From NCBI GenBank assembly GCA_012517905.1, contig JAAYUE010000069.1, positions 124,001 to 188,000 of the forward strand: 64,000 bases of DNA, given 5' to 3'. Below the pieces are notes generated by a model. The model saw nothing but the letters and a program-made list of their open reading frames with translations. It ran no database searches and was not told the origin of the DNA. Position 1 is the first letter of the stretch. Each line of letters starts with the position of its first letter. Made by a program: the position numbers and the translations under genes. Shown here in pieces: positions 1 to 64,000 of this stretch. The stretch comes from Clostridiales bacterium. Lineage in GTDB: Bacteria; Bacillota; Clostridia; Christensenellales; CAG-138.

Positions 1-186
1 ATGAAACACGGAATCGTAAATCTGCCCCTCGCGCTCACAGCGGTGCGCGCGCCAGAAATAGCGGCGCGGATCGAAAACGCGGTCCGGCAGGGCAAGGCAC
101 AGCAGCGCCAGCAGCAGCGGCGCAATCGCCCAGACGGCGAAGATCAGCGCGATGGTGACCGGTGGACTGAACCGGAAAATCTGCAT
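1..186 (-). CDS. crtO: glycosyl-4,4'-diaponeurosporenoate acyltransferase-like protein (CrtO), 5' part only
   Basis: This is the first 62 codons of a gene that leaves the window on the left; it is not in the ORF track because it is truncated. The ATG at 184-186 lies 3 nt after the stop of the glycosyltransferase gene, so it is translationally close-coupled to it. The visible protein starts with an N-terminal hydrophobic segment (roughly residues 10-33), then FDPRRYF and REGQIYDSVF. That arrangement resembles the start of CrtO, which in staphyloxanthin synthesis esterifies the glucosyl carotenoid with a fatty acid at the membrane. Assignment rests on this short similarity plus position next to a CrtQ-like gene. 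It could be another small membrane acyltransferase. Confidence 0.6.
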   Translation of the reverse strand, partial: MQIFRFSPPVTIALIFAVWAIAPLLLALLCLALPDRVFDPRRYFWRAHRCEREGQIYDSVFH

Positions 187-189
187 TTT

Positions 190-1287
190 TCAGCGTTCGA
201 GCTCGATGGCCCGTCCTTTCCATTTTACTTTTCCGCGAAACAGGCGGATTGCGGCGGAGTGGAGAAACACAAGCAAAAACACCGTCAGCGGCAGCGGGTA
301 GAACAACGCGGCCAGCGGAGAATAACGCCCGATCCGCCGGCCGATGCAAAACAGAACGGCCGCCCAGAGCGCATAAAGCGCGGCGTAAAGCAGGACAAGG
401 GGTTCGCCGCGCGCCAGCGAGAGGAACAGATGCAGCGGCGCGGAAGCGCACGACGCGATGAACAGAACGATCAGAAGAAAGAGCCATGCGGGCGTTTTCG
501 CCGCGCCGGTAGCGAGATTTTTCGTAAACCCTTGCCAAAGCGAGCGAAAGCCGCCGGGATACATGCGAAACGAAACGCTCGCGTCGCCGACAAACAGGCG
601 AAACGGAATCCGTGCGCGGCGCAAAACGGCGGCCAGCGCCATATCCTCCACCACGCTGGCCTTCACGCGCTCATGCCCGCCGATGGCGTCGTAATCTGCG
701 CGGGAGAGCGCGATGACCGGCCCGTACAGGCCAAGGTCGATGGGCTTTGGCAGGGCGGCGCCGTTGGCGCCGACTTGGATCAGATTGAAGATCAGCGAAA
801 ATTGTTCATAGCCCTTGTGCGTAACGTGGTACGGCTGAACCGACACCGCGCCGTGAATAGCGAACGCTTCGGCGATGCGGGAGAGCCCGTCGGGAGCAAG
901 TCGCACGTCCGCGTCCAGAAAGACGAGCAAATCGCCGGTGGCCGCCTGCGCGCCCTGCTGGCAGGCCCAGCTTTTGCCGACCCAGCCGGCCGGTTTCCTA
1001 TGAAGCGACAGCACGGTGGCGCCGAACGATTGCGCGAGGCGTTCCGTTTCGTCCTCCGAGTCATCGTTTGCCACGATGATTTCGATCGGCCGCAGCGTCT
1101 GCCGCCGTAGGTCTTCGAGCAGGAGCGGGAGCGTTGCCGCCTCGTTTCGCGCGGGGATGACGACGGAGATCCGCAAGTCCTGCGGAGCGTTCGCGCCCCT
1201 CGGCAGGTGCGGAATGCGCCAAAAAAGCACCGCAGCGGCGAAAAACCCGAGGATCAGGATGGCGAATTCAACAGAAAAAAACGTCAT
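190..1287 (-). CDS. family 2 glycosyltransferase, CrtQ-like (carotenoid glucosylation)
   Basis: 365-aa membrane-associated GT-A glycosyltransferase. An N-terminal anchor (FAILILGFFAAAVLFW) is followed by the nucleotide-sugar binding start VVIPARNEAATLP, VANDDSEDET, the DxD-type metal site FLDADV, and a C-terminal stretch of two or three membrane helices. Length and architecture match 4,4'-diaponeurosporenoate glycosyltransferases (CrtQ), which attach glucose to a carboxyl-carotenoid. The track ORF starts earlier. The ATG at 1287 is chosen because it overlaps the upstream desaturase stop by ATGA, the usual coupling signal, and because the extra 36 residues are low-complexity. Neighbours (desaturase upstream, CrtO-like acyltransferase downstream) support a carotenoid role; the exact acceptor is not known. 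Confidence 0.75.
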   Translation of the reverse strand: MTFFSVEFAILILGFFAAAVLFWRIPHLPRGANAPQDLRISVVIPARNEAATLPLLLEDLRRQTLRPIEIIVANDDSEDETERLAQSFGATVLSLHRKPAGWVGKSWACQQGAQAATGDLLVFLDADVRLAPDGLSRIAEAFAIHGAVSVQPYHVTHKGYEQFSLIFNLIQVGANGAALPKPIDLGLYGPVIALSRADYDAIGGHERVKASVVEDMALAAVLRRARIPFRLFVGDASVSFRMYPGGFRSLWQGFTKNLATGAAKTPAWLFLLIVLFIASCASAPLHLFLSLARGEPLVLLYAALYALWAAVLFCIGRRIGRYSPLAALFYPLPLTVFLLVFLHSAAIRLFRGKVKWKGRAIELER

Positions 1288-2879
1288 GCGCGCGCACCCC
1301 GCCGTTTCAGCCGTCGCGCGGCTTCGTCCGCCGCGAGCTTGCCCGTAATGATGGAGACGGGCAGCCCGGCGGGGCTGAAGGTCCACATGCCGCATTGAAG
1401 CACATCCGGCAGGCCGGTTCGGATCGCCTGCCTGAGCTTTTTGAAATCGTGTACGGCAGGAATCGGTCGATTTGTATACGCCCAGCCTGTGATGGCGCCG
1501 TGCCGTGCGCCGGTTTCGCGCTCTATGGTCAGCGGTGTTGCGCAGAAGGAATACTCGATTTTTTCGGTCAAGCCGGGCAGGAGGGACGCGCCGAGTACGC
1601 GAAGAATCGTCTTTGTTGCCAGCGATTTGAAGGATTCGTATTCACCGCTGTCCGCAAAGAACTTCGCCAGCTCGTAATCGAACAGCGTGCTGGCAATCCA
1701 GCCTGTTTTTCCCGCGGGCGCAAGCGCAGGATCGCGCAGCGCGGGTATGGACAGTTCATAGGTGGTCGTCTCCAGATAGGAAACGGTCCATCGGCGGAGC
1801 GCCTCCGTTCCGTCGCAGCGAAGCGTGCGCCAGTCCGGCAGCGACGAAAAACCGTCCGCGACCGGCGTATAGAACGCATGGGCGCCGCAGGCCGCCTCCG
1901 CCTCCGCGGGAGAAATGCCCGTCCCGAGATACAGCGTCAGTATGGAATCGATGCCGCGGCTGCGCTCGACAAGGGCTTTTTGCCTGCGGGCTGCCTTCGG
2001 CAGCGGCTCGCCCAGCGCGCGGTAGAGCGCGGTCTGATCCGCCGCCCAGATGAGCTGACCATAGCGAAACGTGCGTCCGTCCGCAAGGGCCGCCGTGCGC
2101 GTCGCCGGGGAAACGCCGACGATGTCCGCGCCGGTGAGCAGTGTTCCGCCCTGTGCGGAAAATATCTCCGCTAAGCGCAGGGGCAGTTGTCCCGTGCCGC
2201 CGACGGGGTAGCGATAGTCGAGATACAGCCCGAAATAGCTCAGCGCAAAAAACGTCGGAGTATCGGCAAAGAAATGCTGGCAGATCATGTCGATGAGCGG
2301 TTCGCTCTGCGTAAACCGCCTCAGATATTGCCGGACGGGCGCGTCGAGCCGCGCCGCCTTTCTCATGTTGACGGAATAGTCCAGCAGCCAGGGCAGGAGC
2401 GTTCCGGCCAGATATTTTGGATCGCGCAGCTCCCGGTCGAGAAAAAGCGGGTTTTCGGCGCCGTACAGCACGTCCATATACCGCATGACCGTTTCGATTT
2501 GCACGGCGATGCCGTCGATTGCGGCCGCCTGATCGGGGAAAAAGGACTTGAACAGATTTGCGTAATCGTGCAGACTGCTTCGATCAAGGAGGCGGACGCT
2601 GCGGCTGCCGATGCCGATCGTTACGGGGTTTTTCACGAATTCGAGCGAGCTGCCGAGCGAGCGCAGCATCGGCGTGATGACGCTGGAGTCTTCAAACGCG
2701 CGGATCCCCGCGTCGAACGAAAACCCCGCGCGCGTAAACGTACCGACAAGGCCGCCCGGCTTGTCGGCCCGCTCGCAGACGAGCGTGCGAAGGCCGGCCT
2801 TTGCGCAGTATGCCGCGGCGGTCAGGCCGGCGACGCCTCCGCCGGCAACGACGACATCGTAGCGTTGGGTCGTTTCCAT
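1284..2879 (-). CDS. phytoene/diapophytoene desaturase-family FAD oxidoreductase
   Basis: 531-aa flavoprotein of the carotenoid desaturase (CrtI/CrtN/CrtP) family. The N-terminal Rossmann motif is VVVAGGGVAGLTAAAYCAKAG, followed by CERADKPGG; the C-terminal FAD motif region is GMWTFSPAGLPVSIITGKLA. The length is right for the family. Family members introduce double bonds into C30/C40 polyenes or oxidise the terminal methyl group (CrtP). Sequence alone does not separate CrtN from CrtP, but position next to CrtQ- and CrtO-like genes makes an oxidative step to an aldehyde or carboxylate plausible. No dehydrosqualene or phytoene synthase (CrtM/CrtB) is visible in the window; it may lie beyond the left edge. 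GGAGG precedes the ATG. The gene starts 22 nt after the TspO-like gene and overlaps the glycosyltransferase by 4 nt. Confidence 0.8.
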   Translation of the reverse strand: METTQRYDVVVAGGGVAGLTAAAYCAKAGLRTLVCERADKPGGLVGTFTRAGFSFDAGIRAFEDSSVITPMLRSLGSSLEFVKNPVTIGIGSRSVRLLDRSSLHDYANLFKSFFPDQAAAIDGIAVQIETVMRYMDVLYGAENPLFLDRELRDPKYLAGTLLPWLLDYSVNMRKAARLDAPVRQYLRRFTQSEPLIDMICQHFFADTPTFFALSYFGLYLDYRYPVGGTGQLPLRLAEIFSAQGGTLLTGADIVGVSPATRTAALADGRTFRYGQLIWAADQTALYRALGEPLPKAARRQKALVERSRGIDSILTLYLGTGISPAEAEAACGAHAFYTPVADGFSSLPDWRTLRCDGTEALRRWTVSYLETTTYELSIPALRDPALAPAGKTGWIASTLFDYELAKFFADSGEYESFKSLATKTILRVLGASLLPGLTEKIEYSFCATPLTIERETGARHGAITGWAYTNRPIPAVHDFKKLRQAIRTGLPDVLQCGMWTFSPAGLPVSIITGKLAADEAARRLKRRGARA

Positions 2880-2901
2880 CGTGGATGCCCTCCGAAAGCG
2901 G

Positions 2902-3702
2902 TTATTCGGGCGTCCGTCTTCTGACGATCAGCGCGAGGATGACCGCAACGAACGCCGCGAGGCTCAGCGAGAGCGCCAGAATCACACCCTGATATGCGCC
3001 CGCAAAGCCTGAGGCGGAGACGTGGTTGAAGAGGATGTTCGCATACGCCCAGATGAACACCAGCAGATACGGAATATCGCGAAACCGCAGCGCGGCCGCA
3101 ATGCCGATTGCCCCGCCGGCAAGCACCACCAGTATCGCCCAGATCGAGTCCCGCAACCCCAGCCCGGTAAAGCCGTAGCCGACGAGCAGCGCCGTTGCGC
3201 CCGCGATGGTCGCGACGGTGACCCAGCCGTAGTACACCGAGAACGGCAGGCGGACGAGCCACTTTTCTTTCGTTGTGAGCGGCTCGCCGGCGCTGATGGC
3301 GAGGCGGATGAATACCATGACCGCCAGAAGCAGCACGAGGATGACGAACGAGACCGCGAGCAGGCCGTAATGCCAGGCGATGATCCAGGAGAGGTTGAGC
3401 ACGCTGGAGAGGATAAACAGCACGCCGGTCCTCGTCAGCAGCGCGGCGTTGACCCGCTCGCCGGAGCGGCGGAACAATCCGAACTGATAGAGCGTGTAGG
3501 TGATGACGAGCAGATAGATCACGCCCCAGATGGAAAACGCCAGAGGAGCGGGGACGAAGAGGTTGGGATACCGGTCGGAGACTTCTTTGGGCGTCACGCC
3601 GTTGATCGGCAGAATCGAAGAGAGCGCGTTGACGGTGAGCATGGCCAGCAGCGCAAGCAGCACAAACCATTTGAGCGACTTGGGGACGGAACGCGATTCC
3701 AT
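2902..3702 (-). CDS. TspO/MBR-like (tryptophan-rich sensory-type) membrane protein
   Basis: 266-aa polytopic membrane protein with about eight hydrophobic segments. The region LFVPAPLAFSIWGVIYLLVITY matches the TspO-type element FxxPxxxFxxxW near the N-terminus, seen in the longer (~260-aa) Firmicutes proteins annotated as tryptophan-rich sensory proteins. Classical TspO is about 160 aa with five helices, so this belongs to an extended subgroup. TspO proteins bind porphyrins and modulate pigment synthesis in some phototrophs; a link to the carotenoid genes downstream is inference. A strong AAGGAGG precedes the ATG at 3702. The gene sits 67 nt after uvsE and 22 nt before the desaturase gene on the same strand. 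Confidence 0.6.
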   Translation of the reverse strand: MESRSVPKSLKWFVLLALLAMLTVNALSSILPINGVTPKEVSDRYPNLFVPAPLAFSIWGVIYLLVITYTLYQFGLFRRSGERVNAALLTRTGVLFILSSVLNLSWIIAWHYGLLAVSFVILVLLLAVMVFIRLAISAGEPLTTKEKWLVRLPFSVYYGWVTVATIAGATALLVGYGFTGLGLRDSIWAILVVLAGGAIGIAAALRFRDIPYLLVFIWAYANILFNHVSASGFAGAYQGVILALSLSLAAFVAVILALIVRRRTPE

Positions 3703-3769
3703 TGCGGTTGCCTCCTTTTTGACGATATTCGTGTTCCTGTGTTCGGGTTGGTTTGGGTTGTGATACGGA

Positions 3770-5023
3770 TTACAACGTGAAGTAATAGGAGCCGAGCAGA
3801 TAGTCTTGACGGTATTTCACCGCGAGGCGGTAGAGTGCGGACTTCGCCTGCCTCAGCCGCATGTCGCCGCGTAGATAGCCGTCCCGCAGGCTGGCGTATC
3901 GCCTTGCCTCCGCGGAGGTGGCATCCTCCGATACGTAACCCCAGACGTGCTCCAGCGCGTTGACGGCGCGGCCTTTGTCCTCCGGCGCTGCGAGCGCGCG
4001 CCCCACGGCGCGATAAAACGCGACGGCATTGTCGCCTGCTTTATCTTTGAGCAGCTCGCGGATGGCTTGATACTCCTGCGGCGAGCGCTCGAGCACGCTG
4101 TATTTATACCGGCCCCACTCGGTTTCGAGCAGGCGCTGGTTTGCTTCCAAGAGACACAGACCGCACTTTACCGCGGAGCGGTTCTTATCCTTTACCTCCA
4201 GCATGATATCGGGAAGTTCGCCTGAAAGTCTGTGACAGTAGTCCAGAAACGGGTCGACGGCGATGGTGTCCGAGTGCGCTCCGCGCGATTTGAGCGGATG
4301 CTGCTGGGAATAATGCGTTTTCTGCGCGCCGTCGGTCGGGCGCCACGTGCCTCGGCAGAGGGAGACCCAGAAATCGTCGCTCTTGGTCCCGTCCGCCGGA
4401 TGGATTGCATTGTGCAGGTTGTCGTAGACTGCGGGCGCGCCGATGCGGCCGCAGAGATCGAGCACCTCGGCAATCGTATAGATGTCGCCGTCGTTTTCCA
4501 GCACGAGGCGTCGGGTGACCGCGGAAGAGAGATCGCGATAAACCGACGCAAAGCGGGCGAGAGCTGCGGCTGCGTCCCCGTATTTTCCGCCGACGTGCAG
4601 AATGATTTTATGCGTCGCGTCCAGATGCAGCGCGTCGAGAAAGCGCGCGTGATAGTTCAGGTCTTCGACCGCGCGCCGAACGACATCCGCATCCGGCGAA
4701 TTGAGCACCGTGTACTGACCCGGGTGCATGGAGACGCGCATGCCGCTTAAGGCGATCTTTTGCGCGAGGGTGTCGAGTCGCCGTCGATTGAGCGCGTCCC
4801 AGGGGAGCGCGGCGGCAATCGACGACCCGAACGGAACGATATCCGAGCTGATTCGATACAGACGTATGCCGTTTGCGATGTTGTAGTCCACCATGCGTTC
4901 GAGCGTGCGCAGATTCTCGTCGGCAAGCGAAAGAAGCCGCTCCTCGGTTGCGGTTTTCAGCGTGCAGGTTTTGATTTGTGTGCCTTCGACGGCGACGGTC
5001 AGGCAAGCGTAACCGATACGCAT
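3770..5023 (-). CDS. uvsE: UV DNA damage endonuclease UvsE
   Basis: 417-aa UvsE/UVDE-type TIM-barrel endonuclease. It nicks DNA immediately 5' of pyrimidine dimers and other lesions, starting an excision pathway independent of UvrABC. Diagnostic stretches include MRIGYACLT, YRISSDIVPF, MHPGQYTVLNS, HVGGKYGD, LENDGD and MLEVKDKNRSA; the His, Glu and Asp residues in these are the metal ligands of the family. About 110 residues beyond the catalytic domain form a C-terminal extension that I cannot assign. The start at 5023 is chosen because the M begins the conserved MRIGYA motif and is preceded by GGGAGGAG; the track start is 77 codons too early. It is first in a minus-strand run with TspO-like and carotenoid genes. 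Confidence 0.9.
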   Translation of the reverse strand: MRIGYACLTVAVEGTQIKTCTLKTATEERLLSLADENLRTLERMVDYNIANGIRLYRISSDIVPFGSSIAAALPWDALNRRRLDTLAQKIALSGMRVSMHPGQYTVLNSPDADVVRRAVEDLNYHARFLDALHLDATHKIILHVGGKYGDAAAALARFASVYRDLSSAVTRRLVLENDGDIYTIAEVLDLCGRIGAPAVYDNLHNAIHPADGTKSDDFWVSLCRGTWRPTDGAQKTHYSQQHPLKSRGAHSDTIAVDPFLDYCHRLSGELPDIMLEVKDKNRSAVKCGLCLLEANQRLLETEWGRYKYSVLERSPQEYQAIRELLKDKAGDNAVAFYRAVGRALAAPEDKGRAVNALEHVWGYVSEDATSAEARRYASLRDGYLRGDMRLRQAKSALYRLAVKYRQDYLLGSYYFTL

Positions 5024-5080
5024 GGACGGGCTCCTCCCGACGGCCGGAAACCGGTATGACTGGCGATCACTTCTGCTTTG

Positions 5081-5109
5081 ATTATAAAACACTGACAGGA
5101 TTGGTGCAA
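5081..5109 (-). promoter_or_regulatory. promoter of uvsE
   Basis: Read on the minus strand: TTGCAC at 5109-5104, a 17-bp spacer, then TATAAT at 5086-5081, about 58 nt upstream of the uvsE ATG. A good sigma-A type promoter for the uvsE-TspO-carotenoid run. Confidence 0.6.
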
Positions 5110-5228
5110 CTAAAAGGCGGGCTGTCCGCCCGTTTACGGATGTGGTACAATGCGAAAGGATATTCAAAACGGATGATTGCAAAACATCCGAAGCAACGAT
5201 GCGGGAAAAAACGAAACGGAGAATCGAC

Positions 5229-5795
5229 ATGGGACAACATGAAATCGACCTCACCGAAGAGCGTGTTTCTTCGGAAGAGGTCTACGGCGGAAAACTCGTT
5301 CACCTGTTCAGGGATACGGCGCGCCTGCCGAATGGAAAACTTGCCACGCGCGAGGTGCTGCGCCTGCCCGGCGCGGTCGCCGTCGTGCCGCTCACAAGCG
5401 AGGGAAACGTCATTCTGGTGCGGCAGTACCGCTATCCGTTTGCCGAAGTCATGCTCGAAATTCCCGCGGGCAAACTCGATCCCGGCGAAGATCCGGCGGA
5501 CTGCGCGCGCCGCGAACTGTCCGAAGAGACCGGCATGGAGGCGGAAGAGCTCGTTTCCCTCGGCGTATACTATCCTTCCGTCGCCGTGTTGGACGAAAAG
5601 ATCCATCTCTACCTTGCGCGCGGGCTGACGCAGAAGGAATCCCACCCGGACGAGGACGAGTTTCTGCGCGCCGAAACGCTGCCGCTTAACGAACTGGTCG
5701 AGCGGATTCTGCGCGGGGACGTGCCGGACGGTAAGACGCAGGCCGCCGTACTCAAGGCCTGGCATCTGGTCCGGTTTGAAGGTCATTCCCGATAA
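5229..5795 (+). CDS. NUDIX hydrolase, ADP-ribose pyrophosphatase type
   Basis: 188-aa protein with a complete NUDIX box: GKLDPGE, seven residues, then RELSEETGM. The upstream EIPAG and VRQYRYPF motifs are typical of ADP-ribose pyrophosphatases (NudF/YqkG type), which hydrolyse ADP-ribose to AMP and ribose-5-phosphate in the cytoplasm. The start at 5229 gives MGQHEIDL with GGAG 7 nt upstream; the longer track ORF has no ribosome site. The 3' end overlaps the convergent GntR gene by 13 bp. Probably expressed alone; a -10-like TACAAT lies at 5146-5151 without a convincing -35. Confidence 0.88.
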   Translation: MGQHEIDLTEERVSSEEVYGGKLVHLFRDTARLPNGKLATREVLRLPGAVAVVPLTSEGNVILVRQYRYPFAEVMLEIPAGKLDPGEDPADCARRELSEETGMEAEELVSLGVYYPSVAVLDEKIHLYLARGLTQKESHPDEDEFLRAETLPLNELVERILRGDVPDGKTQAAVLKAWHLVRFEGHSR

Positions 5796-6160
5796 AACGT
5801 CCGGATTAAATCGATGATTTCTTCCTCGCCGATGCCGAGGGACCGATAGTATTCGACGTCTTTTTTCAATTTTTGGAGCGCCATCTCGTTTCGTTTGTCC
5901 AGTCGCTCGACGCGGTTCATGGGGGCGACGAAGCACCCGCGGCCGACCATCGAATGGATCAGGCCCGCGCGCTCCAGTTCTTCCCATGCTTTTTTGACCG
6001 TAATGACGCTGATTTGAAGCTCTTTTGCCACGGTGCGAATCGGCGGCAGGCAATACCCTTCGCGCAGCTGTCCCAGTATGATCTGCGAGGACAGCTGCTC
6101 GAAGAGCTGCTGATAGATGGGCTTATCCGAAGCCGACGAAATGATCAGATCGAGCGGCAT
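5783..6160 (-). CDS. GntR-family transcriptional regulator, YtrA type
   Basis: 125-aa regulator: N-terminal GntR winged helix (IYQQLFEQLSSQI, LPPIRTVAKELQISVITVKKAWEELERAGLI) followed by only a short two-helix tail, the YtrA subfamily layout. Such proteins have no large effector domain and usually repress the ABC transporter operon they belong to. Its ATG shares one base with the permease stop, and it is last in the ATPase-permease-regulator operon. A perfect 8-bp inverted repeat over the operon promoter (7677-7705) is its probable operator. Confidence 0.88.
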   Translation of the reverse strand: MPLDLIISSASDKPIYQQLFEQLSSQIILGQLREGYCLPPIRTVAKELQISVITVKKAWEELERAGLIHSMVGRGCFVAPMNRVERLDKRNEMALQKLKKDVEYYRSLGIGEEEIIDLIRTFYRE

Positions 6161-6807
6161 TATAGATTAACCTGTTCAAATCGTTTGATCGACGCGCGCA
6201 TCGAAGCCCAGGTAAGCAGGACAAACGCGGCGATGCCGCAGAGGAGCACGGGGATCTGCCCGATCAGCGCGTCCCGGCTGATGCCGTCCAGCACGCGCGT
6301 TGCCGCGGGCACGGTCACCACGAGAAGCTCGATGCCGGTGGCAAACAGAAAGGCCAGCGTCAGGGCGACGATCAACGGAGCCGCCAGCCGATATGCCGTT
6401 TTGTATACCATCGGAAAGAAGACCACGTTGAACAGGCCGAACATGGCGAATACACAGCCGATATACGCCACATTGGGATCGATGAAGAAATTTGGTGTGT
6501 GATACAGGGTGATATTCAGGGCGGCGAAGATGGCGACAACGAGCACCTGCGCCGTCTGCAGCAGCGCGAAGGCCAGTATTCTGGCCCGAACCGCGTCGCT
6601 TTTGCGGACGGGCAGCAGCATGGTGAACTCCATGTCTTTCTGTGTTTTGGAAAACTGGATGATGTTGGGCAGCGCGACGAAGAGCAAATACATGGGTGCG
6701 ATGAAAAACACCCATTGCGGGATGAGCACCAGCGCGCCGAACAGCGTGACCAGAAAATAAAGCGGACTGATGACGAGCCGGAATTCTTTATTCAGCAGAT
6801 TTTTCAT
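6160..6807 (-). CDS. ABC-2 type transporter permease
   Basis: 215-aa integral membrane protein with about six hydrophobic segments (for example VTLFGALVLIPQWVFFIAPMY and VFAMFGLFNVVFFPMVY), matching the small permeases that pair with YtrB-like ATPases in GntR-controlled operons. It overlaps the ATPase gene by 20 bp and the regulator gene by 1 bp; GAGGAG lies before the ATG. Substrate unknown; related systems export or respond to cell-wall active peptides. Confidence 0.75.
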   Translation of the reverse strand: MKNLLNKEFRLVISPLYFLVTLFGALVLIPQWVFFIAPMYLLFVALPNIIQFSKTQKDMEFTMLLPVRKSDAVRARILAFALLQTAQVLVVAIFAALNITLYHTPNFFIDPNVAYIGCVFAMFGLFNVVFFPMVYKTAYRLAAPLIVALTLAFLFATGIELLVVTVPAATRVLDGISRDALIGQIPVLLCGIAAFVLLTWASMRASIKRFEQVNL

Positions 6808-7654
6808 GTTGGTGCTCCTCTCTTGCGTGATAGATCATGATGTCTTCCAGCGAAGGCGCCTCGACCGTAACGGCGTCGCGGTCGGTCAGGTCTTTCGTTC
6901 GAATCAGCCCGGTGAAGCCGTAGGCGTGCGTTTTTGCGGAGACCAGACGCGCTTCGATGTCCGGCCGCTGCGCCGCCGTTCCCTTTACGATGCGGTAAGA
7001 GGCGATCAGCTCGTCCTTTTCGCAGCTGGCGATCATTCGCCCGTTTTCGATGTATGTGATGAAATCGGCGCACTTTTCCAGATCGCTTGTGATGTGGGTC
7101 GAGAATAATATGCTGACATCGCCGGTTTCGATGAGTTCCTGAAACAGCGTAAGCAGGTCGTCCCTTGCGACGGGGTCCAGTCCGCTGGTGGGCTCGTCCA
7201 GTATCAAAAGCTTTGCATGGTGCGACATGGCGAGCGCCAGCGCGTATTTGATCTTCATGCCGCCGGACAGTTCCGACGGCCGCTTGGCCTCGTCCAGATG
7301 AAACCGGGCCATATAGGAGCGATATGCGCTGTCGTCCCAGTTGTCGTAAAAGCGGCGGACCACATCGGTGATGGTCCGGATTCTGGTTTTGGCGTAGAAG
7401 TCCACGCCGCCGAACGAGACGCCGATGTGCTGCTTGAACGCCAGTTCGTTTTGAAAGAAATCCTGCCCGAACAGCTGCACGCTGCCGCCGTCCTTGGGCG
7501 TCAGGCCGAGCATGCATTTCAGCGTGGTCGTCTTGCCGGCGCCGTTCGGCCCGATAAACCCCATGATATACCCTGATTCCAAAGAAAAGGATATGTCGTT
7601 CAGTTCAAACGAACTGTAGCGCTTTTTCAGATGGTCAATTTTTAAGAGTTCCAT
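6788..7654 (-). CDS. ABC transporter ATP-binding protein (YtrB/CcmA-like)
   Basis: 288-aa ATPase with Walker A GPNGAGKTT, signature LSGGM, Walker B LLILDEPTSGLD, and a C-terminal extension typical of the bacitracin/YtrB-type exporters. It energises the adjacent ABC-2 permease. The start MELLKID at 7654 has AGGAGG at good distance; the track ORF extends 25 codons upstream through the operator, which is unlikely to be translated. First gene of the three-gene operon. Confidence 0.88.
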   Translation of the reverse strand: MELLKIDHLKKRYSSFELNDISFSLESGYIMGFIGPNGAGKTTTLKCMLGLTPKDGGSVQLFGQDFFQNELAFKQHIGVSFGGVDFYAKTRIRTITDVVRRFYDNWDDSAYRSYMARFHLDEAKRPSELSGGMKIKYALALAMSHHAKLLILDEPTSGLDPVARDDLLTLFQELIETGDVSILFSTHITSDLEKCADFITYIENGRMIASCEKDELIASYRIVKGTAAQRPDIEARLVSAKTHAYGFTGLIRTKDLTDRDAVTVEAPSLEDIMIYHAREEHQHEKSAE

Positions 7655-7676
7655 CGATATCCTCCTGTCACAGCGA

Positions 7677-7705
7677 ATATTGTGTATATTGAACATGCAC
7701 AATAT
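7677..7705. promoter_or_regulatory. probable GntR operator (inverted repeat)
   Basis: Perfect inverted repeat ATATTGTG (7677-7684), 13-bp spacer, CACAATAT (7698-7705). It overlaps the -10 box and the expected transcription start of the ABC-GntR operon, where a repressor would block polymerase. YtrA-type regulators bind such spaced palindromes; assignment to the GntR encoded in the operon is inference. Confidence 0.65.
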
Positions 7706-7729
7706 ATCACTGGAAAACGAGGCTGTCAA
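7701..7729 (-). promoter_or_regulatory. promoter of the ABC-GntR operon
   Basis: Minus strand: TTGACA at 7729-7724, 17-bp spacer, TATATT at 7706-7701. Near-perfect sigma-A promoter, 47 nt upstream of the ATPase ATG, overlapped by the inverted repeat described separately. Confidence 0.8.
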
Positions 7730-7841
7730 CCCCTGTATTTGGCTGAAAGGCAGAAAAACGTTGCTATTTTTGTTTCACAGCAAGCTCGCCGCATGATTTT
7801 CCCAGAGCATTTGGACGAAAACAAATCTGAATAAGGCCGAT

Positions 7842-7876
7842 AAAAACGGAGAGCGGGTTGTCCGCTCTCCGTTTTT
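7842..7876 (-). terminator. terminator of lgt
   Basis: Perfect 15-bp stem AAAAACGGAGAGCGG / CCGCTCTCCGTTTTT with a 5-nt loop, 25 nt downstream of the lgt stop. The T-run is present on both strands. Confidence 0.85.
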
Positions 7877-7900
7877 GCGCTTCGGAATTATTGCATTCGA

Positions 7901-8728
7901 TTATTCTGCCGCCGCGTCCTCGGCGGGGATCACGCAATATTTTCCATCGTAGGGCTTCGTCTTGACGACGCCTTTTTTGATCAGGATCAGCAGCACGACG
8001 CCGACGACGACCAGCACGGCGGAGAGCGCCTGGGACACGCGAACGGTGCCGAAGAGATAGAGGCTGTCCGTGCGCAGGCCTTCTATGATTGCGCGGCCGA
8101 TGCCGTAGCCGATGAAGTAGGTCGCCAGCAGCGTTCCGTCCTTGACGCCTTTTCGCCCGAGCAACAGCGTGACCACGAACAGGATAGTGTTCCAGCAGCT
8201 CTCATAAAAGAACGTTGCCTGATGCCACTCGCCAAGCGACCGGATATACACCGCCAGCGGGAAAAACTGGAGATTCGGATTCGACACCAGCGCGCCGAAC
8301 GCTTCCTGATTGATGAAATTTCCCCAGCGCCCCATCACCTGCCCGAGGATCAGGCTGGGAATGACGAGGTCGATGAGCTTGAGAAACGGAAATTTCGCCG
8401 CTTTCGAAAAGATGAACGCCGCAAGAAATCCGCCGATCACCGCGCCATAGATGGCGAGACCGCCTTTGTTGATTGCAAAGATCGAGCCGAGGTTTCCGGC
8501 GTACTGGTCCCACTCGAAGGCGACATAATAGAGCCGCGCGCCGATGATGGCAAGCGGAACGGCGATGAGGATGAAGTCCAGCACCAGATCCGCCGACCAG
8601 CCGCGCTTTCTGGCGCGCAGAGTGGCAAGGAAGATGCCGAGCAGCAGCCCGGAGGCGATGATGACGCCATACCAGGCGATGTTCAGCCCCTGGATTCCAA
8701 ACAGATTTTCTATCGCATACCGATTCAT
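7901..8728 (-). CDS. lgt: prolipoprotein diacylglyceryl transferase
   Basis: 275-aa membrane enzyme that transfers diacylglycerol from phosphatidylglycerol to the lipobox cysteine of pre-lipoproteins, the first step of lipoprotein maturation. Family features: YGVIIASGLLLG near the N-terminus, GGLAIYGAVIGG, and the Lgt signature GRWGNFINQEAFG; seven hydrophobic helices. MNRYAIENLF at 8728 is the start: it matches family length and has AGAGG upstream, whereas the track start is 24 codons too early. The PrsA-like and VWA lipoproteins in this window are likely substrates. Confidence 0.95.
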   Translation of the reverse strand: MNRYAIENLFGIQGLNIAWYGVIIASGLLLGIFLATLRARKRGWSADLVLDFILIAVPLAIIGARLYYVAFEWDQYAGNLGSIFAINKGGLAIYGAVIGGFLAAFIFSKAAKFPFLKLIDLVIPSLILGQVMGRWGNFINQEAFGALVSNPNLQFFPLAVYIRSLGEWHQATFFYESCWNTILFVVTLLLGRKGVKDGTLLATYFIGYGIGRAIIEGLRTDSLYLFGTVRVSQALSAVLVVVGVVLLILIKKGVVKTKPYDGKYCVIPAEDAAAE

Positions 8729-8785
8729 GGAGAGAACCTCTTTTCGTTGGGTGGCCGCCGAGCCGAAACCGGAAGCGGCACCGTT

Positions 8786-8814
8786 ATTGTACCAAGCCAC
8801 CTTCGGGAGCGCAA
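8786..8814 (-). promoter_or_regulatory. candidate promoter of lgt
   Basis: Minus strand TTGCGC at 8814-8809, 17-bp spacer, TACAAT at 8791-8786. The -35 is only half consensus. Confidence 0.35.
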
Positions 8815-8884
8815 GCGAGAGCGGAGGAAAGGCGGCGATTTACCACTTTATTTTACAGAAAAGAAAAAATGCGGAAAAGAAGGA

Positions 8885-8913
8885 TTGACAACTTAAGTTA
8901 GATGGTGTAAACT
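8885..8913 (+). promoter_or_regulatory. promoter of the feo operon
   Basis: TTGACA at 8885-8890, 17-bp spacer, TAAACT at 8908-8913. A TTAG-N6-TAAA element (8898-8911) sits between and over the boxes, so an iron regulator could block it. Confidence 0.7.
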
Positions 8914-8922
8914 CCATATCTG

Positions 8923-8944
8923 AAAGTTAGACGAGTTTAACTTT
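8923..8944. promoter_or_regulatory. iron-box-like operator downstream of the feo promoter
   Basis: Near-perfect inverted repeat AAAGTTAGA-cgag-TTTAACTTT (one mismatch in nine). The core spacing TTAG-N6-TTAA matches the DtxR/IdeR layout TTAG-N6-CTAA. It is placed just after the transcription start. Confidence 0.5.
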
Positions 8945-9021
8945 ATGCTTCAAAAGAGCGGCGCGCTTTGGAATGCGCAGCGAACAAGCCAATTGGATGG
9001 AACAAGGACGGAGGTGCGGGA

Positions 9022-9234
9022 ATGATGCCGCTGACGATGGCGAGGCCGGGCGAAACGGGCTATATCAAAAAGATCACCGGGAAGGACGAGGTGCGGAGGC
9101 ACCTGGCCGAATTGGGCTTTGTCGTTGGCGAGCGGGTAACGGTCGTCAGCGCCATTGCGGGCAACATGATTTTGCAGGTGAAGGACTGCCGGATCGCGCT
9201 TGGCGGCGAGATGGCAAACCGCATACTGATTTAA
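9022..9234 (+). CDS. feoA: FeoA-domain protein (first copy)
   Basis: 70-aa SH3-like FeoA protein, a small cytosolic partner needed for FeoB-dependent Fe(II) uptake. MARPGETGYIKKI, HLAELGFVVGERV, and the closing CRIALGGEMANRILI are family-typical. The start at 9022 has GGAGG 7 nt upstream; the track adds 18 residues without a ribosome site. First of two tandem FeoA genes, 17 nt before the second, common in Clostridia. Confidence 0.88.
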   Translation: MMPLTMARPGETGYIKKITGKDEVRRHLAELGFVVGERVTVVSAIAGNMILQVKDCRIALGGEMANRILI

Positions 9235-9251
9235 ACGAGGAGGAGCAAAGC

Positions 9252-9473
9252 ATGAAAACACTACGAGACGTGCCGATCGGGCAGACGGCGACGGTGGCGA
9301 AACTCCACGGCGAGGGCGCGCTCAAGCGGCGGATTATGGACATGGGCATCACCAAGGGCGTGGAGGTCTATGTGCGAAAGGTTGCGCCGCTTGGCGATCC
9401 GCTTGAGGTGACCGTCCGCGGATATGAACTCTCTGTGCGCAAGGGCGACGCGGCGAGCATCGAGGTGGAGTAA
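9252..9473 (+). CDS. feoA: FeoA-domain protein (second copy)
   Basis: 73-aa FeoA family protein (TLRDVPIGQTATVAKLHG, RRIMDMGITKGVEVYV, GYELSVRKGDAASIEV). It has GAGGAGG upstream. It differs clearly from the first copy, so it is an old paralogue and not a recent duplication. A short terminator-like hairpin separates it from feoB. Confidence 0.88.
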   Translation: MKTLRDVPIGQTATVAKLHGEGALKRRIMDMGITKGVEVYVRKVAPLGDPLEVTVRGYELSVRKGDAASIEVE

Positions 9474-9480
9474 ACAAAAC

Positions 9481-9502
9481 GCGGCAGGAGCCGCTTGTTT
9501 TT
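9481..9502 (+). terminator. weak terminator/attenuator between feoA2 and feoB
   Basis: GCGGC-agga-GCCGC followed by TTGTTTTT, 8 nt after the feoA2 stop. The 5-bp stem is short; partial termination would set feoA and feoB at different levels. Confidence 0.5.
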
Positions 9503-9511
9503 GGCGTTATA

Positions 9512-9527
9512 GTTAGAATCATCTAAC
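9512..9527. promoter_or_regulatory. iron-box-like operator upstream of feoB
   Basis: Perfect inverted repeat GTTAGA-atca-TCTAAC, with the DtxR-type core TTAG-N6-CTAA. It repeats the element seen at the feoA promoter and implies separate iron control of feoB. No convincing promoter pair is visible next to it. Confidence 0.55.
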
Positions 9528-9566
9528 ACGGCGCCGCGGATGTAAAAAATCTACAAGGAGGAAACC

Positions 9567-11711
9567 ATGGGGATCACAATTGCGCTTGCGGGAAACCCGA
9601 ACAGCGGCAAAACGACGATGTTCAACGAGCTCACGGGCAGCGCGCAGTATGTCGGCAACTGGCCGGGCGTAACCGTTGAAAAAAAGGAGGGCAAACTGAA
9701 GGGGAACGCGGACGTCGTCATTCAGGACCTGCCGGGCATCTATTCGCTCTCGCCATACACGCTGGAGGAGGTCGTTGCGCGGAACTATCTCGTCTCCGAA
9801 CGGCCGGACGCGATGATCGACATCGTGGACGGCAGCAACATCGAACGCAACCTGTACCTGACCACGCAGCTGCTCGAGCTGGGCATTCCGACCGTGATCG
9901 CGCTGAACATGATCGACGTCGTCCGGAAAAACGGAGACGTGATCGATCTCGAAAAACTCGGCGCGGCGCTGGGCTGCGAGGTGGTGGAGACCTCGGCGCT
10001 CAAGGGCATCGGCGCAAGGGAAGCCGCGAGAAAAGCCGTCGCAATCGCGAAAACGGACGAACTCGGCGAACGGCCGCACGTCTTTTCAGGCAGTGTGGAG
10101 CACGCGCTGGCGCACATCGAGGAATCGATTGAAAGCCGGGTCGAGCGGCGGCTGCTGCGCTGGTACGCCGTCAAGCTCTTTGAGCGGGATGAAAAGGTGC
10201 AGCAGGAACTCAAACTGGACGCGGACACAAAGGCGCACATCGAAGCGCACATTCGGGACTGCGAGCAGGAGCTGGACGACGACGCGGAGAGCATCATCAC
10301 CAACCAGCGGTATGCCTACATCAGCCGCGCGGTGGACGAGAGCGTCCGAAAAAAGCGCACGGGGCTCAAGCTGACCGCCAGCGACCGGATCGACCAGATC
10401 GTGACGAACCGCTTTCTCGCGCTGCCGATCTTCGCGGTCGTGATGTTTCTGGTCTACTACATCGCCGTGACGACCATCGGCGCGATCGTGACCGACTTTA
10501 CGAACGACACGCTCTTCGGCGGCTGGATCACCGGCGGGTTGTCCGGCCTCTTTGAAAGCGCAAACGTAGCGCCCTGGCTCAGCGGGCTGATCATCGACGG
10601 CATCGTCGGCGGCGTCGGCGCGGTCATCGGATTTGTGCCGCAGATGCTCGTGCTCTTCTTTCTGCTGGCGCTGCTGGAGGACGTCGGATACATGGCGCGC
10701 GTGGCGTTCATCATGGACCGCATCTTCCGTAAATTCGGGCTGTCGGGCAAGTCGTTTATCCCGATGCTGATCAGCAGCGGCTGCGGCGTGCCGGGCATCA
10801 TGGCGAGCCGTACCATTGAAAACCAGCGCGACCGGCGCATGACCATCATGACCACGACGTTCATCCCCTGCGGCGCGAAGATGCCGATCATCGCGCTCTT
10901 TGCGGGCGCCATCTTCGGCGGCGCGTGGTGGGTCGCGCCGGCGGCATACTTCATCGGCGTTGCGGCGGTCATCGTCAGCGGCATCCTGCTCAAGAAGACC
11001 AAGGCGTTTGCGGGCGAACCAGCGCCGTTTGTCATGGAATTGCCAAGCTATCACGCGCCTTCCATGAAAAACGTGCTGCGCAGCACCTGGGAGCGGGGCT
11101 GGAGCTTTATCAAACGCGCCGGTTCGGTGATTCTCATCTCGGCGGTCGTGCTCTGGTTTTTGCAGGGGTTCGGCGTTGTCGACGGCGTGTTCGGCATGGT
11201 GGAGGACAACAATCACAGCATCCTCGCCGTCGTCGGCAACTTCATCGCGCCGGTCTTTTCGCCGCTCGGGTTCGGCGGCTGGAAACCCGCGGTTGCGACC
11301 ATTACCGGCCTGATCGCGAAAGAAAACGTCGTCGGCACGTTTGGCGTGCTCTACGGCTTTGCCGAGGTGGCGGAGGACGGCCTCGAAATCTGGAGCAACC
11401 TTGCGCTGGATTTCACCACGCTTTCGGCGTTCAGCTTCATGCTCTTTAACCTGCTCTGCGCGCCGTGCTTTGCCGCGATGGGCGCGATCAAAACCGAGAT
11501 GAACAGCGCAAAGTGGACCTGGGGCGCAATCGGATACATGACCGGGTTTGCATACGCCGTCGCGCTGATCTACTATCAGGTCGGCGGCTGGATTTCCACC
11601 GGCGCGTTCACCGCCGCGACGGCGGTTGCGCTCGCGTTGCTGGCGCTAATGCTCTATCTGCTGCTGCGCAGGAATCCATACGACAAAAAGCCTGCGAAAG
11701 GCAACGCATAG
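9567..11711 (+). CDS. feoB: ferrous iron transport protein B
   Basis: 714-aa Fe(II) transporter. The N-terminal GTPase domain has G1 GNPNSGKTT, G3 DLPGIYSLS and G4 NMID; a helical linker follows at about residues 170-275; the C-terminal membrane part carries two gate repeats, including GCGVPGIMASRT and FIPCGAKMPI. Length is at the family norm. AAGGAGG precedes the ATG. It works with the two FeoA proteins upstream and the Cys-rich membrane peptide downstream. Confidence 0.96.
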   Translation: MGITIALAGNPNSGKTTMFNELTGSAQYVGNWPGVTVEKKEGKLKGNADVVIQDLPGIYSLSPYTLEEVVARNYLVSERPDAMIDIVDGSNIERNLYLTTQLLELGIPTVIALNMIDVVRKNGDVIDLEKLGAALGCEVVETSALKGIGAREAARKAVAIAKTDELGERPHVFSGSVEHALAHIEESIESRVERRLLRWYAVKLFERDEKVQQELKLDADTKAHIEAHIRDCEQELDDDAESIITNQRYAYISRAVDESVRKKRTGLKLTASDRIDQIVTNRFLALPIFAVVMFLVYYIAVTTIGAIVTDFTNDTLFGGWITGGLSGLFESANVAPWLSGLIIDGIVGGVGAVIGFVPQMLVLFFLLALLEDVGYMARVAFIMDRIFRKFGLSGKSFIPMLISSGCGVPGIMASRTIENQRDRRMTIMTTTFIPCGAKMPIIALFAGAIFGGAWWVAPAAYFIGVAAVIVSGILLKKTKAFAGEPAPFVMELPSYHAPSMKNVLRSTWERGWSFIKRAGSVILISAVVLWFLQGFGVVDGVFGMVEDNNHSILAVVGNFIAPVFSPLGFGGWKPAVATITGLIAKENVVGTFGVLYGFAEVAEDGLEIWSNLALDFTTLSAFSFMLFNLLCAPCFAAMGAIKTEMNSAKWTWGAIGYMTGFAYAVALIYYQVGGWISTGAFTAATAVALALLALMLYLLLRRNPYDKKPAKGNA

Positions 11712-11752
11712 CGTCAAAAACGACAAACATCCGCTGAAAGGAGCGAATTGAT

Positions 11753-11923
11753 ATGTTGAACTGGCTGTCTGCCAACTGGGCGTCCCTTGTGGTCGGCCTT
11801 GCGCTCGCCGCGGTCATCGCGGCGGTGATTCTCAAGATGATTCGGGACAAAAAACAAAACAAAAGCGCCTGCGGCTGCTCCTGCAGCGGCTGCCCCGGCG
11901 CGGACTACTGCCACAGGAGCTGA
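11753..11923 (+). CDS. FeoB-associated Cys-rich membrane protein
   Basis: 56-aa ORF below the size limit of the track: MLNWLSANWASLVVGLAL..., one transmembrane helix, a basic stretch (RDKKQNK), then a cysteine cluster CGCSCSGCPGADYC. This is the layout of the small FeoB-associated Cys-rich proteins found after feoB in Firmicutes; the cysteines may bind Fe(II) or a cluster at the membrane. GAAAGGAG lies upstream of the ATG. It is 41 nt after feoB and closes the operon. Confidence 0.85.
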   Translation: MLNWLSANWASLVVGLALAAVIAAVILKMIRDKKQNKSACGCSCSGCPGADYCHRS

Positions 11924-11965
11924 CGAACCGCGGCCCGAAGAGCTGCACAGCGCTGCATTGGTTCA

Positions 11966-12003
11966 AAAAAAGCGGGCATGACTTTCGTCAAGCCCGCTTT
12001 TTT
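11966..12003. terminator. bidirectional terminator between feo operon and orphan ORF
   Basis: AAAAAAGCGGGC / GCCCGCTTTTTT with an inner TGAC-tttc-GTCA stem; T-runs on both strands serve the convergent genes. Confidence 0.88.
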
Positions 12004-12013
12004 ATGTGGCGGA

Positions 12014-12514
12014 TCAATGCTCGGTCAGCGCCCGCTCCAGCCAGCCAAAGCGGCGCAGACAGGCGACGTACTCCGCCACGCTGTAGAAGTTTTTCAGGTC
12101 GGTTTCATTCAGCCCGCGGCGTGCAAAGAGCTCGTCCCAGAGCAGGCTGCTTCCCTCGACGAGGAAGTAACCGCTGGTCAGATCGATGCCGACGAGGATG
12201 TCGCACCCGGCAAACACATCGTCCTGATCGCGGTAGAGCGCCTCGCCCGCGCCCTCGTGCGCGATGATCCGGCAGACGGGCGACGGCTGCGTATCCGGCG
12301 GCAGCTCTCGGCGAAAGCACTCGTTTTCCAGAATATTGGCGCAGACGACCCGATTCGCTTGCGCGCCGTCAACGGGCAGAAGCGGATAGCGAGACTCCAG
12401 ATAGGACGGAAGCGCCGCGCCGCTGATCCGGTTGGGACGAAGGCGGTCTTTGTATGTTGCGTATTCCTCTTTCCAGCGCGCAAGATCGGCGTTGGTTGAC
12501 TGATGCGTCAGCAT
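12014..12514 (-). CDS. protein of unknown function
   Basis: 166-aa soluble protein I do not recognise. It is acidic overall, has no signal peptide or membrane segment, and carries one hydrophobic patch (DILVGIDLTSGYFLV) plus a conserved-looking VVCANILENECFRREL. It is monocistronic, between two terminator-bounded operons, with AAAGGA before the ATG and a -10-like TATACT 48 nt upstream. Codon usage is like its neighbours, so it is probably a real native gene. Confidence 0.6.
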   Translation of the reverse strand: MLTHQSTNADLARWKEEYATYKDRLRPNRISGAALPSYLESRYPLLPVDGAQANRVVCANILENECFRRELPPDTQPSPVCRIIAHEGAGEALYRDQDDVFAGCDILVGIDLTSGYFLVEGSSLLWDELFARRGLNETDLKNFYSVAEYVACLRRFGWLERALTEH

Positions 12515-12648
12515 GAATCGATGTCCTTTCAGTCGAGGCCCTAGGCTTACCCGACACGATCAGTATACCCGAAAACCACGGAAACATCCCGAAAAACGCG
12601 CAAAAATGGAACCGTTTACAAAAAAGCAACATTTGTTTATGCTGCGTT

Positions 12649-12664
12649 TATAATTACAGTGTAA
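12649..12664 (+). promoter_or_regulatory. -10 box and small dyad upstream of the ABC transporter operon
   Basis: TATAAT (12649-12654) is followed at once by the perfect dyad TTACA-G-TGTAA (12654-12664). No good -35 is visible. The dyad is where an operator would lie; the protein binding it is unknown. Confidence 0.4.
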
Positions 12665-12739
12665 ACTACGCATGTATTTTGGTCTGGCGTTCATTTCCAG
12701 ACCGAATGTTGCATAACAATCCGAATCGGAGGAAGATAG

Positions 12740-13444
12740 ATGACCCCGTACGTCGTTTTTGAAAAGGTAGGAAAAGTATACGACACCGAAGGCGTTCAGG
12801 TGCACGCGCTGTACGACGTCAGTTTTACCATCGGACAGGGCGAGGTCTGCGTGATCGTCGGCCAGTCCGGCGCGGGCAAGACCACGCTGCTGAACATCCT
12901 CGGCGGCATGGACACGCTCACGAGCGGAAAGGTGATGCTCGGAGAAAGCGAAATCTCCGCCTATAACAAGCGGCAGCTCACGCGCTACCGCCGCGAGGAC
13001 GTCGGCTTCGTGTTTCAGTTTTATAACTTGATTCCCAACCTCACCGCGCTGGAAAACGTGGAGATGGCGACCGAGTTGTCCAAGACGCCGTTTTCGGCGG
13101 AAAAGGTGTTGGGCGACGTCGGCCTCGGCGAGCGGATCAATAACTTTCCCGCACAGCTTTCCGGCGGCGAGCAGCAGCGCGTCGCCATCGCGCGCGCGCT
13201 GGCGAAAAACCCGAAGCTGCTGCTCTGCGACGAGCCGACCGGCGCGCTGGACTACGCCACCGGCAAGCAGGTGCTCAAAATCCTGCAGGACCTCAGCCGG
13301 GAAAAGGGCATGACCGTCGTCATCATCACGCATAACAGCGCGATCACCGAAATGGCGGACCGCGTGGTCAAGATCAAGAGCGGGTCCGTCTCGTCCGTGC
13401 GCATCAACGAAACGGCCAAGCCGATTGAGGAGATCGAATGGTGA
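12740..13444 (+). CDS. ABC transporter ATP-binding protein, MacB/LolD type
   Basis: 234-aa ATPase: Walker [11 protein letters not shown]-loop [18 protein letters not shown], signature LSGGEQQR, Walker [13 protein letters not shown]. This subtype drives FtsX/MacB-like permeases that move substrates or forces across the envelope without a pore-type permease. It overlaps the permease gene by 7 bp (ATGGTGA), so the two form one transcription and translation unit. GGAGG lies before the ATG. Confidence 0.9.
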
Positions 13445-16400
13445 CGCGCAGGAAACGCGCCTGGAACAAAAACTCGCGGCGTGAAATCGGGCATACGCTC
13501 GGGCGATTTCTTGCGATCTTCGCAATCGTCGCGCTCGGGGTCGGCACGTTTGCCGGGCTGAAGGTGACGCAGAGCGCCATGGTCGACACGGCGGACCAAT
13601 ATCTCGCGCAATACCGGATGTACGACGACAAGCTCGTCTCCACGCTGGGGCTGAAGGACGAGGACGTTGCCGCGTTCTCCGCGATGGACGGCGTGGACAC
13701 CGCGGAGGGCGCGGTGAGCATGGACGTGCTCGTCACGCTTGACAGCGGCGCTTCCTATGTGCTGGCGGCGCACTCGATGACGAGAGACGTCAATTTACTC
13801 AAGCTCTCGTCCGGACGGATGCCGCAGGCAAACGACGAGTGTCTGGGGGACGCGCGCATGCTGAATACCGGCATGATCGGCACGCACATCCGCATTTCGG
13901 ACGAAAACGACGAGGACACGCGAAACGCGTTTGCCTGCGAGGAATATACCATCGTCGGCCTGACGGATTCGACGGCGTATCTGAACATGGAGCGCGGCAC
14001 GACCAAGCTCGCCGGGGGAAAGATCACCGCGTACGTATATATCCCCGCGGGCGGGTTTTCGACGGATTACTACACCGAGATCTATGTGTCGCTTGCGAAT
14101 ACCGGCAGGATCTACTCGGACGAATATAACGACGCCGTCGCGGCGATGGAAGAACCGCTGAAGACGGAACTGACCGCGCGCGCCGACCAGCGCTATCGCA
14201 GCATCGTTCAGGACGCGGAGGACGAGATCGCCGACGCGGAGCAGAAGTATCAGGACGGCCTGGACGAATACGACACGCAGAAAGCGGACGCGGACCAGCA
14301 GCTTGCGGACGCGGCGGACGAGCTGCACGACGCGAAGTATGAAATCCTCGCGGGCTGGAACGCGCTGCAGAAAAACGAAGCGAAGCTGGACGACGCCGAG
14401 GATCAGTACAAGGCGGGCATGAGCGCATATCAAGCCGGCGTCAGCGAATTTGAGGCGACAAAAGAGAGCACGCTCGCGCTTCTGGATGCAAGCCAGACGG
14501 AGATGGACAATCAGCGCGGGACGCTCAACGACGCGCTGACCGCGGCGGAGACGGCGGGCGACGCGGACCAGATTGCCGCGGTGCAGGCGCAGCTTGCCGC
14601 GCTCGATATGGCGCAGGGCGAGCTGAGCGCGCAGCGCGCCGCGGCCGAAGCGCAGCTTGCGGCGACGCAGGCGGAGCTGGATGCGAACAAAGCCGCGCTG
14701 GACGAAGCCAAGCGGCAGATCGACGACGGAAACAAACAGATCCGCCAGGGGAAATATGCGCTTAACGACGCGCAGCGGCAATATGACGAGGGATATCAGG
14801 ACTATCTGGACGCCAAGGACGAGGCGGACCAGAAACTTGCGGACGCGCAGCAGGAGTTGGAGGACGCGCGCGTCAAGATCGACGACGCGAAGGGGGAGCT
14901 CTCCAAGATCAAGGCGCCGAGCGTATATGTGCTGGACCGCGAGACGAACGTAGGCTACGTCAACTTTGAAAACGACTCGTCCATCGTCAACGGGATATCC
15001 AAGGTGTTTCCGGTGTTTTTCTTCCTCGTGGCGGCGCTCGTGACCATGACCACGATGACGCGGATGGTGGAGGAGCAGCGTACGCATATCGGCACCTTTA
15101 AGGCGCTGGGATACGGCAACGGAACCATCGCCTGGAAATACATCTCCTATGCGGGCAGCGCGGCGCTGCTCGGCTGCCTTGCGGGGTTTTACGGTGGAAG
15201 CTGGCTGTTTCCCTGGGTCATCTGGCAGGCCTACGGCATGCTCTACGGCTTCGCGCCGATCATCTATACGCTGGACTGGACGCTCTTTGCGGTGTCGCTC
15301 GCGGTGTCGCTGCTCTGCTCGGCGGGGGTGACCTACCTGACCTGCCGCGCGGAACTGCGCCTCATGCCAGCGGAACTCATGCGCCCGAAAGCGCCGAAGG
15401 AAGGCAAGCGCGTGTTTCTGGAGCGGATTCCGTTTCTCTGGAAACGCTTCGGGTTCATGCTCAAGATTTCGCTTCGCAACGTATTTCGCTACACGCGTCG
15501 GCTGATCATGATGGTGCTCGGCATCGGCGGATGTACGGCGCTGCTGATCACGGGATTCGGCATTCGGGATTCCATCGCCAACATCGCGCAGGACCAATTC
15601 GACAACATCATGGTGTACGATTTCGCGCTGGTGTTCGACGAAGGAAAGGATGCGGCGGCGCAGGCGGATTTCGTCGGGCGGACGAAGGATCTCCTTTCTT
15701 CCTGCGTGTTCGTCTGCGATGATACGATTCAGGCGGAGACCCGGGAGGGCATTAAAAACGTCAACGTCATCGCGACGGACGATCCGGACATTACCTCTCT
15801 CATCAGCATGCATATGGACGGGCAGACGCTGGCCTACCCGCCGGACGGCAGCGTTGCCATCAGCGAAAAGCTCGCGCGCATCGCAAACGTTTCGATCGGC
15901 GATACGATCCGCGTGACCGTGGACGACACGAAGACGACGGACCTGCCCGTGAGCGCGATATTTGAAAACTATGTCTACCACTATATGATCATGACGCCCG
16001 CGACCTACGAAGCGGTTTACGGGGAGAGCTGCTCCTATAAGGCGGCGCTGGCCGACTCTGCAGTGGCGGACACGCACGCGGTTGCCGCCGCGCTGCTGGA
16101 CGACTACGGCGTGTCGAATGTGACGGTGACCACGGACATCAAGGACCGCGTGAACAACATGATGCACAGCCTCAACCTCGTGATCTTCGTGATCATCTTC
16201 TGCGCGGGCGCGCTGGCGTTTGTGGTGCTCTTTAACCTGAGCAACATCAACATCACCGAGCGCATCCGCGAGATTGCGACCATCAAAGTGCTTGGGTTCT
16301 ATGCGCCGGAGGTTGGGGCTTATGTCTTCCGCGAAAACCTTGTGCTCACGCTGCTCGGCGCGCTGGCGGGCGTTCCGCTCGGCATCTGGCTGCACCGCTT

Positions 16401-16572
16401 CGTGATGAGCCAGCTCAGCTTCGACATGGTGAGCTTCCATGTGATCGTCAAGCCCCTGAGCTATCTGCTCGCGGTGGCGATTACGTTTGTGTTTGCATTC
16501 GGCGTGGATATCTTCATGCGGCCGAGGCTGGCGAAGATCGACATGGTCGAGTCCCTCAAAGCCATCGAATAA
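13438..16572 (+). CDS. FtsX-like ABC transporter permease with a long extracellular coiled coil
   Basis: 1044-aa permease. N-terminal helix (LGRFLAIFAIVALGVGTFAGL); a large extracellular domain at about residues 60-500 whose second half (about 250-490) is a charged Ala/Asp/Gln-rich coiled coil with repeats such as ADQQLADAADEL and DEADQKLADAQQELEDAR; then FtsX helices (VFPVFFFLVAALVTMTTMTRMVEEQ), a second periplasm-type loop, and a final three-helix FtsX core. This architecture is widespread in Firmicutes. Its role may be mechanotransmission to an envelope enzyme or peptide export; no substrate can be named. It is followed by a strong terminator. Confidence 0.88.
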   Translation: MVTRRKRAWNKNSRREIGHTLGRFLAIFAIVALGVGTFAGLKVTQSAMVDTADQYLAQYRMYDDKLVSTLGLKDEDVAAFSAMDGVDTAEGAVSMDVLVTLDSGASYVLAAHSMTRDVNLLKLSSGRMPQANDECLGDARMLNTGMIGTHIRISDENDEDTRNAFACEEYTIVGLTDSTAYLNMERGTTKLAGGKITAYVYIPAGGFSTDYYTEIYVSLANTGRIYSDEYNDAVAAMEEPLKTELTARADQRYRSIVQDAEDEIADAEQKYQDGLDEYDTQKADADQQLADAADELHDAKYEILAGWNALQKNEAKLDDAEDQYKAGMSAYQAGVSEFEATKESTLALLDASQTEMDNQRGTLNDALTAAETAGDADQIAAVQAQLAALDMAQGELSAQRAAAEAQLAATQAELDANKAALDEAKRQIDDGNKQIRQGKYALNDAQRQYDEGYQDYLDAKDEADQKLADAQQELEDARVKIDDAKGELSKIKAPSVYVLDRETNVGYVNFENDSSIVNGISKVFPVFFFLVAALVTMTTMTRMVEEQRTHIGTFKALGYGNGTIAWKYISYAGSAALLGCLAGFYGGSWLFPWVIWQAYGMLYGFAPIIYTLDWTLFAVSLAVSLLCSAGVTYLTCRAELRLMPAELMRPKAPKEGKRVFLERIPFLWKRFGFMLKISLRNVFRYTRRLIMMVLGIGGCTALLITGFGIRDSIANIAQDQFDNIMVYDFALVFDEGKDAAAQADFVGRTKDLLSSCVFVCDDTIQAETREGIKNVNVIATDDPDITSLISMHMDGQTLAYPPDGSVAISEKLARIANVSIGDTIRVTVDDTKTTDLPVSAIFENYVYHYMIMTPATYEAVYGESCSYKAALADSAVADTHAVAAALLDDYGVSNVTVTTDIKDRVNNMMHSLNLVIFVIIFCAGALAFVVLFNLSNINITERIREIATIKVLGFYAPEVGAYVFRENLVLTLLGALAGVPLGIWLHRFVMSQLSFDMVSFHVIVKPLSYLLAVAITFVFAFGVDIFMRPRLAKIDMVESLKAIE

Positions 16573-16586
16573 CCGATGCAAATAAG

Positions 16587-16615
16587 AAAACCGGGGCGGC
16601 AGCCCCGGTTTTTTT
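16587..16615. terminator. terminator after the ABC permease
   Basis: AAAACCGGGGC-ggca-GCCCCGG followed by seven T, 15 nt after the stop; it also serves the convergent YdeI-like gene. Confidence 0.88.
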
Positions 16616-16625
16616 ATGACAACGT

Positions 16626-17225
16626 TCAGTCCCGATCCAGCAATCCCTTGCCCGCGAGGATGCGGGGCAGATATTTTTCGATGCGGGCGGCGCGCGTTTT
16701 CGACTGCTTCGCGTCGGCAAAATACAGCAGATACGCCCGCTGCCGCCCCGGCGTGAGCGAATGGAACGCCAGCTTGGCGGCGGCGTTTTCGTCCAGAACG
16801 GTCTGGAATTCATCCGGCATCTCTGCCGCGGCGGACGGCTTGAATTCGATTTCAAGGCCCGCTTCTTCGATGGCGACCGCCTCGGCGATATATGCGCGCA
16901 GCGTGGCGGCGAGGGATTTGACCTCGTCCGCACGGGTAAACTTTACCATGCGCATCGCCTGCGAGTTTTCGCCGGGAGCCGTGAGGATCTGCGCTTCGTC
17001 CTTCATCAATGCGCCTTTCATGAACCCGATTGCGCAGGATTCCTTAAACGAAAACAGGATGATTGCGTTTTTGCCGTTTATCGTGTAGCAGGGTTTTCCC
17101 CATTTATAATCCTCGACCAGCCCGCCAAAGAGCAGCAGTTCTCTCAATAGCGAGAGCGGCTCCGCCCAGCGCGTGCCGGGGTGAAAAAAGGCTTCCGTTT
17201 TTGACAGTGGTCCGGATGATTCCAT
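16626..17225 (-). CDS. YdeI/OmpD-associated family protein (DUF1801-like N-terminus)
   Basis: 199-aa cytoplasmic protein. The N-terminal part (LRELLLFGGLVEDYKWGKPCYTINGKNAIILFSFKESCAIGFMKGALM) is the DUF1801/YdhG-type fold. The C-terminal part (AFHSLTPGRQRAYLLYFADAKQSKTRAARIEKYLPRI) is the YdeI/OmpD-associated C-terminal motif. Biochemical function is unknown; the names derive from weak phenotypes in enterobacteria. GGAGGG stands before the ATG. Single gene between two convergent or co-directional units. Confidence 0.8.
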   Translation of the reverse strand: MESSGPLSKTEAFFHPGTRWAEPLSLLRELLLFGGLVEDYKWGKPCYTINGKNAIILFSFKESCAIGFMKGALMKDEAQILTAPGENSQAMRMVKFTRADEVKSLAATLRAYIAEAVAIEEAGLEIEFKPSAAAEMPDEFQTVLDENAAAKLAFHSLTPGRQRAYLLYFADAKQSKTRAARIEKYLPRILAGKGLLDRD

Positions 17226-17343
17226 GGATGATGCCCTCCATTTCAGAAACTATCGCTACCATACTACCTGCGCACAGGAAACACCGTGATTTTTGCACAA
17301 ATCCTGTCGAAAACGAGCTTTCTTTTGCCGAAACCGGACGAAA

Positions 17344-18411
17344 TCAACGCATCAGGCTGTTTTCAAGCATCGCGGTGAATTCCTTCAGGCGGGATTCGCT
17401 GAGATGATAGAGCAGCTTGACGCCCTGCTTTTCGATTGTGACGAGGCCGGTGCTCGCCAGCTCCGCCATGTGGTGCGAAACGGTTGCGGGGGAGAGATCC
17501 GTCACGCTTGCCAGCTCCTGCCCATAGAGCGGGCGCTCGCGCAGCGCGGTCAGAATCTGCAGGCGCTTTTTGTCGTCCAGCGCGTGCAGGATGCCGGAGA
17601 CGGATTCCAGTTCGTCCCGTCCTGCTCTTTCGCTGCGGTCGATCTCGTCGATCAATACGCCATAGTAGATGGACGAGCGCTCTTTCTCGCCGAAGTGCTC
17701 CGCAACGACGATGTTGGATTGGACCGCGATGGACGTAAACTGCAGCACCAGCGGATACACGTCCGCGCGGCGGCAGTCGAGGCGAAGGCCGTCCTTTGCC
17801 AGCAGATCGAAAAAAGCGTCTTCGTCCGGCAGGGCGGACCACTTGTCGAGCGCCTGCTTTGCATACGGTTCGAGCAGCGCCGCTTTTTCGCGGATCAACG
17901 CCTCCGCCTGGTCCAGCAGGCGGTCGACGCGGGCTTTGTACGCCTCATAGCGGACGACCGCGTCCGTAAACAGCCACTTCACGCCGTTTGAAACCGGCTG
18001 GCGCTGGACATACGCCAGAAGATCCGCCAAACCCGCTTGCTCGAAACACGGCATGGCGTCGTCCTCGGAAAGAATGAGCGCAATGCGGTTTTCAAGCGAA
18101 CCGGCGCGTTCGCCGCCCAGCTCGTGCTCGAACACCTGGACCAGTTGATACGGGCTGAAATCGAGCCCTTCCAGCACGGTGAACAGCGTGGCGAGTTCCG
18201 TTTCGTCGCAGGTGAAGTTCGCCTTCACGTGCTCGTAAACTTCGATCATGCCGGAGAACCTTTCCGGTGAAACGGCGTATTTTTTGGCGTAGTATTCCGC
18301 TGCGGCGCGAAGGTCACCAGAGCGGACGTTGTCGCCGCGGTATGCCAGGCGCATGAGCGCGGCGGCCGCCTCAAGACGCAGATCGATGGGATGAAAACGA
18401 ACGGATTCCAT
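17344..18411 (-). CDS. ArsR-type winged-helix regulator with large N-terminal domain
   Basis: 355-aa protein. About 260 N-terminal residues form an all-helical region I cannot assign; residues about 265-350 are an ArsR winged helix (LDDKKRLQILTALRERPLYGQELASVTDLSPATVSHHMAELASTGLV). Ordinary ArsR proteins are near 100 aa, so the N-terminal part is probably the sensor or dimerisation domain. The start at 18411 has AGGAG upstream. It lies 94 nt after the MFS gene on the same strand and probably regulates that exporter; a direct repeat flanking the MFS promoter is a candidate target. Confidence 0.8.
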   Translation of the reverse strand: MESVRFHPIDLRLEAAAALMRLAYRGDNVRSGDLRAAAEYYAKKYAVSPERFSGMIEVYEHVKANFTCDETELATLFTVLEGLDFSPYQLVQVFEHELGGERAGSLENRIALILSEDDAMPCFEQAGLADLLAYVQRQPVSNGVKWLFTDAVVRYEAYKARVDRLLDQAEALIREKAALLEPYAKQALDKWSALPDEDAFFDLLAKDGLRLDCRRADVYPLVLQFTSIAVQSNIVVAEHFGEKERSSIYYGVLIDEIDRSERAGRDELESVSGILHALDDKKRLQILTALRERPLYGQELASVTDLSPATVSHHMAELASTGLVTIEKQGVKLLYHLSESRLKEFTAMLENSLMR

Positions 18412-18505
18412 AACGGCACTCCTGTCTTTCCGGCCGGCCGCGGAGTCCATAAACCGGGACGGCCAACTTCAGTATAGCAGACGGACGGAACAAATCAAAT
18501 TCTCT

Positions 18506-19744
18506 TTACAACGCCTCGAGGCTCTTGACGCGCGTGAGGAGCAGATAGAGCAAAACGCTGAGCACGCCGGAGGCGAAGATGGCGGCGGGAACCGGTAAAA
18601 CCGCGGCAAGCGCCGAGCAGAGAAAGCTGCCGATCGGCATGGAGCTGACGAGGATCGCGTTGGAAAGCCCGGAAAGCCGTGCCATGTAATCCTGCGGCAC
18701 GAGCCGCAGAAACGCCGCGCTGTAGACCACGTTGATGACGCCCGCGGTAAAACCCAGCAGCGCGCAGGCAAGCAGCACCAGCGCATAGCGGAGCACCGCG
18801 GAGGCAAGGTATCCGCCCGCGGCAAAGACGCAGAGCGCGACGCCCTCGATCAGGCCGCAGGCGATCAGCTGCGTTTTGCCGGAAACGCGCGTGATCTTTG
18901 GCGCGACCATGGAGCCGAGCCCCAGCGAGGCGACGAGCGCGATGTTGATGACGGAGAGCGCCTCCGCGCCGCCTTTGAGAAAGTCCGCGACAAACGGCGC
19001 GCCATAGGCGTTGAGCGGCACGAACATGAAGTTCATGAGCGCGCCGACGAAAAGCAGCACGACGAGCACGCGGGAGGAGCGAATCAGCGAGAACCCCTCG
19101 AGAAAACTTTTCGCCGTCTTGCGGAGGCTCACACGATCCGGCGGCAGCTCTTCGCGCAGGCGGATAAAGCCGATGATCAGCGCGGAGAGGAAGAACGTCG
19201 CCGCGTCGATCAGCAGCGCGCCCTGGCAGCCGAGCAGTGCGACCACGCCGCCCGCCAGCGCGAGACCGACCAGCTCCGTCACGCGGCTTGCGGTCTGGTT
19301 GAGCGCGGAGCCGACCTTGTAGAGCCCCGGGGAAAGCAGCTTTGGCACAACGGCGGAGCCGGCGGGGGAGCGGAACGATTCCAGCGTGGAGATGAGCAGC
19401 ATCATGGCCGTCAGCAGCACGGGCGTGAGCAGGCGCAGCACATAACAGACGGCGATGGCCGAGACGACCAGCCCGCGCCCGACGTCGAAGAGGATCATCA
19501 CGCGCTTTTTGGACATATGCTCCACCATCGCGCCCGTGATGGGCTGGAGCAATATGGTCGGGATGTAGTTCAGCCCGAGAATCAGCGCCATGAGCGCCGC
19601 ACTGTTGGTAATTTCGTACATCAGCCAGGCGATGGCGATGCCGTCGATGGAATCGCCAAAGCGGTTGATCACGTTTGCGGCGATCAGCTTGAGGTATTCC
19701 GGCTGCGTTTTGAGCGGGCGGTAACTGGTTGCCTGGCTTTCCAT
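18506..19744 (-). CDS. MFS transporter (macrolide/drug efflux type)
   Basis: 412-aa transporter with 12 hydrophobic helices. FGDSIDGIAIAWLMYEIT and MVEHMSKKRVMILFDVGRG are typical of the MefA/DHA3-like branch of the major facilitator superfamily. Such proteins export hydrophobic drugs by proton antiport. The start MESQATS at 19744 has GGAAAGG upstream; the track start 10 codons earlier lacks a ribosome site. Expressed with the ArsR-like gene downstream. Confidence 0.85.
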   Translation of the reverse strand: MESQATSYRPLKTQPEYLKLIAANVINRFGDSIDGIAIAWLMYEITNSAALMALILGLNYIPTILLQPITGAMVEHMSKKRVMILFDVGRGLVVSAIAVCYVLRLLTPVLLTAMMLLISTLESFRSPAGSAVVPKLLSPGLYKVGSALNQTASRVTELVGLALAGGVVALLGCQGALLIDAATFFLSALIIGFIRLREELPPDRVSLRKTAKSFLEGFSLIRSSRVLVVLLFVGALMNFMFVPLNAYGAPFVADFLKGGAEALSVINIALVASLGLGSMVAPKITRVSGKTQLIACGLIEGVALCVFAAGGYLASAVLRYALVLLACALLGFTAGVINVVYSAAFLRLVPQDYMARLSGLSNAILVSSMPIGSFLCSALAAVLPVPAAIFASGVLSVLLYLLLTRVKSLEAL

Positions 19745-19801
19745 ATCGAACACCTTTCCGGCAAAGTAAACCATACGATTTTGACTGTTGTAAAACCGAT
19801 T

Positions 19802-19875
19802 GTTTTATAATTGTCGAATAAAGAATAGCATAAATTAGATAAATGTCAATATAATATTTTGATAATTATCGAATA
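19802..19875 (-). promoter_or_regulatory. MFS promoter flanked by two 19-bp direct repeats
   Basis: Minus strand promoter TTGACA (19849-19844), 16-bp spacer, TATTCT (19827-19822). On either side are copies of one 19-mer, GTTTTATAATTGTCGAATA (19802-19820) and TTTTGATAATTATCGAATA (19857-19875), identical at 16 of 19 positions. The second contains the perfect palindrome GATAATTATC. Probable operators for the downstream ArsR-like regulator. Confidence 0.6.
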
Positions 19876-19967
19876 ATATGGACGACGATCGGTTGATATT
19901 GGTTGATATGGATGAAAAAGGGGACAACCGGCGGTTCGGGCGGCCGGACAGGTGCGTTTCGGCAATC

Positions 19968-19992
19968 AAAAAGGCGCGGGACGAACCGCGCC
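19968..19992 (-). terminator. terminator of the phosphodiester glycosidase operon
   Basis: Minus strand GGCGCGG-ttcgtc-CCGCGCC followed by TTTTT, 21 nt after the stop of the small membrane gene. Confidence 0.75.
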
Positions 19993-20013
19993 GGGTGAAG
20001 CAGGGCAAGAGGG

Positions 20014-20268
20014 TTATCGTTCGGAAAAAGAGGAAGCGTCCGCACTTTTTTTCGCGGAAGCCTTCCAGTTTCGATAGATCGAAATCGCCTCGACTACGGC
20101 GAACGCGAGCGCGCAGACGGAGACGACGACGATCAGCACCGGCTGAAGCGCGTTGACGGTGTCCGACAGCGCGGGCACGAGCCGCCCGAGCAGGAACACG
20201 GCGAGCACGAGCGCGGCGACGACCAGCAGCAGATTTGCAAACCAGAGCCGGAATCCATATCGTTTCAT
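20014..20268 (-). CDS. small membrane protein, unknown function
   Basis: 84-aa protein with two transmembrane helices (ANLLLVVAALVLAVFLLGRL and PVLIVVVSVCALAFAVVEAI) and a basic, Ser/Lys-rich tail. Its ATG overlaps the stop of the preceding gene by 4 bp (ATGA), so it is made together with the phosphodiester glycosidase-like protein and may be its membrane partner. I do not recognise a family. Confidence 0.65.
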   Translation of the reverse strand: MKRYGFRLWFANLLLVVAALVLAVFLLGRLVPALSDTVNALQPVLIVVVSVCALAFAVVEAISIYRNWKASAKKSADASSFSER

Positions 20269-21287
20269 CCTTCGTCTTCCGTCCTTCCGAGATAGATGAT
20301 ATCGCCGACGCGGCGGCCGCCGTTTGCGGGCATATTGACGAGGTTGTCGTCCAGCACCATCTGCGCGGTCTGCCCGCCGTCCAGATTATACGCGGCCTTG
20401 CAACCGAGCCCCGCCATGAAGGTGGAGAGCTCGGTGAGCGTCATGCCGTCGGAGTAGTATTTCTGCCGCCCGTCCACGACGACGAAGCAATAGTGTCCGG
20501 GTGCGTAGTAGCCGATTGCGCAGCGCGGGTTTTCGCGGGCGATCTTGTGGGCGATCTCCATGGCGTTGCCGTTTTCGTCCAGTAGGTTCGGGCCAAAGCA
20601 CCAGGTCTGCCAGACGCTGCCGTCGTTGAGTTCTTCCGTGGTTTTGTCGTGCGGGCCGTAGACTGCGACGGTGCCGTCCACATAGAGCACGCAGATGTCC
20701 GTATAGTCGTTGTCCTGCAGGAGCTCCCCGTTTCGGATGACGAGCCCGTCCTCTCGGATGGATACGAAATCGCCTGAGACGGCGAACATGGCGTTGGTGT
20801 CCTGGCAGAGCTCGACGATGTTTTCGTATTTCGAGCTCCGGCCCTTGAAGCTGCCGTTGGAAAACGCCGTCTGCAGCAGATGGACATCCCGAATCGATAC
20901 ATCCGCAACGAACAGCACCGCGTCCTCGACGTAGTATTCCTCGATGCCGATGAGGTAATCGTTGCAGCGATAGACGTAGTCCATGCCCTCGGGGATTTCC
21001 GCCGTTGCGAACGAGGCGGAGAAGTCGCCCGGCGCGGGGGTCGGGGTCGGTTCCGGCGTCGGCGTCAGCGTCAGCGTCGGCGTGGGAACCGGCGTTTCTT
21101 CGATCGGCGCGGGGGTGACGACCATCGGGGTCGCGGACGGCGTCGGCTGCACAAACGCGCTCTGCACCAGCGCCCGTCCCGGCGGGTAAACGCTCAGCGC
21201 GATCACGGCCAATACGATGAGAAACGCGGCGATGTCCGTTAAAATATACACGCGGGCACGCGGGGGAGCGTACTTGTTTTGATTCAT
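20265..21287 (-). CDS. membrane-anchored phosphodiester glycosidase-family (NAGPA-like) protein
   Basis: 340-aa protein. Cytoplasmic N-tail, one membrane anchor (LTDIAAFLIVLAVIALSVYP), a Pro/Thr-rich linker (PTPTLTLTPTPEPTPTPAP) and an extracellular domain with AMFAVSGDFV, CFGPNLLDENG and AAYNLDGGQTAQMVLD. The NLDGG motif marks the phosphodiester glycosidase / exopolysaccharide-biosynthesis-related domain related to the mannose-6-phosphate uncovering enzyme; family members cleave or modify sugar-1-phosphodiesters on wall polymers. The start at 21287 has GGAGA upstream; the track start would put 35 basic residues before it. Coupled to the small membrane gene downstream. Confidence 0.8.
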   Translation of the reverse strand: MNQNKYAPPRARVYILTDIAAFLIVLAVIALSVYPPGRALVQSAFVQPTPSATPMVVTPAPIEETPVPTPTLTLTPTPEPTPTPAPGDFSASFATAEIPEGMDYVYRCNDYLIGIEEYYVEDAVLFVADVSIRDVHLLQTAFSNGSFKGRSSKYENIVELCQDTNAMFAVSGDFVSIREDGLVIRNGELLQDNDYTDICVLYVDGTVAVYGPHDKTTEELNDGSVWQTWCFGPNLLDENGNAMEIAHKIARENPRCAIGYYAPGHYCFVVVDGRQKYYSDGMTLTELSTFMAGLGCKAAYNLDGGQTAQMVLDDNLVNMPANGGRRVGDIIYLGRTEDEG

Positions 21288-21390
21288 GAACGAATCTCCG
21301 TTTGCAGTCTGGAAAGATTGAGAACGTCGCGCGCGCATGCCGGCCGTCCGCCTGACAGCGGCGCGTAGGCGAGTGAATTCTCTAGGTTGC

Positions 21391-21419
21391 ATCTTACTGC
21401 ATTTTCGGGCGTATTACAA
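21391..21419 (-). promoter_or_regulatory. promoter of the phosphodiester glycosidase operon
   Basis: Minus strand TTGTAA (21419-21414), 17-bp spacer, TAAGAT (21396-21391). Confidence 0.5.
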
Positions 21420-21518
21420 GACGGGCGGCCGAGTTCGCCGCGCAACATACAGCGCCGCGGCATGCCTGCGCGCGGCGGGAGGGGCGGTTTAGTCGCAAAG
21501 AACTGCCGGATGTGGGGA

Positions 21519-22052
21519 TTATTCCGATTTTTGAAACCCGTTGAACCAGGCGCGCTCCGAAAACGGTTTTTTCCGCGGGCGCTTTGTCGGCTCGGCCGCT
21601 TTGCCGATCGGAAGGAAGCAAACGAGGGCGTATTCTTCCGGCACGCCGAGCGCGTCCGCCATCTTGCGGCCGGTGTTGTCCTCATCCGTCACCTGGCCTT
21701 CGACCCAGCAGCTTTCATAGCCGAGCGAGACGGCGGCGAGCAGGATGTTTTCGATGGCGGCGGCGTAGTCCTGCATGAAATAGGTGCGGCCTCCGTAGGC
21801 GAGGATGCGGCGCGTGAGCACGAGGATCATCGCGGGCGCGGTTTGGCCGACGGGCGAGCCGGAGAGTTCGCTGAGCCGGTGCATCAGGTCGGGATCGTCC
21901 ACGGCGATAAAGCTCGTGGTCTGCTTGTTGCAGCCCGACGGGGCGGCGACGCCCGCCTCCAGCAGCTGCTGAAGGTGTTCGCGCGGGACGGGGGTGGGGT
22001 CGTACTTGCCGCGATAGCTGCTGCGGGTCTGGATTGCGGTGAGGGTGTTCAT
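21519..22052 (-). CDS. nitroreductase-family protein
   Basis: 177-aa FMN-dependent nitroreductase fold: IQTRSSYRGKYDPTPVPREHLQQLLEAGVAAPSGCNKQ contains the RSxRxY and APS motifs that contact FMN, and LGYESCWVEG is the second conserved region. The FMN/NAD(P)H enzymes reduce nitro groups, quinones or flavins; the true substrate is unknown. The start at 22052 has AAAGGAG; the track ORF is much longer at the 5' end without support. Confidence 0.85.
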   Translation of the reverse strand: MNTLTAIQTRSSYRGKYDPTPVPREHLQQLLEAGVAAPSGCNKQTTSFIAVDDPDLMHRLSELSGSPVGQTAPAMILVLTRRILAYGGRTYFMQDYAAAIENILLAAVSLGYESCWVEGQVTDEDNTGRKMADALGVPEEYALVCFLPIGKAAEPTKRPRKKPFSERAWFNGFQKSE

Positions 22053-22092
22053 GAGGTCTCCTTTGTATCCATTGATGATTGCGGTTTTTTGC

Positions 22093-22548
22093 TCAGCTCT
22101 TTCGCTTGAAGACGCGCACGATCCAGAGAATGGAAAGGGTCGATAGCAGCAGAGCAAAGGCAAAAAGCGCCAAACTGATTTTGAACTGGGTATGGAAGAA
22201 CGCCTGAATGACGCCGTTTCGGACGAGTGATATCGACTTGACGATACCGACGACTGCCGCAACGAGCAGCAAAACGACGCCGATGATGCCAAATATCTGC
22301 AGCTCATATCCGCTGGCTTTCGGATTCGGGTCGTAGGGCGGTTCGGGCGGGGTAATTTCTCGCGTTTCCTCGGATGGCTGCGCGCTGCAATAGGGGCACA
22401 GGATAAAAAAGTCCGGGTCTTCGAAGCGCGGGTCGCCGCTGCAGTCCGCCGGACGGTAAAACCCGGTATCGTTACAGGTTGGGCACTTCACCGCTGCGTT
22501 CGGAGTTTCTTCGGGCGGGCGGGTGAGGGTGTCTACTTCCGTCTTCAT
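22093..22548 (-). CDS. zinc-ribbon membrane protein of unknown function
   Basis: 151-aa protein: an N-terminal zinc-ribbon-like pair (CPTCNDTGFY and CPYC, about 25 residues apart), a Pro-rich spacer, then two membrane helices (IFGIIGVVLLLVAAVVGIV and ISLALFAFALLLSTLSILWIV). The ATG at 22548 has AAAGGAG at ideal distance; the track start at 22557 is a GTG with no site. Expressed from the GTTACA-N17-TATAAT promoter at 22671-22699. No function can be assigned. Confidence 0.65.
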   Translation of the reverse strand: MKTEVDTLTRPPEETPNAAVKCPTCNDTGFYRPADCSGDPRFEDPDFFILCPYCSAQPSEETREITPPEPPYDPNPKASGYELQIFGIIGVVLLLVAAVVGIVKSISLVRNGVIQAFFHTQFKISLALFAFALLLSTLSILWIVRVFKRKS

Positions 22549-22670
22549 GGTCTCCACTCCTTTCGGTCGGTTCTGAGAGGAAACAGAGTAAGAAAATGAA
22601 AGTCGCCGTGTTGATAGTCAGGTTTCATTCAGTTGTGAGAGGTGCAGTTCAGGGGTTCTTTTGTATCTAT

Positions 22671-22699
22671 ATTATAGCATGGAATCACGGGGATGTAAC
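22671..22699 (-). promoter_or_regulatory. promoter of the zinc-ribbon membrane gene
   Basis: Minus strand GTTACA (22699-22694), 17-bp spacer, TATAAT (22676-22671). Confidence 0.55.
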
Positions 22700-22775
22700 A
22701 GGGGGAATGCGGCAGCACCATACTAATATCGGGCCCCGGCTATGGGCTCCTTCAATATAATTTACGAAAATCTGA

Positions 22776-22803
22776 TTGTTCAGTAATATTAAATCGATAG
22801 AAT
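22776..22803 (+). promoter_or_regulatory. candidate promoter of the AT-rich membrane gene
   Basis: TTGTTC (22776-22781), 16-bp spacer, TAGAAT (22798-22803), 34 nt before the ATG and upstream of GGGAGG. Confidence 0.45.
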
Positions 22804-22837
22804 AATGGAGATTTGACGGATTACAGGGAGGAACATT

Positions 22838-23221
22838 ATGAAGAGAATAAAAGCAGCGGGTGTTTTGATGCTCATACATGGCATCTTTGAAGTTTTTGGA
22901 TTTGTCGGCGTTATGTTGGCAGATCTGACCGCTTCTGTAAACATCGGAGATTATATGCATTTTATAGTACCTTACTTCAACAGCAATCTTGTGCTGCTCA
23001 ATGTGTGCAGTCTGATTTACGGGGCTTTGAGAATAATCGCGGCGAAGGGATTATTTTCAAACCGCAAATGGGGACTTGAACTTTCTATCATTCTTTCTGT
23101 GATTACGCTGACATTGATGATGTTTGTATTACCGGCCGGGATTATGGACGGATTGCTCTCGGGTGCGGTTTTACTGCTGCTGTTAATGGCAAAGGAACAA
23201 CGAAAAGAGATCATCACATGA
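22838..23221 (+). CDS. four-helix membrane protein, probably acquired
   Basis: 127-aa hydrophobic protein with four predicted helices (VLMLIHGIFEVFGFVGVML, LVLLNVCSLIYGALRII, LELSIILSVITLTLMMFVL, LLSGAVLLLLLM). Many codons end in A or T (gga, tta, att), unlike the GC-rich genes around it, and both flanks are AT-rich, which suggests recent transfer. GGGAGG lies before the ATG. I do not recognise a characterised family. Confidence 0.65.
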   Translation: MKRIKAAGVLMLIHGIFEVFGFVGVMLADLTASVNIGDYMHFIVPYFNSNLVLLNVCSLIYGALRIIAAKGLFSNRKWGLELSIILSVITLTLMMFVLPAGIMDGLLSGAVLLLLLMAKEQRKEIIT

Positions 23222-23419
23222 CGCGCAGCAAACATTAAACGCTTGATCGGAACGATATCAAAGAACCGAGCGTCAGGCATACGGGAAAGGAATACATCCC
23301 TGCTTCGTACGCCTGAAGTTATCGGCAGTTGATTTGCGTTCCCTCCGTTGCTTTCCCTCCCCTCATATGATACACTCACGTGAACGAAAGTATATATCAT
23401 GATTGGAGCCCTGTCATCC

Positions 23420-23689
23420 ATGCACGCCATCGTCACTGTCATCGGCCACGACCGCGTGGGCATCATCGCGGGAATCTGCGTGGCGCTCGCCGGCATCAAC
23501 GTTAACGTTCTCGACATTTCGCAGACCATCCTCGGCGGAATGTTCACCATGGTCATGCTCGTGGACATCGCGGAAGCGAGCGTGCCCTTTACGGACATCG
23601 CAGCCGTGCTGGACAAGGAAGGCGAACGGCTCGGCATGACCATCCGCATCCAGCGGGAGGACATCTTCAACGCCATGCACCGCATCTAG
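23420..23689 (+). CDS. ACT-domain protein (UPF0237 family)
   Basis: 89-aa single ACT domain (MHAIVTVIGHDRVGIIAGICVALAGINVNVLDISQT). ACT domains bind amino acids or similar small ligands; this family is of the length of YwnB/UPF0237 proteins and is nearly always paired with a DUF711 gene. The start at 23420 gives the exact family length, with GGAG upstream. It ends 12 nt before the DUF711 gene, so the two form an operon of unknown biochemical role. Confidence 0.88.
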   Translation: MHAIVTVIGHDRVGIIAGICVALAGINVNVLDISQTILGGMFTMVMLVDIAEASVPFTDIAAVLDKEGERLGMTIRIQREDIFNAMHRI

Positions 23690-23701
23690 GGAGGCCGCGC
23701 G

Positions 23702-25060
23702 ATGATCGACCTGCAGGAAATCTTTGAAACGCAACATATGATCGACCGCGAGCACCTCGACATCCGCACCATCACGATGGGGATTTCGCTGCGCGACTGC
23801 GCGGACGGCGACCCCAAGCGCGCCGTGCAAAAGATCTACGACAAGATCACGCGCTGCGCGGAACGGCTCGTCCCCGTCGGCGAGGACATCGAGCGCGAGA
23901 TGGGCATCCCAATCGTCAACAAGCGCATCTCGGTGACGCCGATGGCGCTGATTGCGGACGCGAGCGACACGGAGGATTACGTGCCCTTCGCCGAGGCGAT
24001 GGACCGCGCGGCGGAAACCTGCGGCGTGAACTTCATCGGCGGGTATTCCGCGCTGGTACAGAAGGGGTTCACCCGCGGCGACCGGCTGCTGATCCGGTCG
24101 ATTCCGGAGGCGCTGGCGGTTACAAAATACGTCTGCTCCTCCGTCAACGTCGCCTCCACGCGCGCGGGCATCAATATGGACGCCGTGCGCCTCATGGGCG
24201 AAATCGTCAAGGCTGCGGCGGAGCGTACCGCCGATCAGGGCGGCCTGGGCTGCGCGAAGCTCGTGGTGTTTTCAAACGCGGTGGAGGACAATCCCTTCAT
24301 GGCGGGCGCGTTCCACGGCGTCGGCGAGGCGGAGTGCGTCATCAACGTCGGCGTCTCCGGCCCCGGCGTGGTCTGCCATGCGCTCAAGGACGTGCGCGGC
24401 GAGGCGATCGACGTCGTGGCGGAGACGGTGAAGAAGACCGCGTTTAAGGTGACCCGCATGGGCCAGCTCATCGCGCGGGAGGCGTCCAACCGGCTCGGCG
24501 TTCCGTTCGGCATTGTGGACCTGAGCCTCGCGCCGACGCCCGCGCAGGGCGACTCCGTGGCGCGCATCCTCGAAGAGATGGGGCTGGAGCGCTGCGGCAC
24601 GCACGGCACGACGGCGGCGCTGGCGCTGCTCAACGACGCGGTGAAAAAAGGCGGCGTGATGGCGAGTTCGCAGGTCGGCGGGCTTTCGGGTGCGTTTATT
24701 CCGGTTTCGGAGGACGAGGGCATGATCGCCGCCGCGCAGGCGGGCACGCTGACCATCGACAAGCTCGAGGCGATGACCTGCGTCTGCTCCGTGGGGCTGG
24801 ATATGATCGCCGTCCCCGGGAACACGCCCGCGGAGACGATCTCCGCCATCATCGCGGACGAGGCCGCCATCGGCATGATCAACAACAAGACCACCGCCGT
24901 GCGCATCATTCCTGCGCCGGGCAAGCAGGTCGGGGACATGGTGGAGATGGGCGGCCTTCTCGGCAGCGCGCCGGTCATGCCGGTGCACACCGAGTCCAGC
25001 GCGGAATTCATCCGCCGCGGCGGGCGCATCCCCGCGCCGCTGAACAGCCTGAAGAACTGA
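23702..25060 (+). CDS. DUF711 (UPF0210) PFL-related protein
   Basis: 452-aa protein of the DUF711/UPF0210 family, full length (starts [13 protein letters not shown], contains [53 protein letters not shown]). It is structurally related to the pyruvate-formate-lyase fold but lacks a glycyl radical motif; function is unknown. Partner of the ACT protein upstream, possibly an enzyme under small-molecule control. Confidence 0.92.
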
Positions 25061-25084
25061 TAAAAAACGCATGGCATAGTCAAA

Positions 25085-25106
25085 CAGCCCGCCGGAAGGC
25101 GGGCTG
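25085..25106. terminator. hairpin between DUF711 and thioesterase genes
   Basis: Perfect 9-bp stem CAGCCCGCC-ggaa-GGCGGGCTG between convergent genes, but only a poor T-run (TTTGACTAT on the minus strand). Terminator activity is uncertain. Confidence 0.45.
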
Positions 25107-25128
25107 CTGCGTGTGTCACTCTATATTT

Positions 25129-25641
25129 TTATGCGTCCGGCAGATCGATTTCGTCCGGATCGTTTTCGTAATGGTAGGTTTCCCAGGTTTCGTCGTTCGC
25201 CTCGAAGTCCGAAATGGCGGATAGCGGCATCTTCATGTATTTTGCCGTCGCGGTCACGGCGACGGTGCCGTCCGGCAGCAGGATCTCGCCCTCGCCGGTG
25301 AAGATGCGGCGGTTGTTTTCGACCACGCGGCCGACGACGGTCAGTTCGACGTCGTAAGGCACGGGTTTCTTATAACGCGTCGAAATCTCGACGGTGACCG
25401 CCCAGGCATCCGGCTCGATCACGTTGATGGCCCTGCCGATGGTTTCGTCCAGCAGCGCGGCGCTCACGCCGCCATGCACGCGGCCGGGGTAGCTCTGGTG
25501 GTGTTCGCCGGGTGTGACGCGCGCCGCGAGCGTGCCGTCCTCCAGCTCGTAAAAGTCCGTGTGCAGTCCGAACGGGTTGTTTACGCCGCAGACGAAGCAG
25601 TGCTTGCCCGCGTAGTGTTTCTTTACGACATGTCTCTTCAA
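25129..25641 (-). CDS. PaaI-type hotdog thioesterase
   Basis: 170-aa hotdog-fold protein: CFVCGVNNPFGLHTDF, then HGGVSAALLDETIGRA, the acyl-CoA thioesterase motif with the catalytic Asp/Glu region, and VEISTRYKKPVPYDVELTV. Members hydrolyse acyl-CoA thioesters. The start is uncertain. TTG at 25641 has AAGGAG 11 nt upstream and begins about a dozen residues before the CFVCG motif, as in relatives; the ATG at 25665 has no ribosome site, and the track start is far too long. Single gene. Confidence 0.8.
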   Translation of the reverse strand: MKRHVVKKHYAGKHCFVCGVNNPFGLHTDFYELEDGTLAARVTPGEHHQSYPGRVHGGVSAALLDETIGRAINVIEPDAWAVTVEISTRYKKPVPYDVELTVVGRVVENNRRIFTGEGEILLPDGTVAVTATAKYMKMPLSAISDFEANDETWETYHYENDPDEIDLPDA

Positions 25642-25765
25642 AAAAGTACTAGCTCCTTGGATCATGTGTTCTGTGGCGATCGTGTTCGTGCCGTTATGCA
25701 TGCGCGGCATGCTTCTTTTAAGTAAAGTCCCCTGGCGAACGGATTTCAGCGAACGAAGCCCGCGC

Positions 25766-26608
25766 CTATTTCGTGACGAAAAACAGCCCGAACGCGTTCG
25801 GCCCGCCATGGCACGCCACCGCCGCGCAGACGGAGAGCGGAATGATTTTTTCAAAATAGTGCAGCGCGTCGATCTGGGCGATCAGGCTCTGCAGCAGCGC
25901 CTCGTCCTGAATCGAATGGGAGATCATGACCATTTCGGGCCGCATCTGATCGTGCTGCGCCAGCGAGGCGTCGATGTAATCCCGCAGGGCGCGCTTATAG
26001 GTGCCCATGTATTTTTTGCCGACGACGAGCTTGCCGTCGCGGATGTTGATGCTCTGGCGGATCTGAAGCGTGCTCGCGCCGAGATAGGCCAGCGTCGAGC
26101 AGCGCCCGCCCTCGTGGAGATACTGCAGGGTTTCGATAATGAAGTTGCCGACGATTTTGTCGCGATAGGCGTTCAGATAGTCCGTCAGCTCCTTTGCCGG
26201 CATGGCATCTTTTTGCCGCGCCGCCTCCATGGCGAGCAACGCGCTGCCGCTCGAGATGGACTTTGAATCGACGACGTACACGTGTTCCATTTCGTTTGCG
26301 GCGATCACCGCGTTTTCATAGCAGCTGGACATGCCGGAGCTCTTTGCGATATGGATGACCGCGTCGTGCCCCTCAAGGCACTGCCGAAAGAACAGTTCGT
26401 AATCGTTTGGGTTCGCCGCGGCGGTCTGCGGAAGCTTTTTCGTGCGCCGGAAGTAGTCGAACAATTCGCTTTGCGGTAGATCGGGGTAGTCGAGATAATC
26501 CGTTTCGTCCATGCGGACATAGGATGCGCTGACTTCAATGCCGTATTCCTGCACCATATCGAGCGTCATGTCGAAGGTGCTGTCGGCCGCTATACAAATT
26601 CGTTCCAT
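25766..26608 (-). CDS. DegV-family fatty-acid-binding protein
   Basis: 280-aa DegV protein: IAADSTFDMT at the N-terminus, HIAKSSGMSSCYENAVIAA (the DegV Thr/Ser-rich lipid-binding region) and VVDSKSISSGSALLAMEAA. DegV/FakB proteins hold one fatty acid and present it to FakA kinase for phospholipid synthesis. No fakA is in the window. Two adjacent ATGs; the second (26608) has AAGGAG at 7 nt and is preferred. Confidence 0.9.
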   Translation of the reverse strand: MERICIAADSTFDMTLDMVQEYGIEVSASYVRMDETDYLDYPDLPQSELFDYFRRTKKLPQTAAANPNDYELFFRQCLEGHDAVIHIAKSSGMSSCYENAVIAANEMEHVYVVDSKSISSGSALLAMEAARQKDAMPAKELTDYLNAYRDKIVGNFIIETLQYLHEGGRCSTLAYLGASTLQIRQSINIRDGKLVVGKKYMGTYKRALRDYIDASLAQHDQMRPEMVMISHSIQDEALLQSLIAQIDALHYFEKIIPLSVCAAVACHGGPNAFGLFFVTK

Positions 26609-26693
26609 CATGCTTCTCCTTGCTGATTAGAATAGTCAGGGGTGCGATGCGACGCCGATAGCGTACGATGAGTATAGATAATTACAGATACCT

Positions 26694-26721
26694 ATTATAC
26701 AGGAAAGCGCGCCGAAAACAA
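26694..26721 (-). promoter_or_regulatory. promoter of degV
   Basis: Minus strand TTGTTT, 16-bp spacer, TATAAT (26699-26694). The 302-bp divergent region between degV and ansA holds this promoter and, on the plus strand, only an AT-rich stretch (ttatattatc, 26779-26788) as a possible -10 for ansA; otherwise I see nothing in it. Confidence 0.45.
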
Positions 26722-26913
26722 ACACAAAACGCATGTGAGCGCGCTTGGCGCGCGCCGGCGCCGACCGGCAGGCGAAAAAATGTTATATTATCGCGTCGCT
26801 ATGGCAAAGAGAAGGGAACTGTGTTAAGTTGATACTGCTTCGAAGGCGGCGCCTTTGGGGAACGGAATATCGCAGTTCCATCACGGTCTTATCTTTTTTG
26901 TATGGGAGCGAAT

Positions 26914-27933
26914 ATGAAAAAGCTGATGATCCTGTCCACCGGCGGTACGATCGCCTGCACGCAGACCGAGGACGGGCTGATTCCCACGCTGTCCGCGGAC
27001 GACATCCTCGGCTATGCGGCGAATGCGAAAAAACGCTGGCGGCTCGAAACGAGGACGATCTTCAACCTAGACAGCTCGAACATCCAGCCGGAGGAGTGGC
27101 GCGACATCGCGCGGGAGGTATACGCCTGCCTGCCGCTGTACGACGGCATCGTGGTGCTGCACGGCACGGACACGATGGCGTATACGGCCTCCATGCTCTC
27201 GTTCATGCTGAAAAACGTCGATAAGCCCGTGGTGATCACGGGGTCGCAGCTGCCGATTGGTCACCCGCACACGGACGCGAAGCTGAACCTTCGGCATGCG
27301 CTGCTCACGGCGGCAAGCGGACTTGCGGGCGTATTTGTGGTGTTCGACCACAAGATCTTGCTCGGCTGCCGCGTGGCGAAGGTGCGCACGACGAGCCAGA
27401 ACGCCTTTGAGAGCATCAACCGTCCGCCGGTCGGCGTCGTCCGCGCGGGAAATATCCACCTGCTTGCGCCGCCGGAGCGGCCGAAGGGCGCGCCGGAGCT
27501 GGACGACGCGATCGAGCCCGGCGTGTTTCTGCTCAAGCTGATCCCCGGCACGCGGCCGGAGGTGTTCGACGACATCGCGCGCCTCGGCTACCGGGGTGTG
27601 GTCATCGAAGGCTTCGGCCTCGGCGGGCTGCACTGTCTGCGGCGGAATCTGCTGGAAGGCATTCAAAAACTGCTGGACGCGGAGGTCGCGGTGCTGCTGA
27701 CCACGCAGTGCCGCTATGAGCCGTCCGACCCGACGGTATACGAGACGGGCCGGCTCGCGCTGGAGCTCGGCATTCTGCAGGCCTACGACATGACCAGCGA
27801 ATGCGCGGTGACGAAGCTCATGTGGGTGCTGGCGCACGCAAAGAAGCCTGCGGACGTCAAGCGCATGATGCTGACCAACTTCTGCGGCGAAATTTCTCTG
27901 CCGCGCGCAGATCAGCATGCACTTGCACAATAA
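26914..27933 (+). CDS. ansA: L-asparaginase, type I
   Basis: 339-aa cytoplasmic asparaginase that hydrolyses asparagine to aspartate and ammonia. First catalytic motif STGGTIACT near residue 10 (nucleophile Thr), second motif HGTDTMAYTAS with the Thr-Asp pair, then VVITGSQLPIG (Lys region). No signal peptide, hence type I. The start at 26914 has GGGAG 5 nt upstream. It releases ammonium, which the glutamate synthase and ammonium system further along could reassimilate. Confidence 0.92.
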   Translation: MKKLMILSTGGTIACTQTEDGLIPTLSADDILGYAANAKKRWRLETRTIFNLDSSNIQPEEWRDIAREVYACLPLYDGIVVLHGTDTMAYTASMLSFMLKNVDKPVVITGSQLPIGHPHTDAKLNLRHALLTAASGLAGVFVVFDHKILLGCRVAKVRTTSQNAFESINRPPVGVVRAGNIHLLAPPERPKGAPELDDAIEPGVFLLKLIPGTRPEVFDDIARLGYRGVVIEGFGLGGLHCLRRNLLEGIQKLLDAEVAVLLTTQCRYEPSDPTVYETGRLALELGILQAYDMTSECAVTKLMWVLAHAKKPADVKRMMLTNFCGEISLPRADQHALAQ

Positions 27934-27945
27934 GCCCCGAAACAG

Positions 27946-27974
27946 TTGACACAGTAAGATGATTTTGTTAAATT
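27946..27974 (+). promoter_or_regulatory. promoter of the c-di-GMP riboswitch transcript
   Basis: TTGACA (27946-27951), 17-bp spacer, TAAATT (27969-27974), placing the start just before the aptamer. Confidence 0.8.
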
Positions 27975-27988
27975 AACAACATAACAAT

Positions 27989-28074
27989 ATATGGCAAAGT
28001 CCGTGAAAGCGGAGGACGCAAAGCTAGAGGGCCTAAAGGCGCGATAACCGCCTATGGCAGCCAGTTGCAATGGA
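27989..28074 (+). ncRNA. cyclic di-GMP-I (GEMM-I) riboswitch aptamer
   Basis: Contains the conserved GGACGCAAAGC (28014-28024), a CCGT-GAAA-GCGG hairpin with the GNRA tetraloop, GGGCCTAAAGGC, and the 3' GCCAGTTGC. P1 can form between ATGGCAA (27991-27997) and TTGCAAT (28065-28071). These match the c-di-GMP-I consensus. It lies in the 5' leader of a secreted protein gene. Confidence 0.92.
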
Positions 28075-28096
28075 TCATCGATCTTTCAGATGGGAT

Positions 28097-28137
28097 GCAG
28101 CAACCTGGCGCGAATGATGCCGGTTGCTGCTTTTTTT
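28097..28137 (+). terminator. riboswitch expression platform: intrinsic terminator
   Basis: GCAGCAACC...GGTTGCTGC stem then seven T. The 5' arm GCAACCTGG can instead pair with CCAGTTGC (28061-28068), the 3' side of aptamer P1. Ligand-stabilised P1 would therefore leave the terminator free, predicting an OFF switch. Confidence 0.8.
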
Positions 28138-28203
28138 AGCCGGCGAAAAACCGATCGACAAAGAAAAGTGAAGTTCAGTATACACATTCGAAAGGGAGCA
28201 TAT

Positions 28204-28938
28204 ATGATGAAAAAAACGTTGAACTGCCTGAATAAGCGTATCTTGCCTGTCGTTCTTGCCATGCTGTTTTTGATGGTGTTCAGCGCCTCGTCTCTGGCCG
28301 CATCCGACAAGACGGATCGCGGCAATGGCAAACCGGACCGGGTAAGCGAAAAGAACGAGAATAAGAATACCGAGAAAGACCAGAAACAAAAAACGGAAGA
28401 AGCGAAGAAACGCTATCGTGGAATCTCCATTGAAAAAATCGGTATCGCGATAGAAAGCGTGACAGACGAAGCAACGAAGCTTGAGCTGACCGCACTGCTG
28501 GACGCTTACATCGCCGCCCTGACGGATAAAGACGCGGCGCTTGGCTCGGGGAACGGAAGTTTAAGCGAGCTGTCCCAACTGGCCTCCGATACGCGTTCTG
28601 TGCTGAAAGAAGGATTGGAAGCCGCCGGATTCACGCTCGGCAGCGTTCTCGGCTGGCAGGAGTGGAAAGACTATGGCAACGAACAACTCGATTTGGCCGC
28701 GATTGCCCTTGCTATCGCCGCTCTCGACGACTCCGACGAGAACAAAGCCGCTCTTGAACTGCTTCTGAGCGCGTACGAGTCCGCGCTGGCCGCGCTGGAA
28801 ACGGCGGACGAAGAAAACGAGGAGCTGCTTGGCGAAACGATGAAGGACGCGCGCGAATCCCTGCTGGAAGCGTTGTATTTCACAGGAATCTCGCCGTTTG
28901 CGCAGCCGGAAGTGCCGGAAGAAACAACGGAATCGTAA
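28204..28938 (+). CDS. secreted acidic/charged protein under c-di-GMP control
   Basis: 244-aa exported protein with a signal peptide (KKTLNCLNKRILPVVLAMLFLMVFSASSLAA), then a very charged Lys/Glu/Asn linker, then helical repeats of acidic segments (KLELTALLDAYIAALTDKDAAL, AALELLLSAYESALAALET). No membrane anchor, LPXTG or enzyme motif. I do not recognise a family. Expression behind a c-di-GMP riboswitch suggests a role in surface behaviour such as adhesion, matrix or motility; this is inference. GGGAG precedes two adjacent ATGs (28204 and 28207). Confidence 0.75.
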   Translation: MMKKTLNCLNKRILPVVLAMLFLMVFSASSLAASDKTDRGNGKPDRVSEKNENKNTEKDQKQKTEEAKKRYRGISIEKIGIAIESVTDEATKLELTALLDAYIAALTDKDAALGSGNGSLSELSQLASDTRSVLKEGLEAAGFTLGSVLGWQEWKDYGNEQLDLAAIALAIAALDDSDENKAALELLLSAYESALAALETADEENEELLGETMKDARESLLEALYFTGISPFAQPEVPEETTES

Positions 28939-29026
28939 ACTTGACAGGAGCAGGGTGGATTTGCTTTTCCATGCGACGATAACGGGCCTGACCAAGCGAT
29001 GAAAGAAGCGGATGCGTAAAAACAGA

Positions 29027-29054
29027 TTGACAATTCATGTGCTTGTGTTAATAT
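29027..29054 (+). promoter_or_regulatory. promoter of the polyamine leader/RNA
   Basis: TTGACA (29027-29032), 16-bp spacer, TAATAT (29049-29054). Confidence 0.75.
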
Positions 29055-29059
29055 AAAAA

Positions 29060-29397
29060 AGCGCGAAGCGAACAGGATCGCTTTGACGCCAAGGCCGAGT
29101 AAAAATGCCCATCGGACAGGGCTGGCCGCCGCCGCGCGTGACGAGAAGCGTCACATTATTGATTGAGTTTGAAGACTCAAATTTTATAAGTTGGTTACTT
29201 CATAACCAGTGCCCGAACGGCACGCCACTTGTGAAACGGTCAATAAGAGTAGCGACAGCATCCTTGCTCTACAACGCTCTGATGAAACGGTCAAGGCCAT
29301 GGTTCTGCCCAATCGCGTTTTTTCGATGAGACGCGCCGGAAAACGGAACACAACCAGCGACAAACAGGTGGTATCGGGATATACCGCCTGTTTTTAT
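29060..29397 (+). ncRNA. structured non-coding leader or independent RNA ahead of the polyamine operon
   Basis: About 335 nt from the expected start to a strong terminator, without a credible gene. Hairpins visible: AGCGA/TCGCT near the 5' end, GTGAC/GTCAC (29137-29153), TTGAGT/ACTCAA (29163-29180), TGGTTA/TAACCA (29192-29208), GTGCC/GGCAC (29209-29223). TGAAACGGTCAA occurs twice (29232-29243, 29283-29294). The first 40 nt weakly recall a degenerate c-di-GMP-I aptamer (GACGCCAAGGCC) but do not fit it. It could be a regulatory leader of speA or a separate small RNA. Confidence 0.5.
29363..29395 (+). terminator. terminator just upstream of speA
   Basis: AACAGGTGGTAT / ATACCGCCTGTT stem (one G-T pair) with 6-nt loop and a TTTTT run, 43 nt before the speA ATG. 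It either ends the upstream RNA or acts as an attenuator for the polyamine operon. Confidence 0.8.
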
Positions 29398-29437
29398 GTT
29401 TAAAAGCGGCGCGGGCGGACGATGGGAAGGAGCGGGG

Positions 29438-30895
29438 ATGAATCTCAACGAGCAAAAAAAAGCGCCGATCTACGAGGCGCTCAATCGCTTTCGAAAGCAG
29501 CGGGTGGTCCCATTCGACGTGCCCGGGCATAAGCGCGGGCGGGGCAATCCCGAGCTCGTCGAGCTGCTCGGCGAAAAATGCGTCGGCATCGACGTGAACT
29601 CGATGAAACCGCTCGACAACCTCTGCCATCCCGTGTCGGTGATCAAGGCGGCGGAGGAGCTCGCGGCGGATGCGTTTGGCGCGGCGCACGCGTTTCTGAT
29701 GGTCGGCGGCACGACCTCGAGCGTGCAGAGCATGATCCTCTCCGTCTGCAAGAGCGGGGATAAGATCATCCTCCCGCGAAACGTGCATAAGAGCGCGATC
29801 AACGCGCTCGTGCTCTGCGGCGCGGTGCCGGTCTACGTCGACCCGCGCGTGGAGCCGAAGCTCGGCATCCCGCTGGGCATGGAGTTCGGGGATGTGCGCC
29901 GCGCGGTGGAGGAAAATCCGAACGCGGTGGCGGTGCTCGTCAACAAGCCGACGTATTACGGCGTCTGCTCCAACCTCGCCGCCGTCGTGCAGATTGCGCA
30001 CGAGCACGGCATGATGGCGCTGGTGGACGAGGCGCACGGCACGCATCTGTATTTCAACGACAGTCTGCCGCAAAGCGGCATGGCGGCCGGAGCGGACATG
30101 GCGGCGGTGTCCATGCATAAGTCCGGCGGGAGTCTGACGCAGAGCTCGCTCCTGCTGCTCGGACCGAATGTGAACGCGCGGCACGTGGACCAGATCATCA
30201 ACCTCACGCAGACGACGAGCGCGTCGTATCTGCTCATGAGCAGCCTTGACATCTCCAGAAGAAACCTTGCGCTGCGCGGCGAGCAGTCGTTTGAAAAGGT
30301 GGCGCAGATGGCGCAGTACGCGCGCGAAGAGATCAACGAAGTCGGCGGCTATTACGCCTATGGGCGCGAAATCGTCAACGGCGACAGCGTGTTCGACTTC
30401 GACGTGACGAAGCTCTCGGTCTATACGCGGGATATCGGCCTGGCAGGCATCGAGGTATACGACCTGCTGCGGGACGAATACGATATCCAGATCGAATTCG
30501 GCGACATCAGCAACATCCTCGCCTACATCTCCATCGGGGACCGGCTGCAGGACATCGAGCGGCTCGTCGGCGCGCTCGCGGACATCAAGCGGCTCTATTC
30601 CAAAGAGCCGAGCGAGCTGTTTCTCGCGGAATATCTCTCCCCGATCGTGGCGGCGACCCCGCAGGCGGCGTTTTATGCCGAAAAGGAGTCCTTGCCCATC
30701 CGGGACACGGTGGGCCGCATCTGCAGCGAGTTCGTGATGTGCTATCCGCCGGGGATTCCGATCCTCGCGCCGGGCGAGGTGATCACCAAAGAGATCGTGG
30801 ACTATGTGCTCTACGCGCAGGCGAAGGGCAGCAGCATGCAGGGGCCGGAAGACCCGGATATCAAGTTTCTCAACGTGCTGAAAGGAGGCGTCTGA
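29438..30895 (+). CDS. speA: arginine decarboxylase (Orn/Lys/Arg decarboxylase family, fold III)
   Basis: 485-aa PLP enzyme of the aspartate-aminotransferase-fold decarboxylases. PVPFDVPGHKRG-type N-terminus (VVPFDVPGHKRGRGNPEL), DEAHGTH, and the PLP lysine in SMHKSGGSLTQSS. It lacks the N-terminal wing domain of the long inducible enterobacterial enzymes and matches the Firmicutes SpeA length. Arginine is the likely substrate because aguA and aguB, which convert agmatine to putrescine, are in the same operon. The start at 29438 has AAGGAG upstream. First gene of the polyamine operon. Confidence 0.88.
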   Translation: MNLNEQKKAPIYEALNRFRKQRVVPFDVPGHKRGRGNPELVELLGEKCVGIDVNSMKPLDNLCHPVSVIKAAEELAADAFGAAHAFLMVGGTTSSVQSMILSVCKSGDKIILPRNVHKSAINALVLCGAVPVYVDPRVEPKLGIPLGMEFGDVRRAVEENPNAVAVLVNKPTYYGVCSNLAAVVQIAHEHGMMALVDEAHGTHLYFNDSLPQSGMAAGADMAAVSMHKSGGSLTQSSLLLLGPNVNARHVDQIINLTQTTSASYLLMSSLDISRRNLALRGEQSFEKVAQMAQYAREEINEVGGYYAYGREIVNGDSVFDFDVTKLSVYTRDIGLAGIEVYDLLRDEYDIQIEFGDISNILAYISIGDRLQDIERLVGALADIKRLYSKEPSELFLAEYLSPIVAATPQAAFYAEKESLPIRDTVGRICSEFVMCYPPGIPILAPGEVITKEIVDYVLYAQAKGSSMQGPEDPDIKFLNVLKGGV

Positions 30896-30898
30896 CGC

Positions 30899-30970
30899 AT
30901 GGAGCTTTGGGTTAACGACATGCAAACAAGAACTGTGCGACCGCCTTTTTCAGAAAAAAGGGGGTGCTGA
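30899..30970 (+). CDS. 23-codon mini-ORF resembling the start of speE
   Basis: ATG at 30899, 3 nt after the speA stop, with AAAGGAGG 10 nt upstream; it encodes MELWVNDMQTRTVRPPFSEK plus three residues and stops at 30968-30970, 4 nt before the speE ATG and inside the speE ribosome site (AAGGGGGTG). Its first 42 nt match the first 42 nt of speE at 32 positions (MELWVNDMQT versus MEFWFNDMHT). Either a remnant of a duplicated 5' end or a leader peptide that couples speE translation. Confidence 0.5.
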   Translation: MELWVNDMQTRTVRPPFSEKRGC

Positions 30971-30974
30971 ATCA

Positions 30975-31832
30975 ATGGAGTTTTGGTTTAACGACATGCA
31001 CACCCAGAATGTGCAGCTCTCCATCCGCGTGGATAAACAGCTCTTCAGCGGAGAGAGCGACTATCAGCGCATCGACGTGTTCGACTCTCCGGAGTTCGGC
31101 CGCTTTCTCGCCTCGGACGGCAGCGTGATCTTCTCGGAAAAGGACGAATTCACCTACGACGAGATGATCGTGCACGTGCCCATGGCGGTGCATCCGAACG
31201 TCAAGCGCGTGCTCGTCATCGGCGGCGGGGACGGCGGCGTGGCGCGCGAGCTGACGCACTATGAGGAGATCGAGGCCATCGACGTGGTCGAGCAGGACAA
31301 GCTCTTTGTGGACGTCTGCCACAAATATTTTCCCGCCAACGCCTGCGGCCTCGACGACCCGCGCGTGAAGATCTACTATCAGGACGGGCTGCGCTTTCTG
31401 CGATCCCGCCAGGACGACTACGACCTGATCATCAACGACGCGACCGACCCGCTCGGGCACACGGCGGGGCTCTTTACCAAGGAGTTTTACGGCAGCTGCT
31501 TCAAGGCGCTGCACGACGACGGGATCATGGTGTATCAGCACGGCAGCCCGTTTTTTGACGAGGACGAGGACCCCTGCCGCGCCATGCACAAGAAGGCGTA
31601 CCGGAGTTTTCCGATCAGCCGCGTCTATCAGGCGCATATTCCGACCTGTCCCGCCGGCTACTGGCTTTTCGGGTTCGCGTCCAAGAAGTATCACCCGCTG
31701 GAGCATTTCGACAAGAAGCGCTGGGAAGAGCGGGGCATCAAGACCTGGTATTACACGGCAAACCTGCACGTCGGCGCGTTTATGTTGCCGCGGTATGTGG
31801 AAGATTTACTGGAGGAGGAAGAAAATTCATGA
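30975..31832 (+). CDS. speE: polyamine aminopropyltransferase (spermidine synthase)
   Basis: 285-aa aminopropyltransferase: VLVIGGGDGGVARELTHYEE is the decarboxylated-SAM binding glycine-rich loop, DVVEQDKLF and INDATDPLG (with the catalytic Asp) follow, and GLFTKEFY is typical. It transfers an aminopropyl group to putrescine to make spermidine. It needs decarboxylated SAM, but no speD is seen here. AAGGGGGTG is the ribosome site; the gene overlaps the next by ATGA. Confidence 0.92.
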   Translation: MEFWFNDMHTQNVQLSIRVDKQLFSGESDYQRIDVFDSPEFGRFLASDGSVIFSEKDEFTYDEMIVHVPMAVHPNVKRVLVIGGGDGGVARELTHYEEIEAIDVVEQDKLFVDVCHKYFPANACGLDDPRVKIYYQDGLRFLRSRQDDYDLIINDATDPLGHTAGLFTKEFYGSCFKALHDDGIMVYQHGSPFFDEDEDPCRAMHKKAYRSFPISRVYQAHIPTCPAGYWLFGFASKKYHPLEHFDKKRWEERGIKTWYYTANLHVGAFMLPRYVEDLLEEEENS

Positions 31833-33091
31833 ACCGAAAACTGCTTGTCATCGGCTGCGGGGGCGTCGCCTCCGTCGCGATTCAGAAATGCTGCCAAAAC
31901 AGCGAAATGTTTCCGGAGCTCGTGCTGGCCAGCCGCACGGTGGAAAAGTGCGACGCGCTGGTTGATTCGCTCAGTGGAAAGACGGACACCGTGCTCTCGA
32001 CCGCGCAGGTGAACGCGGACAACGTCAAGGAAGTCGTCGCGCTCATCCGCCGCGTGCAGCCGTACGCGGTGCTCAACGTCGCCCTGCCGTATCAGGACCT
32101 GACCATCATGGAGGCCTGCCTCAACTGCGGCGTGCACTACATCGACACCGCAAACTACGAGCCGGAGAACACGGAGGACCCCGCCTGGCGCGCCGTCTAC
32201 GACAAGCGCGTCGAAGAAGAGGGCTTTTCCGCGCTGTTCGACTACAGCTGGCAGTGGGCGTATCAAAAGAAGTTCGAGGACGCGGGCTTAACCGCGCTGC
32301 TCGGAACGGGGTTCGACCCCGGCGTGACCAGCGTGTTCGTTTCGTATGCAAAAAAACACTATTTCGACCGCATCGACACCGTGGACATCCTCGACTGCAA
32401 TGGCGGCGACCACGGCTATCCGTTTGCCACGAACTTTAATCCCGAAATCAACCTGCGCGAAGTCTCCGCGCCGGGCAGCTACTGGGAAAACGGCAAGTGG
32501 GTCGAAATCCCCGCTATGAGCGTCAAGCGCGAATACGACTTTCCCGAGGTCGGCAAAAAGGACATGTATTTGCTGCACCACGAGGAGATCGAGGCGCTCG
32601 GCAAGCACTACCCCGAGATCAAGCGGATTCGCTTTTTCATGACGTTTGGACAGAGCTACTTAACGCACATGAAGTGCCTCGAAAACGTCGGCATGCTCTC
32701 GACCACGCCGATCGAGTTTCAGGGGCGGCAAATCGTGCCGATTCAGTTTCTCAAGGCGCTGCTGCCGGACCCCGCGTCGCTGGGCCCGCGCACCAAGGGC
32801 AAGACGAACATCGGCTGCGTGATCAGCGGTGTCAAGGACGGCAAGGAGAAGACCATCTTCATCTACAACGTCTGCGATCACGAGGCGTGCTATCGCGAGC
32901 TGGGCAGCCAGGCCATCAGCTATACCACGGGCGTGCCCGCCATGATCGGCGCCGCGCTGGTGCTCGACGGCAGCTGGCGCAAACCCGGCGTATTTACAAC
33001 GGACGAGTTCGATCCCGACCCGTATATGGACATGCTCAACAAGTGGGGGCTGCCCTGGGTGGTGGAAGAGCACCCCGAAACGGTGGAATAG
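31829..33091 (+). CDS. carboxynorspermidine/carboxyspermidine dehydrogenase (saccharopine-dehydrogenase family)
   Basis: 420-aa NAD(P)-dependent enzyme: VIGCGGVASVAIQKCCQN at the N-terminus, a saccharopine dehydrogenase fold, and GTGFDPGVTSVFVSYA typical of the CANSDH/CASDH group. It reductively condenses aspartate semialdehyde with putrescine (or diaminopropane) to carboxyspermidine (or carboxynorspermidine). Partner of NspC immediately downstream; overlaps speE by 4 bp. Confidence 0.88.
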   Translation: MNRKLLVIGCGGVASVAIQKCCQNSEMFPELVLASRTVEKCDALVDSLSGKTDTVLSTAQVNADNVKEVVALIRRVQPYAVLNVALPYQDLTIMEACLNCGVHYIDTANYEPENTEDPAWRAVYDKRVEEEGFSALFDYSWQWAYQKKFEDAGLTALLGTGFDPGVTSVFVSYAKKHYFDRIDTVDILDCNGGDHGYPFATNFNPEINLREVSAPGSYWENGKWVEIPAMSVKREYDFPEVGKKDMYLLHHEEIEALGKHYPEIKRIRFFMTFGQSYLTHMKCLENVGMLSTTPIEFQGRQIVPIQFLKALLPDPASLGPRTKGKTNIGCVISGVKDGKEKTIFIYNVCDHEACYRELGSQAISYTTGVPAMIGAALVLDGSWRKPGVFTTDEFDPDPYMDMLNKWGLPWVVEEHPETVE

Positions 33092-33096
33092 AACCG

Positions 33097-34224
33097 ATGC
33101 GCAGGGAAGAACTGCCGACGCCGTGCTTCATTGTAAGCGAGGCGGCGCTGCGGCACAATCTGGAGATTCTCGCGGGTGTGGAGAGGCGCACGGGCGCAAA
33201 GATTCTGCTTGCACAGAAGGCGTTTTCGATGTTTTCCGTCTATCCGCTTGTGCGAAAATACCTCTCTGGCGCAAGCGCGAGCGGCTTATACGAAGCGCGG
33301 CTTTCGCACGAGGAGATGGGCAAGGAGAACCACGTGTTTTCGCCCGCGTATACGGACGAAGAACTGCGCGAGCTCGTGACCATCTGCGACCACGTGATCT
33401 TCAACTCCTTTTCCCAGCTGGAGGCGCATCGCGCCGTCTGGCAGAAAAGCGGCGCGAGCGTCGGCATCCGCGTCAACCCCGCCTGCAGCACGCAGCAGGG
33501 ACATGCCGTCTATGACCCCTGCGCGCCGTTTTCGCGCCTCGGCGTCACGCGGGCAAACTTCCGCCCCGACCTGCTGGACGGCGTGGAGGGGCTGCATTTT
33601 CACACGCTCTGCGAGCAGAACAGCGACGATCTCGTGAAGACGTTTGAAGCGTTCGAGCGCGACTTTGGCGAGTATCTGCCGAATATGAAGTGGCTCAACC
33701 TCGGCGGCGGGCACCATATCACCAAGCCCGACTACGATAGTTACGCGCTGGATGAGATTCTCTACTACATCCGCGCGAAGTATGATCTGCAGGTCTATCT
33801 CGAGCCCGGCGAGGCGGTCGCGCTCGACGCGGGCTGGCTGGATACCGCCGTGCTGGACGTCGTGGACAACGGCATGCCGATATTGATTCTGGACGCGTCC
33901 GCTGCCTGCCACATGCCGGACGTGCTGGAGATGCCCTACCGTCCGCCGCTTTTCGACGCGGGCGAGCCGGGCGAAAAGACGGTCACCTGCCGTCTCGCCG
34001 CGCGCACGTGCCTCGCAGGGGACGTGATCGGGGACTACAGCTTCGAGCGGATGCCGCAGGTTGGCGACCGGCTGTCGTTTGGCGACATGGCGATTTACAG
34101 CATGGTCAAGACGAACACCTTCAACGGCATGCCGCTGCCGGCCATCGCGCTGATGCGCGAGGACGGGGACTGCGAACTCGTGAAAACGTTCGGGTACGAA
34201 GATTTTAAAGGGAGATTATCCTGA
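33097..34224 (+). CDS. nspC: carboxynorspermidine/carboxyspermidine decarboxylase
   Basis: 375-aa alanine-racemase-fold PLP decarboxylase. PTPCFIVSEAALRHNLEIL start; PLP lysine in LLAQKAFSMFS; LHFHTLCEQ; GGGHHITKPDYD (PLP phosphate); and EPGEAV. It decarboxylates carboxyspermidine or carboxynorspermidine. The ATG lies 5 nt after the dehydrogenase stop, with only a weak ribosome site, so translation probably depends on coupling. Confidence 0.92.
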   Translation: MRREELPTPCFIVSEAALRHNLEILAGVERRTGAKILLAQKAFSMFSVYPLVRKYLSGASASGLYEARLSHEEMGKENHVFSPAYTDEELRELVTICDHVIFNSFSQLEAHRAVWQKSGASVGIRVNPACSTQQGHAVYDPCAPFSRLGVTRANFRPDLLDGVEGLHFHTLCEQNSDDLVKTFEAFERDFGEYLPNMKWLNLGGGHHITKPDYDSYALDEILYYIRAKYDLQVYLEPGEAVALDAGWLDTAVLDVVDNGMPILILDASAACHMPDVLEMPYRPPLFDAGEPGEKTVTCRLAARTCLAGDVIGDYSFERMPQVGDRLSFGDMAIYSMVKTNTFNGMPLPAIALMREDGDCELVKTFGYEDFKGRLS

Positions 34225-34226
34225 CG

Positions 34227-35336
34227 ATGCTCCACACGCTGCCCGCAACAGACGGATATCATATGCCAGCCGAGTTTTCGCCGCAGGACGGCGTGCTGCT
34301 GGTCTGGCCCGCGCGGACCGGAAGCTGGGGCAAGGACCCGGCCGCGGCGCAGGACGCGTTTTGCGCGGTCATGCGCGCGGCAAGCGAACACGAGCGGGTG
34401 TTTCTGCTTGCGGATGCGGCGCATCTAGAAGAAGCGCGCCAAAGGGCGGGCGAAATTGCAACCGTGCTGGAGATTGCGACCGACGACGCCTGGGCGCGGG
34501 ATATCGGGCCGACGTTTGTGACAAACGGAACAGATGTGCGCGGCGTGAGCTGGCGCTTCAACGCCTGGGGCGGCGCAGTCGACGGTCTCTATGCAAACTG
34601 GGAAAAGGACGACGCGGCGGCGGAGGCGTTCTGCCGCGCGGTCGGCGCGGACTGTTACGACGCGGGGGAGTTTGTTCTGGAAGGCGGATCGATCTGTTCG
34701 GACGGCGAGGGGACGCTGCTCGTCACCGAAGCCTGCCTGCTCAGCGCGGGGAGGAATCCGAACCTGAATAAGCCGCAGATCGAGCAAAAGCTGAAGGACT
34801 GGCTCGGCGTGCGGAAGTTGCTCTGGCTGCCGCGCGGCATCTATCGCGACGAGACGAACGAGCACGTGGACAACGTCTGCGCATTTCTCGCCCCGGGCGA
34901 GGTTGTGCTTGCGTGGACGGACGACGAGACCGATCCGCAGTATCCGCTCAGCCGAGCGGATTACGACTATCTTTCGCGCGAGACGGACGCGCGCGGGCGA
35001 AAGGTCATCATCCACAAACTGCCGGTTCCCGACCATCCCGTGCGCGTGACCGAGCAGGACATGGAAAACTTTGCGTTCGAACCGGGGGAGGACGCACGGG
35101 AAGTTGGCGAGCGGCTCGCCGCAAGCTATGTGAATTTTTATTTCGCCAACGATGCAATTTTGCTGCCGCAGTTCGGCGGCGAAAACGCCGCCTCGGACGC
35201 GCGCGCGGTCGAAATAATGCGCTGCCTCTGCCCGCGGCGGCAGATCGTGCCGATCGATTCGCGGGCCATTTTGCTCGGCGGCGGCAACATCCATTGCATC
35301 ACCCAACAGATACCAAAAGGGCTGTTTCAGGAATAA
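34227..35336 (+). CDS. aguA: agmatine deiminase
   Basis: 369-aa guanidino-group hydrolase that converts agmatine to N-carbamoylputrescine and ammonia. Features: MPAEFSPQDGVLLVWPAR, DAWARDIGPTF, EGGSI, YRDETNEHVDNVC, and the catalytic Cys357 in LLGGGNIHCITQQ. Full family length. It begins 2 nt after nspC. Confidence 0.95.
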   Translation: MLHTLPATDGYHMPAEFSPQDGVLLVWPARTGSWGKDPAAAQDAFCAVMRAASEHERVFLLADAAHLEEARQRAGEIATVLEIATDDAWARDIGPTFVTNGTDVRGVSWRFNAWGGAVDGLYANWEKDDAAAEAFCRAVGADCYDAGEFVLEGGSICSDGEGTLLVTEACLLSAGRNPNLNKPQIEQKLKDWLGVRKLLWLPRGIYRDETNEHVDNVCAFLAPGEVVLAWTDDETDPQYPLSRADYDYLSRETDARGRKVIIHKLPVPDHPVRVTEQDMENFAFEPGEDAREVGERLAASYVNFYFANDAILLPQFGGENAASDARAVEIMRCLCPRRQIVPIDSRAILLGGGNIHCITQQIPKGLFQE

Positions 35337-35378
35337 AACGAGATGAATCACGCCACGGACACCGAAAGGAGCGCCGAC

Positions 35379-36254
35379 ATGAACGAAACCGTCGTTGCCG
35401 CCGTGCAGATGCGCATGACGGCCGACCCCGCCGAAAACCTTGCCCGCGCGGAAGCGTTCGTGCGCGCGGCGGCAGAGCAGGGCGCGAACATCGTGCTTCT
35501 GCCGGAGCTGTTCGAGCGCCCGTATTTCTGCCAGCAGCGCAGGTATGACTATCTGGACTTCGCGCTGCCGGTTTCGGAAAACCCGGCGGTGTCGCGCATG
35601 CGCTCGCTGGCAAACGAGCTCGGCGTCGTCATTCCGGTGAGCTTCTATGAGCGGGACGGCAACCGGCTGTATAACGCCTGCGCGATGGTCGACGCGAGCG
35701 GGGAACTGCTCGGCGTCTACCGAAAGACGCATATTCCGGACGACCATTTCTATCAGGAAAAGTTCTATTTTTCGCCCGGAGACACGGGTTTTCGCGTGTT
35801 TGAAACGAAGTTTGGCCGCGTCGGCGTCGGCATTTGCTGGGACCAGTGGTTTCCCGAGGCCGCGCGCGCCATGGCGCTGCTCGGCGCGGATCTGCTGCTC
35901 TATCCGACCGCCATCGGCTCGGAGCCCATTCTCGACTGCGACAGCATGCCGCATTGGCGGCGCGCGATGCAGGGGCACGCGGCGGCGAACATCGTCCCCG
36001 TCGCCGCGGCAAACCGCGTTGGTATGGAGCGCGTCGAACCCTGCGCGGAAAACGGCATGCAGCAAAGCGCGCTGACCTTCTACGGCTCCTCGTTTCTCAC
36101 CGATGAGACGGGGGAGGTGTTGCAGCAGGCGGACCGAACGAGCGAAACCGTGATCAGCGCGCGCTACGACTTTGCGCGCATCCGCAGAAACCGGCTCGAC
36201 TGGGGGCTTTTCCGCGATCGCAGGCCGGAGTGTTACGAGCTCCTGACGCGGTAG
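35379..36254 (+). CDS. aguB: N-carbamoylputrescine amidase
   Basis: 291-aa nitrilase-superfamily amidase with the Glu-Lys-Cys triad visible: LLPELFERPYFCQ (Glu), YRKTHIPDD (Lys) and VGICWDQWFPE (Cys). It hydrolyses N-carbamoylputrescine to putrescine, CO2 and ammonia. The start at 35379 has AAAGGAG; the track adds 12 residues. Last gene of the polyamine operon. No T-rich terminator stands directly after it. Confidence 0.95.
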   Translation: MNETVVAAVQMRMTADPAENLARAEAFVRAAAEQGANIVLLPELFERPYFCQQRRYDYLDFALPVSENPAVSRMRSLANELGVVIPVSFYERDGNRLYNACAMVDASGELLGVYRKTHIPDDHFYQEKFYFSPGDTGFRVFETKFGRVGVGICWDQWFPEAARAMALLGADLLLYPTAIGSEPILDCDSMPHWRRAMQGHAAANIVPVAAANRVGMERVEPCAENGMQQSALTFYGSSFLTDETGEVLQQADRTSETVISARYDFARIRRNRLDWGLFRDRRPECYELLTR

Positions 36255-36342
36255 GGAAACGCGTCGTTTTTTGAGCACCGGAGCGCTCGCCGGAGAAAAG
36301 GCACGCAGCAATATTTTTAGACGGCAAAATATATTATTTAGA

Positions 36343-36370
36343 TTGCAAAATCAGGTTTAGATGATATAAT
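36343..36370 (+). promoter_or_regulatory. promoter of gltBD
   Basis: TTGCAA (36343-36348), 16-bp spacer, TATAAT (36365-36370), 287 nt before the gltB ATG, so the mRNA has a long leader. Confidence 0.7.
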
Positions 36371-36378
36371 ATATGAAA

Positions 36379-36488
36379 CTTTGCAAGATGAGCCGTTCCA
36401 TCTTGCAGTTTTTAACTGGAACAACGGTGTTCCGAGGCCCGAGCCCTTTCCGAATGGGAGCGGCGCGGACGTTCGGATCGTTTTTTTT
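36379..36488 (+). ncRNA. candidate regulatory leader RNA of gltB with kissing hairpins and terminator
   Basis: Hairpin 1: TGCAAGATG / CATCTTGCA (36382-36407), loop AGCCGTTC, followed by GTTTTT. Hairpin 2: GGAAC / GTTCC (36418-36433), loop AACGGT. The loops are complementary over six positions (GCCGTT with AACGGT, one G-U), so they can kiss. Then TCCGAA (36449-36454) / TTCGGA (36472-36477) leads to eight T (36481-36488), a possible terminator. TCCGA next to hairpin 2 (36431-36435) can also pair TCGGA. I know no named riboswitch that fits. The rest of the leader (36489-36656) shows no further clear element. Confidence 0.5.
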
Positions 36489-36656
36489 ATCCAGAGGCGC
36501 GAATGTGAAGGGAAAGCTGCAAAAAACGCAGCGTATGCAGGAGCGAACCTAGGGCGGCGCGGAACCGCAGAAGACAAATCCGCACGATAAAAATTCATTG
36601 GGAAGAGATGGATGTTGCCCGGCCGATTTGGGGCGGCGCAGTCCGGCAGGAGAAAG

Positions 36657-39600
36657 ATGAAACAGCAAGAACTGCAGCAAAGATGCTCGACAACATTTCG
36701 ACAGCAAGAGACCGAGAATCAGGACGCTCCGGTCGCTCCGAATCGCGGGCGGACGGCATGTTCCATGGCGGGCGCGACCCTCTGGCGCCCCGAGTTTGAG
36801 CATGACGCCTGCGGAACAGGTTTTATCGCGCATACCCACGGCGTTCGCTCGCATGCGATCATCGAGGATGCGCTCGAGATACTCAAGCGGCTCGCACACC
36901 GCGGCGGAACGGGCTCCGACCCCGACACGGGCGACGGCGCGGGCGTGCTATTACAGATACCCGATCGTTTTTTCCGCAAAGCGACGGAATTTGACCTCCC
37001 CGAAGAGGGGCAGTATGCGGTCTGCATGTTTTTTCTTCCGCTCGACGAAGCGGATTGTCTCACGGCGCAAGCCTCTATCGAAGCCATTGCAAAAGAAGAA
37101 GCGTTCACACTGATCGGCTGGCGAAAGGTTCCGACCAATCTGCACGCCTGCGGCGCCGGCGCCTGGGCCAGCGTGCCGAGCGTGCGGCAGCTGTTTATCA
37201 CATGGAAAGAAACGGACCTGCCTTCCGACGTTCGCCTGTTTGTGCTGAGAAAGCGCATCGAGCGGGCGATGAAGGAGCAGGGCTGTGAAGCATATGTTCC
37301 CAGTCTCTCTGCAAAAACCGTGGTGTATAAAGGCATGATGCAGGCATGGCAGGTGTCCGATTTTTATCCGGACCTGCTGGATGAGGATTTCCTGTCCGGC
37401 ATCGCGCTGGTGCATTCGCGCTACTCCACCAATACGTTTCCAAACTGGGAGCGCGCGCAGCCGTTTCGCATGGTTGCGCACAACGGAGAAATCAACACGC
37501 TAAAGGGCTGCGAACATGCGGTGCTCGCGGCGTCTTCGGCGATGGACGGCGGGCGGCTTTCCAGACGCTTTGCCGATATTCTGCCGATTCTGGACACGGA
37601 CGGTAGCGACTCGACAAAATTCGACAATCTGCTGGAGTTTCTCGTGGTTGCGGGCAGGTCCCTTCCGCAGGCGCTGTTTATGATGATGCCCGGCCCGTGG
37701 TCGAAGGACCCGACCATGGACGAAAACCAGCGGGAGTTTTTCCGCTACGCAGCCTGCCTGATGACGCCGTGGGACGGTCCGGCCGCCATGTGTTTCACCG
37801 ACGGGAGGCAGGTCGGCGCCGTTCTGGACAGAAACGGTCTTCGCCCCGCACGCTGGGTGCTAACAAAAGACGACATACTGGTGCTCGCCTCCGAAAGCGG
37901 CGTGGTGGACATCCCGCCGTCCGAGGTTGTGCGCCGCGGTCGGCTCGGCCCGAACCAGATGCTGCTGCTGGACACGGAAACCCGCGCGCTGCTGGAGGAC
38001 CAGCAGATCAAGGACCGGTATCTCGACGGCCCCTGGAAGCAATGGCTTCCGGAGCAGGTCATCGAGCTGGAGGAGCAGCCCTATCGGCGCCTGAGCGAGC
38101 CTTCCGCCAATCCGACGGAGCTGCAGCGCCTCTTTGGCTGGACCTATGAAGACCGCATGGTGACGGTGCTGCCGATTGCGCAGAGCGGGCTCGATCCCGT
38201 CGGCGCGATGGGGTACGACGCGCCGATCGCGGTCCTTTCGGACAAACCGCAGCCGCTCTTTCATTATTTTAAGCAGCTGTTCGCGCAGGTGACCAACCCG
38301 CCGATCGACGCGATTCAGGAAGAGTGCGTCGTCGGCATGGACGTATTTCTCGGCCCGAACGGCGACCCGACGCTGGATCAGGCCGACAACTGCCGCAAGA
38401 TCCACCTTGCGTCGCCGATTCTCGACACGCCGAACCTCGAGCGGCTGCTCTCCGGCATTCCCGGGTTCAGCGCGGCGGAACTGCACATGGTGTTCGACCC
38501 CAAGCAGGGGCTCGAGGCGGGGCTGGATGCGTTTTTCACCGCGGCGGAGAAGGCGATTCGCGGCGGCAACTCGATTCTGGTGCTCTCGGACAGAACGGCC
38601 GGCCCCGAGCTTGCGCCGATTCCGTCCCTGCTCGCCACGGCGGGCGTGCATCACCACTTGATCCGCAAAGGGCTGCGCGGCGGGTGTTCTTTGATTGTGG
38701 ACAGCTACGAACCGCGCGAAATCCACCACGTCGCCTGCCTGATCGGCTACGGCGCAAAGGCCGTGCATCTGCGCGGGGTCTACGAGGCGGTGGAAGCGCT
38801 CTCGGACGAAGGATATCTCGAGGGCATGCCGCTCGAAGACGCGATGCGCAACATCTTCCACGGATACGATCACGGCATTCTCAAGGTGATGTCCAAGATG
38901 GGTATCTCCTGCGTGGACGGCTATCACAACGCGCAGATTTTCGAGGCGCTGGGGCTGTCGCAGGAGCTGGTGGACCGCTTTTTCAACGGCACGGTCACCC
39001 GCGTCGGCGGCATGAATCTGGACGACCTTGAGCGCGAAATCCTGAAACGGCACAAAGAAGCGCTGGAAGCGCCGATCAACGAGCTGCCATCCGGCGGGCG
39101 GTTCCAGTATAAGCGGGACGGCGAGAAGCACCTCTATAACCCCGAGACGATCCACCTGCTGCAGACGGCGGTGCGCAATGGCGACTATGAGCTGTTTAAG
39201 GAGTTTGTCCGGCGGATCGAGGGCGAAGCGCCCGTAACGCTGAGAAACCTGCTCGGGTTTCAGAACTGCCACCCGATTCCGCTGGAGGAGGTCGAGCCGG
39301 TCGAAAAGATCGTCCGCCGCTTCAAGACGGGCGCCATGTCTTACGGCTCCATCAGCAAGGAGGCGCACGAGTGCATCGCCATGGCGATGAACCAGCTCGG
39401 CGGCAAGAGCAACTCCGGCGAGGGCGGCGAGGCCTCTGAGCGGTATTTCACCGACAAAAACTCCGCGATCAAGCAGATCGCCTCCGGCCGCTTCGGCGTG
39501 ACGGGGCCGTATCTCGCCTCCGCAAAGGAAATACAGATCAAGATGGCGCAGGGTGCAAAGCCCGGCGAGGGCGGCCAACTGCCCGCGGGCAAGGTGTATC

Positions 39601-41219
39601 CCAGCATTGCCCGCACGCGTCACTCCACGCCCGGCGTGGGGCTGATTTCACCGCCCCCGCACCACGATATCTATTCGATCGAAGATCTCGCGCAGTTGAT
39701 CTACGACCTGAAGAACGCAAACCCCGACGCGCGCATCAACGTCAAGCTCGTCTCTGAGGCGGGCGTCGGCACCATCGCGGCGGGCGTCGCCAAGGGCGGC
39801 GCGGACGTGATCCTGATCTCCGGCTACGACGGCGGAACGGGCGCCAGCCCGCGCACGAGCATTCAGCATGCGGGTCTGCCCTGGGAGCTCGGCCTTGCCG
39901 AGACGCACCAGACGCTGATTGCAAACGGCCTGCGCGGCCGCGTGCGGGTCGAGACGGACGGCAAGCTCATGACGGGGCGGGACATCGCCATCGCCGCGCT
40001 GCTCGGCGCGGAGGAGTTTGGCTTTGCCACCCTGCCGCTGGTGTCCATCGGCTGCGTGGTGATGCGCGTCTGCAATCTCGACACATGCCCCGTCGGCGTG
40101 GCGACGCAGAATCCCGCGCTGCGCGCGCGGTTTACCGGCAAGCCGGAGTATGTGATCAACCTCATGCGCTTTCTTGCGCAGAATCTGCGCGAACAGATGG
40201 CGGAGCTTGGGTTCCACACGCTGGACATGATGGTCGGCATGGCGGGACACCTGACGCAGATAAAGCAGTCCCCGAAGACGGACGGCATGGACCTCTCCGG
40301 CCTGATTCCCGGGGATCAGCCGCTGCCTTGGCGCGATCTGAAACCCCATGGCGACGAACACAACCGCCTGTTTCACGACATGCTCCGCTCGCTGGTCGAG
40401 CAGGGCGACGCCGTGGTCAAGCGGCCGATCTGCAACACGGAACGGGCGGTCGCCACGCGGATTTCGGCGTTCATCAGCCGCGAATACGGCCGTCTGCCGG
40501 ACGGGCGCATCCGGTTCCAATTCAACGGCACGGCCGGGCAGAGCTTCGGCGCGTTTGCGACCGCGGGCATCGAGCTTTTGATCGAGGGCGATACGAACGA
40601 CTATCTCGGCAAGGGCCTGTGCGGCGCGCGCATCATCGTCCGGGCGCCGAAAGACGCCGGATGGTCCGCAAAGGACAACCTGCTTACGGGCAACGTGGCG
40701 CTCTTCGGCGCGACGGATGGAGAACTGTATCTGGCCGGGCGCGCGGGCGAACGCTTCTGCGTGCGCAACAGCGGCGCGCTCGCCGTCTGCGAGGGCGTCG
40801 GCGACCACGGCTGCGAATACATGACGGGCGGCACCGCCGTCATTCTCGGGCCCGTTGGCCGTAACTTTGCCAGCGGCATGTCCGGCGGCATCGCGTATGT
40901 GCTGGACGACGGCAACCTCAGGCGCATGGTGAACACGAAGATGGTTGCGCTCTACGATCTCGACGCGCTCGACCTTGTGCTGCTCTACCGCCATCTGACG
41001 AACCATGTGAACTACACCGGCTCGAAGATCGCCGCGAAGATACTGGACAAATGGCCGTCCGAACACGCGCGCTTTGTCAAAGTGCTGCCGCACGACTACC
41101 GTGAGATGCTCGAAGCCATGGACGCTGCCGAGCGCGAAGGGCTGGAGGGCGACGAGATGCTCGAGCGGGCGTTTCAGCTCAAGACGGGCAAGACCGGACC
41201 GTCCGGCATCAAGCTCTAA
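36657..41219 (+). CDS. gltB: glutamate synthase, large subunit
   Basis: 1520-aa ferredoxin/NADPH-type GOGAT large subunit. It hydrolyses glutamine at an N-terminal class II amidotransferase domain, channels ammonia, and makes glutamate from 2-oxoglutarate. The catalytic cysteine is Cys52 in EHDACGTGFIAH, so a ~51-residue propeptide should be removed. Other landmarks: VHSRYSTNTFPNWERAQPF, HNGEINT, GAMSYGSISKEAHE (FMN/2-oxoglutarate), CVVMRVCNLDTCPVG (3Fe-4S), and the C-terminal GxGxG domain. The start at 36657 has AGGAG; an ATG at 36765 is possible but has no site. Operon with gltD 21 nt downstream. Confidence 0.95.
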   Translation: MKQQELQQRCSTTFRQQETENQDAPVAPNRGRTACSMAGATLWRPEFEHDACGTGFIAHTHGVRSHAIIEDALEILKRLAHRGGTGSDPDTGDGAGVLLQIPDRFFRKATEFDLPEEGQYAVCMFFLPLDEADCLTAQASIEAIAKEEAFTLIGWRKVPTNLHACGAGAWASVPSVRQLFITWKETDLPSDVRLFVLRKRIERAMKEQGCEAYVPSLSAKTVVYKGMMQAWQVSDFYPDLLDEDFLSGIALVHSRYSTNTFPNWERAQPFRMVAHNGEINTLKGCEHAVLAASSAMDGGRLSRRFADILPILDTDGSDSTKFDNLLEFLVVAGRSLPQALFMMMPGPWSKDPTMDENQREFFRYAACLMTPWDGPAAMCFTDGRQVGAVLDRNGLRPARWVLTKDDILVLASESGVVDIPPSEVVRRGRLGPNQMLLLDTETRALLEDQQIKDRYLDGPWKQWLPEQVIELEEQPYRRLSEPSANPTELQRLFGWTYEDRMVTVLPIAQSGLDPVGAMGYDAPIAVLSDKPQPLFHYFKQLFAQVTNPPIDAIQEECVVGMDVFLGPNGDPTLDQADNCRKIHLASPILDTPNLERLLSGIPGFSAAELHMVFDPKQGLEAGLDAFFTAAEKAIRGGNSILVLSDRTAGPELAPIPSLLATAGVHHHLIRKGLRGGCSLIVDSYEPREIHHVACLIGYGAKAVHLRGVYEAVEALSDEGYLEGMPLEDAMRNIFHGYDHGILKVMSKMGISCVDGYHNAQIFEALGLSQELVDRFFNGTVTRVGGMNLDDLEREILKRHKEALEAPINELPSGGRFQYKRDGEKHLYNPETIHLLQTAVRNGDYELFKEFVRRIEGEAPVTLRNLLGFQNCHPIPLEEVEPVEKIVRRFKTGAMSYGSISKEAHECIAMAMNQLGGKSNSGEGGEASERYFTDKNSAIKQIASGRFGVTGPYLASAKEIQIKMAQGAKPGEGGQLPAGKVYPSIARTRHSTPGVGLISPPPHHDIYSIEDLAQLIYDLKNANPDARINVKLVSEAGVGTIAAGVAKGGADVILISGYDGGTGASPRTSIQHAGLPWELGLAETHQTLIANGLRGRVRVETDGKLMTGRDIAIAALLGAEEFGFATLPLVSIGCVVMRVCNLDTCPVGVATQNPALRARFTGKPEYVINLMRFLAQNLREQMAELGFHTLDMMVGMAGHLTQIKQSPKTDGMDLSGLIPGDQPLPWRDLKPHGDEHNRLFHDMLRSLVEQGDAVVKRPICNTERAVATRISAFISREYGRLPDGRIRFQFNGTAGQSFGAFATAGIELLIEGDTNDYLGKGLCGARIIVRAPKDAGWSAKDNLLTGNVALFGATDGELYLAGRAGERFCVRNSGALAVCEGVGDHGCEYMTGGTAVILGPVGRNFASGMSGGIAYVLDDGNLRRMVNTKMVALYDLDALDLVLLYRHLTNHVNYTGSKIAAKILDKWPSEHARFVKVLPHDYREMLEAMDAAEREGLEGDEMLERAFQLKTGKTGPSGIKL

Positions 41220-41240
41220 GCGGGCGGAAGGAGACGACGA

Positions 41241-42671
41241 ATGGGAAAACTGACCGGTTTTTTGGAATATGACAGGCGGACGGCCGAAGAGCTGCCCTGC
41301 GATGCGCGCGTTCAGAACTGGGACGCGTTTCATCCCGCGCAGAGCGAGGACGAGATTTGCGAACAGGCCGCGCGCTGCATGAACTGCGGCGTGCCGTTTT
41401 GCCACGCGGGCGTGACCTGGCGCGGCGTGGGGTCCGGCTGCAGCCTCGGAAACCTCATCCCCGAATGGAACCATCTGGTCTTCAAGGGGCATTTTGAGGA
41501 AGCGTTCCGCAGGTTGGAGCAGACGAACCCGCTGCACGAATGCACCTCCCGCGTTTGCCCCGCCCTCTGCGAGGGCGCCTGCACGAACGGGCTGAACGGC
41601 GAACCCGTCGCCATCCGCGAGATCGAGCGCTTTTTGAGCGATATGGCCTGGGAAAAAGGCTGGGTGATCCCGCGTCCGCCGAAAGCCTACCGGGACAAGA
41701 GTGTTGCGGTAATCGGCTCCGGCCCATCCGGACTGACCGCGGCGCACATCCTGAACCAACGCGGATTCCATGTGACGGTGTTCGAGAAATCCGAAGAGCC
41801 CGGCGGGCTTCTGATGTTCGGCATCCCGAATATGAAGCTGCCCAAGGAACTGGTCCGAAGGCGCGTCGATATCTTTCGGCAGGAAGGCATCGAATTCGTC
41901 TGCGGGAAGGACGTCGGCAAAGACCTGCCGGTGTCCGAACTGGACCGTTTTGACGCGGTGCTGCTCTGCGGCGGCGCCGGTCAGCCGCGTGATCTGACCG
42001 TATCCGGCCGCAATCTGCCAGGGGTACGCCTGGCCGTGCCGTTTCTGGCTGAGGCGACGCGCCGCGTGCTTGCGGGGGATACGGAAGAAAAGCCGCTGCT
42101 CGGACACAAGGTGGTGGTCATCGGGGGCGGCGACACCGGCAACGACTGCGTTGCGACCTCCATTCGCATGGGCGCAAACGCCGTTGTCCAGCTCGAGATC
42201 ATGCCACCCGCGCCGGAGATGCGTGCGGCGGGCAACCCCTGGCCGCGCTGGCCGCTGGTGCTCAAGACCGACTATGGTCAGCAGGAAGCCATCTGGCTGT
42301 TTGGAAACGATCCGCGGACGTTTGAAACCACGGCAGTGTCCATCCTAGGCGACGAGACGAGCGGCGTGACCGGCATTGAAACCGCAGAGGTCGAGTGGGT
42401 AACCACGGAGCGCGGGCGCATTCCCAAACCGATCGAGTCCACGCGCAGCAGACAGGAAGCGACGGACGTGCTGATCGCCATGGGATTCGTCGGTGCGGAG
42501 ACGTATCTGCCGGAGGCGCTGCAGCTCACGCTGGACCGCAGCGCCTATGCGACCTCGCGAAAGGGCGTCTTTACCGCCGGCGATATGCGAACGGGCCAGA
42601 GCCTCGTCGTGCGCGCGTCGGCGGACGCAAAGCGCGCCGCCGAGGAAGTGGAGCGCTATCTCGGCGAGTAA
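41241..42671 (+). CDS. gltD: glutamate synthase, small (NADPH) subunit
   Basis: 476-aa flavoprotein that feeds electrons from NADPH to GltB. The N-terminal Fe-S cysteines are in CMNCGVPFCH and CTSRVCPALCEGAC. FAD motif VIGSGPSGLTAAHILNQRG, NADPH motif VVIGGGDTGNDC, and the C-terminal GVFTAGDMRTGQSLVV. AAGGAG upstream. Complete length. Confidence 0.95.
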   Translation: MGKLTGFLEYDRRTAEELPCDARVQNWDAFHPAQSEDEICEQAARCMNCGVPFCHAGVTWRGVGSGCSLGNLIPEWNHLVFKGHFEEAFRRLEQTNPLHECTSRVCPALCEGACTNGLNGEPVAIREIERFLSDMAWEKGWVIPRPPKAYRDKSVAVIGSGPSGLTAAHILNQRGFHVTVFEKSEEPGGLLMFGIPNMKLPKELVRRRVDIFRQEGIEFVCGKDVGKDLPVSELDRFDAVLLCGGAGQPRDLTVSGRNLPGVRLAVPFLAEATRRVLAGDTEEKPLLGHKVVVIGGGDTGNDCVATSIRMGANAVVQLEIMPPAPEMRAAGNPWPRWPLVLKTDYGQQEAIWLFGNDPRTFETTAVSILGDETSGVTGIETAEVEWVTTERGRIPKPIESTRSRQEATDVLIAMGFVGAETYLPEALQLTLDRSAYATSRKGVFTAGDMRTGQSLVVRASADAKRAAEEVERYLGE

Positions 42672-42702
42672 CGCAACAAGCGGGTTGAAGATCGTAAAGC
42701 GC

Positions 42703-42731
42703 AAAAAGTCCGGAACGTTCCGGACTTTTTT
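42703..42731 (+). terminator. terminator after gltD
   Basis: AAAAAGTCCGGAACGTTCCGGACTTTTTT: perfect palindrome followed by six T, 32 nt after the stop. Confidence 0.85.
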
Positions 42732-42793
42732 CCATATCGCCGTAAGGGGAGATACAGACGCTGTTCATAGGCAAATATCTATAGATTTGATTT

Positions 42794-42833
42794 TATAATT
42801 CTATTTATCCGATGGAAGCGCACAGTATATAAT
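42794..42833 (+). promoter_or_regulatory. two TATAAT boxes before the chromate transporter genes
   Basis: TATAAT at 42794-42799 and at 42828-42833. The second ends 6 nt before the ATG, which would give a nearly leaderless mRNA. The -35 regions are weak (TTATCC at 42805-42810 for the second box). Confidence 0.45.
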
Positions 42834-42839
42834 AGACAC

Positions 42840-43451
42840 ATGGATAAACTGGATAAACATGGGAATAAGCTCGTCAAACTCTTTACGTCGACCATGCTGA
42901 TTAGCACGTTTACGTTTGGCGGCGGCTACGTCATCGTGCCGCTGATGAAAAAGAAATTTGTGGACGAGCTGCGCTGGCTGCAGGAGGACGAGACGCTGGA
43001 CTACATCGCGATTGCGCAGTCTTCGCCCGGCGCCGTGGCCGTCAACGCCTCGATCCTGCTGGGCTACCGCATCGCGGGCGTTCCCGGCGCGCTCGTCGCA
43101 ATATTGGGCACGATCCTGCCGCCGATGGTGATCCTTTCGGTGATTTCGTATTTCTATCTTTCGTTTCAGGCAAACCCGGTCGTGAACGCGGTGCTCGGCG
43201 CGATGCGCGCGGGCGTCGCCGCGGTGATCATCAACGTCGTCGTGCGGATGGGCTGGGGAATCGTCCGGCAGAGGAAGATCGTCCCGGTCGTCGTCATGCT
43301 TGCGGTGTTTGCGGCGGTCTATTTTTTCAAGGTCAGCATCATTCTGATCATTCTGCTCTGCGCGGCGCTCGGGGTGGCGACGGCGCTGATCGAATCCGCG
43401 CGGGAGAAGAAAGACGGCCCTTCTTCAGACGACGATATGCGCAAAATTTGA
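42840..43451 (+). CDS. chromate transporter, short-chain subunit 1
   Basis: 203-aa single CHR-domain protein with about six helices; FTFGGGYVIVPLMKKKFV is the CHR signature and AIAQSSPGAVAVNASILLGYRIAGVPGAL follows. Short-chain ChrA proteins act as pairs of genes with inverted topology, as here, and export or take up chromate or a natural anion such as sulfate. No Shine-Dalgarno stands before the ATG, and a TATAAT ends only 6 nt upstream, so translation may be leaderless. Confidence 0.88.
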   Translation: MDKLDKHGNKLVKLFTSTMLISTFTFGGGYVIVPLMKKKFVDELRWLQEDETLDYIAIAQSSPGAVAVNASILLGYRIAGVPGALVAILGTILPPMVILSVISYFYLSFQANPVVNAVLGAMRAGVAAVIINVVVRMGWGIVRQRKIVPVVVMLAVFAAVYFFKVSIILIILLCAALGVATALIESAREKKDGPSSDDDMRKI

Positions 43452-43465
43452 CCGGGAGATAAGAT

Positions 43466-44131
43466 ATGGTTCTGCTTAAACTGTTTCTCAGCTTCATCCA
43501 GATCGGGCTTTTCAGCATCGGCGGCGGGTATGCGGCGCTGCCGCTGATACAGAATCAGGTCGTCGAGCTGCACGGCTGGCTGACGCTTTCGGAGTTTGCG
43601 GACGTGATCAGCATCGCCGAAATGACGCCGGGGCCGATTGCGGTGAATTCCGCGACGTTTGTCGGCATCCAGATTGCGGGCATCCCGGGCGCGATTGTCG
43701 CGACAATCGGCTGCATTCTGCCGTCCTGCGTCATCGTGCTGCTGCTGGCGTACCTGTATCAGAAATATAAGACGATGACGGTGATGCAGGGCGCGCTGGC
43801 CGGCATCCGTCCGGCGGTCGTGTCCATGATCGCGTCCGCCGGGCTGACAATCCTGCTGCTGGCGTTGTTCGGCTCGAGCGCGGCGTCGCTGCAAAACGTC
43901 GATCTCAAAAATGCCGGTATCGTGCTCGCAGGGCTGGCCATGTCGTTTTGGCTGGACCCCAATCCCATTCTGATCATCGGCGGGGCGGGCGTCGTGGGAC
44001 TGTTTTTCTATGTGCAGGGCACGCTTTCCGGTCCGGCGCGCGCGATCGTGGACGCGGCGGCGGGGGCGCTGGTGCTGCTTAGCGTCGTGCTGCTGGCGAT
44101 TGCGGACCGGCGCAGAAGACGGGCGTCGTAA
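43466..44131 (+). CDS. chromate transporter, short-chain subunit 2
   Basis: 221-aa CHR-domain partner: FSIGGGYAALPLIQNQVV and ISIAEMTPGPIAVNSATFVGIQIAGIPGAI. It has an extra C-terminal helix (AAAGALVLLSVVLLAIADR). It is 14 nt after subunit 1 with GGGAG upstream, so the two are made together. Confidence 0.9.
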   Translation: MVLLKLFLSFIQIGLFSIGGGYAALPLIQNQVVELHGWLTLSEFADVISIAEMTPGPIAVNSATFVGIQIAGIPGAIVATIGCILPSCVIVLLLAYLYQKYKTMTVMQGALAGIRPAVVSMIASAGLTILLLALFGSSAASLQNVDLKNAGIVLAGLAMSFWLDPNPILIIGGAGVVGLFFYVQGTLSGPARAIVDAAAGALVLLSVVLLAIADRRRRRAS

Positions 44132-44176
44132 CATACGGCCAACCGCATGGGATTACGGCAAGAAAGGATCGGCGCA

Positions 44177-44761
44177 ATGCAGAGCGCAATTGAGCTCGCG
44201 GAGCAAATAGAAGCGATGGGCGCGTTTCGCGCGGCGGCAATCGAGGTCGATGCGATCCCCTTCGACACCGCGTTTCGCGACGCCTGCAGGCAAAATTCCT
44301 GCGGGTTCTATAACCGCTGCTGGACCTGCCCGCCGGACGCGGGGGAGATCGACGAGCTGATCGCGCGGGTGCGGGCCTATCGGTACGCGGTGGCGTTTCA
44401 AACCGTCTCTTCGCTGGAGGATTCCTACGACATGGAGGGGATGCACGCGGCCGCGGCGGCGCACAACCGCCTGACGCTGAAGATACAGGACCTGCTCAGT
44501 ACGCTCGCGCCCGAAAGCATGGTGCTCGGCGCGGGCGCCTGCGGCATCTGCAAGACCTGCACGAAGCCGGACGGGCTGCCCTGCCGCTTTCCCGACCGGG
44601 CGATCCTCTCGCTGGAAGCCTGCGGCATAGACGTTTCGGCGCTGGCTAAGCGCTGCGGTCTTCGGTATATCAACGGAAAAAACACCGTGACCTACTTTGG
44701 AATCGCGCTGTACGAAGCGCGCGGGCCATCCCGCGATCAGGATGGCGTTTCGGACGGGTGA
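44177..44761 (+). CDS. DUF2284 predicted metal-binding protein
   Basis: 194-aa cysteine-rich cytoplasmic protein: CRQNSCGFYNRCWTCPPDAG near the N-terminus and GACGICKTCTKPDGLPCRFPD in the middle, spaced as in DUF2284 proteins thought to bind an Fe-S cluster or metal. Biological role unknown. The start at 44177 has AAAGGA upstream; the track adds 10 residues. It lies 45 nt after the chromate transporter pair and may share its transcript. Confidence 0.85.
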   Translation: MQSAIELAEQIEAMGAFRAAAIEVDAIPFDTAFRDACRQNSCGFYNRCWTCPPDAGEIDELIARVRAYRYAVAFQTVSSLEDSYDMEGMHAAAAAHNRLTLKIQDLLSTLAPESMVLGAGACGICKTCTKPDGLPCRFPDRAILSLEACGIDVSALAKRCGLRYINGKNTVTYFGIALYEARGPSRDQDGVSDG

Positions 44762-44937
44762 ACGGCGCAGCGCGGCTTCGGGCAAAGCGAAAATACCAGC
44801 GAACGGAGTGAAACGACGGTTCCTGATCCGTATTCCGGCAAAACATTGCGCCGTTATGGGCGAGCGGGCGTGCCGATTTTTGTAAAAATACTGTTCGGCA
44901 GTGGTATTGCGTCCATAGATATGGTATTATGTTATGG

Positions 44938-44943
44938 TATAAT
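44938..44943 (+). promoter_or_regulatory. -10 box upstream of nrdR within a tandem repeat
   Basis: TATAAT at 44938-44943, embedded in two copies of ATGGTATWATG (44921-44931 and 44935-44945). No good -35. The repeat may be a binding site but is short. Confidence 0.4.
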
Positions 44944-44967
44944 GCACCATATAAGGAGCATACCGTC

Positions 44968-45426
44968 ATGAAATGCAGATATTGCGCCAGCATCGAAAGC
45001 AAAGTGATCGACTCGCGGCCGACGGAGGATGGAAGCGCCATCCGCCGCAGACGCGAGTGCATCAACTGCGGAAAACGGTTTACGACCTATGAGAAGATCG
45101 AGGAAATTCCGATCATGGTTGTAAAGAGGGACGGAAGGCGCGAGCAGTTTGACTCCGAAAAGATCCGCATGGGCATCCGAAAGGCCTGCGAAAAGCGCCC
45201 GGTTGCGGCGGATGTGCAGGACAAGCTGGTCGAGGACGTCAGCCGCGAGGTCTTCAACACGCTGGCCTCCGAGGTGACGACGCGGGATATCGGCGAGGTC
45301 GTCATGAAGAAGCTCAAGGACGTGGACGAGGTCGCCTATGTGCGCTTTGCGTCGGTCTATCGCGAGTTTAAGGACACGCAGACGTTCATGAAGGAGCTGC
45401 AGCGGCTGCTGGACGAGAAGAACTGA
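44968..45426 (+). CDS. nrdR: ribonucleotide reductase repressor NrdR
   Basis: 152-aa transcriptional repressor of ribonucleotide reductase genes. N-terminal zinc ribbon CRYC ... [21 protein letters not shown], then an ATP-cone domain ([17 protein letters not shown]) that senses ATP/dATP. Exact family length from the ATG at 44968, which has AAGGAG at 9 nt. No nrd target gene is in the window. A decayed copy of its 3' end lies just downstream. Confidence 0.95.
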
Positions 45427-45432
45427 CCGTTC

Positions 45433-45470
45433 TTCTGAAGGAGTTGCGGCGGCTGCCGGACGAAGAGGAC
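45433..45470 (+). repeat. decayed partial duplication of the nrdR 3' end
   Basis: AAGGAGTTGCGGCGGCTGCC... aligns with the end of nrdR (45391-45423) at 27 of 33 positions, all differences being transitions. It starts 12 nt after the nrdR stop and would encode KELRRLPDEED against [11 protein letters not shown]. Confidence 0.6.
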
Positions 45471-45544
45471 CGATCTCGATATCCTTTCCCGTTCGCGCAA
45501 CACATGCGCGGACCGGCAGTTTTCATCATCCGCTCAGCGGAACC

Positions 45545-45567
45545 GGCGGCGGCGAGCCGCCTTTTTT
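45545..45567 (+). terminator. terminator of nrdR
   Basis: GGCGGC-ggcga-GCCGCC followed by six T, upstream of pgeF. Confidence 0.75.
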
Positions 45568-45588
45568 ATCGGGACACACGGAGACGAC

Positions 45589-46452
45589 ATGGCAAACGAC
45601 GGCACGGACACAACAGAATTTCTCATGCAATATGCGCGGCTTTCCCGCGGCGCGAAGTTTCGTTATGTCAACGGCGTCGGCCTCTATACGGCGCCGCAGC
45701 TGGCGCGCGCCGCAGGGTTTGACCACGGCTTTACCGCGCGGTCGGGCGGGGTGAGTATCGGGGGCTTTTCCTCGCTCAACCTGAGCTTTACGCGCCCGGA
45801 AAACCGCGATAACGTCATGGAAAACTATCGCATCTTCTGCCGGGCGGCGGAGATTCCGTTTGACGGCATGGTCATGGACAACTATGAGCACGGAACCACC
45901 GTGCGCAGGGTGGACCGCGCGGACGCGGGGAGAGGCTATCTGCGCGATCCGCTGCCGCTCTGTGACGGACTTGTGACCAACGATCCGGCGGTTACGCTCA
46001 TCACCGGCCACGCGGACTGCATGGCGTTTTTCGTCGTCGATCCCGTCCGCCGCTGCATCGGCCTTGCGCACGCGGGCTGGCGCGGCGCGCTCGGACGCAT
46101 CGGCGCGCGCGTCGTGGGGATGCTGACGGAGGAATTCGGCACGAACCCGGCGGACGTTCTGGCGGCCGTCGGCCCGTCGATCTGTCCGGATTGCTTCGAA
46201 GTCGGCCAAAACGTCGCCAAAGAGTTTGCGGACGCGTTTCCCGAAATCCCATGCGTGCTGGAGCGCGCGGGCGCAAGGCCGCACGTCGATCTCTGGATGG
46301 TTGCGTTTCGGCAGCTGCTCGAGGCTGGCGTCCTGGCGGAGCGCGTTTCGCTCTTCGACGTATGCACCATGGAGACGCCGCGCCTGTATTCGCACCGGCG
46401 TGACCATGGCAACACGGGCGGGATGGCGGCCTATCTGCGGATATTGCCGTAA
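45589..46452 (+). CDS. pgeF: peptidoglycan editing factor PgeF (YfiH/DUF152 laccase-like)
   Basis: 287-aa copper-oxidase-like protein that removes wrongly incorporated amino acids from UDP-MurNAc precursors (and has purine nucleoside phosphorylase activity in some species). Key residues: HGFTARSGGVS, TGHADCMAFFVVDP, IGLAHAGWRGALG (metal His/Cys set), and CTMETPRLYSHRRDHGNTGGMA at the C-terminus. GGAG lies 5 nt before the ATG. Bounded by terminators on both sides. Confidence 0.93.
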   Translation: MANDGTDTTEFLMQYARLSRGAKFRYVNGVGLYTAPQLARAAGFDHGFTARSGGVSIGGFSSLNLSFTRPENRDNVMENYRIFCRAAEIPFDGMVMDNYEHGTTVRRVDRADAGRGYLRDPLPLCDGLVTNDPAVTLITGHADCMAFFVVDPVRRCIGLAHAGWRGALGRIGARVVGMLTEEFGTNPADVLAAVGPSICPDCFEVGQNVAKEFADAFPEIPCVLERAGARPHVDLWMVAFRQLLEAGVLAERVSLFDVCTMETPRLYSHRRDHGNTGGMAAYLRILP

Positions 46453-46458
46453 ACGGCA

Positions 46459-46504
46459 AAGTCTGCAAAGACCCGTCAAACGCGACGGCTCGAAGGACTT
46501 TTTT
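46459..46504 (+). terminator. terminator after pgeF
   Basis: Nested stems AAGTC/GACTT and CCGTC/GACGG ending in a T-run of six. Confidence 0.55.
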
Positions 46505-46540
46505 CTCAATAGCATATGGGGGCGTGAAGTCGCCCGTCGA

Positions 46541-46569
46541 TTGACAATCTTTGCGGCCAAGAGTATAAT
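46541..46569 (+). promoter_or_regulatory. promoter of the PrsA-like gene
   Basis: Perfect consensus TTGACA (46541-46546), 17-bp spacer, TATAAT (46564-46569): a strong sigma-A promoter. Confidence 0.9.
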
Positions 46570-46623
46570 TCATTCGTTTCAACACAAAATCAGGGTTGCT
46601 TTACCAATTGATAAGGGAGACAG

Positions 46624-47757
46624 ATGTTCATGAAACTCAACAAGACGATTGCGCTGGCGGTTGTGATGCTGCTGGCGGTGACCTCGCTGTTCGGCTGCCA
46701 GAGCAAGCCGGTGCTTGCCGCGACGGTCGGCGATCAGGAAGTCACCGTAACCCAGCTGAAAAGCTCGTACACGAACAGCCTGAGCTACGCCTCCGCATAT
46801 GGCTACGATACGTCCACCGACGAAGGCATCGAGGGCTTTCGCAACTATCTGCTTGACAACCTCATCTCGTCTGCGATGAAGGTCTATCAGGCGAAGCAGG
46901 CCGGCCTCACGCTGACCGACGAAGAGATGACCGCGGCGAAGGAAACGGCGCAGACGAACTATGACGACACCGTTCAGAACTTCGTCGACCAGGCGACCAG
47001 CGCGGGCGCGACCAATGTGGAAGCATATGCCAAGACGCTGTTTACCAAGGCGCTCGTGCAGAACAAGACCACGGTCAAGAAGCTCAAGGCGCAAATGCTC
47101 GACGACGCGATCAACCAGACGCTCGTGAGCAAGCACAAGGACGCGCTGCTCGAAGGCGTCGCCCTGACGGACGACGAGTTGCTCTCGAAGTACACCGAAG
47201 AGCTCGCTTCCCAGAAAGCGCTCTTCGACGCGACGCCGTCGCAGTATTTCACCTATGACACCTATGCGCAGTATGGCTACAACGCGCCGCCGGTCTATGT
47301 GCCGGACGGATTCTTCCGCGTGCGCCAGATTCTCGTGGCCGATGAGGAGACCGCGCTTCTGGTCAAGCAGAAACTCGACGCGGGAGAGGACTTTGAAGCG
47401 CTTTTGACGGAATACAACACCGATCCGGGCATGCAGGGCGACACCTATGCGGACGGCTATCTCGTCGGCGAAGGCGCGAGCTTTGTCGAGTCCTTCCTGA
47501 CCGCCGCGCTTGCGCTGACGGAGAACGGTCAGGTCTCCAACCCCGTGCAGTCCGATTACGGCTGGCACATCATCAAGCGCGTCTCCACCGAGCCTGCGCA
47601 CGAAATCGCCTATGAGGACGTCAAGGCGGCGTTCGACACCTACGAGCAGGCGATGTACCAGTCGCAGTATTATTCGGACATCGTGAGCGCCTGGATCGCG
47701 GACGAGACGCTGGTGACACGCTATCCGGACAACTATGCGTCCGTCGGCAAATCCTGA
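46624..47757 (+). CDS. PrsA/SurA-like peptidyl-prolyl isomerase lipoprotein
   Basis: 377-aa extracytoplasmic foldase. Lipoprotein signal peptide with lipobox LFGC (Cys about residue 23 from the first ATG), a SurA_N-type helical domain with a DNLISSAMKVYQAK segment, then a parvulin rotamase domain (FRVRQILVADEETALLVKQKL, DAGEDFEALLTEYN, GWHIIKRV). It assists folding of secreted proteins at the membrane surface. Two starts are possible: 46624 (GGGAG only 4 nt away) and 46630 (10 nt). Driven by a consensus promoter, so probably abundant. Confidence 0.88.
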   Translation: MFMKLNKTIALAVVMLLAVTSLFGCQSKPVLAATVGDQEVTVTQLKSSYTNSLSYASAYGYDTSTDEGIEGFRNYLLDNLISSAMKVYQAKQAGLTLTDEEMTAAKETAQTNYDDTVQNFVDQATSAGATNVEAYAKTLFTKALVQNKTTVKKLKAQMLDDAINQTLVSKHKDALLEGVALTDDELLSKYTEELASQKALFDATPSQYFTYDTYAQYGYNAPPVYVPDGFFRVRQILVADEETALLVKQKLDAGEDFEALLTEYNTDPGMQGDTYADGYLVGEGASFVESFLTAALALTENGQVSNPVQSDYGWHIIKRVSTEPAHEIAYEDVKAAFDTYEQAMYQSQYYSDIVSAWIADETLVTRYPDNYASVGKS

Positions 47758-47772
47758 TAAGGGAGTGATAGC

Positions 47773-47862
47773 ATGAGCAAGGGGCTGAGAATCTTCAGTC
47801 TGGTCGTCGCGATCATGATGATTCTGGGGACCGTGGCGTCCATCATCTTTGCCCTGGCATAA
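47773..47862 (+). CDS. 29-aa single-helix membrane peptide
   Basis: MSKGLRIFSLVVAIMMILGT plus nine hydrophobic residues: a basic N-tail and one transmembrane helix, too short for the ORF track. AGGGAGTG is 7 nt before the ATG. It is 15 nt after the PrsA-like gene and before a strong terminator, so it is the second gene of that operon. The architecture recalls small DUF4044-type proteins; function unknown. Confidence 0.65.
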   Translation: MSKGLRIFSLVVAIMMILGTVASIIFALA

Positions 47863-47908
47863 ACACAGGGATTGCCTTCCATATTGTTGACAACAGGAAC
47901 TTCTCAGG

Positions 47909-47938
47909 GCGGAGCCGGTCGACCGGCTCCGCTTTTTT
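47909..47938 (+). terminator. terminator after the PrsA-like operon
   Basis: GCGGAGCCGG-tcga-CCGGCTCCGC followed by six T. The 243-bp gap to the amt-kinase gene holds this and the next promoter. Confidence 0.92.
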
Positions 47939-47988
47939 GCCGCCGCTGAGGGTAAATTGGCCGGCGACGTGATTTTGCGGCGCGGCGA

Positions 47989-48017
47989 TTGATGATTTTC
48001 GAGCAAATTGGTATGAT
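47989..48017 (+). promoter_or_regulatory. promoter of the Amt-kinase operon
   Basis: TTGATG (47989-47994), 17-bp spacer, TATGAT (48012-48017), giving a leader of about 80 nt. Confidence 0.55.
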
Positions 48018-48105
48018 GAACTGCACGCCGGATGGCGGGCGGACACAAACGATGCGAACAGCCGGATTTGAAACCGGATAATGCGGACGGGAAAGCGGGC
48101 AAGCC

Positions 48106-50022
48106 ATGAACGGAATCGACCATCTCTGGATCGTCATCTGCGCATGCTTTGTATTCTTCATGCAGGCGGGGTTCATCTGTTATGAAGTCGGCTTTGTGCG
48201 CCCGAAAAACGTCGTCAGCGTCGCAATTGAAAACATCATTGCGTTTGTCATCGCCACGCTGGCGTACTGTCTCGTCGGGTTTGCGTTTATGTTCGGCGAG
48301 ACGAAGGGCGGGCTGATCGGAACCGGCAACTGGTTTTTGCAGAATTTAACGAGCGACTACGACAACATCTTCGTGCTCTATGAGCTCATGTTTGCCGGAA
48401 CCGCCGTCACCATCTTTGCGGGCAGCATGTCCGAGCGGACGAAGCTCAAGGCGCTTCTGATCGCGGCGGTGGTGACCGGCGCGGTCATCTACCCGATCTT
48501 CGGGCACTGGGTCTGGGGCGGAAACGACATCCGGCAAGGCACTCTGTTGAGCAACCTTGGATTCATGGATTACGCCGGCGCAACCGTGGTGCACTCCACC
48601 GCGGGATGGGTCGCGCTGGCGGGCACCATCGTCCTTGGGGCGCGGAAAGGGCGCTGGGATGAAACCGGAAAACCAAGACGGCTGGGACGCTCCAATATCC
48701 CGTTTGCCGCGCTCGGCACGTTCATCCTCTGGTTCAGCTGGTTTGGCTTCAACGGCGGAAACCTGCTGAAGTTTGACGACAGGGTCGGCCTGATCCTGCT
48801 CAACACCAACATCGCCGCATCCGCCAGCGTCGTCGGCGCGGTGCTGGTCACCCGGCTGACCGCGCGGGACCAGAGCTTTATGGAGGCGGTGTTCAACGGC
48901 GCGCTGGGCGGGCTGGTTGCCATCACCGCGAGTTCGGATATCCTCACGCTTTGGCAGGCGGCGCTCGTCGGCCTGATCGCGGGCGGCGTCGTGGTGCTGG
49001 GCAGTCTGCTGCTGCTCCGACTCAAAATCGACGACGCGGTGAACGCGATTCCGATCCACGGAATCGGCGGCGCGTGCGGAACGATCCTCTGCGCGGTGTT
49101 TGCCGCGCCGGACAAGCTCGTGCTGCCGACACGGCTGCAGCAGATTCTGGTGCAGCTGCTCGGCGTCGGCGCCAACTTCGTCTGGGCCTTCGGGCTCGGG
49201 CTTGTCATGTTTCTCGTGATCGACAGGACGATCGGGCTGCGCGTTTCGGACGAGGAGGAGGAAAAGGGCCTGAACGTCGTGGAGTTTTCCGATGTGGCGT
49301 CCTGGCTGGAACACCTGAAAGAGGAGCACTACGCGCAGCTGACGCAGGACCTCTACAGCACGATACAAAAGCAAAACGCCGATCTGCAGCGGCAGTCCGA
49401 TCTGCTCGTCGCGACGCAGGAGCGCGAGCGCAAGAAGATTGCGCGGGACCTGCACGACGGCGTGGGGCAGTCGCTCGTCGCGCTGAAAATCAACATTGGC
49501 CTGTTTCAGCGGATGTCCGAGGACGCGGCGGTGAAAGCACACGCGGGCAAGACCATCCGCATGGTGGACGAAACCATCGCCGAGATTCGGAATGTGATCG
49601 GCAATCTGGAGCCCGCGGCGCTGAAAAAAGACGGTCTTGCCGCGAGCGTGAAAAGCCTCTGCGAAAAACTGGAAAAGATCGGCCCGATTCAGTTTCACTG
49701 CGCCATCGCCGGCCGGATGCCGCACTGGAGTGAAACGGAGGAACTGAACATCTTCCGCATCGTGCAGGAGTGTCTGACCAATATCATCAAACATTCCGGC
49801 GCGACGGTGGCGGACGTCAATATGTTTCCGCTGAGCGACCGCCTCTTTCTGATCAGCGTGATCGACAACGGCAGCGGCTTTCCCATCCAGTCGGTCGATA
49901 ACGGCCTCGGGCTGTCTTCCATTCGGGAGCGCAGCGCCATGCTCAACGCGAAAATCGTGATCGACAGCGAGGAAGGACGCGGCACAAAAGTGATACTCGA
50001 GGTTCCCTATGAAAAAGATTAA
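48106..50022 (+). CDS. ammonium transporter-histidine kinase fusion (Amt sensor kinase)
   Basis: 638-aa fusion. Residues about 1-400 are a complete Amt domain with the residues used for transport in AmtB: Phe-gate regions ELMFAGT and WFGFNGG, Trp in HWVWGGND, Asp and first His of the pair in MDYAGATVVHSTAG, second His in PIHGIGGACGT. After RVSDEEEEKGL comes a coiled linker (about 405-440), then HisKA_3 with His450 in ARDLHDGVGQS, and a HATPase with RIVQECLTNIIKHSG, DNGSGF and GLGLSSIRERSAML. Such fusions (as Amt5 of anammox bacteria) sense ammonium. It overlaps the response regulator gene by 14 bp. The ribosome site is weak. Confidence 0.93.
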   Translation: MNGIDHLWIVICACFVFFMQAGFICYEVGFVRPKNVVSVAIENIIAFVIATLAYCLVGFAFMFGETKGGLIGTGNWFLQNLTSDYDNIFVLYELMFAGTAVTIFAGSMSERTKLKALLIAAVVTGAVIYPIFGHWVWGGNDIRQGTLLSNLGFMDYAGATVVHSTAGWVALAGTIVLGARKGRWDETGKPRRLGRSNIPFAALGTFILWFSWFGFNGGNLLKFDDRVGLILLNTNIAASASVVGAVLVTRLTARDQSFMEAVFNGALGGLVAITASSDILTLWQAALVGLIAGGVVVLGSLLLLRLKIDDAVNAIPIHGIGGACGTILCAVFAAPDKLVLPTRLQQILVQLLGVGANFVWAFGLGLVMFLVIDRTIGLRVSDEEEEKGLNVVEFSDVASWLEHLKEEHYAQLTQDLYSTIQKQNADLQRQSDLLVATQERERKKIARDLHDGVGQSLVALKINIGLFQRMSEDAAVKAHAGKTIRMVDETIAEIRNVIGNLEPAALKKDGLAASVKSLCEKLEKIGPIQFHCAIAGRMPHWSETEELNIFRIVQECLTNIIKHSGATVADVNMFPLSDRLFLISVIDNGSGFPIQSVDNGLGLSSIRERSAMLNAKIVIDSEEGRGTKVILEVPYEKD

Positions 50023-50659
50023 GGTGTTTCTGGCGGACGACCACAAAATTCTGCGCGAGTCGCTGGAGATATTGCTCTCGCAGAAAGAGAATATCGAGAT
50101 GGTCGGCGCAGCGGGCGACGGGCAGGAGGCCTACCGGAAGATCTGCGAGCTCAAGCCGGATATCGCCGTGCTGGATATCACCATGCCCGGCCTGAACGGG
50201 CTGGACCTGGCGGAAAAACTCAAAGCCGAACTGCCGGATGTGAAGGTCGTGATCCTCACGATGCACAAATCGGGCGAGTTTGTCAGCAAAGCGCTCGGCG
50301 CGGGCGTGCGCGGCTATGTGCTCAAGGACAACGCGCTGGAGGAGCTGATCGAGTGCATCGAGTTGGTCTCCGAGCGCAAGATCTATCTTTCGCAGGACAT
50401 CACGGATATCGTTGTGAGCGGATTTATCAGCCACAGCCGGGAAAATCCGGAGACGATCGAAAGCGCCGTCTCTTCGCGGGAAAAGGAGATCCTCCAGCTG
50501 CTGGCGGAGGGAAAATCCAACAAGGAGATATCGGATCTATTGAACCTGAGCGCGAAAACAGTCGAGACGCACCGCGCGAACATCATGCGAAAACTCGGGT
50601 TTCACAACATCACCGACCTTGTGCTCTACGCCGTGCGCAACCACATCATAGAACCGTAG
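50009..50659 (+). CDS. NarL/LuxR-family response regulator
   Basis: 216-aa regulator: receiver domain with phospho-acceptor Asp56 in AVLDITMPGLNG and Lys in YVLKDNALEEL, then a LuxR-type helix-turn-helix (SREKEILQLLAEGKSNKEISDLLNLSAKTVETHRANIMRKL). HisKA_3 kinases pair with exactly this class, and it overlaps the kinase gene, so the two form one signalling pair. The amtB gene immediately downstream, preceded by a perfect inverted repeat, is the most likely target. Confidence 0.93.
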   Translation: MKKIKVFLADDHKILRESLEILLSQKENIEMVGAAGDGQEAYRKICELKPDIAVLDITMPGLNGLDLAEKLKAELPDVKVVILTMHKSGEFVSKALGAGVRGYVLKDNALEELIECIELVSERKIYLSQDITDIVVSGFISHSRENPETIESAVSSREKEILQLLAEGKSNKEISDLLNLSAKTVETHRANIMRKLGFHNITDLVLYAVRNHIIEP

Positions 50660-50671
50660 GTACAGCATAAA

Positions 50672-50719
50672 TACGGTAACTTTACAGGAAATACACCGCA
50701 AAAATCAGTTTTTACCGTA
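50672..50719. promoter_or_regulatory. long-spaced perfect inverted repeat upstream of amtB
   Basis: TACGGTAA (50672-50679) and TTACCGTA (50712-50719) are perfect inverted copies, 40 bp centre to centre, close to four helical turns. Placed between the response regulator gene and amtB; a candidate binding site for that regulator. Confidence 0.55.
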
Positions 50720-50785
50720 TATGGCGCTCTGTTGAAATTCGATAAAATGCCTGTATCACAATATGGGGTGGAGGCGTTTTTTACG

Positions 50786-51988
50786 ATGATCAATTCAGGG
50801 GATACTGCGTTTGTGCTGATTTGCGCGGCGATGGTGTGCTTTATGACACCGGGGCTCGCGTTTTTTTACGGCGGTCTGGTCCGCAAAAAGAACATGCTGA
50901 CGATCATGATGCAGAGCTTTGTCGCGATGGGCGTCGTGGCGCTCATCTGGTTTGTCTGCGGGTTCAGTCTCGCGTTTGGAACGGACGTCGGCGGCGTGAT
51001 CGGCAATTTTCGGTATGCGTTTCTCAACGGCGTCGGCATCGAGCCGAACGCCGCCTATGCGGGGACCATTCCGTTTGCGGCGTTCTTTCTGTTTCAGTTG
51101 ATGTTTGCGGTGATTACGCCGGCGCTGATCACGGGCGCGTTTGCGGACCGCATGAATTTCAAAAGCTATCTGATTTTTCTGACGCTCTGGTCGCTGCTGG
51201 TCTATGTGCCCTGCGCGCACTGGATCTGGGGCGGCGGGTTCTTGCAACAGATGGGGGTTGCGGACTTTGCCGGCGGCATCGCGATTCATACGAGCGCGGG
51301 CGTGGCGGCGCTGGTTTCGGTCCTCGTGATCGGAAAGCGCAACATCCCGTCGAGCGAAACGACGAAGCCCGCCAGCATCAAGTTCTTCGCGCTCGGCACG
51401 GCGATCCTCTGGTTCGGCTGGTTTGGATTTAACGGCGGAAGCGCGCTTGCGGCGGACGGCAAGGCGGCCATCGCGTTTGTCAACACCGCGCTGGCCGGCG
51501 GAGTCACGATGCTGACCTGGCTTGCGATCAGCTGGAGCCATACGAAGCATCCGAGCCTGACGGAGTCGCTGACCGGCGCGGTTGCGGGGTTTGTCGCCAT
51601 CACGCCCGCGGCGGGATATGTCTCGCCCGCGGCGGCGGTGCTCATCGGCCTCGCTGCGGCGTTTGTCTGCTACGGCGCGGTGCAGCTGCGCAAAAAGAAG
51701 GGGCTGGACGACGCGCTGGACGTGGTCGGCGTGCACGGCGTCGGCGGCATTCTGGGTTCGCTGATGGTCGGCGTATTCGCACAAAAGGCCATCGGCGGCG
51801 TGGACGGGCTCATCGCCGGAAATGCGCATCAGCTGCTCGTCCAGCTGATCGCGATTGCGATCGTTTCGGTCTATTCCTTTGCGCTGACGTTCCTGCTGCT
51901 CAAGGGCGTCAATCTGGTCTCGCGCGTTCGCGTTTCCGACGAGACGGAGCAAAAAGGGCTGGATACCCTCCTGCAGGAAGAGGCGTAA
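50786..51988 (+). CDS. amtB: ammonium transporter
   Basis: 400-aa Amt/Rh channel with 11 helices. It has the Phe gate (FQLMFAVITPALITGAFADRM, WFGFNGGS), Trp in HWIWGGG, DFAGGIAIHTSAGV with the first His, VGVHGVGGILGS with the second. It conducts ammonium under limitation. The track begins at a TTG 18 codons upstream; ATG 50786 fits the family and has GGTGGAGG at 11 nt. No glnK/PII gene follows, unusual for amtB; control may instead come from the Amt-kinase system upstream. Confidence 0.93.
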   Translation: MINSGDTAFVLICAAMVCFMTPGLAFFYGGLVRKKNMLTIMMQSFVAMGVVALIWFVCGFSLAFGTDVGGVIGNFRYAFLNGVGIEPNAAYAGTIPFAAFFLFQLMFAVITPALITGAFADRMNFKSYLIFLTLWSLLVYVPCAHWIWGGGFLQQMGVADFAGGIAIHTSAGVAALVSVLVIGKRNIPSSETTKPASIKFFALGTAILWFGWFGFNGGSALAADGKAAIAFVNTALAGGVTMLTWLAISWSHTKHPSLTESLTGAVAGFVAITPAAGYVSPAAAVLIGLAAAFVCYGAVQLRKKKGLDDALDVVGVHGVGGILGSLMVGVFAQKAIGGVDGLIAGNAHQLLVQLIAIAIVSVYSFALTFLLLKGVNLVSRVRVSDETEQKGLDTLLQEEA

Positions 51989-52045
51989 TGCCGGCGGAGT
52001 GTGCGCATAGCCTGAGTTTGTCTGGACTGTAAAATACTAACAATC

Positions 52046-52082
52046 AAAAAATCCCGCGGACAATCGCCCTGCGGGATTTTTT
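52046..52082. terminator. bidirectional terminator between amtB and ceo-like gene
   Basis: AAAAAATCCCGC / GCGGGATTTTTT with a 13-nt loop between convergent genes. Confidence 0.88.
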
Positions 52083-52114
52083 CATGCTGCATGCGCGGAA
52101 GTAAAACGGTCCGC

Positions 52115-53227
52115 TCAAAGCTGATGATAGGGATATACCTTCGAACGGTTCTGATACACGATGATATCGCTGTTCAGGATTTTTCCTTCTTTGATATCGA
52201 CCGCGCCGGAGATGACCTCGTTTTCAACGCCGCCGACAACGTCGTTCAGATAGGGCAGGAGCGCCTTTGAAATCTCCCAGGTCGCGCTGTCCCAGAGCAG
52301 CGTCGGCGTATGGTCCACGCCGTAATAGGTGATGTTTCCGAGCTCGACGACGGGGTTTGAAAACGTCGTCGGGCAGGCGAAGTCGAAACCCATCGCCCTG
52401 GAGCAGCTTACGTCGATGATCAGACAGCGGTTTGAAAAGCGCGGCGCGTCCTCTTCCGTGACGAGCACGATCGGCTTGACGGGGTTTTGCAGGATGCCAT
52501 TGACGATGATATCCGCCGAGGAGAGCGCCTCCAGCATCGTCGTACGGCTTCCGTCCATGTTGACGACCTCGAATCCGCCGGATTCGGTTTCGACAAAATG
52601 CTTATAGGAAACGCCCGGGATCTGGTTTGCGACCAGGGCCGCCGGGCGCTGGGTATAGACCGTTATATCGTGAATGCCGTGCGAGCGCAGGGAGAAGATT
52701 GCGCCGCGGCTGACGGAACCGAAGCTGATGACGGCGGCTTTGCGCACCGGGCCGAAGTTGCCGTCGATTCCGGCGACCTCCAGCGCGTGCTGCACGCCGC
52801 AGTATCCGGCGAGCTCGTTGTTGCGACTGAAGGTGTGGATCAGCTCGCGCCCGCTCTGGTAATACATGTTTTCCCAGGCGATGAGCGTGAGTTTTTTATC
52901 GATGCCGAGCTGCGCGATGTAACGCTGCTGCACGCTGTGCAGCCAGCCCCAGACCAGCGCGCCGTTTCGCATCTCTTCAAAGTCCTCGATGACCGGTTTT
53001 GTGATGAGGACCGCGCCGAAGCCGCCGAGCAGTTTTTTCCGCTCCAGCGGACGATTGCCCGTCAGGGATTCGATCGTATCGTCGCTCATACCAAACGGCT
53101 TGCCGTAGTCCTTTTCAAAGAAAAGCTGGTTGCGGATGTCCTCGCGTATGCTTGCAATATGCTGTGGGTGGATGGGGCGTCGTCTTTCGTTTTCTTTTCT
53201 CGATGTGCCGATCACTGCAAAATTCAT
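52115..53227 (-). CDS. N5-(carboxyethyl)ornithine synthase-like protein
   Basis: 370-aa NAD(P)-dependent dehydrogenase of the alanine dehydrogenase/PNT fold. N-terminal domain IGTSRKENERRRPIHPQHI, a Rossmann segment KAAVISFGSVSRGAIFSLRSHG, and AWENMYY in the substrate domain resemble N5-(carboxyethyl)ornithine synthase of lactococci, which condenses pyruvate with the side-chain amine of ornithine or lysine. The start at 53227 has AAAGGAG. Single gene. An amino-acid dehydrogenase of related fold is the alternative. Confidence 0.75.
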   Translation of the reverse strand: MNFAVIGTSRKENERRRPIHPQHIASIREDIRNQLFFEKDYGKPFGMSDDTIESLTGNRPLERKKLLGGFGAVLITKPVIEDFEEMRNGALVWGWLHSVQQRYIAQLGIDKKLTLIAWENMYYQSGRELIHTFSRNNELAGYCGVQHALEVAGIDGNFGPVRKAAVISFGSVSRGAIFSLRSHGIHDITVYTQRPAALVANQIPGVSYKHFVETESGGFEVVNMDGSRTTMLEALSSADIIVNGILQNPVKPIVLVTEEDAPRFSNRCLIIDVSCSRAMGFDFACPTTFSNPVVELGNITYYGVDHTPTLLWDSATWEISKALLPYLNDVVGGVENEVISGAVDIKEGKILNSDIIVYQNRSKVYPYHQL

Positions 53228-53584
53228 AGAACGATCTCCTTTGGGTCCGTGATGTGTTCGGTCGCTTCCGGTTCTCCTTTCGACAGCCTGCGAATGTTGC
53301 CGCTCAAAGCGGCGAAGCAAGCTGCACTTGACAATAAAAGGCTATCACAAACGCACGTCTTCGGCAAGGAAGGGGCGTAAGCGCCGCGGATACCGGCGCT
53401 CGTTACCGATGCGGCCAACGTAAAAGATAGAAAAAATTACTGAATTTAACATGGATCTGAACAGCTCTTAATATAGTTTTGAGACAAATATCGGATAATC
53501 AAATTGGGAAAATTTGTTTGAACGGGCCGTCGACAGGGACGATTGTGTAAATCGTTGAAGCCGTTTATTGGGAGGGAAGATATC
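53228..53584. other. 357-bp divergent intergenic region
   Basis: Between the ceo-like gene and the VWA operon. The right half is AT-rich. It holds a small inverted repeat CAAATT-gggaa-AATTTG (53500-53516), possibly an operator for the VWA-TelA operon. I see no convincing -35/-10 pair and no gene. Confidence 0.4.
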
Positions 53585-55165
53585 ATGAAACGTATTTTGG
53601 CCGTTCTGGCGGCCGTGCTGTTCTTAACCGCAGCGGCCGGCACGTTGCTGACGGGCTGCGCGGGCGGGGAGTCTTTCGTGATTCTGTCCGGCTCGGAAAA
53701 CGAGGCGCTGGAGCCGATTCTGGACGCATTCGGCAGACAGAACCATGTCAAGATCGAAATGGTCTACAAGGGCTCCGTAGACATCATGAACCTGCTCGGC
53801 ACGAGTACGATCAAGCAATATGACGCCGTCTGGCCCGCAAACAGCATCTGGATCAACATGGGGGATCGCAACCACATCGTCAAAAACGCGCAGTCCATCA
53901 TGCGCTCCCCGATCGTGTTCGGAATCAGAAAATCCCTTGCAGAGGAGCTGGGCTTTACATCCGGGGATGTCTACGTGCGCGATATATTGCGCGAAATCCG
54001 CGGCGGCAGGCTCCGGTTTATGATGACGTCCGCAACGCAGAGCAATTCCGGCGCGTGTGCGTATATCGGCTTTCTCAACGCGCTTCTGGACAATCCGGAT
54101 GAGATCACGCTTGAGGATTTGCAGGATGCGACGCTTCAAAAGGATGTGAAGGACCTGCTTTCCGGCGTTAACCGCTCGTCGGGCAGCTCCGGTTGGCTGA
54201 AAAAGCTCTTTTTAGCGGGCGACTATGACGCGATGGTCAACTATGAGAGCATGATCATCGAGGCCAATCAGGAGCTCGTTGCTGAGGGCAGGGAGCCGCT
54301 GTATCTTGTTTACCCCGTGGACGGGCTCGCGATTGCCGATTCTCCGCTTGGGATGATCGACAAGGGCGACGAGCGGTCTGCCGCAGTTTTTCAGAAGCTG
54401 ACGGATTATCTGCTCGGCGACGAGGCGCAGCAGGAGCTCATGAACCTCGGCCGGCGCACGGGGTTCGGCGGATCGATCGAGGGCGCGGATCCGAAAGTGT
54501 TCAACCCGGACTGGGGCATCGACAGCGCGCGCACGCTCTCCGGCATCCGTATGCCGGATTCGGACGTGATCATGGCGGCGCTGGAGCTCTATCAGAGTGA
54601 GCTGAAAAAGCCTGCGTATACGATCTATTGCCTCGATTTTTCGGGGAGCATGAGCGGCGGCGGCGAACGCCAGCTCAAGCAGGCGATGGCGCTGATTCTG
54701 ACCCAGAGCCAGGCGGAACAATACCTGCTGCAGGCGAACCGGGACGACGTGACGATCGTGATTCCCTTCAGCAGTTATCCGTGGGATCAGCTGCGCGTGG
54801 ACGGCAGCGACGACAACGAACTGTATCTATTGGCAAACCAGATTGCAGGCTTAAGCCCGCTGGGCGGGACCGACATCTATTCACCCGCGATACAGGCGCT
54901 GGACCTACTGCAAAGCGTCGATACGGACCGGTATTTCTGCGCGGTCGTGCTGCTGACGGACGGGGAATCGAACACCGGCGCGTCCTATCGCGACTTTGCC
55001 AAAGCATATGAAGCGCTGGACAAAGACATCCCGCTCTTCGCCATCATGCTCGGCAACGCGTCCGAAAGCCAGCTGCAGCCGCTGGCGGATCTGACGCGCG
55101 GGAGCGTGTTTGAAAGCGACGGCGATCTGGTCTCCGCATTTAAAAAAGTGAAAGGATATAACTGA
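53585..55165 (+). CDS. lipoprotein with solute-binding and von Willebrand factor A domains
   Basis: 526-aa lipoprotein. Signal peptide with lipobox LLTGC; residues about 30-320 are a periplasmic-binding-type domain (SFVILSGSENEALEPILDAFGRQN, YDAVWPANSIW, YDAMVNYESMIIEANQEL); residues about 345-520 are a VWA domain with an intact MIDAS: DFSGSMS at 351, Thr in LGGTDIYS and Asp in VLLTDGESN. Metal-dependent ligand binding outside the cell is expected. First gene of an operon with xpaC, a second binding-protein-like gene, and telA. GGGAGG before the ATG; the track adds 14 residues. Confidence 0.85.
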   Translation: MKRILAVLAAVLFLTAAAGTLLTGCAGGESFVILSGSENEALEPILDAFGRQNHVKIEMVYKGSVDIMNLLGTSTIKQYDAVWPANSIWINMGDRNHIVKNAQSIMRSPIVFGIRKSLAEELGFTSGDVYVRDILREIRGGRLRFMMTSATQSNSGACAYIGFLNALLDNPDEITLEDLQDATLQKDVKDLLSGVNRSSGSSGWLKKLFLAGDYDAMVNYESMIIEANQELVAEGREPLYLVYPVDGLAIADSPLGMIDKGDERSAAVFQKLTDYLLGDEAQQELMNLGRRTGFGGSIEGADPKVFNPDWGIDSARTLSGIRMPDSDVIMAALELYQSELKKPAYTIYCLDFSGSMSGGGERQLKQAMALILTQSQAEQYLLQANRDDVTIVIPFSSYPWDQLRVDGSDDNELYLLANQIAGLSPLGGTDIYSPAIQALDLLQSVDTDRYFCAVVLLTDGESNTGASYRDFAKAYEALDKDIPLFAIMLGNASESQLQPLADLTRGSVFESDGDLVSAFKKVKGYN

Positions 55166-55174
55166 GGCGGACTT

Positions 55175-55774
55175 ATGCAGAATGGCAAGCAAGGGATCCT
55201 GTCGGGCGCAGCCGCTTCCGCCGTGTTTCTGGCGCTGTTGTTTTTCGCCAAAGCCGGGTTGATCGTTTCGGTTCTGGCGGGGCTGGCGTCCTATCTGCTG
55301 TTTGCGTTTCTGATCTTCAGAAAGCGCACGGTGCGGATCGTTGCGGAAGGCGTAACGCAGGAGGATGTGGAGGAGGCGCTCGCCGAGGGCGACGAGAAGG
55401 TAAAGAGCCTCGAGACGTCGCTCTCCGGCATTCAGGACGAGGCGGTCGCCCGCCCGGTTCGGCAGATCGTCACGGTGGCCAGAGCGATCTATTCGGACAT
55501 CCGGAAAGAACCGAAGAACATCAAGCAGGCGCGGAAATTCATCACGTACTATATGGACACGGCCGGATATATCGTGTCCCGCTATGTCGCGATCAACCAG
55601 GATAAAAACTATGTTGAAAACGGGGACGAGCTCGTGAAAAAGATCGCGGCGACGCTGGAAAACCTGAGCGCGGCGTTCGTCAAGATGAAATCCAGACTCA
55701 TGGAGAACGATCTGTTTGAGCTGGAGACCGAGATCAAACTCCTCGAACAGACCATCAAATCGGAGGGATTCTGA
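55175..55774 (+). CDS. XpaC-family membrane protein
   Basis: 199-aa protein with two N-terminal membrane helices (GAAASAVFLALLFFAKAGLIVSVLAGLASYLLFAFLIF) and a cytoplasmic helical domain (RKFITYYMDTAGYIVSRYVAI, ENGDELVKKIAATLENLSAAFVKMK) matching the XpaC / 5-bromo-4-chloroindolyl phosphate hydrolysis family. In Bacillus the family is also found next to telA. True function unknown; probably a membrane partner of TelA. It starts 9 nt after the VWA gene and overlaps the next gene by one base. Confidence 0.8.
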   Translation: MQNGKQGILSGAAASAVFLALLFFAKAGLIVSVLAGLASYLLFAFLIFRKRTVRIVAEGVTQEDVEEALAEGDEKVKSLETSLSGIQDEAVARPVRQIVTVARAIYSDIRKEPKNIKQARKFITYYMDTAGYIVSRYVAINQDKNYVENGDELVKKIAATLENLSAAFVKMKSRLMENDLFELETEIKLLEQTIKSEGF

Positions 55775-56868
55775 TGAAGAAGGGAAGAGCGGCCGGCATC
55801 ATCCTGCTTGTCGCCGTGATCGTCGCGGCGGTGCTCATCGCATCCCTGACCGGACAGAGCGACCTGCTGCGCCTGCCGAAGAAGACGGTGACGGTCAGCG
55901 GCTATGTCGGCGGGGAAAAGATCGGATTTCTTGCGGACGAGCAGGTGCAGAAAATCCTGCGCGACCGGTACGGCATCGAGGTGGACTACACGAAGGCCGG
56001 ATCGATCGAGATGGTCAGCGACTACGACCTGACGCATGTGGACTTTCTCTTTCCGTCCAGCCAGACGGCGTATGAGATCTTTAAACAGGCGCATGGCGGC
56101 CAGAGCGGCAAAAGCGAAAAGGTGTTTTTCTCGCCCATCGTGCTCTACAGCTGGAACGAAGTGGCCGAAGCGCTGGAGAAAAACGGGCTCTGCCAACGGC
56201 AGGCCGGCGGGTATTATACCGCCGATCTGGGGAAACTGGTGGAGCAGGTGCTCGCGGGCGCGAAGTGGAAGGACTTTGGGCTGGACATCTACGGCAACTT
56301 CAAGATCATTTCCACCGACCCGAACAAATCCAATTCGGGCACGATGTACGCCGCGCTGCTTGCCAACATCCTCAGCGGAAACGACGTTGCAGGCGAGACG
56401 GATATCCCGCGCGTTTCCGCTGAAGTCAGCCGCGTGTTCGGCCTGCTGGGGCAGATGGAATCTTCCTCCGGCACGCTCTTTACGCGCTATCTCAACCTCG
56501 GCATGGGCGAGAGTCCGATCGTCGTAGGGTATGAAAACCAGATCATCGAGTTTGCCGAGAGCGATCCCGCGCTCTGGGAAAAGGTGCGCGGCCAGGTCGC
56601 GCTGATCTATCCGGAGCCCACCGTCTGGAGCGAGCATTACCTCATTGCGCTGACGGACAACGGCAGAAAGCTGCTCGATGCGCTGGCGGACGAGGATATC
56701 ATGCGGATCGCCTGGGAGAAACACGGGTTTCGGACAGGAAACTCCATCTACAGCATGGACGAAGCGGACCTGCAGGCGTTGGGCATCTGCCGGACGATTA
56801 CGCAGGTGGTCCCGGTTCCGGACGCGGACAGCATGCTGCGGCTCTTGAAAATGATTGCATCAAATTAG
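55774..56868 (+). CDS. membrane-anchored solute-binding-like protein
   Basis: 364-aa protein with an N-terminal signal anchor (AAGIILLVAVIVAAVLIASL, no lipobox cysteine) and an extracytoplasmic substrate-binding-like domain: VTVSGYVGGEKIGFL, VDFLFPSSQTAYEIF, DPNKSNSGTMYAALLANIL, VVGYENQIIEFAES. It resembles the binding part of the VWA lipoprotein upstream (both have a SNSG-type motif), so the operon carries two related receptor domains and no ABC permease. Ligand unknown. GGAGG upstream, TGATG coupling to xpaC. Confidence 0.75.
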   Translation: MKKGRAAGIILLVAVIVAAVLIASLTGQSDLLRLPKKTVTVSGYVGGEKIGFLADEQVQKILRDRYGIEVDYTKAGSIEMVSDYDLTHVDFLFPSSQTAYEIFKQAHGGQSGKSEKVFFSPIVLYSWNEVAEALEKNGLCQRQAGGYYTADLGKLVEQVLAGAKWKDFGLDIYGNFKIISTDPNKSNSGTMYAALLANILSGNDVAGETDIPRVSAEVSRVFGLLGQMESSSGTLFTRYLNLGMGESPIVVGYENQIIEFAESDPALWEKVRGQVALIYPEPTVWSEHYLIALTDNGRKLLDALADEDIMRIAWEKHGFRTGNSIYSMDEADLQALGICRTITQVVPVPDADSMLRLLKMIASN

Positions 56869-56880
56869 GAGGAACACACC

Positions 56881-57963
56881 ATGGAAACGACACAAAACGG
56901 CGAACTGATCCCACTGAAGACCGAACAGCTCACGCCGGAGGAGCGAAGCAGGGTGGACGATCTCATCCGGCAGATCGACATCGGCGATTCGCAGGCGATC
57001 ATCCAGTACGGCGTGGCGGCGCAGAAGAGCATCTCCACTTTTTCGGACAACGTGCTCGAGCAGATCAAGGCCAAGGACGCCGGACACGTCGGCGAGATTC
57101 TGACGGACCTGATGCTGGACGTAAAAACGCTGGACGTCGACTCGCTGTCCCAGCACACCGGGTTCTTCGGCCGGCTCTTTGGCTCGCTGAAGCAGAGATA
57201 CCAGCGGTTCATCGCGCGGTATGAGACGCTGAGCGTGCAGATCGAGCGGATCGTCAACGAGCTCGATGGCGCGAGGATGCAGCTGCTCAAGGACATCGCG
57301 CTGCTGGACGGCATGTATGACAAAAACCTGGAGTATCTCAAGCAGCTCGATCTCTTCATTCTCGCGGGCTCGGAAAAGCTGCAGCAGGTGCAGCAGAGCG
57401 TTCTGCCGCAGATGAAAGCGGAAGCCGAGCAGTCCGGCGATCCCGTCCTGGCGCAGAAGTTCAAGGACATGACGCAGCTGGCCGACCGCTTTGAAAAGAA
57501 GCTCTACGACCTGAAGCTCAGCCGCATGATCTCCATTCAGACCGCGCCGCAGCTGCGCATCATCCAGAATAACGACCAGTTGCTGGTGGAGAAAATTCAA
57601 AGCTCAATCCTCAATACGATTCCGCTCTGGAAAAACCAGATCGTCATCGCGATTTCGCTCTTTCGCCAGCAGAAAGCGCTGGAGATGCAGAAAAAAGTCT
57701 CCGAAACCACGGCGGAACTGCTGGAGAAAAACGCCGAACTGCTCAAGGAAAACTCCCTCGGCGTGGCAAGGGAGAGCGAAAAGGGGATTGTGGAGATCGA
57801 GACGCTCAAAAAGGTGCAGGGCGATCTGATCACCACGCTGGAAGAGACGCTTCGCATCCAGCAGGAGGGGCATACGCGGCGGATGCAGGCGGAGGCGGAG
57901 CTCTCCACGCTGGAGGGGGATTTGAAGAAAAAGCTGCTGCAGCTCAAAGACCAGGCTTCCTGA
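56881..57963 (+). CDS. telA: TelA-family toxic anion resistance protein
   Basis: 360-aa cytoplasmic helical protein, full length for TelA/KlaA (DVDSLSQHTGFFGRLFGSLKQRYQRFIARYETLSVQIERIV, NLEYLKQLDLFILAGSEKLQQV, TAPQLRIIQNNDQLLVEKIQSSILNTIPLWKNQIVIA). Family members are linked to tellurite and antibiotic or bacteriocin tolerance; the mechanism is unsettled. AGGAGG before the ATG. Last gene of the operon, followed by a terminator. Confidence 0.92.
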   Translation: METTQNGELIPLKTEQLTPEERSRVDDLIRQIDIGDSQAIIQYGVAAQKSISTFSDNVLEQIKAKDAGHVGEILTDLMLDVKTLDVDSLSQHTGFFGRLFGSLKQRYQRFIARYETLSVQIERIVNELDGARMQLLKDIALLDGMYDKNLEYLKQLDLFILAGSEKLQQVQQSVLPQMKAEAEQSGDPVLAQKFKDMTQLADRFEKKLYDLKLSRMISIQTAPQLRIIQNNDQLLVEKIQSSILNTIPLWKNQIVIAISLFRQQKALEMQKKVSETTAELLEKNAELLKENSLGVARESEKGIVEIETLKKVQGDLITTLEETLRIQQEGHTRRMQAEAELSTLEGDLKKKLLQLKDQAS

Positions 57964-57977
57964 CAAGGGGATCGATA

Positions 57978-58015
57978 CGACAGCCGGGATGCAAGCCTTC
58001 TCGGCTGTCGCTTTT
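57978..58015 (+). terminator. terminator after telA
   Basis: CGACAGCCG...CGGCTGTCG stem followed by CTTTTC. The remaining gap to 58250 shows no gene. Confidence 0.7.
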
Positions 58016-58250
58016 CATGGCCGCAACGGAGGCGCGTCCGCATGCCCCGGACAGCGGCGATGGACGATTGCGATTGCCGGGGAGATGGATGGAAGCCGGT
58101 ATGAACGCGCATCAATATCTAGGATTTACAAACCTGTGACAATCTCTTTGCCAATGCCTGATAACATGAATCCTGGGGACCATTTTTGCGGCGGCAGCGG
58201 AGCGAGAATGGAAACCCATGCGGCGCATACTGCTCAGGAGGAACTCATCA

Positions 58251-60044
58251 ATGCCTTTTTCGCCGATCGACTCCACGACATCTCTTACATCCGGCGGCGC
58301 AGACGAAACCCCGGATGAAAAGAGAGAGATGTTTTACTATATTTTGCAGAATCGCCTGGTATCGACCGTTTTTCAGCCTATCATTTCACTGCGAGACTGC
58401 TCCGTGCTGGGGTATGAGGCTCTGAGCCGGGGCCCGAAGGACACCGAATACGAAGACCCGCAAAAGCTGCTGGACCTGGCGCAGCAATACGAAGACCTCT
58501 GGGATCTGGAATATCTGTTTCGGTATAAGGCCCTCGAGTCGGCCGCGAAAATCGACCCCAAACACAAACTGTTTATCAACGTCAACCCCAACATCATCCA
58601 CGACAAGATGTTCAGCCAGGGGTTCACGCGGCAGTATCTGGAACAGTTTTCCATAAAAGCGGAGCGGATCGTATTTGAGATTACGGAGCAGCAATCGATC
58701 GGGCGCTGCGAAGATTTTGTCAACGCGGTCATCCACTATAAAGAGCAGAAGTACAACATTGCAATCGACGACGCGGGGGCCGGATATTCCGGGCTGAACC
58801 TGATTTCCGATCTGCATCCGCACTACATTAAACTGGATATGAAACTCGTGCGAAACGTCAACCGCGATCACATCAAACAGGCGCTGATCAAAAGCATGTG
58901 CGAATTTGCTTCGCTGACGCAGACCGGGCTGATTGCGGAAGGGATAGAGACGGAAGAGGAGCTCAGCAAGCTGATTGAATTTGGCGTGAATTATGGGCAG
59001 GGCTATTTCATCCAGCGGCCGGATGCCGAACTAAAGCCGATTTCAGACGAGGTTTATAACATCGTTCTGGCCGTTAACGAGCGGAAAAACCGATTTGTCA
59101 GCACCAGAATCTATGATCTGTATATCAAAAACATCAGCAGGAAGACCTGCGCGGTCAATCCCGGCCTGCTCTGCCAGAGCGTGGAGACGATCTTCAAAGA
59201 AAACGAGCAGCTGCAGGGGCTATGCGTTGTGGAAAACGAAATAGTCGTCGGGGTGATTACCAAGAATAAATTCTATAAGCATCTTGGCGGACAGTACGGG
59301 TTTTCCCTTTTCCTGAAACGGCCGATCAGCTATATCATGGACCGCGAGTTTCTCAGTGTGGATTATCACGCCACCATAGACACGGTGGCAAGAAAGGCGA
59401 TGGCCCGCCCGCTTGAGGAAGTCTACAATTTCATCACGGTCACCTGTGAAGGCAAATACTTCGGCACGGTATCCGTTATGGAGCTGCTGGGAAAAAGCAT
59501 CGAAACGATGGTGCTCGACGCCAAAAACCTCAATCCGCTCTCGGAACTGCCCGGCAACGTGCTGATTGAAAAACAGCTGGAGCGGATCGTCGGGTATCAG
59601 CAGGATCTCATCGTGCTGTATTTCGATATCGATAATTTCAAGGCGTACAACGATGTATACGGCTTTACAAACGGCGACAGAGTCATTCGGTATCTCACAA
59701 AAATTCTGAAGGAGTCCGCGCCCGGGGACAATTTTATCGGACATATCGGAGGGGATGACTTCTTGATGATCGCGGCGCTGGATGTCGTCTCCGGCATCTG
59801 CGATGCGGTCATCAGCAAGTTTGACCAGGGGATTCATGCGTTTTATTCGAGCAAGGATTTCGCGGCCGGGTATATCCAGACGAAAAACCGCAGCGGGATG
59901 ACGGAACTCTTTCCGCTGATGACGCTCTCTGTGGTCGGGGTGAAAGCAAGCGAGCATCGGGATATCTATTCTCTCGGAAAAGAAGCGGGCAAACTGAAAA
60001 AAATCTGCAAGCAGACGTCCGGAAGCTGCCGGATACTGCTGTGA
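58251..60044 (+). CDS. EAL-CBS-GGDEF cyclic di-GMP turnover protein
   Basis: 597-aa cytoplasmic protein. EAL phosphodiesterase domain at about 25-260 with EAL at 56 (GYEALSRGP), INVNPN, FEITEQ, IDDAGAGYSG, IKLDMKLV, AEGIETEEEL and GQGYF: the catalytic set appears complete. The middle part (about 290-430) looks like paired CBS domains (GLCVVENEIVVGVITKNKFYKHL, GKYFGTVSVMELL). C-terminal GGDEF at about 440-590 has GGDDF (500-504) instead of GGDEF, so cyclase activity is doubtful. AGGAGG before the ATG. It should lower c-di-GMP, the ligand of the riboswitch at 28 kb. Confidence 0.9.
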   Translation: MPFSPIDSTTSLTSGGADETPDEKREMFYYILQNRLVSTVFQPIISLRDCSVLGYEALSRGPKDTEYEDPQKLLDLAQQYEDLWDLEYLFRYKALESAAKIDPKHKLFINVNPNIIHDKMFSQGFTRQYLEQFSIKAERIVFEITEQQSIGRCEDFVNAVIHYKEQKYNIAIDDAGAGYSGLNLISDLHPHYIKLDMKLVRNVNRDHIKQALIKSMCEFASLTQTGLIAEGIETEEELSKLIEFGVNYGQGYFIQRPDAELKPISDEVYNIVLAVNERKNRFVSTRIYDLYIKNISRKTCAVNPGLLCQSVETIFKENEQLQGLCVVENEIVVGVITKNKFYKHLGGQYGFSLFLKRPISYIMDREFLSVDYHATIDTVARKAMARPLEEVYNFITVTCEGKYFGTVSVMELLGKSIETMVLDAKNLNPLSELPGNVLIEKQLERIVGYQQDLIVLYFDIDNFKAYNDVYGFTNGDRVIRYLTKILKESAPGDNFIGHIGGDDFLMIAALDVVSGICDAVISKFDQGIHAFYSSKDFAAGYIQTKNRSGMTELFPLMTLSVVGVKASEHRDIYSLGKEAGKLKKICKQTSGSCRILL

Positions 60045-60094
60045 GAAATATAAGCGGCGTAAGCCGCCCGAAAACGACGTTAGGAGAAACTCAA

Positions 60095-60760
60095 TTGAAC
60101 GAACTACGGTTTATCGACATCAGGAACAACCAGGAAATCAATGCGTATATCGCATCCGGCAACGCCGTGCTCGGCGCGCTGGGATACACGGACCATTCGC
60201 AGGCGCACGCGGGAAAAGCCGCAAACAACGCGGGGATGATTCTGCGGGAGCTGTGCTATGACGAAAAGACGATCGAACTTGCGCAGATCGCCGGCTACAT
60301 GCACGACATCGGAAATACCATCAACCGAACCGATCACGCGCACAGCGGCGCGCTGATGGCGAGGCAGATCCTGAAGGAACTCGGCATGCACTACGACGAT
60401 ATCGCAATCATCACGTCCGCCATCGGCCATCACGACGAAAAGACGGGCACGGCGGTCCATCCCGTTTCGGCGGCGCTGATCCTTGCGGATAAAAGCGACG
60501 TTCATCGAAACCGCGTCCGAAACACGGTCAAGGAAAACTTCGATATCCACGACCGGGTCAACTACGCGGCGATTCGTTCCGTCCTCAGCGTCGACCGGGA
60601 GCACGCCGTGATTCAGTTGGATATCACGCTGGACGAGGCGATTTGTTCGGTTCTGGATTATTTCGAGATCTTTCTGCAGCGCATGATCATGTGCAGGCGC
60701 GCGGCGGAGATTCTCGAGTGCAAATTCAAGCTGACGGCAAACGATGTCAAAATCATCTAG
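60095..60760 (+). CDS. HD-domain phosphohydrolase
   Basis: 221-aa HD protein: YTDHSQAHAGKAANNAG, AGYMHDIGNTINRTDHAHSGA (HD pair and further His), and SAIGHHDE. Metal-dependent phosphohydrolase of nucleotides or phosphoesters; substrate unknown, though some HD proteins cleave signalling nucleotides. The start is a TTG at 60095 with AGGAG 8 nt upstream; the track start is a GTG overlapping the EAL gene without a site. It follows the EAL gene by 50 nt and probably shares its transcript. Confidence 0.8.
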   Translation: MNELRFIDIRNNQEINAYIASGNAVLGALGYTDHSQAHAGKAANNAGMILRELCYDEKTIELAQIAGYMHDIGNTINRTDHAHSGALMARQILKELGMHYDDIAIITSAIGHHDEKTGTAVHPVSAALILADKSDVHRNRVRNTVKENFDIHDRVNYAAIRSVLSVDREHAVIQLDITLDEAICSVLDYFEIFLQRMIMCRRAAEILECKFKLTANDVKII

Positions 60761-60851
60761 CGGCTGCCGACGGCCGAACAAACGCCGCATCAGGCAAATT
60801 GGCAAGGACGCGCTGAAACGCGCTATGAAACACAAGCGAAAGGGAAGTATA

Positions 60852-62219
60852 ATGTTGAAGACATTCGTACTGGACACCAACGTTCTCATCCAATCCCCAT
60901 ACTCGATTCTGTCCTTTGAAGAAAACAACCTCGTGCTGCCGATCGTCTGTCTCGAAGAGCTCGACGACATGAAAAACGACGACGGGGAGCGCGGCTCCAA
61001 CGCGCGGGAGTGCATTCGCGTTCTGGAGCGGCTGAGGCTCGGCGGCAACCTGCTCGACGGCGTGCCGCTGCCGAACGGCGGAACGCTGCGCATCGAGCAG
61101 AATTATTCCGGCATTGAGCTGCCGAGCGGATTTCACGCGTCCAAGCACGACAACCGCCTGCTGAAGGTATGCATCGGCATCGCGAACGAGCAATCGCAGA
61201 CGATACTGGTCACGAAAGACATCCTCCTGCGGCTGAAAGCGCAGCTGATCGGCATCGACGCCCAGGATTTTACAACGGAGCAGTCTCCCGCGCCGTCCGA
61301 ACAATATACAGGCAGAGCGGAGGTCTATACCGCGGATGAAAAGCTGGCCGGGATCAAGAAAAAAGGGATTGATCCGAAGGATGTGTACCTCCTGTCGGGA
61401 GAAGAGAAAAAGCTGTTTGAACCGGTGGTCAACCAGTTCATCATCGTCCGCTCGGAGGTCAACGAAAGGAAAACGATTCTGGCGAGGTTTAACGGGACGC
61501 ACATCATTCCGCTGAGCTACATTCGAAAAGAACCCTTCGGCGTAAAGCCGAAGAACGTGGGACAGTATTTTTTGCAGGAAGCGCTCATGACCAGCGCCGA
61601 GGAAGCGCCGCTGGTCATCGTCAAAGGGGCCGCCGGCACGGCGAAGACCTTTTATTCGCTCGCCGTGGGGATGGAGAAGATGCTGGAGGCCGACGAGCGG
61701 GAGTATCGGAAAATACTGCTGACCCGGCCGAATGTGCAGTTCGACGAGGATATCGGGTTTTTGCCGGGCAGCGAACAGGAAAAAATCGCCCCGTTTCTGC
61801 GGCCGGCCATCGATAATCTCGAATTGCTGGTTGACCGAAACGAAAAAGAGCGGTATAAAAGCGAAAAGGAACTGCATGGGAAAATAGACGAATTGTTCGA
61901 CCGGGGGATCATCGCCGCCGAAGCCATGAATTTCATCCGCGGCCGTACGATTACCCATACGTACCTGATCATAGACGAAGCGCAGAACCTCACGCCGAAG
62001 CAGGCGAAAGGGCTAATTACGCGCGTCGGGCGGGGCACGAAGATCATTCTGCTGGGCGACCCGCAGCAGATCGACCATCCGCTGCTGGACGAGCGCACCA
62101 ACGGCCTGAGCTTTGCCGGGGAACGCATGAAGGGCAGCAGCTATTGCTGGCAGATCACCATGCTGCAGGAGGAGTGCGAGCGCTCGGTGCTTGCAGCGGA
62201 CGCCGCCAACCGGATGTAA
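60852..62219 (+). CDS. PhoH-family ATPase with N-terminal PIN domain
   Basis: 455-aa protein: PIN nuclease domain (FVLDTNVLIQSP, CLEELDDMKND, ILVTKDILLR with acidic metal ligands) then a PhoH ATPase (VKGAAGTAKTF Walker A, YLIIDEAQNLTPKQ Walker B, LLGDPQQID). PIN-PhoH (PhoH2/YlaK) proteins are ATP-dependent RNA helicase-nucleases. The start at 60852 with AAAGGGAAG is chosen over the track start, which overlaps the HD gene. Confidence 0.93.
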   Translation: MLKTFVLDTNVLIQSPYSILSFEENNLVLPIVCLEELDDMKNDDGERGSNARECIRVLERLRLGGNLLDGVPLPNGGTLRIEQNYSGIELPSGFHASKHDNRLLKVCIGIANEQSQTILVTKDILLRLKAQLIGIDAQDFTTEQSPAPSEQYTGRAEVYTADEKLAGIKKKGIDPKDVYLLSGEEKKLFEPVVNQFIIVRSEVNERKTILARFNGTHIIPLSYIRKEPFGVKPKNVGQYFLQEALMTSAEEAPLVIVKGAAGTAKTFYSLAVGMEKMLEADEREYRKILLTRPNVQFDEDIGFLPGSEQEKIAPFLRPAIDNLELLVDRNEKERYKSEKELHGKIDELFDRGIIAAEAMNFIRGRTITHTYLIIDEAQNLTPKQAKGLITRVGRGTKIILLGDPQQIDHPLLDERTNGLSFAGERMKGSSYCWQITMLQEECERSVLAADAANRM

Positions 62220-62300
62220 ACGACCCGGCGCCTGCCGGTCTTTATGAAATGGATCGAACACGGAACACCCAAATACAGCGGACGAAAGGAAGTACGGCAC

Positions 62301-63950
62301 ATGGACATCATCATCATCGGCGCGGTAGCGGCGGGCACGTCCGCCGCGGCAAAGGCGAGGCGAAACAGCGAGGACGCGCAGATCACGGTCTATGAAAAGG
62401 ACCGGTTCATCTCTTACTCCGGCTGCGGCATGCCTTACTATCTCGGCGGCGAAGTGGTGCGCGCGGAGGCGCTGACGCCGCGCGATCCGGAGTTCTTTCG
62501 AAGCAAATACAACGTCGACATCAAGATCGGACACGAAGCGCTCTCCATCTCTCCGAAGACGAAGACCGTTTCGGTAAAGAATCTGCAGACCGGAGAACTC
62601 TTCGATAAAAGCTACGACAAACTCGTCATCGCGACGGGCGCGCGCGCGGTGGTTCCGCCGATTCCCGGGAAGGAGCTTGCGCATGTGTTCACGCTGCGCA
62701 ACATCGGCGACATGCTGCGCATCAAGGCGTATCTGGACGGAAACAAACCGAAGACGGCGGCGATCATCGGCACGGGGTTTATCGGGCTGGAGGTCTGCGA
62801 AAGCCTTCTCCGGCTTGGAATGCAGGTTACATTGCTGGAAAAGCTGCCGCAGGTAACGCCGGGGCTGGACGCGGATATGGCCGGATATGTGGAAGAGCAC
62901 CTCGTGAAAAACGGGGTGAAGGTGCAGACCGGCGCCGCGGTGGCAAAGATCACCGAGCGCAGCGTGGTTCTGGCCGACGGAAGCGAAATAGACGCCGAAC
63001 TCACGCTGCTTGCCACCGGGGTGAAACCCAACGCCGAGCTCGCCGCCGCGGCGGGGATTCAGCTCGGCGCGTCGGGCGCGATTCTGGTCAACGAGCGCAT
63101 GGAGACCAACCTGCCGGATATCTCCGCCTGCGGAGACTGTACCGAGCAGTTTCACGTCGTGACGGGAAAACAGGTCTACCGCCCGCTTGGCTCCACGGCG
63201 AACAAGACGGGGCGAATTGCGGGCGACTGCATCACCGGTGGGAGGCTCGCGTATCGCGGCACGCTCGGCACGGGCATCTTCCGCGTGCTGGGGCTTGCCG
63301 TCGCGCAGACGGGGCTCAGCGAGCGCGAGGCGCGGGCGGCCGGCTACGATGTCGTTGTGTGCCACAACATTAAGCCGGACAAACCGGAATACTACGGCGG
63401 CAAAGAGATGGTGATCAAAGCGGTGGCCGACCGATCGGACGGGCGCATACTCGGCGCGCAGATCGTCGGATACGACGGCGTGGACAAGCGGATCGACGTG
63501 CTGGTCACCGCCATTTCGTTCGGAGCGAAAGCGGAGGATCTGTTTTATCTCGACCTGGCCTATGCGCCGCCGTTTTCGACGACGAAGGACCCCGTGATGT
63601 ACACCGGCATGATCCTTGAAAATGCGATTCACGGCAGCAGGCCGCTCATGTCCGCGGAGGAGCTGATCGAACGCCAGCGCACGGGAGAGGGCGTCACGGT
63701 GGTGGACGCGCGCATCGCGCCGCAATATGAAACCGCGCATGTCGACGGGGCGGTCAGCATTCCGCATGCCGACCTGCGGGACGCCGTGGACACGCTTGAC
63801 CGCGAATCGGTCGTCGTCACCTATTGCAACAAGGGTACAACTGGCAACGCGGCGCAGAATATCCTGATCAACAAGGGCTTCAAGCGCGTGTATAACCTCT
63901 CCGGCGGAATGAAGCAATACAGCATCGTTCGAAAAAAACGGCCGCAATGA
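62301..63950 (+). CDS. CoA-disulfide reductase/NADH oxidase-like flavoprotein with rhodanese domain
   Basis: 549-aa FAD enzyme: IIIIGAVAAGTSAAAKARRN, redox Cys in SYSGCGMPYYLGGE (the single-Cys CoADR motif), FAD/NADH motifs ATGARAVVPPIPG, IIGTGFIGLEVCESLLRLG and DISACGDCTE, dimerisation domain, then a C-terminal rhodanese domain with Cys in VTYCNKGTTGNAA. CoADR-rhodanese fusions reduce CoA disulfides, persulfides or polysulfide with NAD(P)H. GAAAGGAAG before the ATG. Confidence 0.92.
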   Translation: MDIIIIGAVAAGTSAAAKARRNSEDAQITVYEKDRFISYSGCGMPYYLGGEVVRAEALTPRDPEFFRSKYNVDIKIGHEALSISPKTKTVSVKNLQTGELFDKSYDKLVIATGARAVVPPIPGKELAHVFTLRNIGDMLRIKAYLDGNKPKTAAIIGTGFIGLEVCESLLRLGMQVTLLEKLPQVTPGLDADMAGYVEEHLVKNGVKVQTGAAVAKITERSVVLADGSEIDAELTLLATGVKPNAELAAAAGIQLGASGAILVNERMETNLPDISACGDCTEQFHVVTGKQVYRPLGSTANKTGRIAGDCITGGRLAYRGTLGTGIFRVLGLAVAQTGLSEREARAAGYDVVVCHNIKPDKPEYYGGKEMVIKAVADRSDGRILGAQIVGYDGVDKRIDVLVTAISFGAKAEDLFYLDLAYAPPFSTTKDPVMYTGMILENAIHGSRPLMSAEELIERQRTGEGVTVVDARIAPQYETAHVDGAVSIPHADLRDAVDTLDRESVVVTYCNKGTTGNAAQNILINKGFKRVYNLSGGMKQYSIVRKKRPQ

Positions 63951-63958
63951 TCGCGGCC
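63932..63958 (-). terminator. terminator for a minus-strand gene beyond the right edge
   Basis: On the minus strand GGCCGC-gatcatt-GCGGCC is followed by GTTTTTTT. It has no T-run on the plus strand, so it implies a convergent gene entering from the right; a minus-strand TGA at 63984-63982 would fit its end. Confidence 0.5.
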
Positions 63959-64000
63959 TCCGGCCCGCGCTTTGCCGAAAATCACCTGGACGGCGGCTCA

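Follow-up and report, generated by a model that had tools for sequence, protein, structure and literature searches.

The leader of the gltBD operon (glutamate synthase) very probably attenuates transcription through an ANTAR (NitR-like) switch, which operates with a single hexaloop instead of two. It is located in a window of 64,000 nucleotides, the whole stretch of Clostridiales DNA that was analysed. The hexaloop signature, a single ANTAR gene next to a glutamine synthetase (GS) gene, further leaders sharing the signature and the operon structure of close relatives together identify it as a NitR-like ANTAR antitermination leader. This assignment builds on conservation, mutual exclusivity of two folds, covariation and gene context, from which we infer protein binding, the nitrogen signal and the direction of regulation. 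Because of the single hexaloop the leader is classified as a variant that would work like an ANTAR leader, outside the dual-hexaloop class.

Organization of the gltBD leader

Two hairpins, complementary loops and a run of eight T had been noted in a preliminary description and are all present (Table 1). Hairpin 1 reads TTGCAAGATG-AGCCGTTC-CATCTTGCA; its loop comprises 8 nt, of which GCCGTT are the inner six. The -35 and -10 elements of the gltB promoter are kept in the alignment of 8 species. As the promoter places the start site near 36377, the leader begins just 5' of hairpin 1. The gltB reading frame is listed from 36612, but the alignment of homologs favours the ATG at 36657. Taken as a whole, the 181-nt region folds no better than shuffled sequences (z -0.82).

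Table 1. Features of the gltBD locus (positions in the window).
Feature	Position	Strand	Basis and remarks
Promoter TTGCAA-16-TATAAT	36343..36370	+	consensus scan; start site about 36377
Hairpin 1 / inverted repeat TTGCAAGATG-N8-CATCTTGCA	36381..36407	+	about +5 to +31; arms near-invariant, loop hypervariable
ANTAR-type hexaloop hairpin 2 GGAAC[AACGGT]GTTCC	36418..36433	+	loop A1..G4; putative antiterminator; near-invariant in 10 leaders
Intrinsic terminator	36423..36488	+	MFE folds, covariation
gltB, glutamate synthase large subunit	36657..41219	+	Pfam; start from alignment
gltD, glutamate synthase small subunit	41241..42671	+	ORF; Pfam Fer4_20, Pyr_redox_2

The hexaloop hairpin and the terminator

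The conserved element of the leader is hairpin 2, GGAAC[AAYGRC]GUUCC, which is near-invariant in 8 gltB leaders of the genus and in two leaders of a sister lineage. ANTAR targets are characterized by a hexaloop with A1 and G4 and by AC/GU closing pairs as in eutP P1 (PMC3369931). An A1/G4 hexaloop hairpin is found in 10 of 10 leaders.

Downstream of hairpin 2 the sequence of the genus leaders varies while the ability to form a terminator is kept. Hairpin 2 supplies the 5' arm of the terminator with its hexaloop and 3' strand; an inner stem, the 3' arm (to 36480) and eight T (36481-36488) follow. The suggestion that a strand at hairpin 2 can pair with the terminator arm is confirmed: pairing is possible between the 3' strand of this hairpin and the arm preceding the T-run. 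In the alignment 83.1% of the terminator cells are paired, a value reached by none of 500 shuffles, and four changes affect both sides of a pair (5 of 500 shuffles). The two sister-lineage leaders add G-C to A-U swaps, at loop position 5 and immediately beyond the stem, which leave the terminator intact.

According to the folds, the hexaloop hairpin overlaps and excludes the intrinsic terminator in all ten leaders compared. The terminator is the minimum free energy structure of every segment from hexaloop to U-run (10/10), 0.9-10.6 kcal/mol better than the fold with the hexaloop enforced. The margin is small in this genome (2.6 kcal/mol) and in G006 (0.9 kcal/mol), which counts against the proposed ANTAR switch. 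A hairpin fixed in sequence and overlapped by a structure fixed in pairing would have the look of a protein-stabilized antiterminator.

In none of the 8 gltB leaders does hairpin 2 have a second, tandem A1/G4 hexaloop nearby, and the glnA-antar and glnN leaders likewise lack a tandem pair. One tandem match, in L030, was dropped because it is situated within a minus-strand gene.

The ANTAR protein and its putative regulon

This genome (G000) encodes one ANTAR protein. Five of seven congeners also have a single copy; the two without one are fragmented assemblies (420 and 520 contigs). The gene codes for a receiver-ANTAR protein and is positioned directly downstream of a GS gene. Pfam places the ANTAR domain above the cut-off and Response_reg just below. 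In the receiver domain the phosphoacceptor Asp is replaced by Asn, so phosphorylation is unlikely as the signal. The adjacent GS would be a natural candidate for relaying a glutamine signal to the ANTAR protein. The residue equivalent to Tyr164 of EutV, counted from the conserved Met, appears to be His, as in AmiR. ANTAR proteins of the clade (L119, L120, L018, L009-L012 and L020) have receiver-like domains with Asn or Gly in place of the phosphoacceptor Asp.

The leader of the glnA-antar operon and that of the divergent glnN (type III glutamine synthetase) carry the same type of hexaloop at their 5' ends. The terminator overlaps the hexaloop in 5 of 5 GS-antar leaders and in 6 of 6 GSIII leaders. 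Six genomes contain exact GAACAANGRCGTTC matches, 11 sites in total, nine of which belong to gltB and glnA-antar leaders. The other two (G002:C4 and G000:C29) seem incidental, since the hairpin is absent from the fold of one and the other is within a reading frame.

The two closest relatives beyond the genus, whose GltB is 77-78% identical, each have a single ANTAR gene, and it belongs to a glnA-ANTAR-gltB operon preceded by the same hexaloop and terminator. A model of the gltB leader (R1), searched against 396 genomes of the order, matches strongly in this genus alone; weaker matches have E-values from 1e-5 to 0.01. Hexaloops upstream of gltB in distant bacteria are scattered and none is convincing. 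Two ammonium transporter leaders within the window, read by eye, contain nothing obvious.

By default the nascent RNA would fold the terminator, with loop and 3' strand of hairpin 2 as its 5' arm, and transcription would end ahead of gltB. Under nitrogen shortage the product of the ANTAR gene next to the GS would bind the AAYGRC hexaloop, hold hairpin 2 and block the terminator, so that gltBD is made. Further targets of this protein would be the leaders of glnN and of the operon that encodes it, glnA-antar, and the inverted repeat of hairpin 1 would serve a separate regulator as DNA operator. The chances appear about even that gltBD, glnA-antar and glnN constitute a genus-wide GS/GOGAT regulon under antitermination by a single ANTAR hexaloop per leader, without a recruitment hairpin. 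One hexaloop would then suffice co-transcriptionally, with the DNA operator at the gltB start site as a second layer.

Comparison with known ANTAR systems

ANTAR control of nitrogen genes is already known; what differs here is the single hexaloop per leader. According to a review's account, NitR of Clostridium saccharobutylicum is an ANTAR protein reported to induce GS/GOGAT genes on nitrogen limitation via antitermination (Stutz et al. 2007 as cited in PMC6316151). As far as that account goes, the likeness lies in an ANTAR protein tied to glutamine synthetase and glutamate synthase genes. For Desulfotomaculum reducens, too, predicted ANTAR targets precede glutamate synthase genes (PMC3369931). 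By description, target gene and predicted mechanism are the same, but those targets came from a two-hairpin model whereas the gltBD leader has a single hexaloop.

The motif of EutV, AmiR and NasR has been described with two hexaloops (PMC3369931). The eut leaders of Enterococcus faecalis resemble the gltBD leader in the A1/G4 hexaloop, the AC/GU closing pairs and a hairpin that overlaps and excludes the terminator. They differ in having two hexaloops instead of one, and unlike EutV the present protein has no receiver phosphoacceptor Asp. Both differences, like the apparent His in place of Tyr164, count against the ANTAR reading. The 2022 structure of EutV defined one hexaloop, bound by an ANTAR dimer, as the minimal binding motif (PMC8934654). 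The sequence features of this minimal definition are present in the gltBD leader, a candidate target of an ANTAR dimer. Antitermination by EutV in vivo still requires both hexaloops, and why this is so although the dimer binds one was left open (PMC8934654). Natural leaders with a single, terminator-overlapping hexaloop in three operons of one genus make this question testable. The preliminary description had found no match to a glutamine, purine or T-box consensus; its comparison omitted ANTAR targets, which fit.

Hairpin 1 as a probable DNA operator

The sequence of hairpin 1 makes a DNA operator the most likely reading, with TTGCARGA as the half-site for a separate regulator. Between glnA and glnN the same half-sites recur as an inverted repeat, here separated by 2 bp and located upstream of the glnN -35 element. 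A palindrome TTGCAGGA-N2-TCCTGCR is also found about 140 bp upstream of the promoter of ppdK (pyruvate phosphate dikinase) in four congeners (L055, L061, L070 and L076; near 1501 or 1320). In these four species it is an island of identity amid variable DNA and represents a putative operator, possibly for a regulator shared with glnA/glnN. The gap is 12 bp at gltB versus 2 bp at glnA/glnN and ppdK, a difference of one helical turn. In the sister lineage, G465 carries the version with a 12-bp gap at its glnA operon, and G466 has lost the clean palindrome while hexaloop and terminator are kept. The recurring half-sites, their spacing by a helical turn and this pattern in G465 and G466 favour an operator function of this DNA (about +5 to +31).

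A tentative alternative is that hairpin 1 acts as RNA, either as a non-canonical first (recruitment) hairpin of a dual-hairpin ANTAR target or as a stabilizer of the 5' end. It is part of the transcript, about 10 nt 5' of the hexaloop hairpin in 8 of 8 gltB leaders (G465: about 12 nt), a spacing within the linker of 5-12 nt reported for the E. faecalis eut leaders. Furthermore, its stem is kept despite one A-U to G-U change and, in G465, an A-U to G-C change. On the other hand, the loop, 8 nt long in the genus, is hypervariable without the A1/G4 pattern, and the glnA-antar and glnN leaders have no counterpart. The state of G466 and the helical-turn spacing also argue against an RNA element, and half-sites 2 bp apart, as in front of the glnN -35 element and well upstream of ppdK, are too close for a hairpin.

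An ammonium transporter-histidine kinase fusion (48106-50022), a NarL/LuxR-type response regulator (50009-50659) and a second ammonium transporter (50732-51988) form a locus within the window (48106-51988). For NarL-type regulators the binding sites are inverted repeats separated by 2 bp. By analogy of spacing, the regulator at 50009-50659 may be a candidate for the TTGCARGA-N2 sites.

Other explanations of the leader

Control of the terminator by a different factor (another RNA-binding protein, or constitutive attenuation), with the A1/G4 hexaloop a coincidence, is improbable. The tie between the ANTAR protein and gltBD RNA is indirect, which leaves room for such a factor, but the same hexaloop is present in three leaders including that of the ANTAR gene's own operon, and relatives have the glnA-antar-gltB operon.

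The preliminary description had read the leader as a riboswitch or attenuator with kissing loops that senses a nitrogen metabolite. In this one genome the six complementary loop positions favour this reading: 6 contiguous pairs are possible, one of them G-U. A random 8-nt loop pairs with this loop 2 at 6 or more positions in 0.55% of trials, which is unremarkable for a feature picked by eye from 64 kb. The leaders upstream of gltB in 8 species of the genus (this one and 7 congeners), all represented by metagenome-assembled genomes, were compared. The longest loop-loop run is 6 bp in this species but 2-4 bp in the seven homologs. Loops from the same leader form 3.75 bp on average versus 3.68 bp for loops swapped between species. 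Counting of loop-loop pairs over the genus leaders (62.5% paired versus 61.7% in shuffles) gives no covariation support. The hairpin 1 loops differ almost everywhere across the genus (AGCCGTTC, AAACATTC, ACCAACCT, GATCATAA, GATCATCA, CTTCATCT and GATCAAAG).

Thus the kissing interaction is refuted: in seven homologs the loops pair at the level of swapped or shuffled ones, complementarity is not kept across homologous leaders, the outcome that the preliminary description itself had named as decisive, and loop 1 is hypervariable. In the Rfam search of the leader no family is above chance and no curated aptamer model matched. Together with loop pairing at the swapped and shuffled level, this speaks against a tertiary-folded, metabolite-binding riboswitch, and the kissing-loop reading as a whole is hardly tenable. 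Its attenuator part holds, as none of the ten leaders could form hairpin 2 and the terminator at the same time and the terminator covaries. Likewise, the link to nitrogen control is retained through the gene context, whereas a nitrogen metabolite as riboswitch ligand is not. The ANTAR reading thus corrects a plausible but wrong riboswitch call.

Elsewhere in the window, Rfam identifies a c-di-GMP-I riboswitch at 27983-28072 (69 bits). Just upstream of the leader, an apparent run of polyamine genes extends from 29396 to 36254. Its translations are presumably arginine decarboxylase-like, spermidine synthase-like, carboxynorspermidine-type, agmatine deiminase-like and N-carbamoylputrescine amidase-like enzymes.
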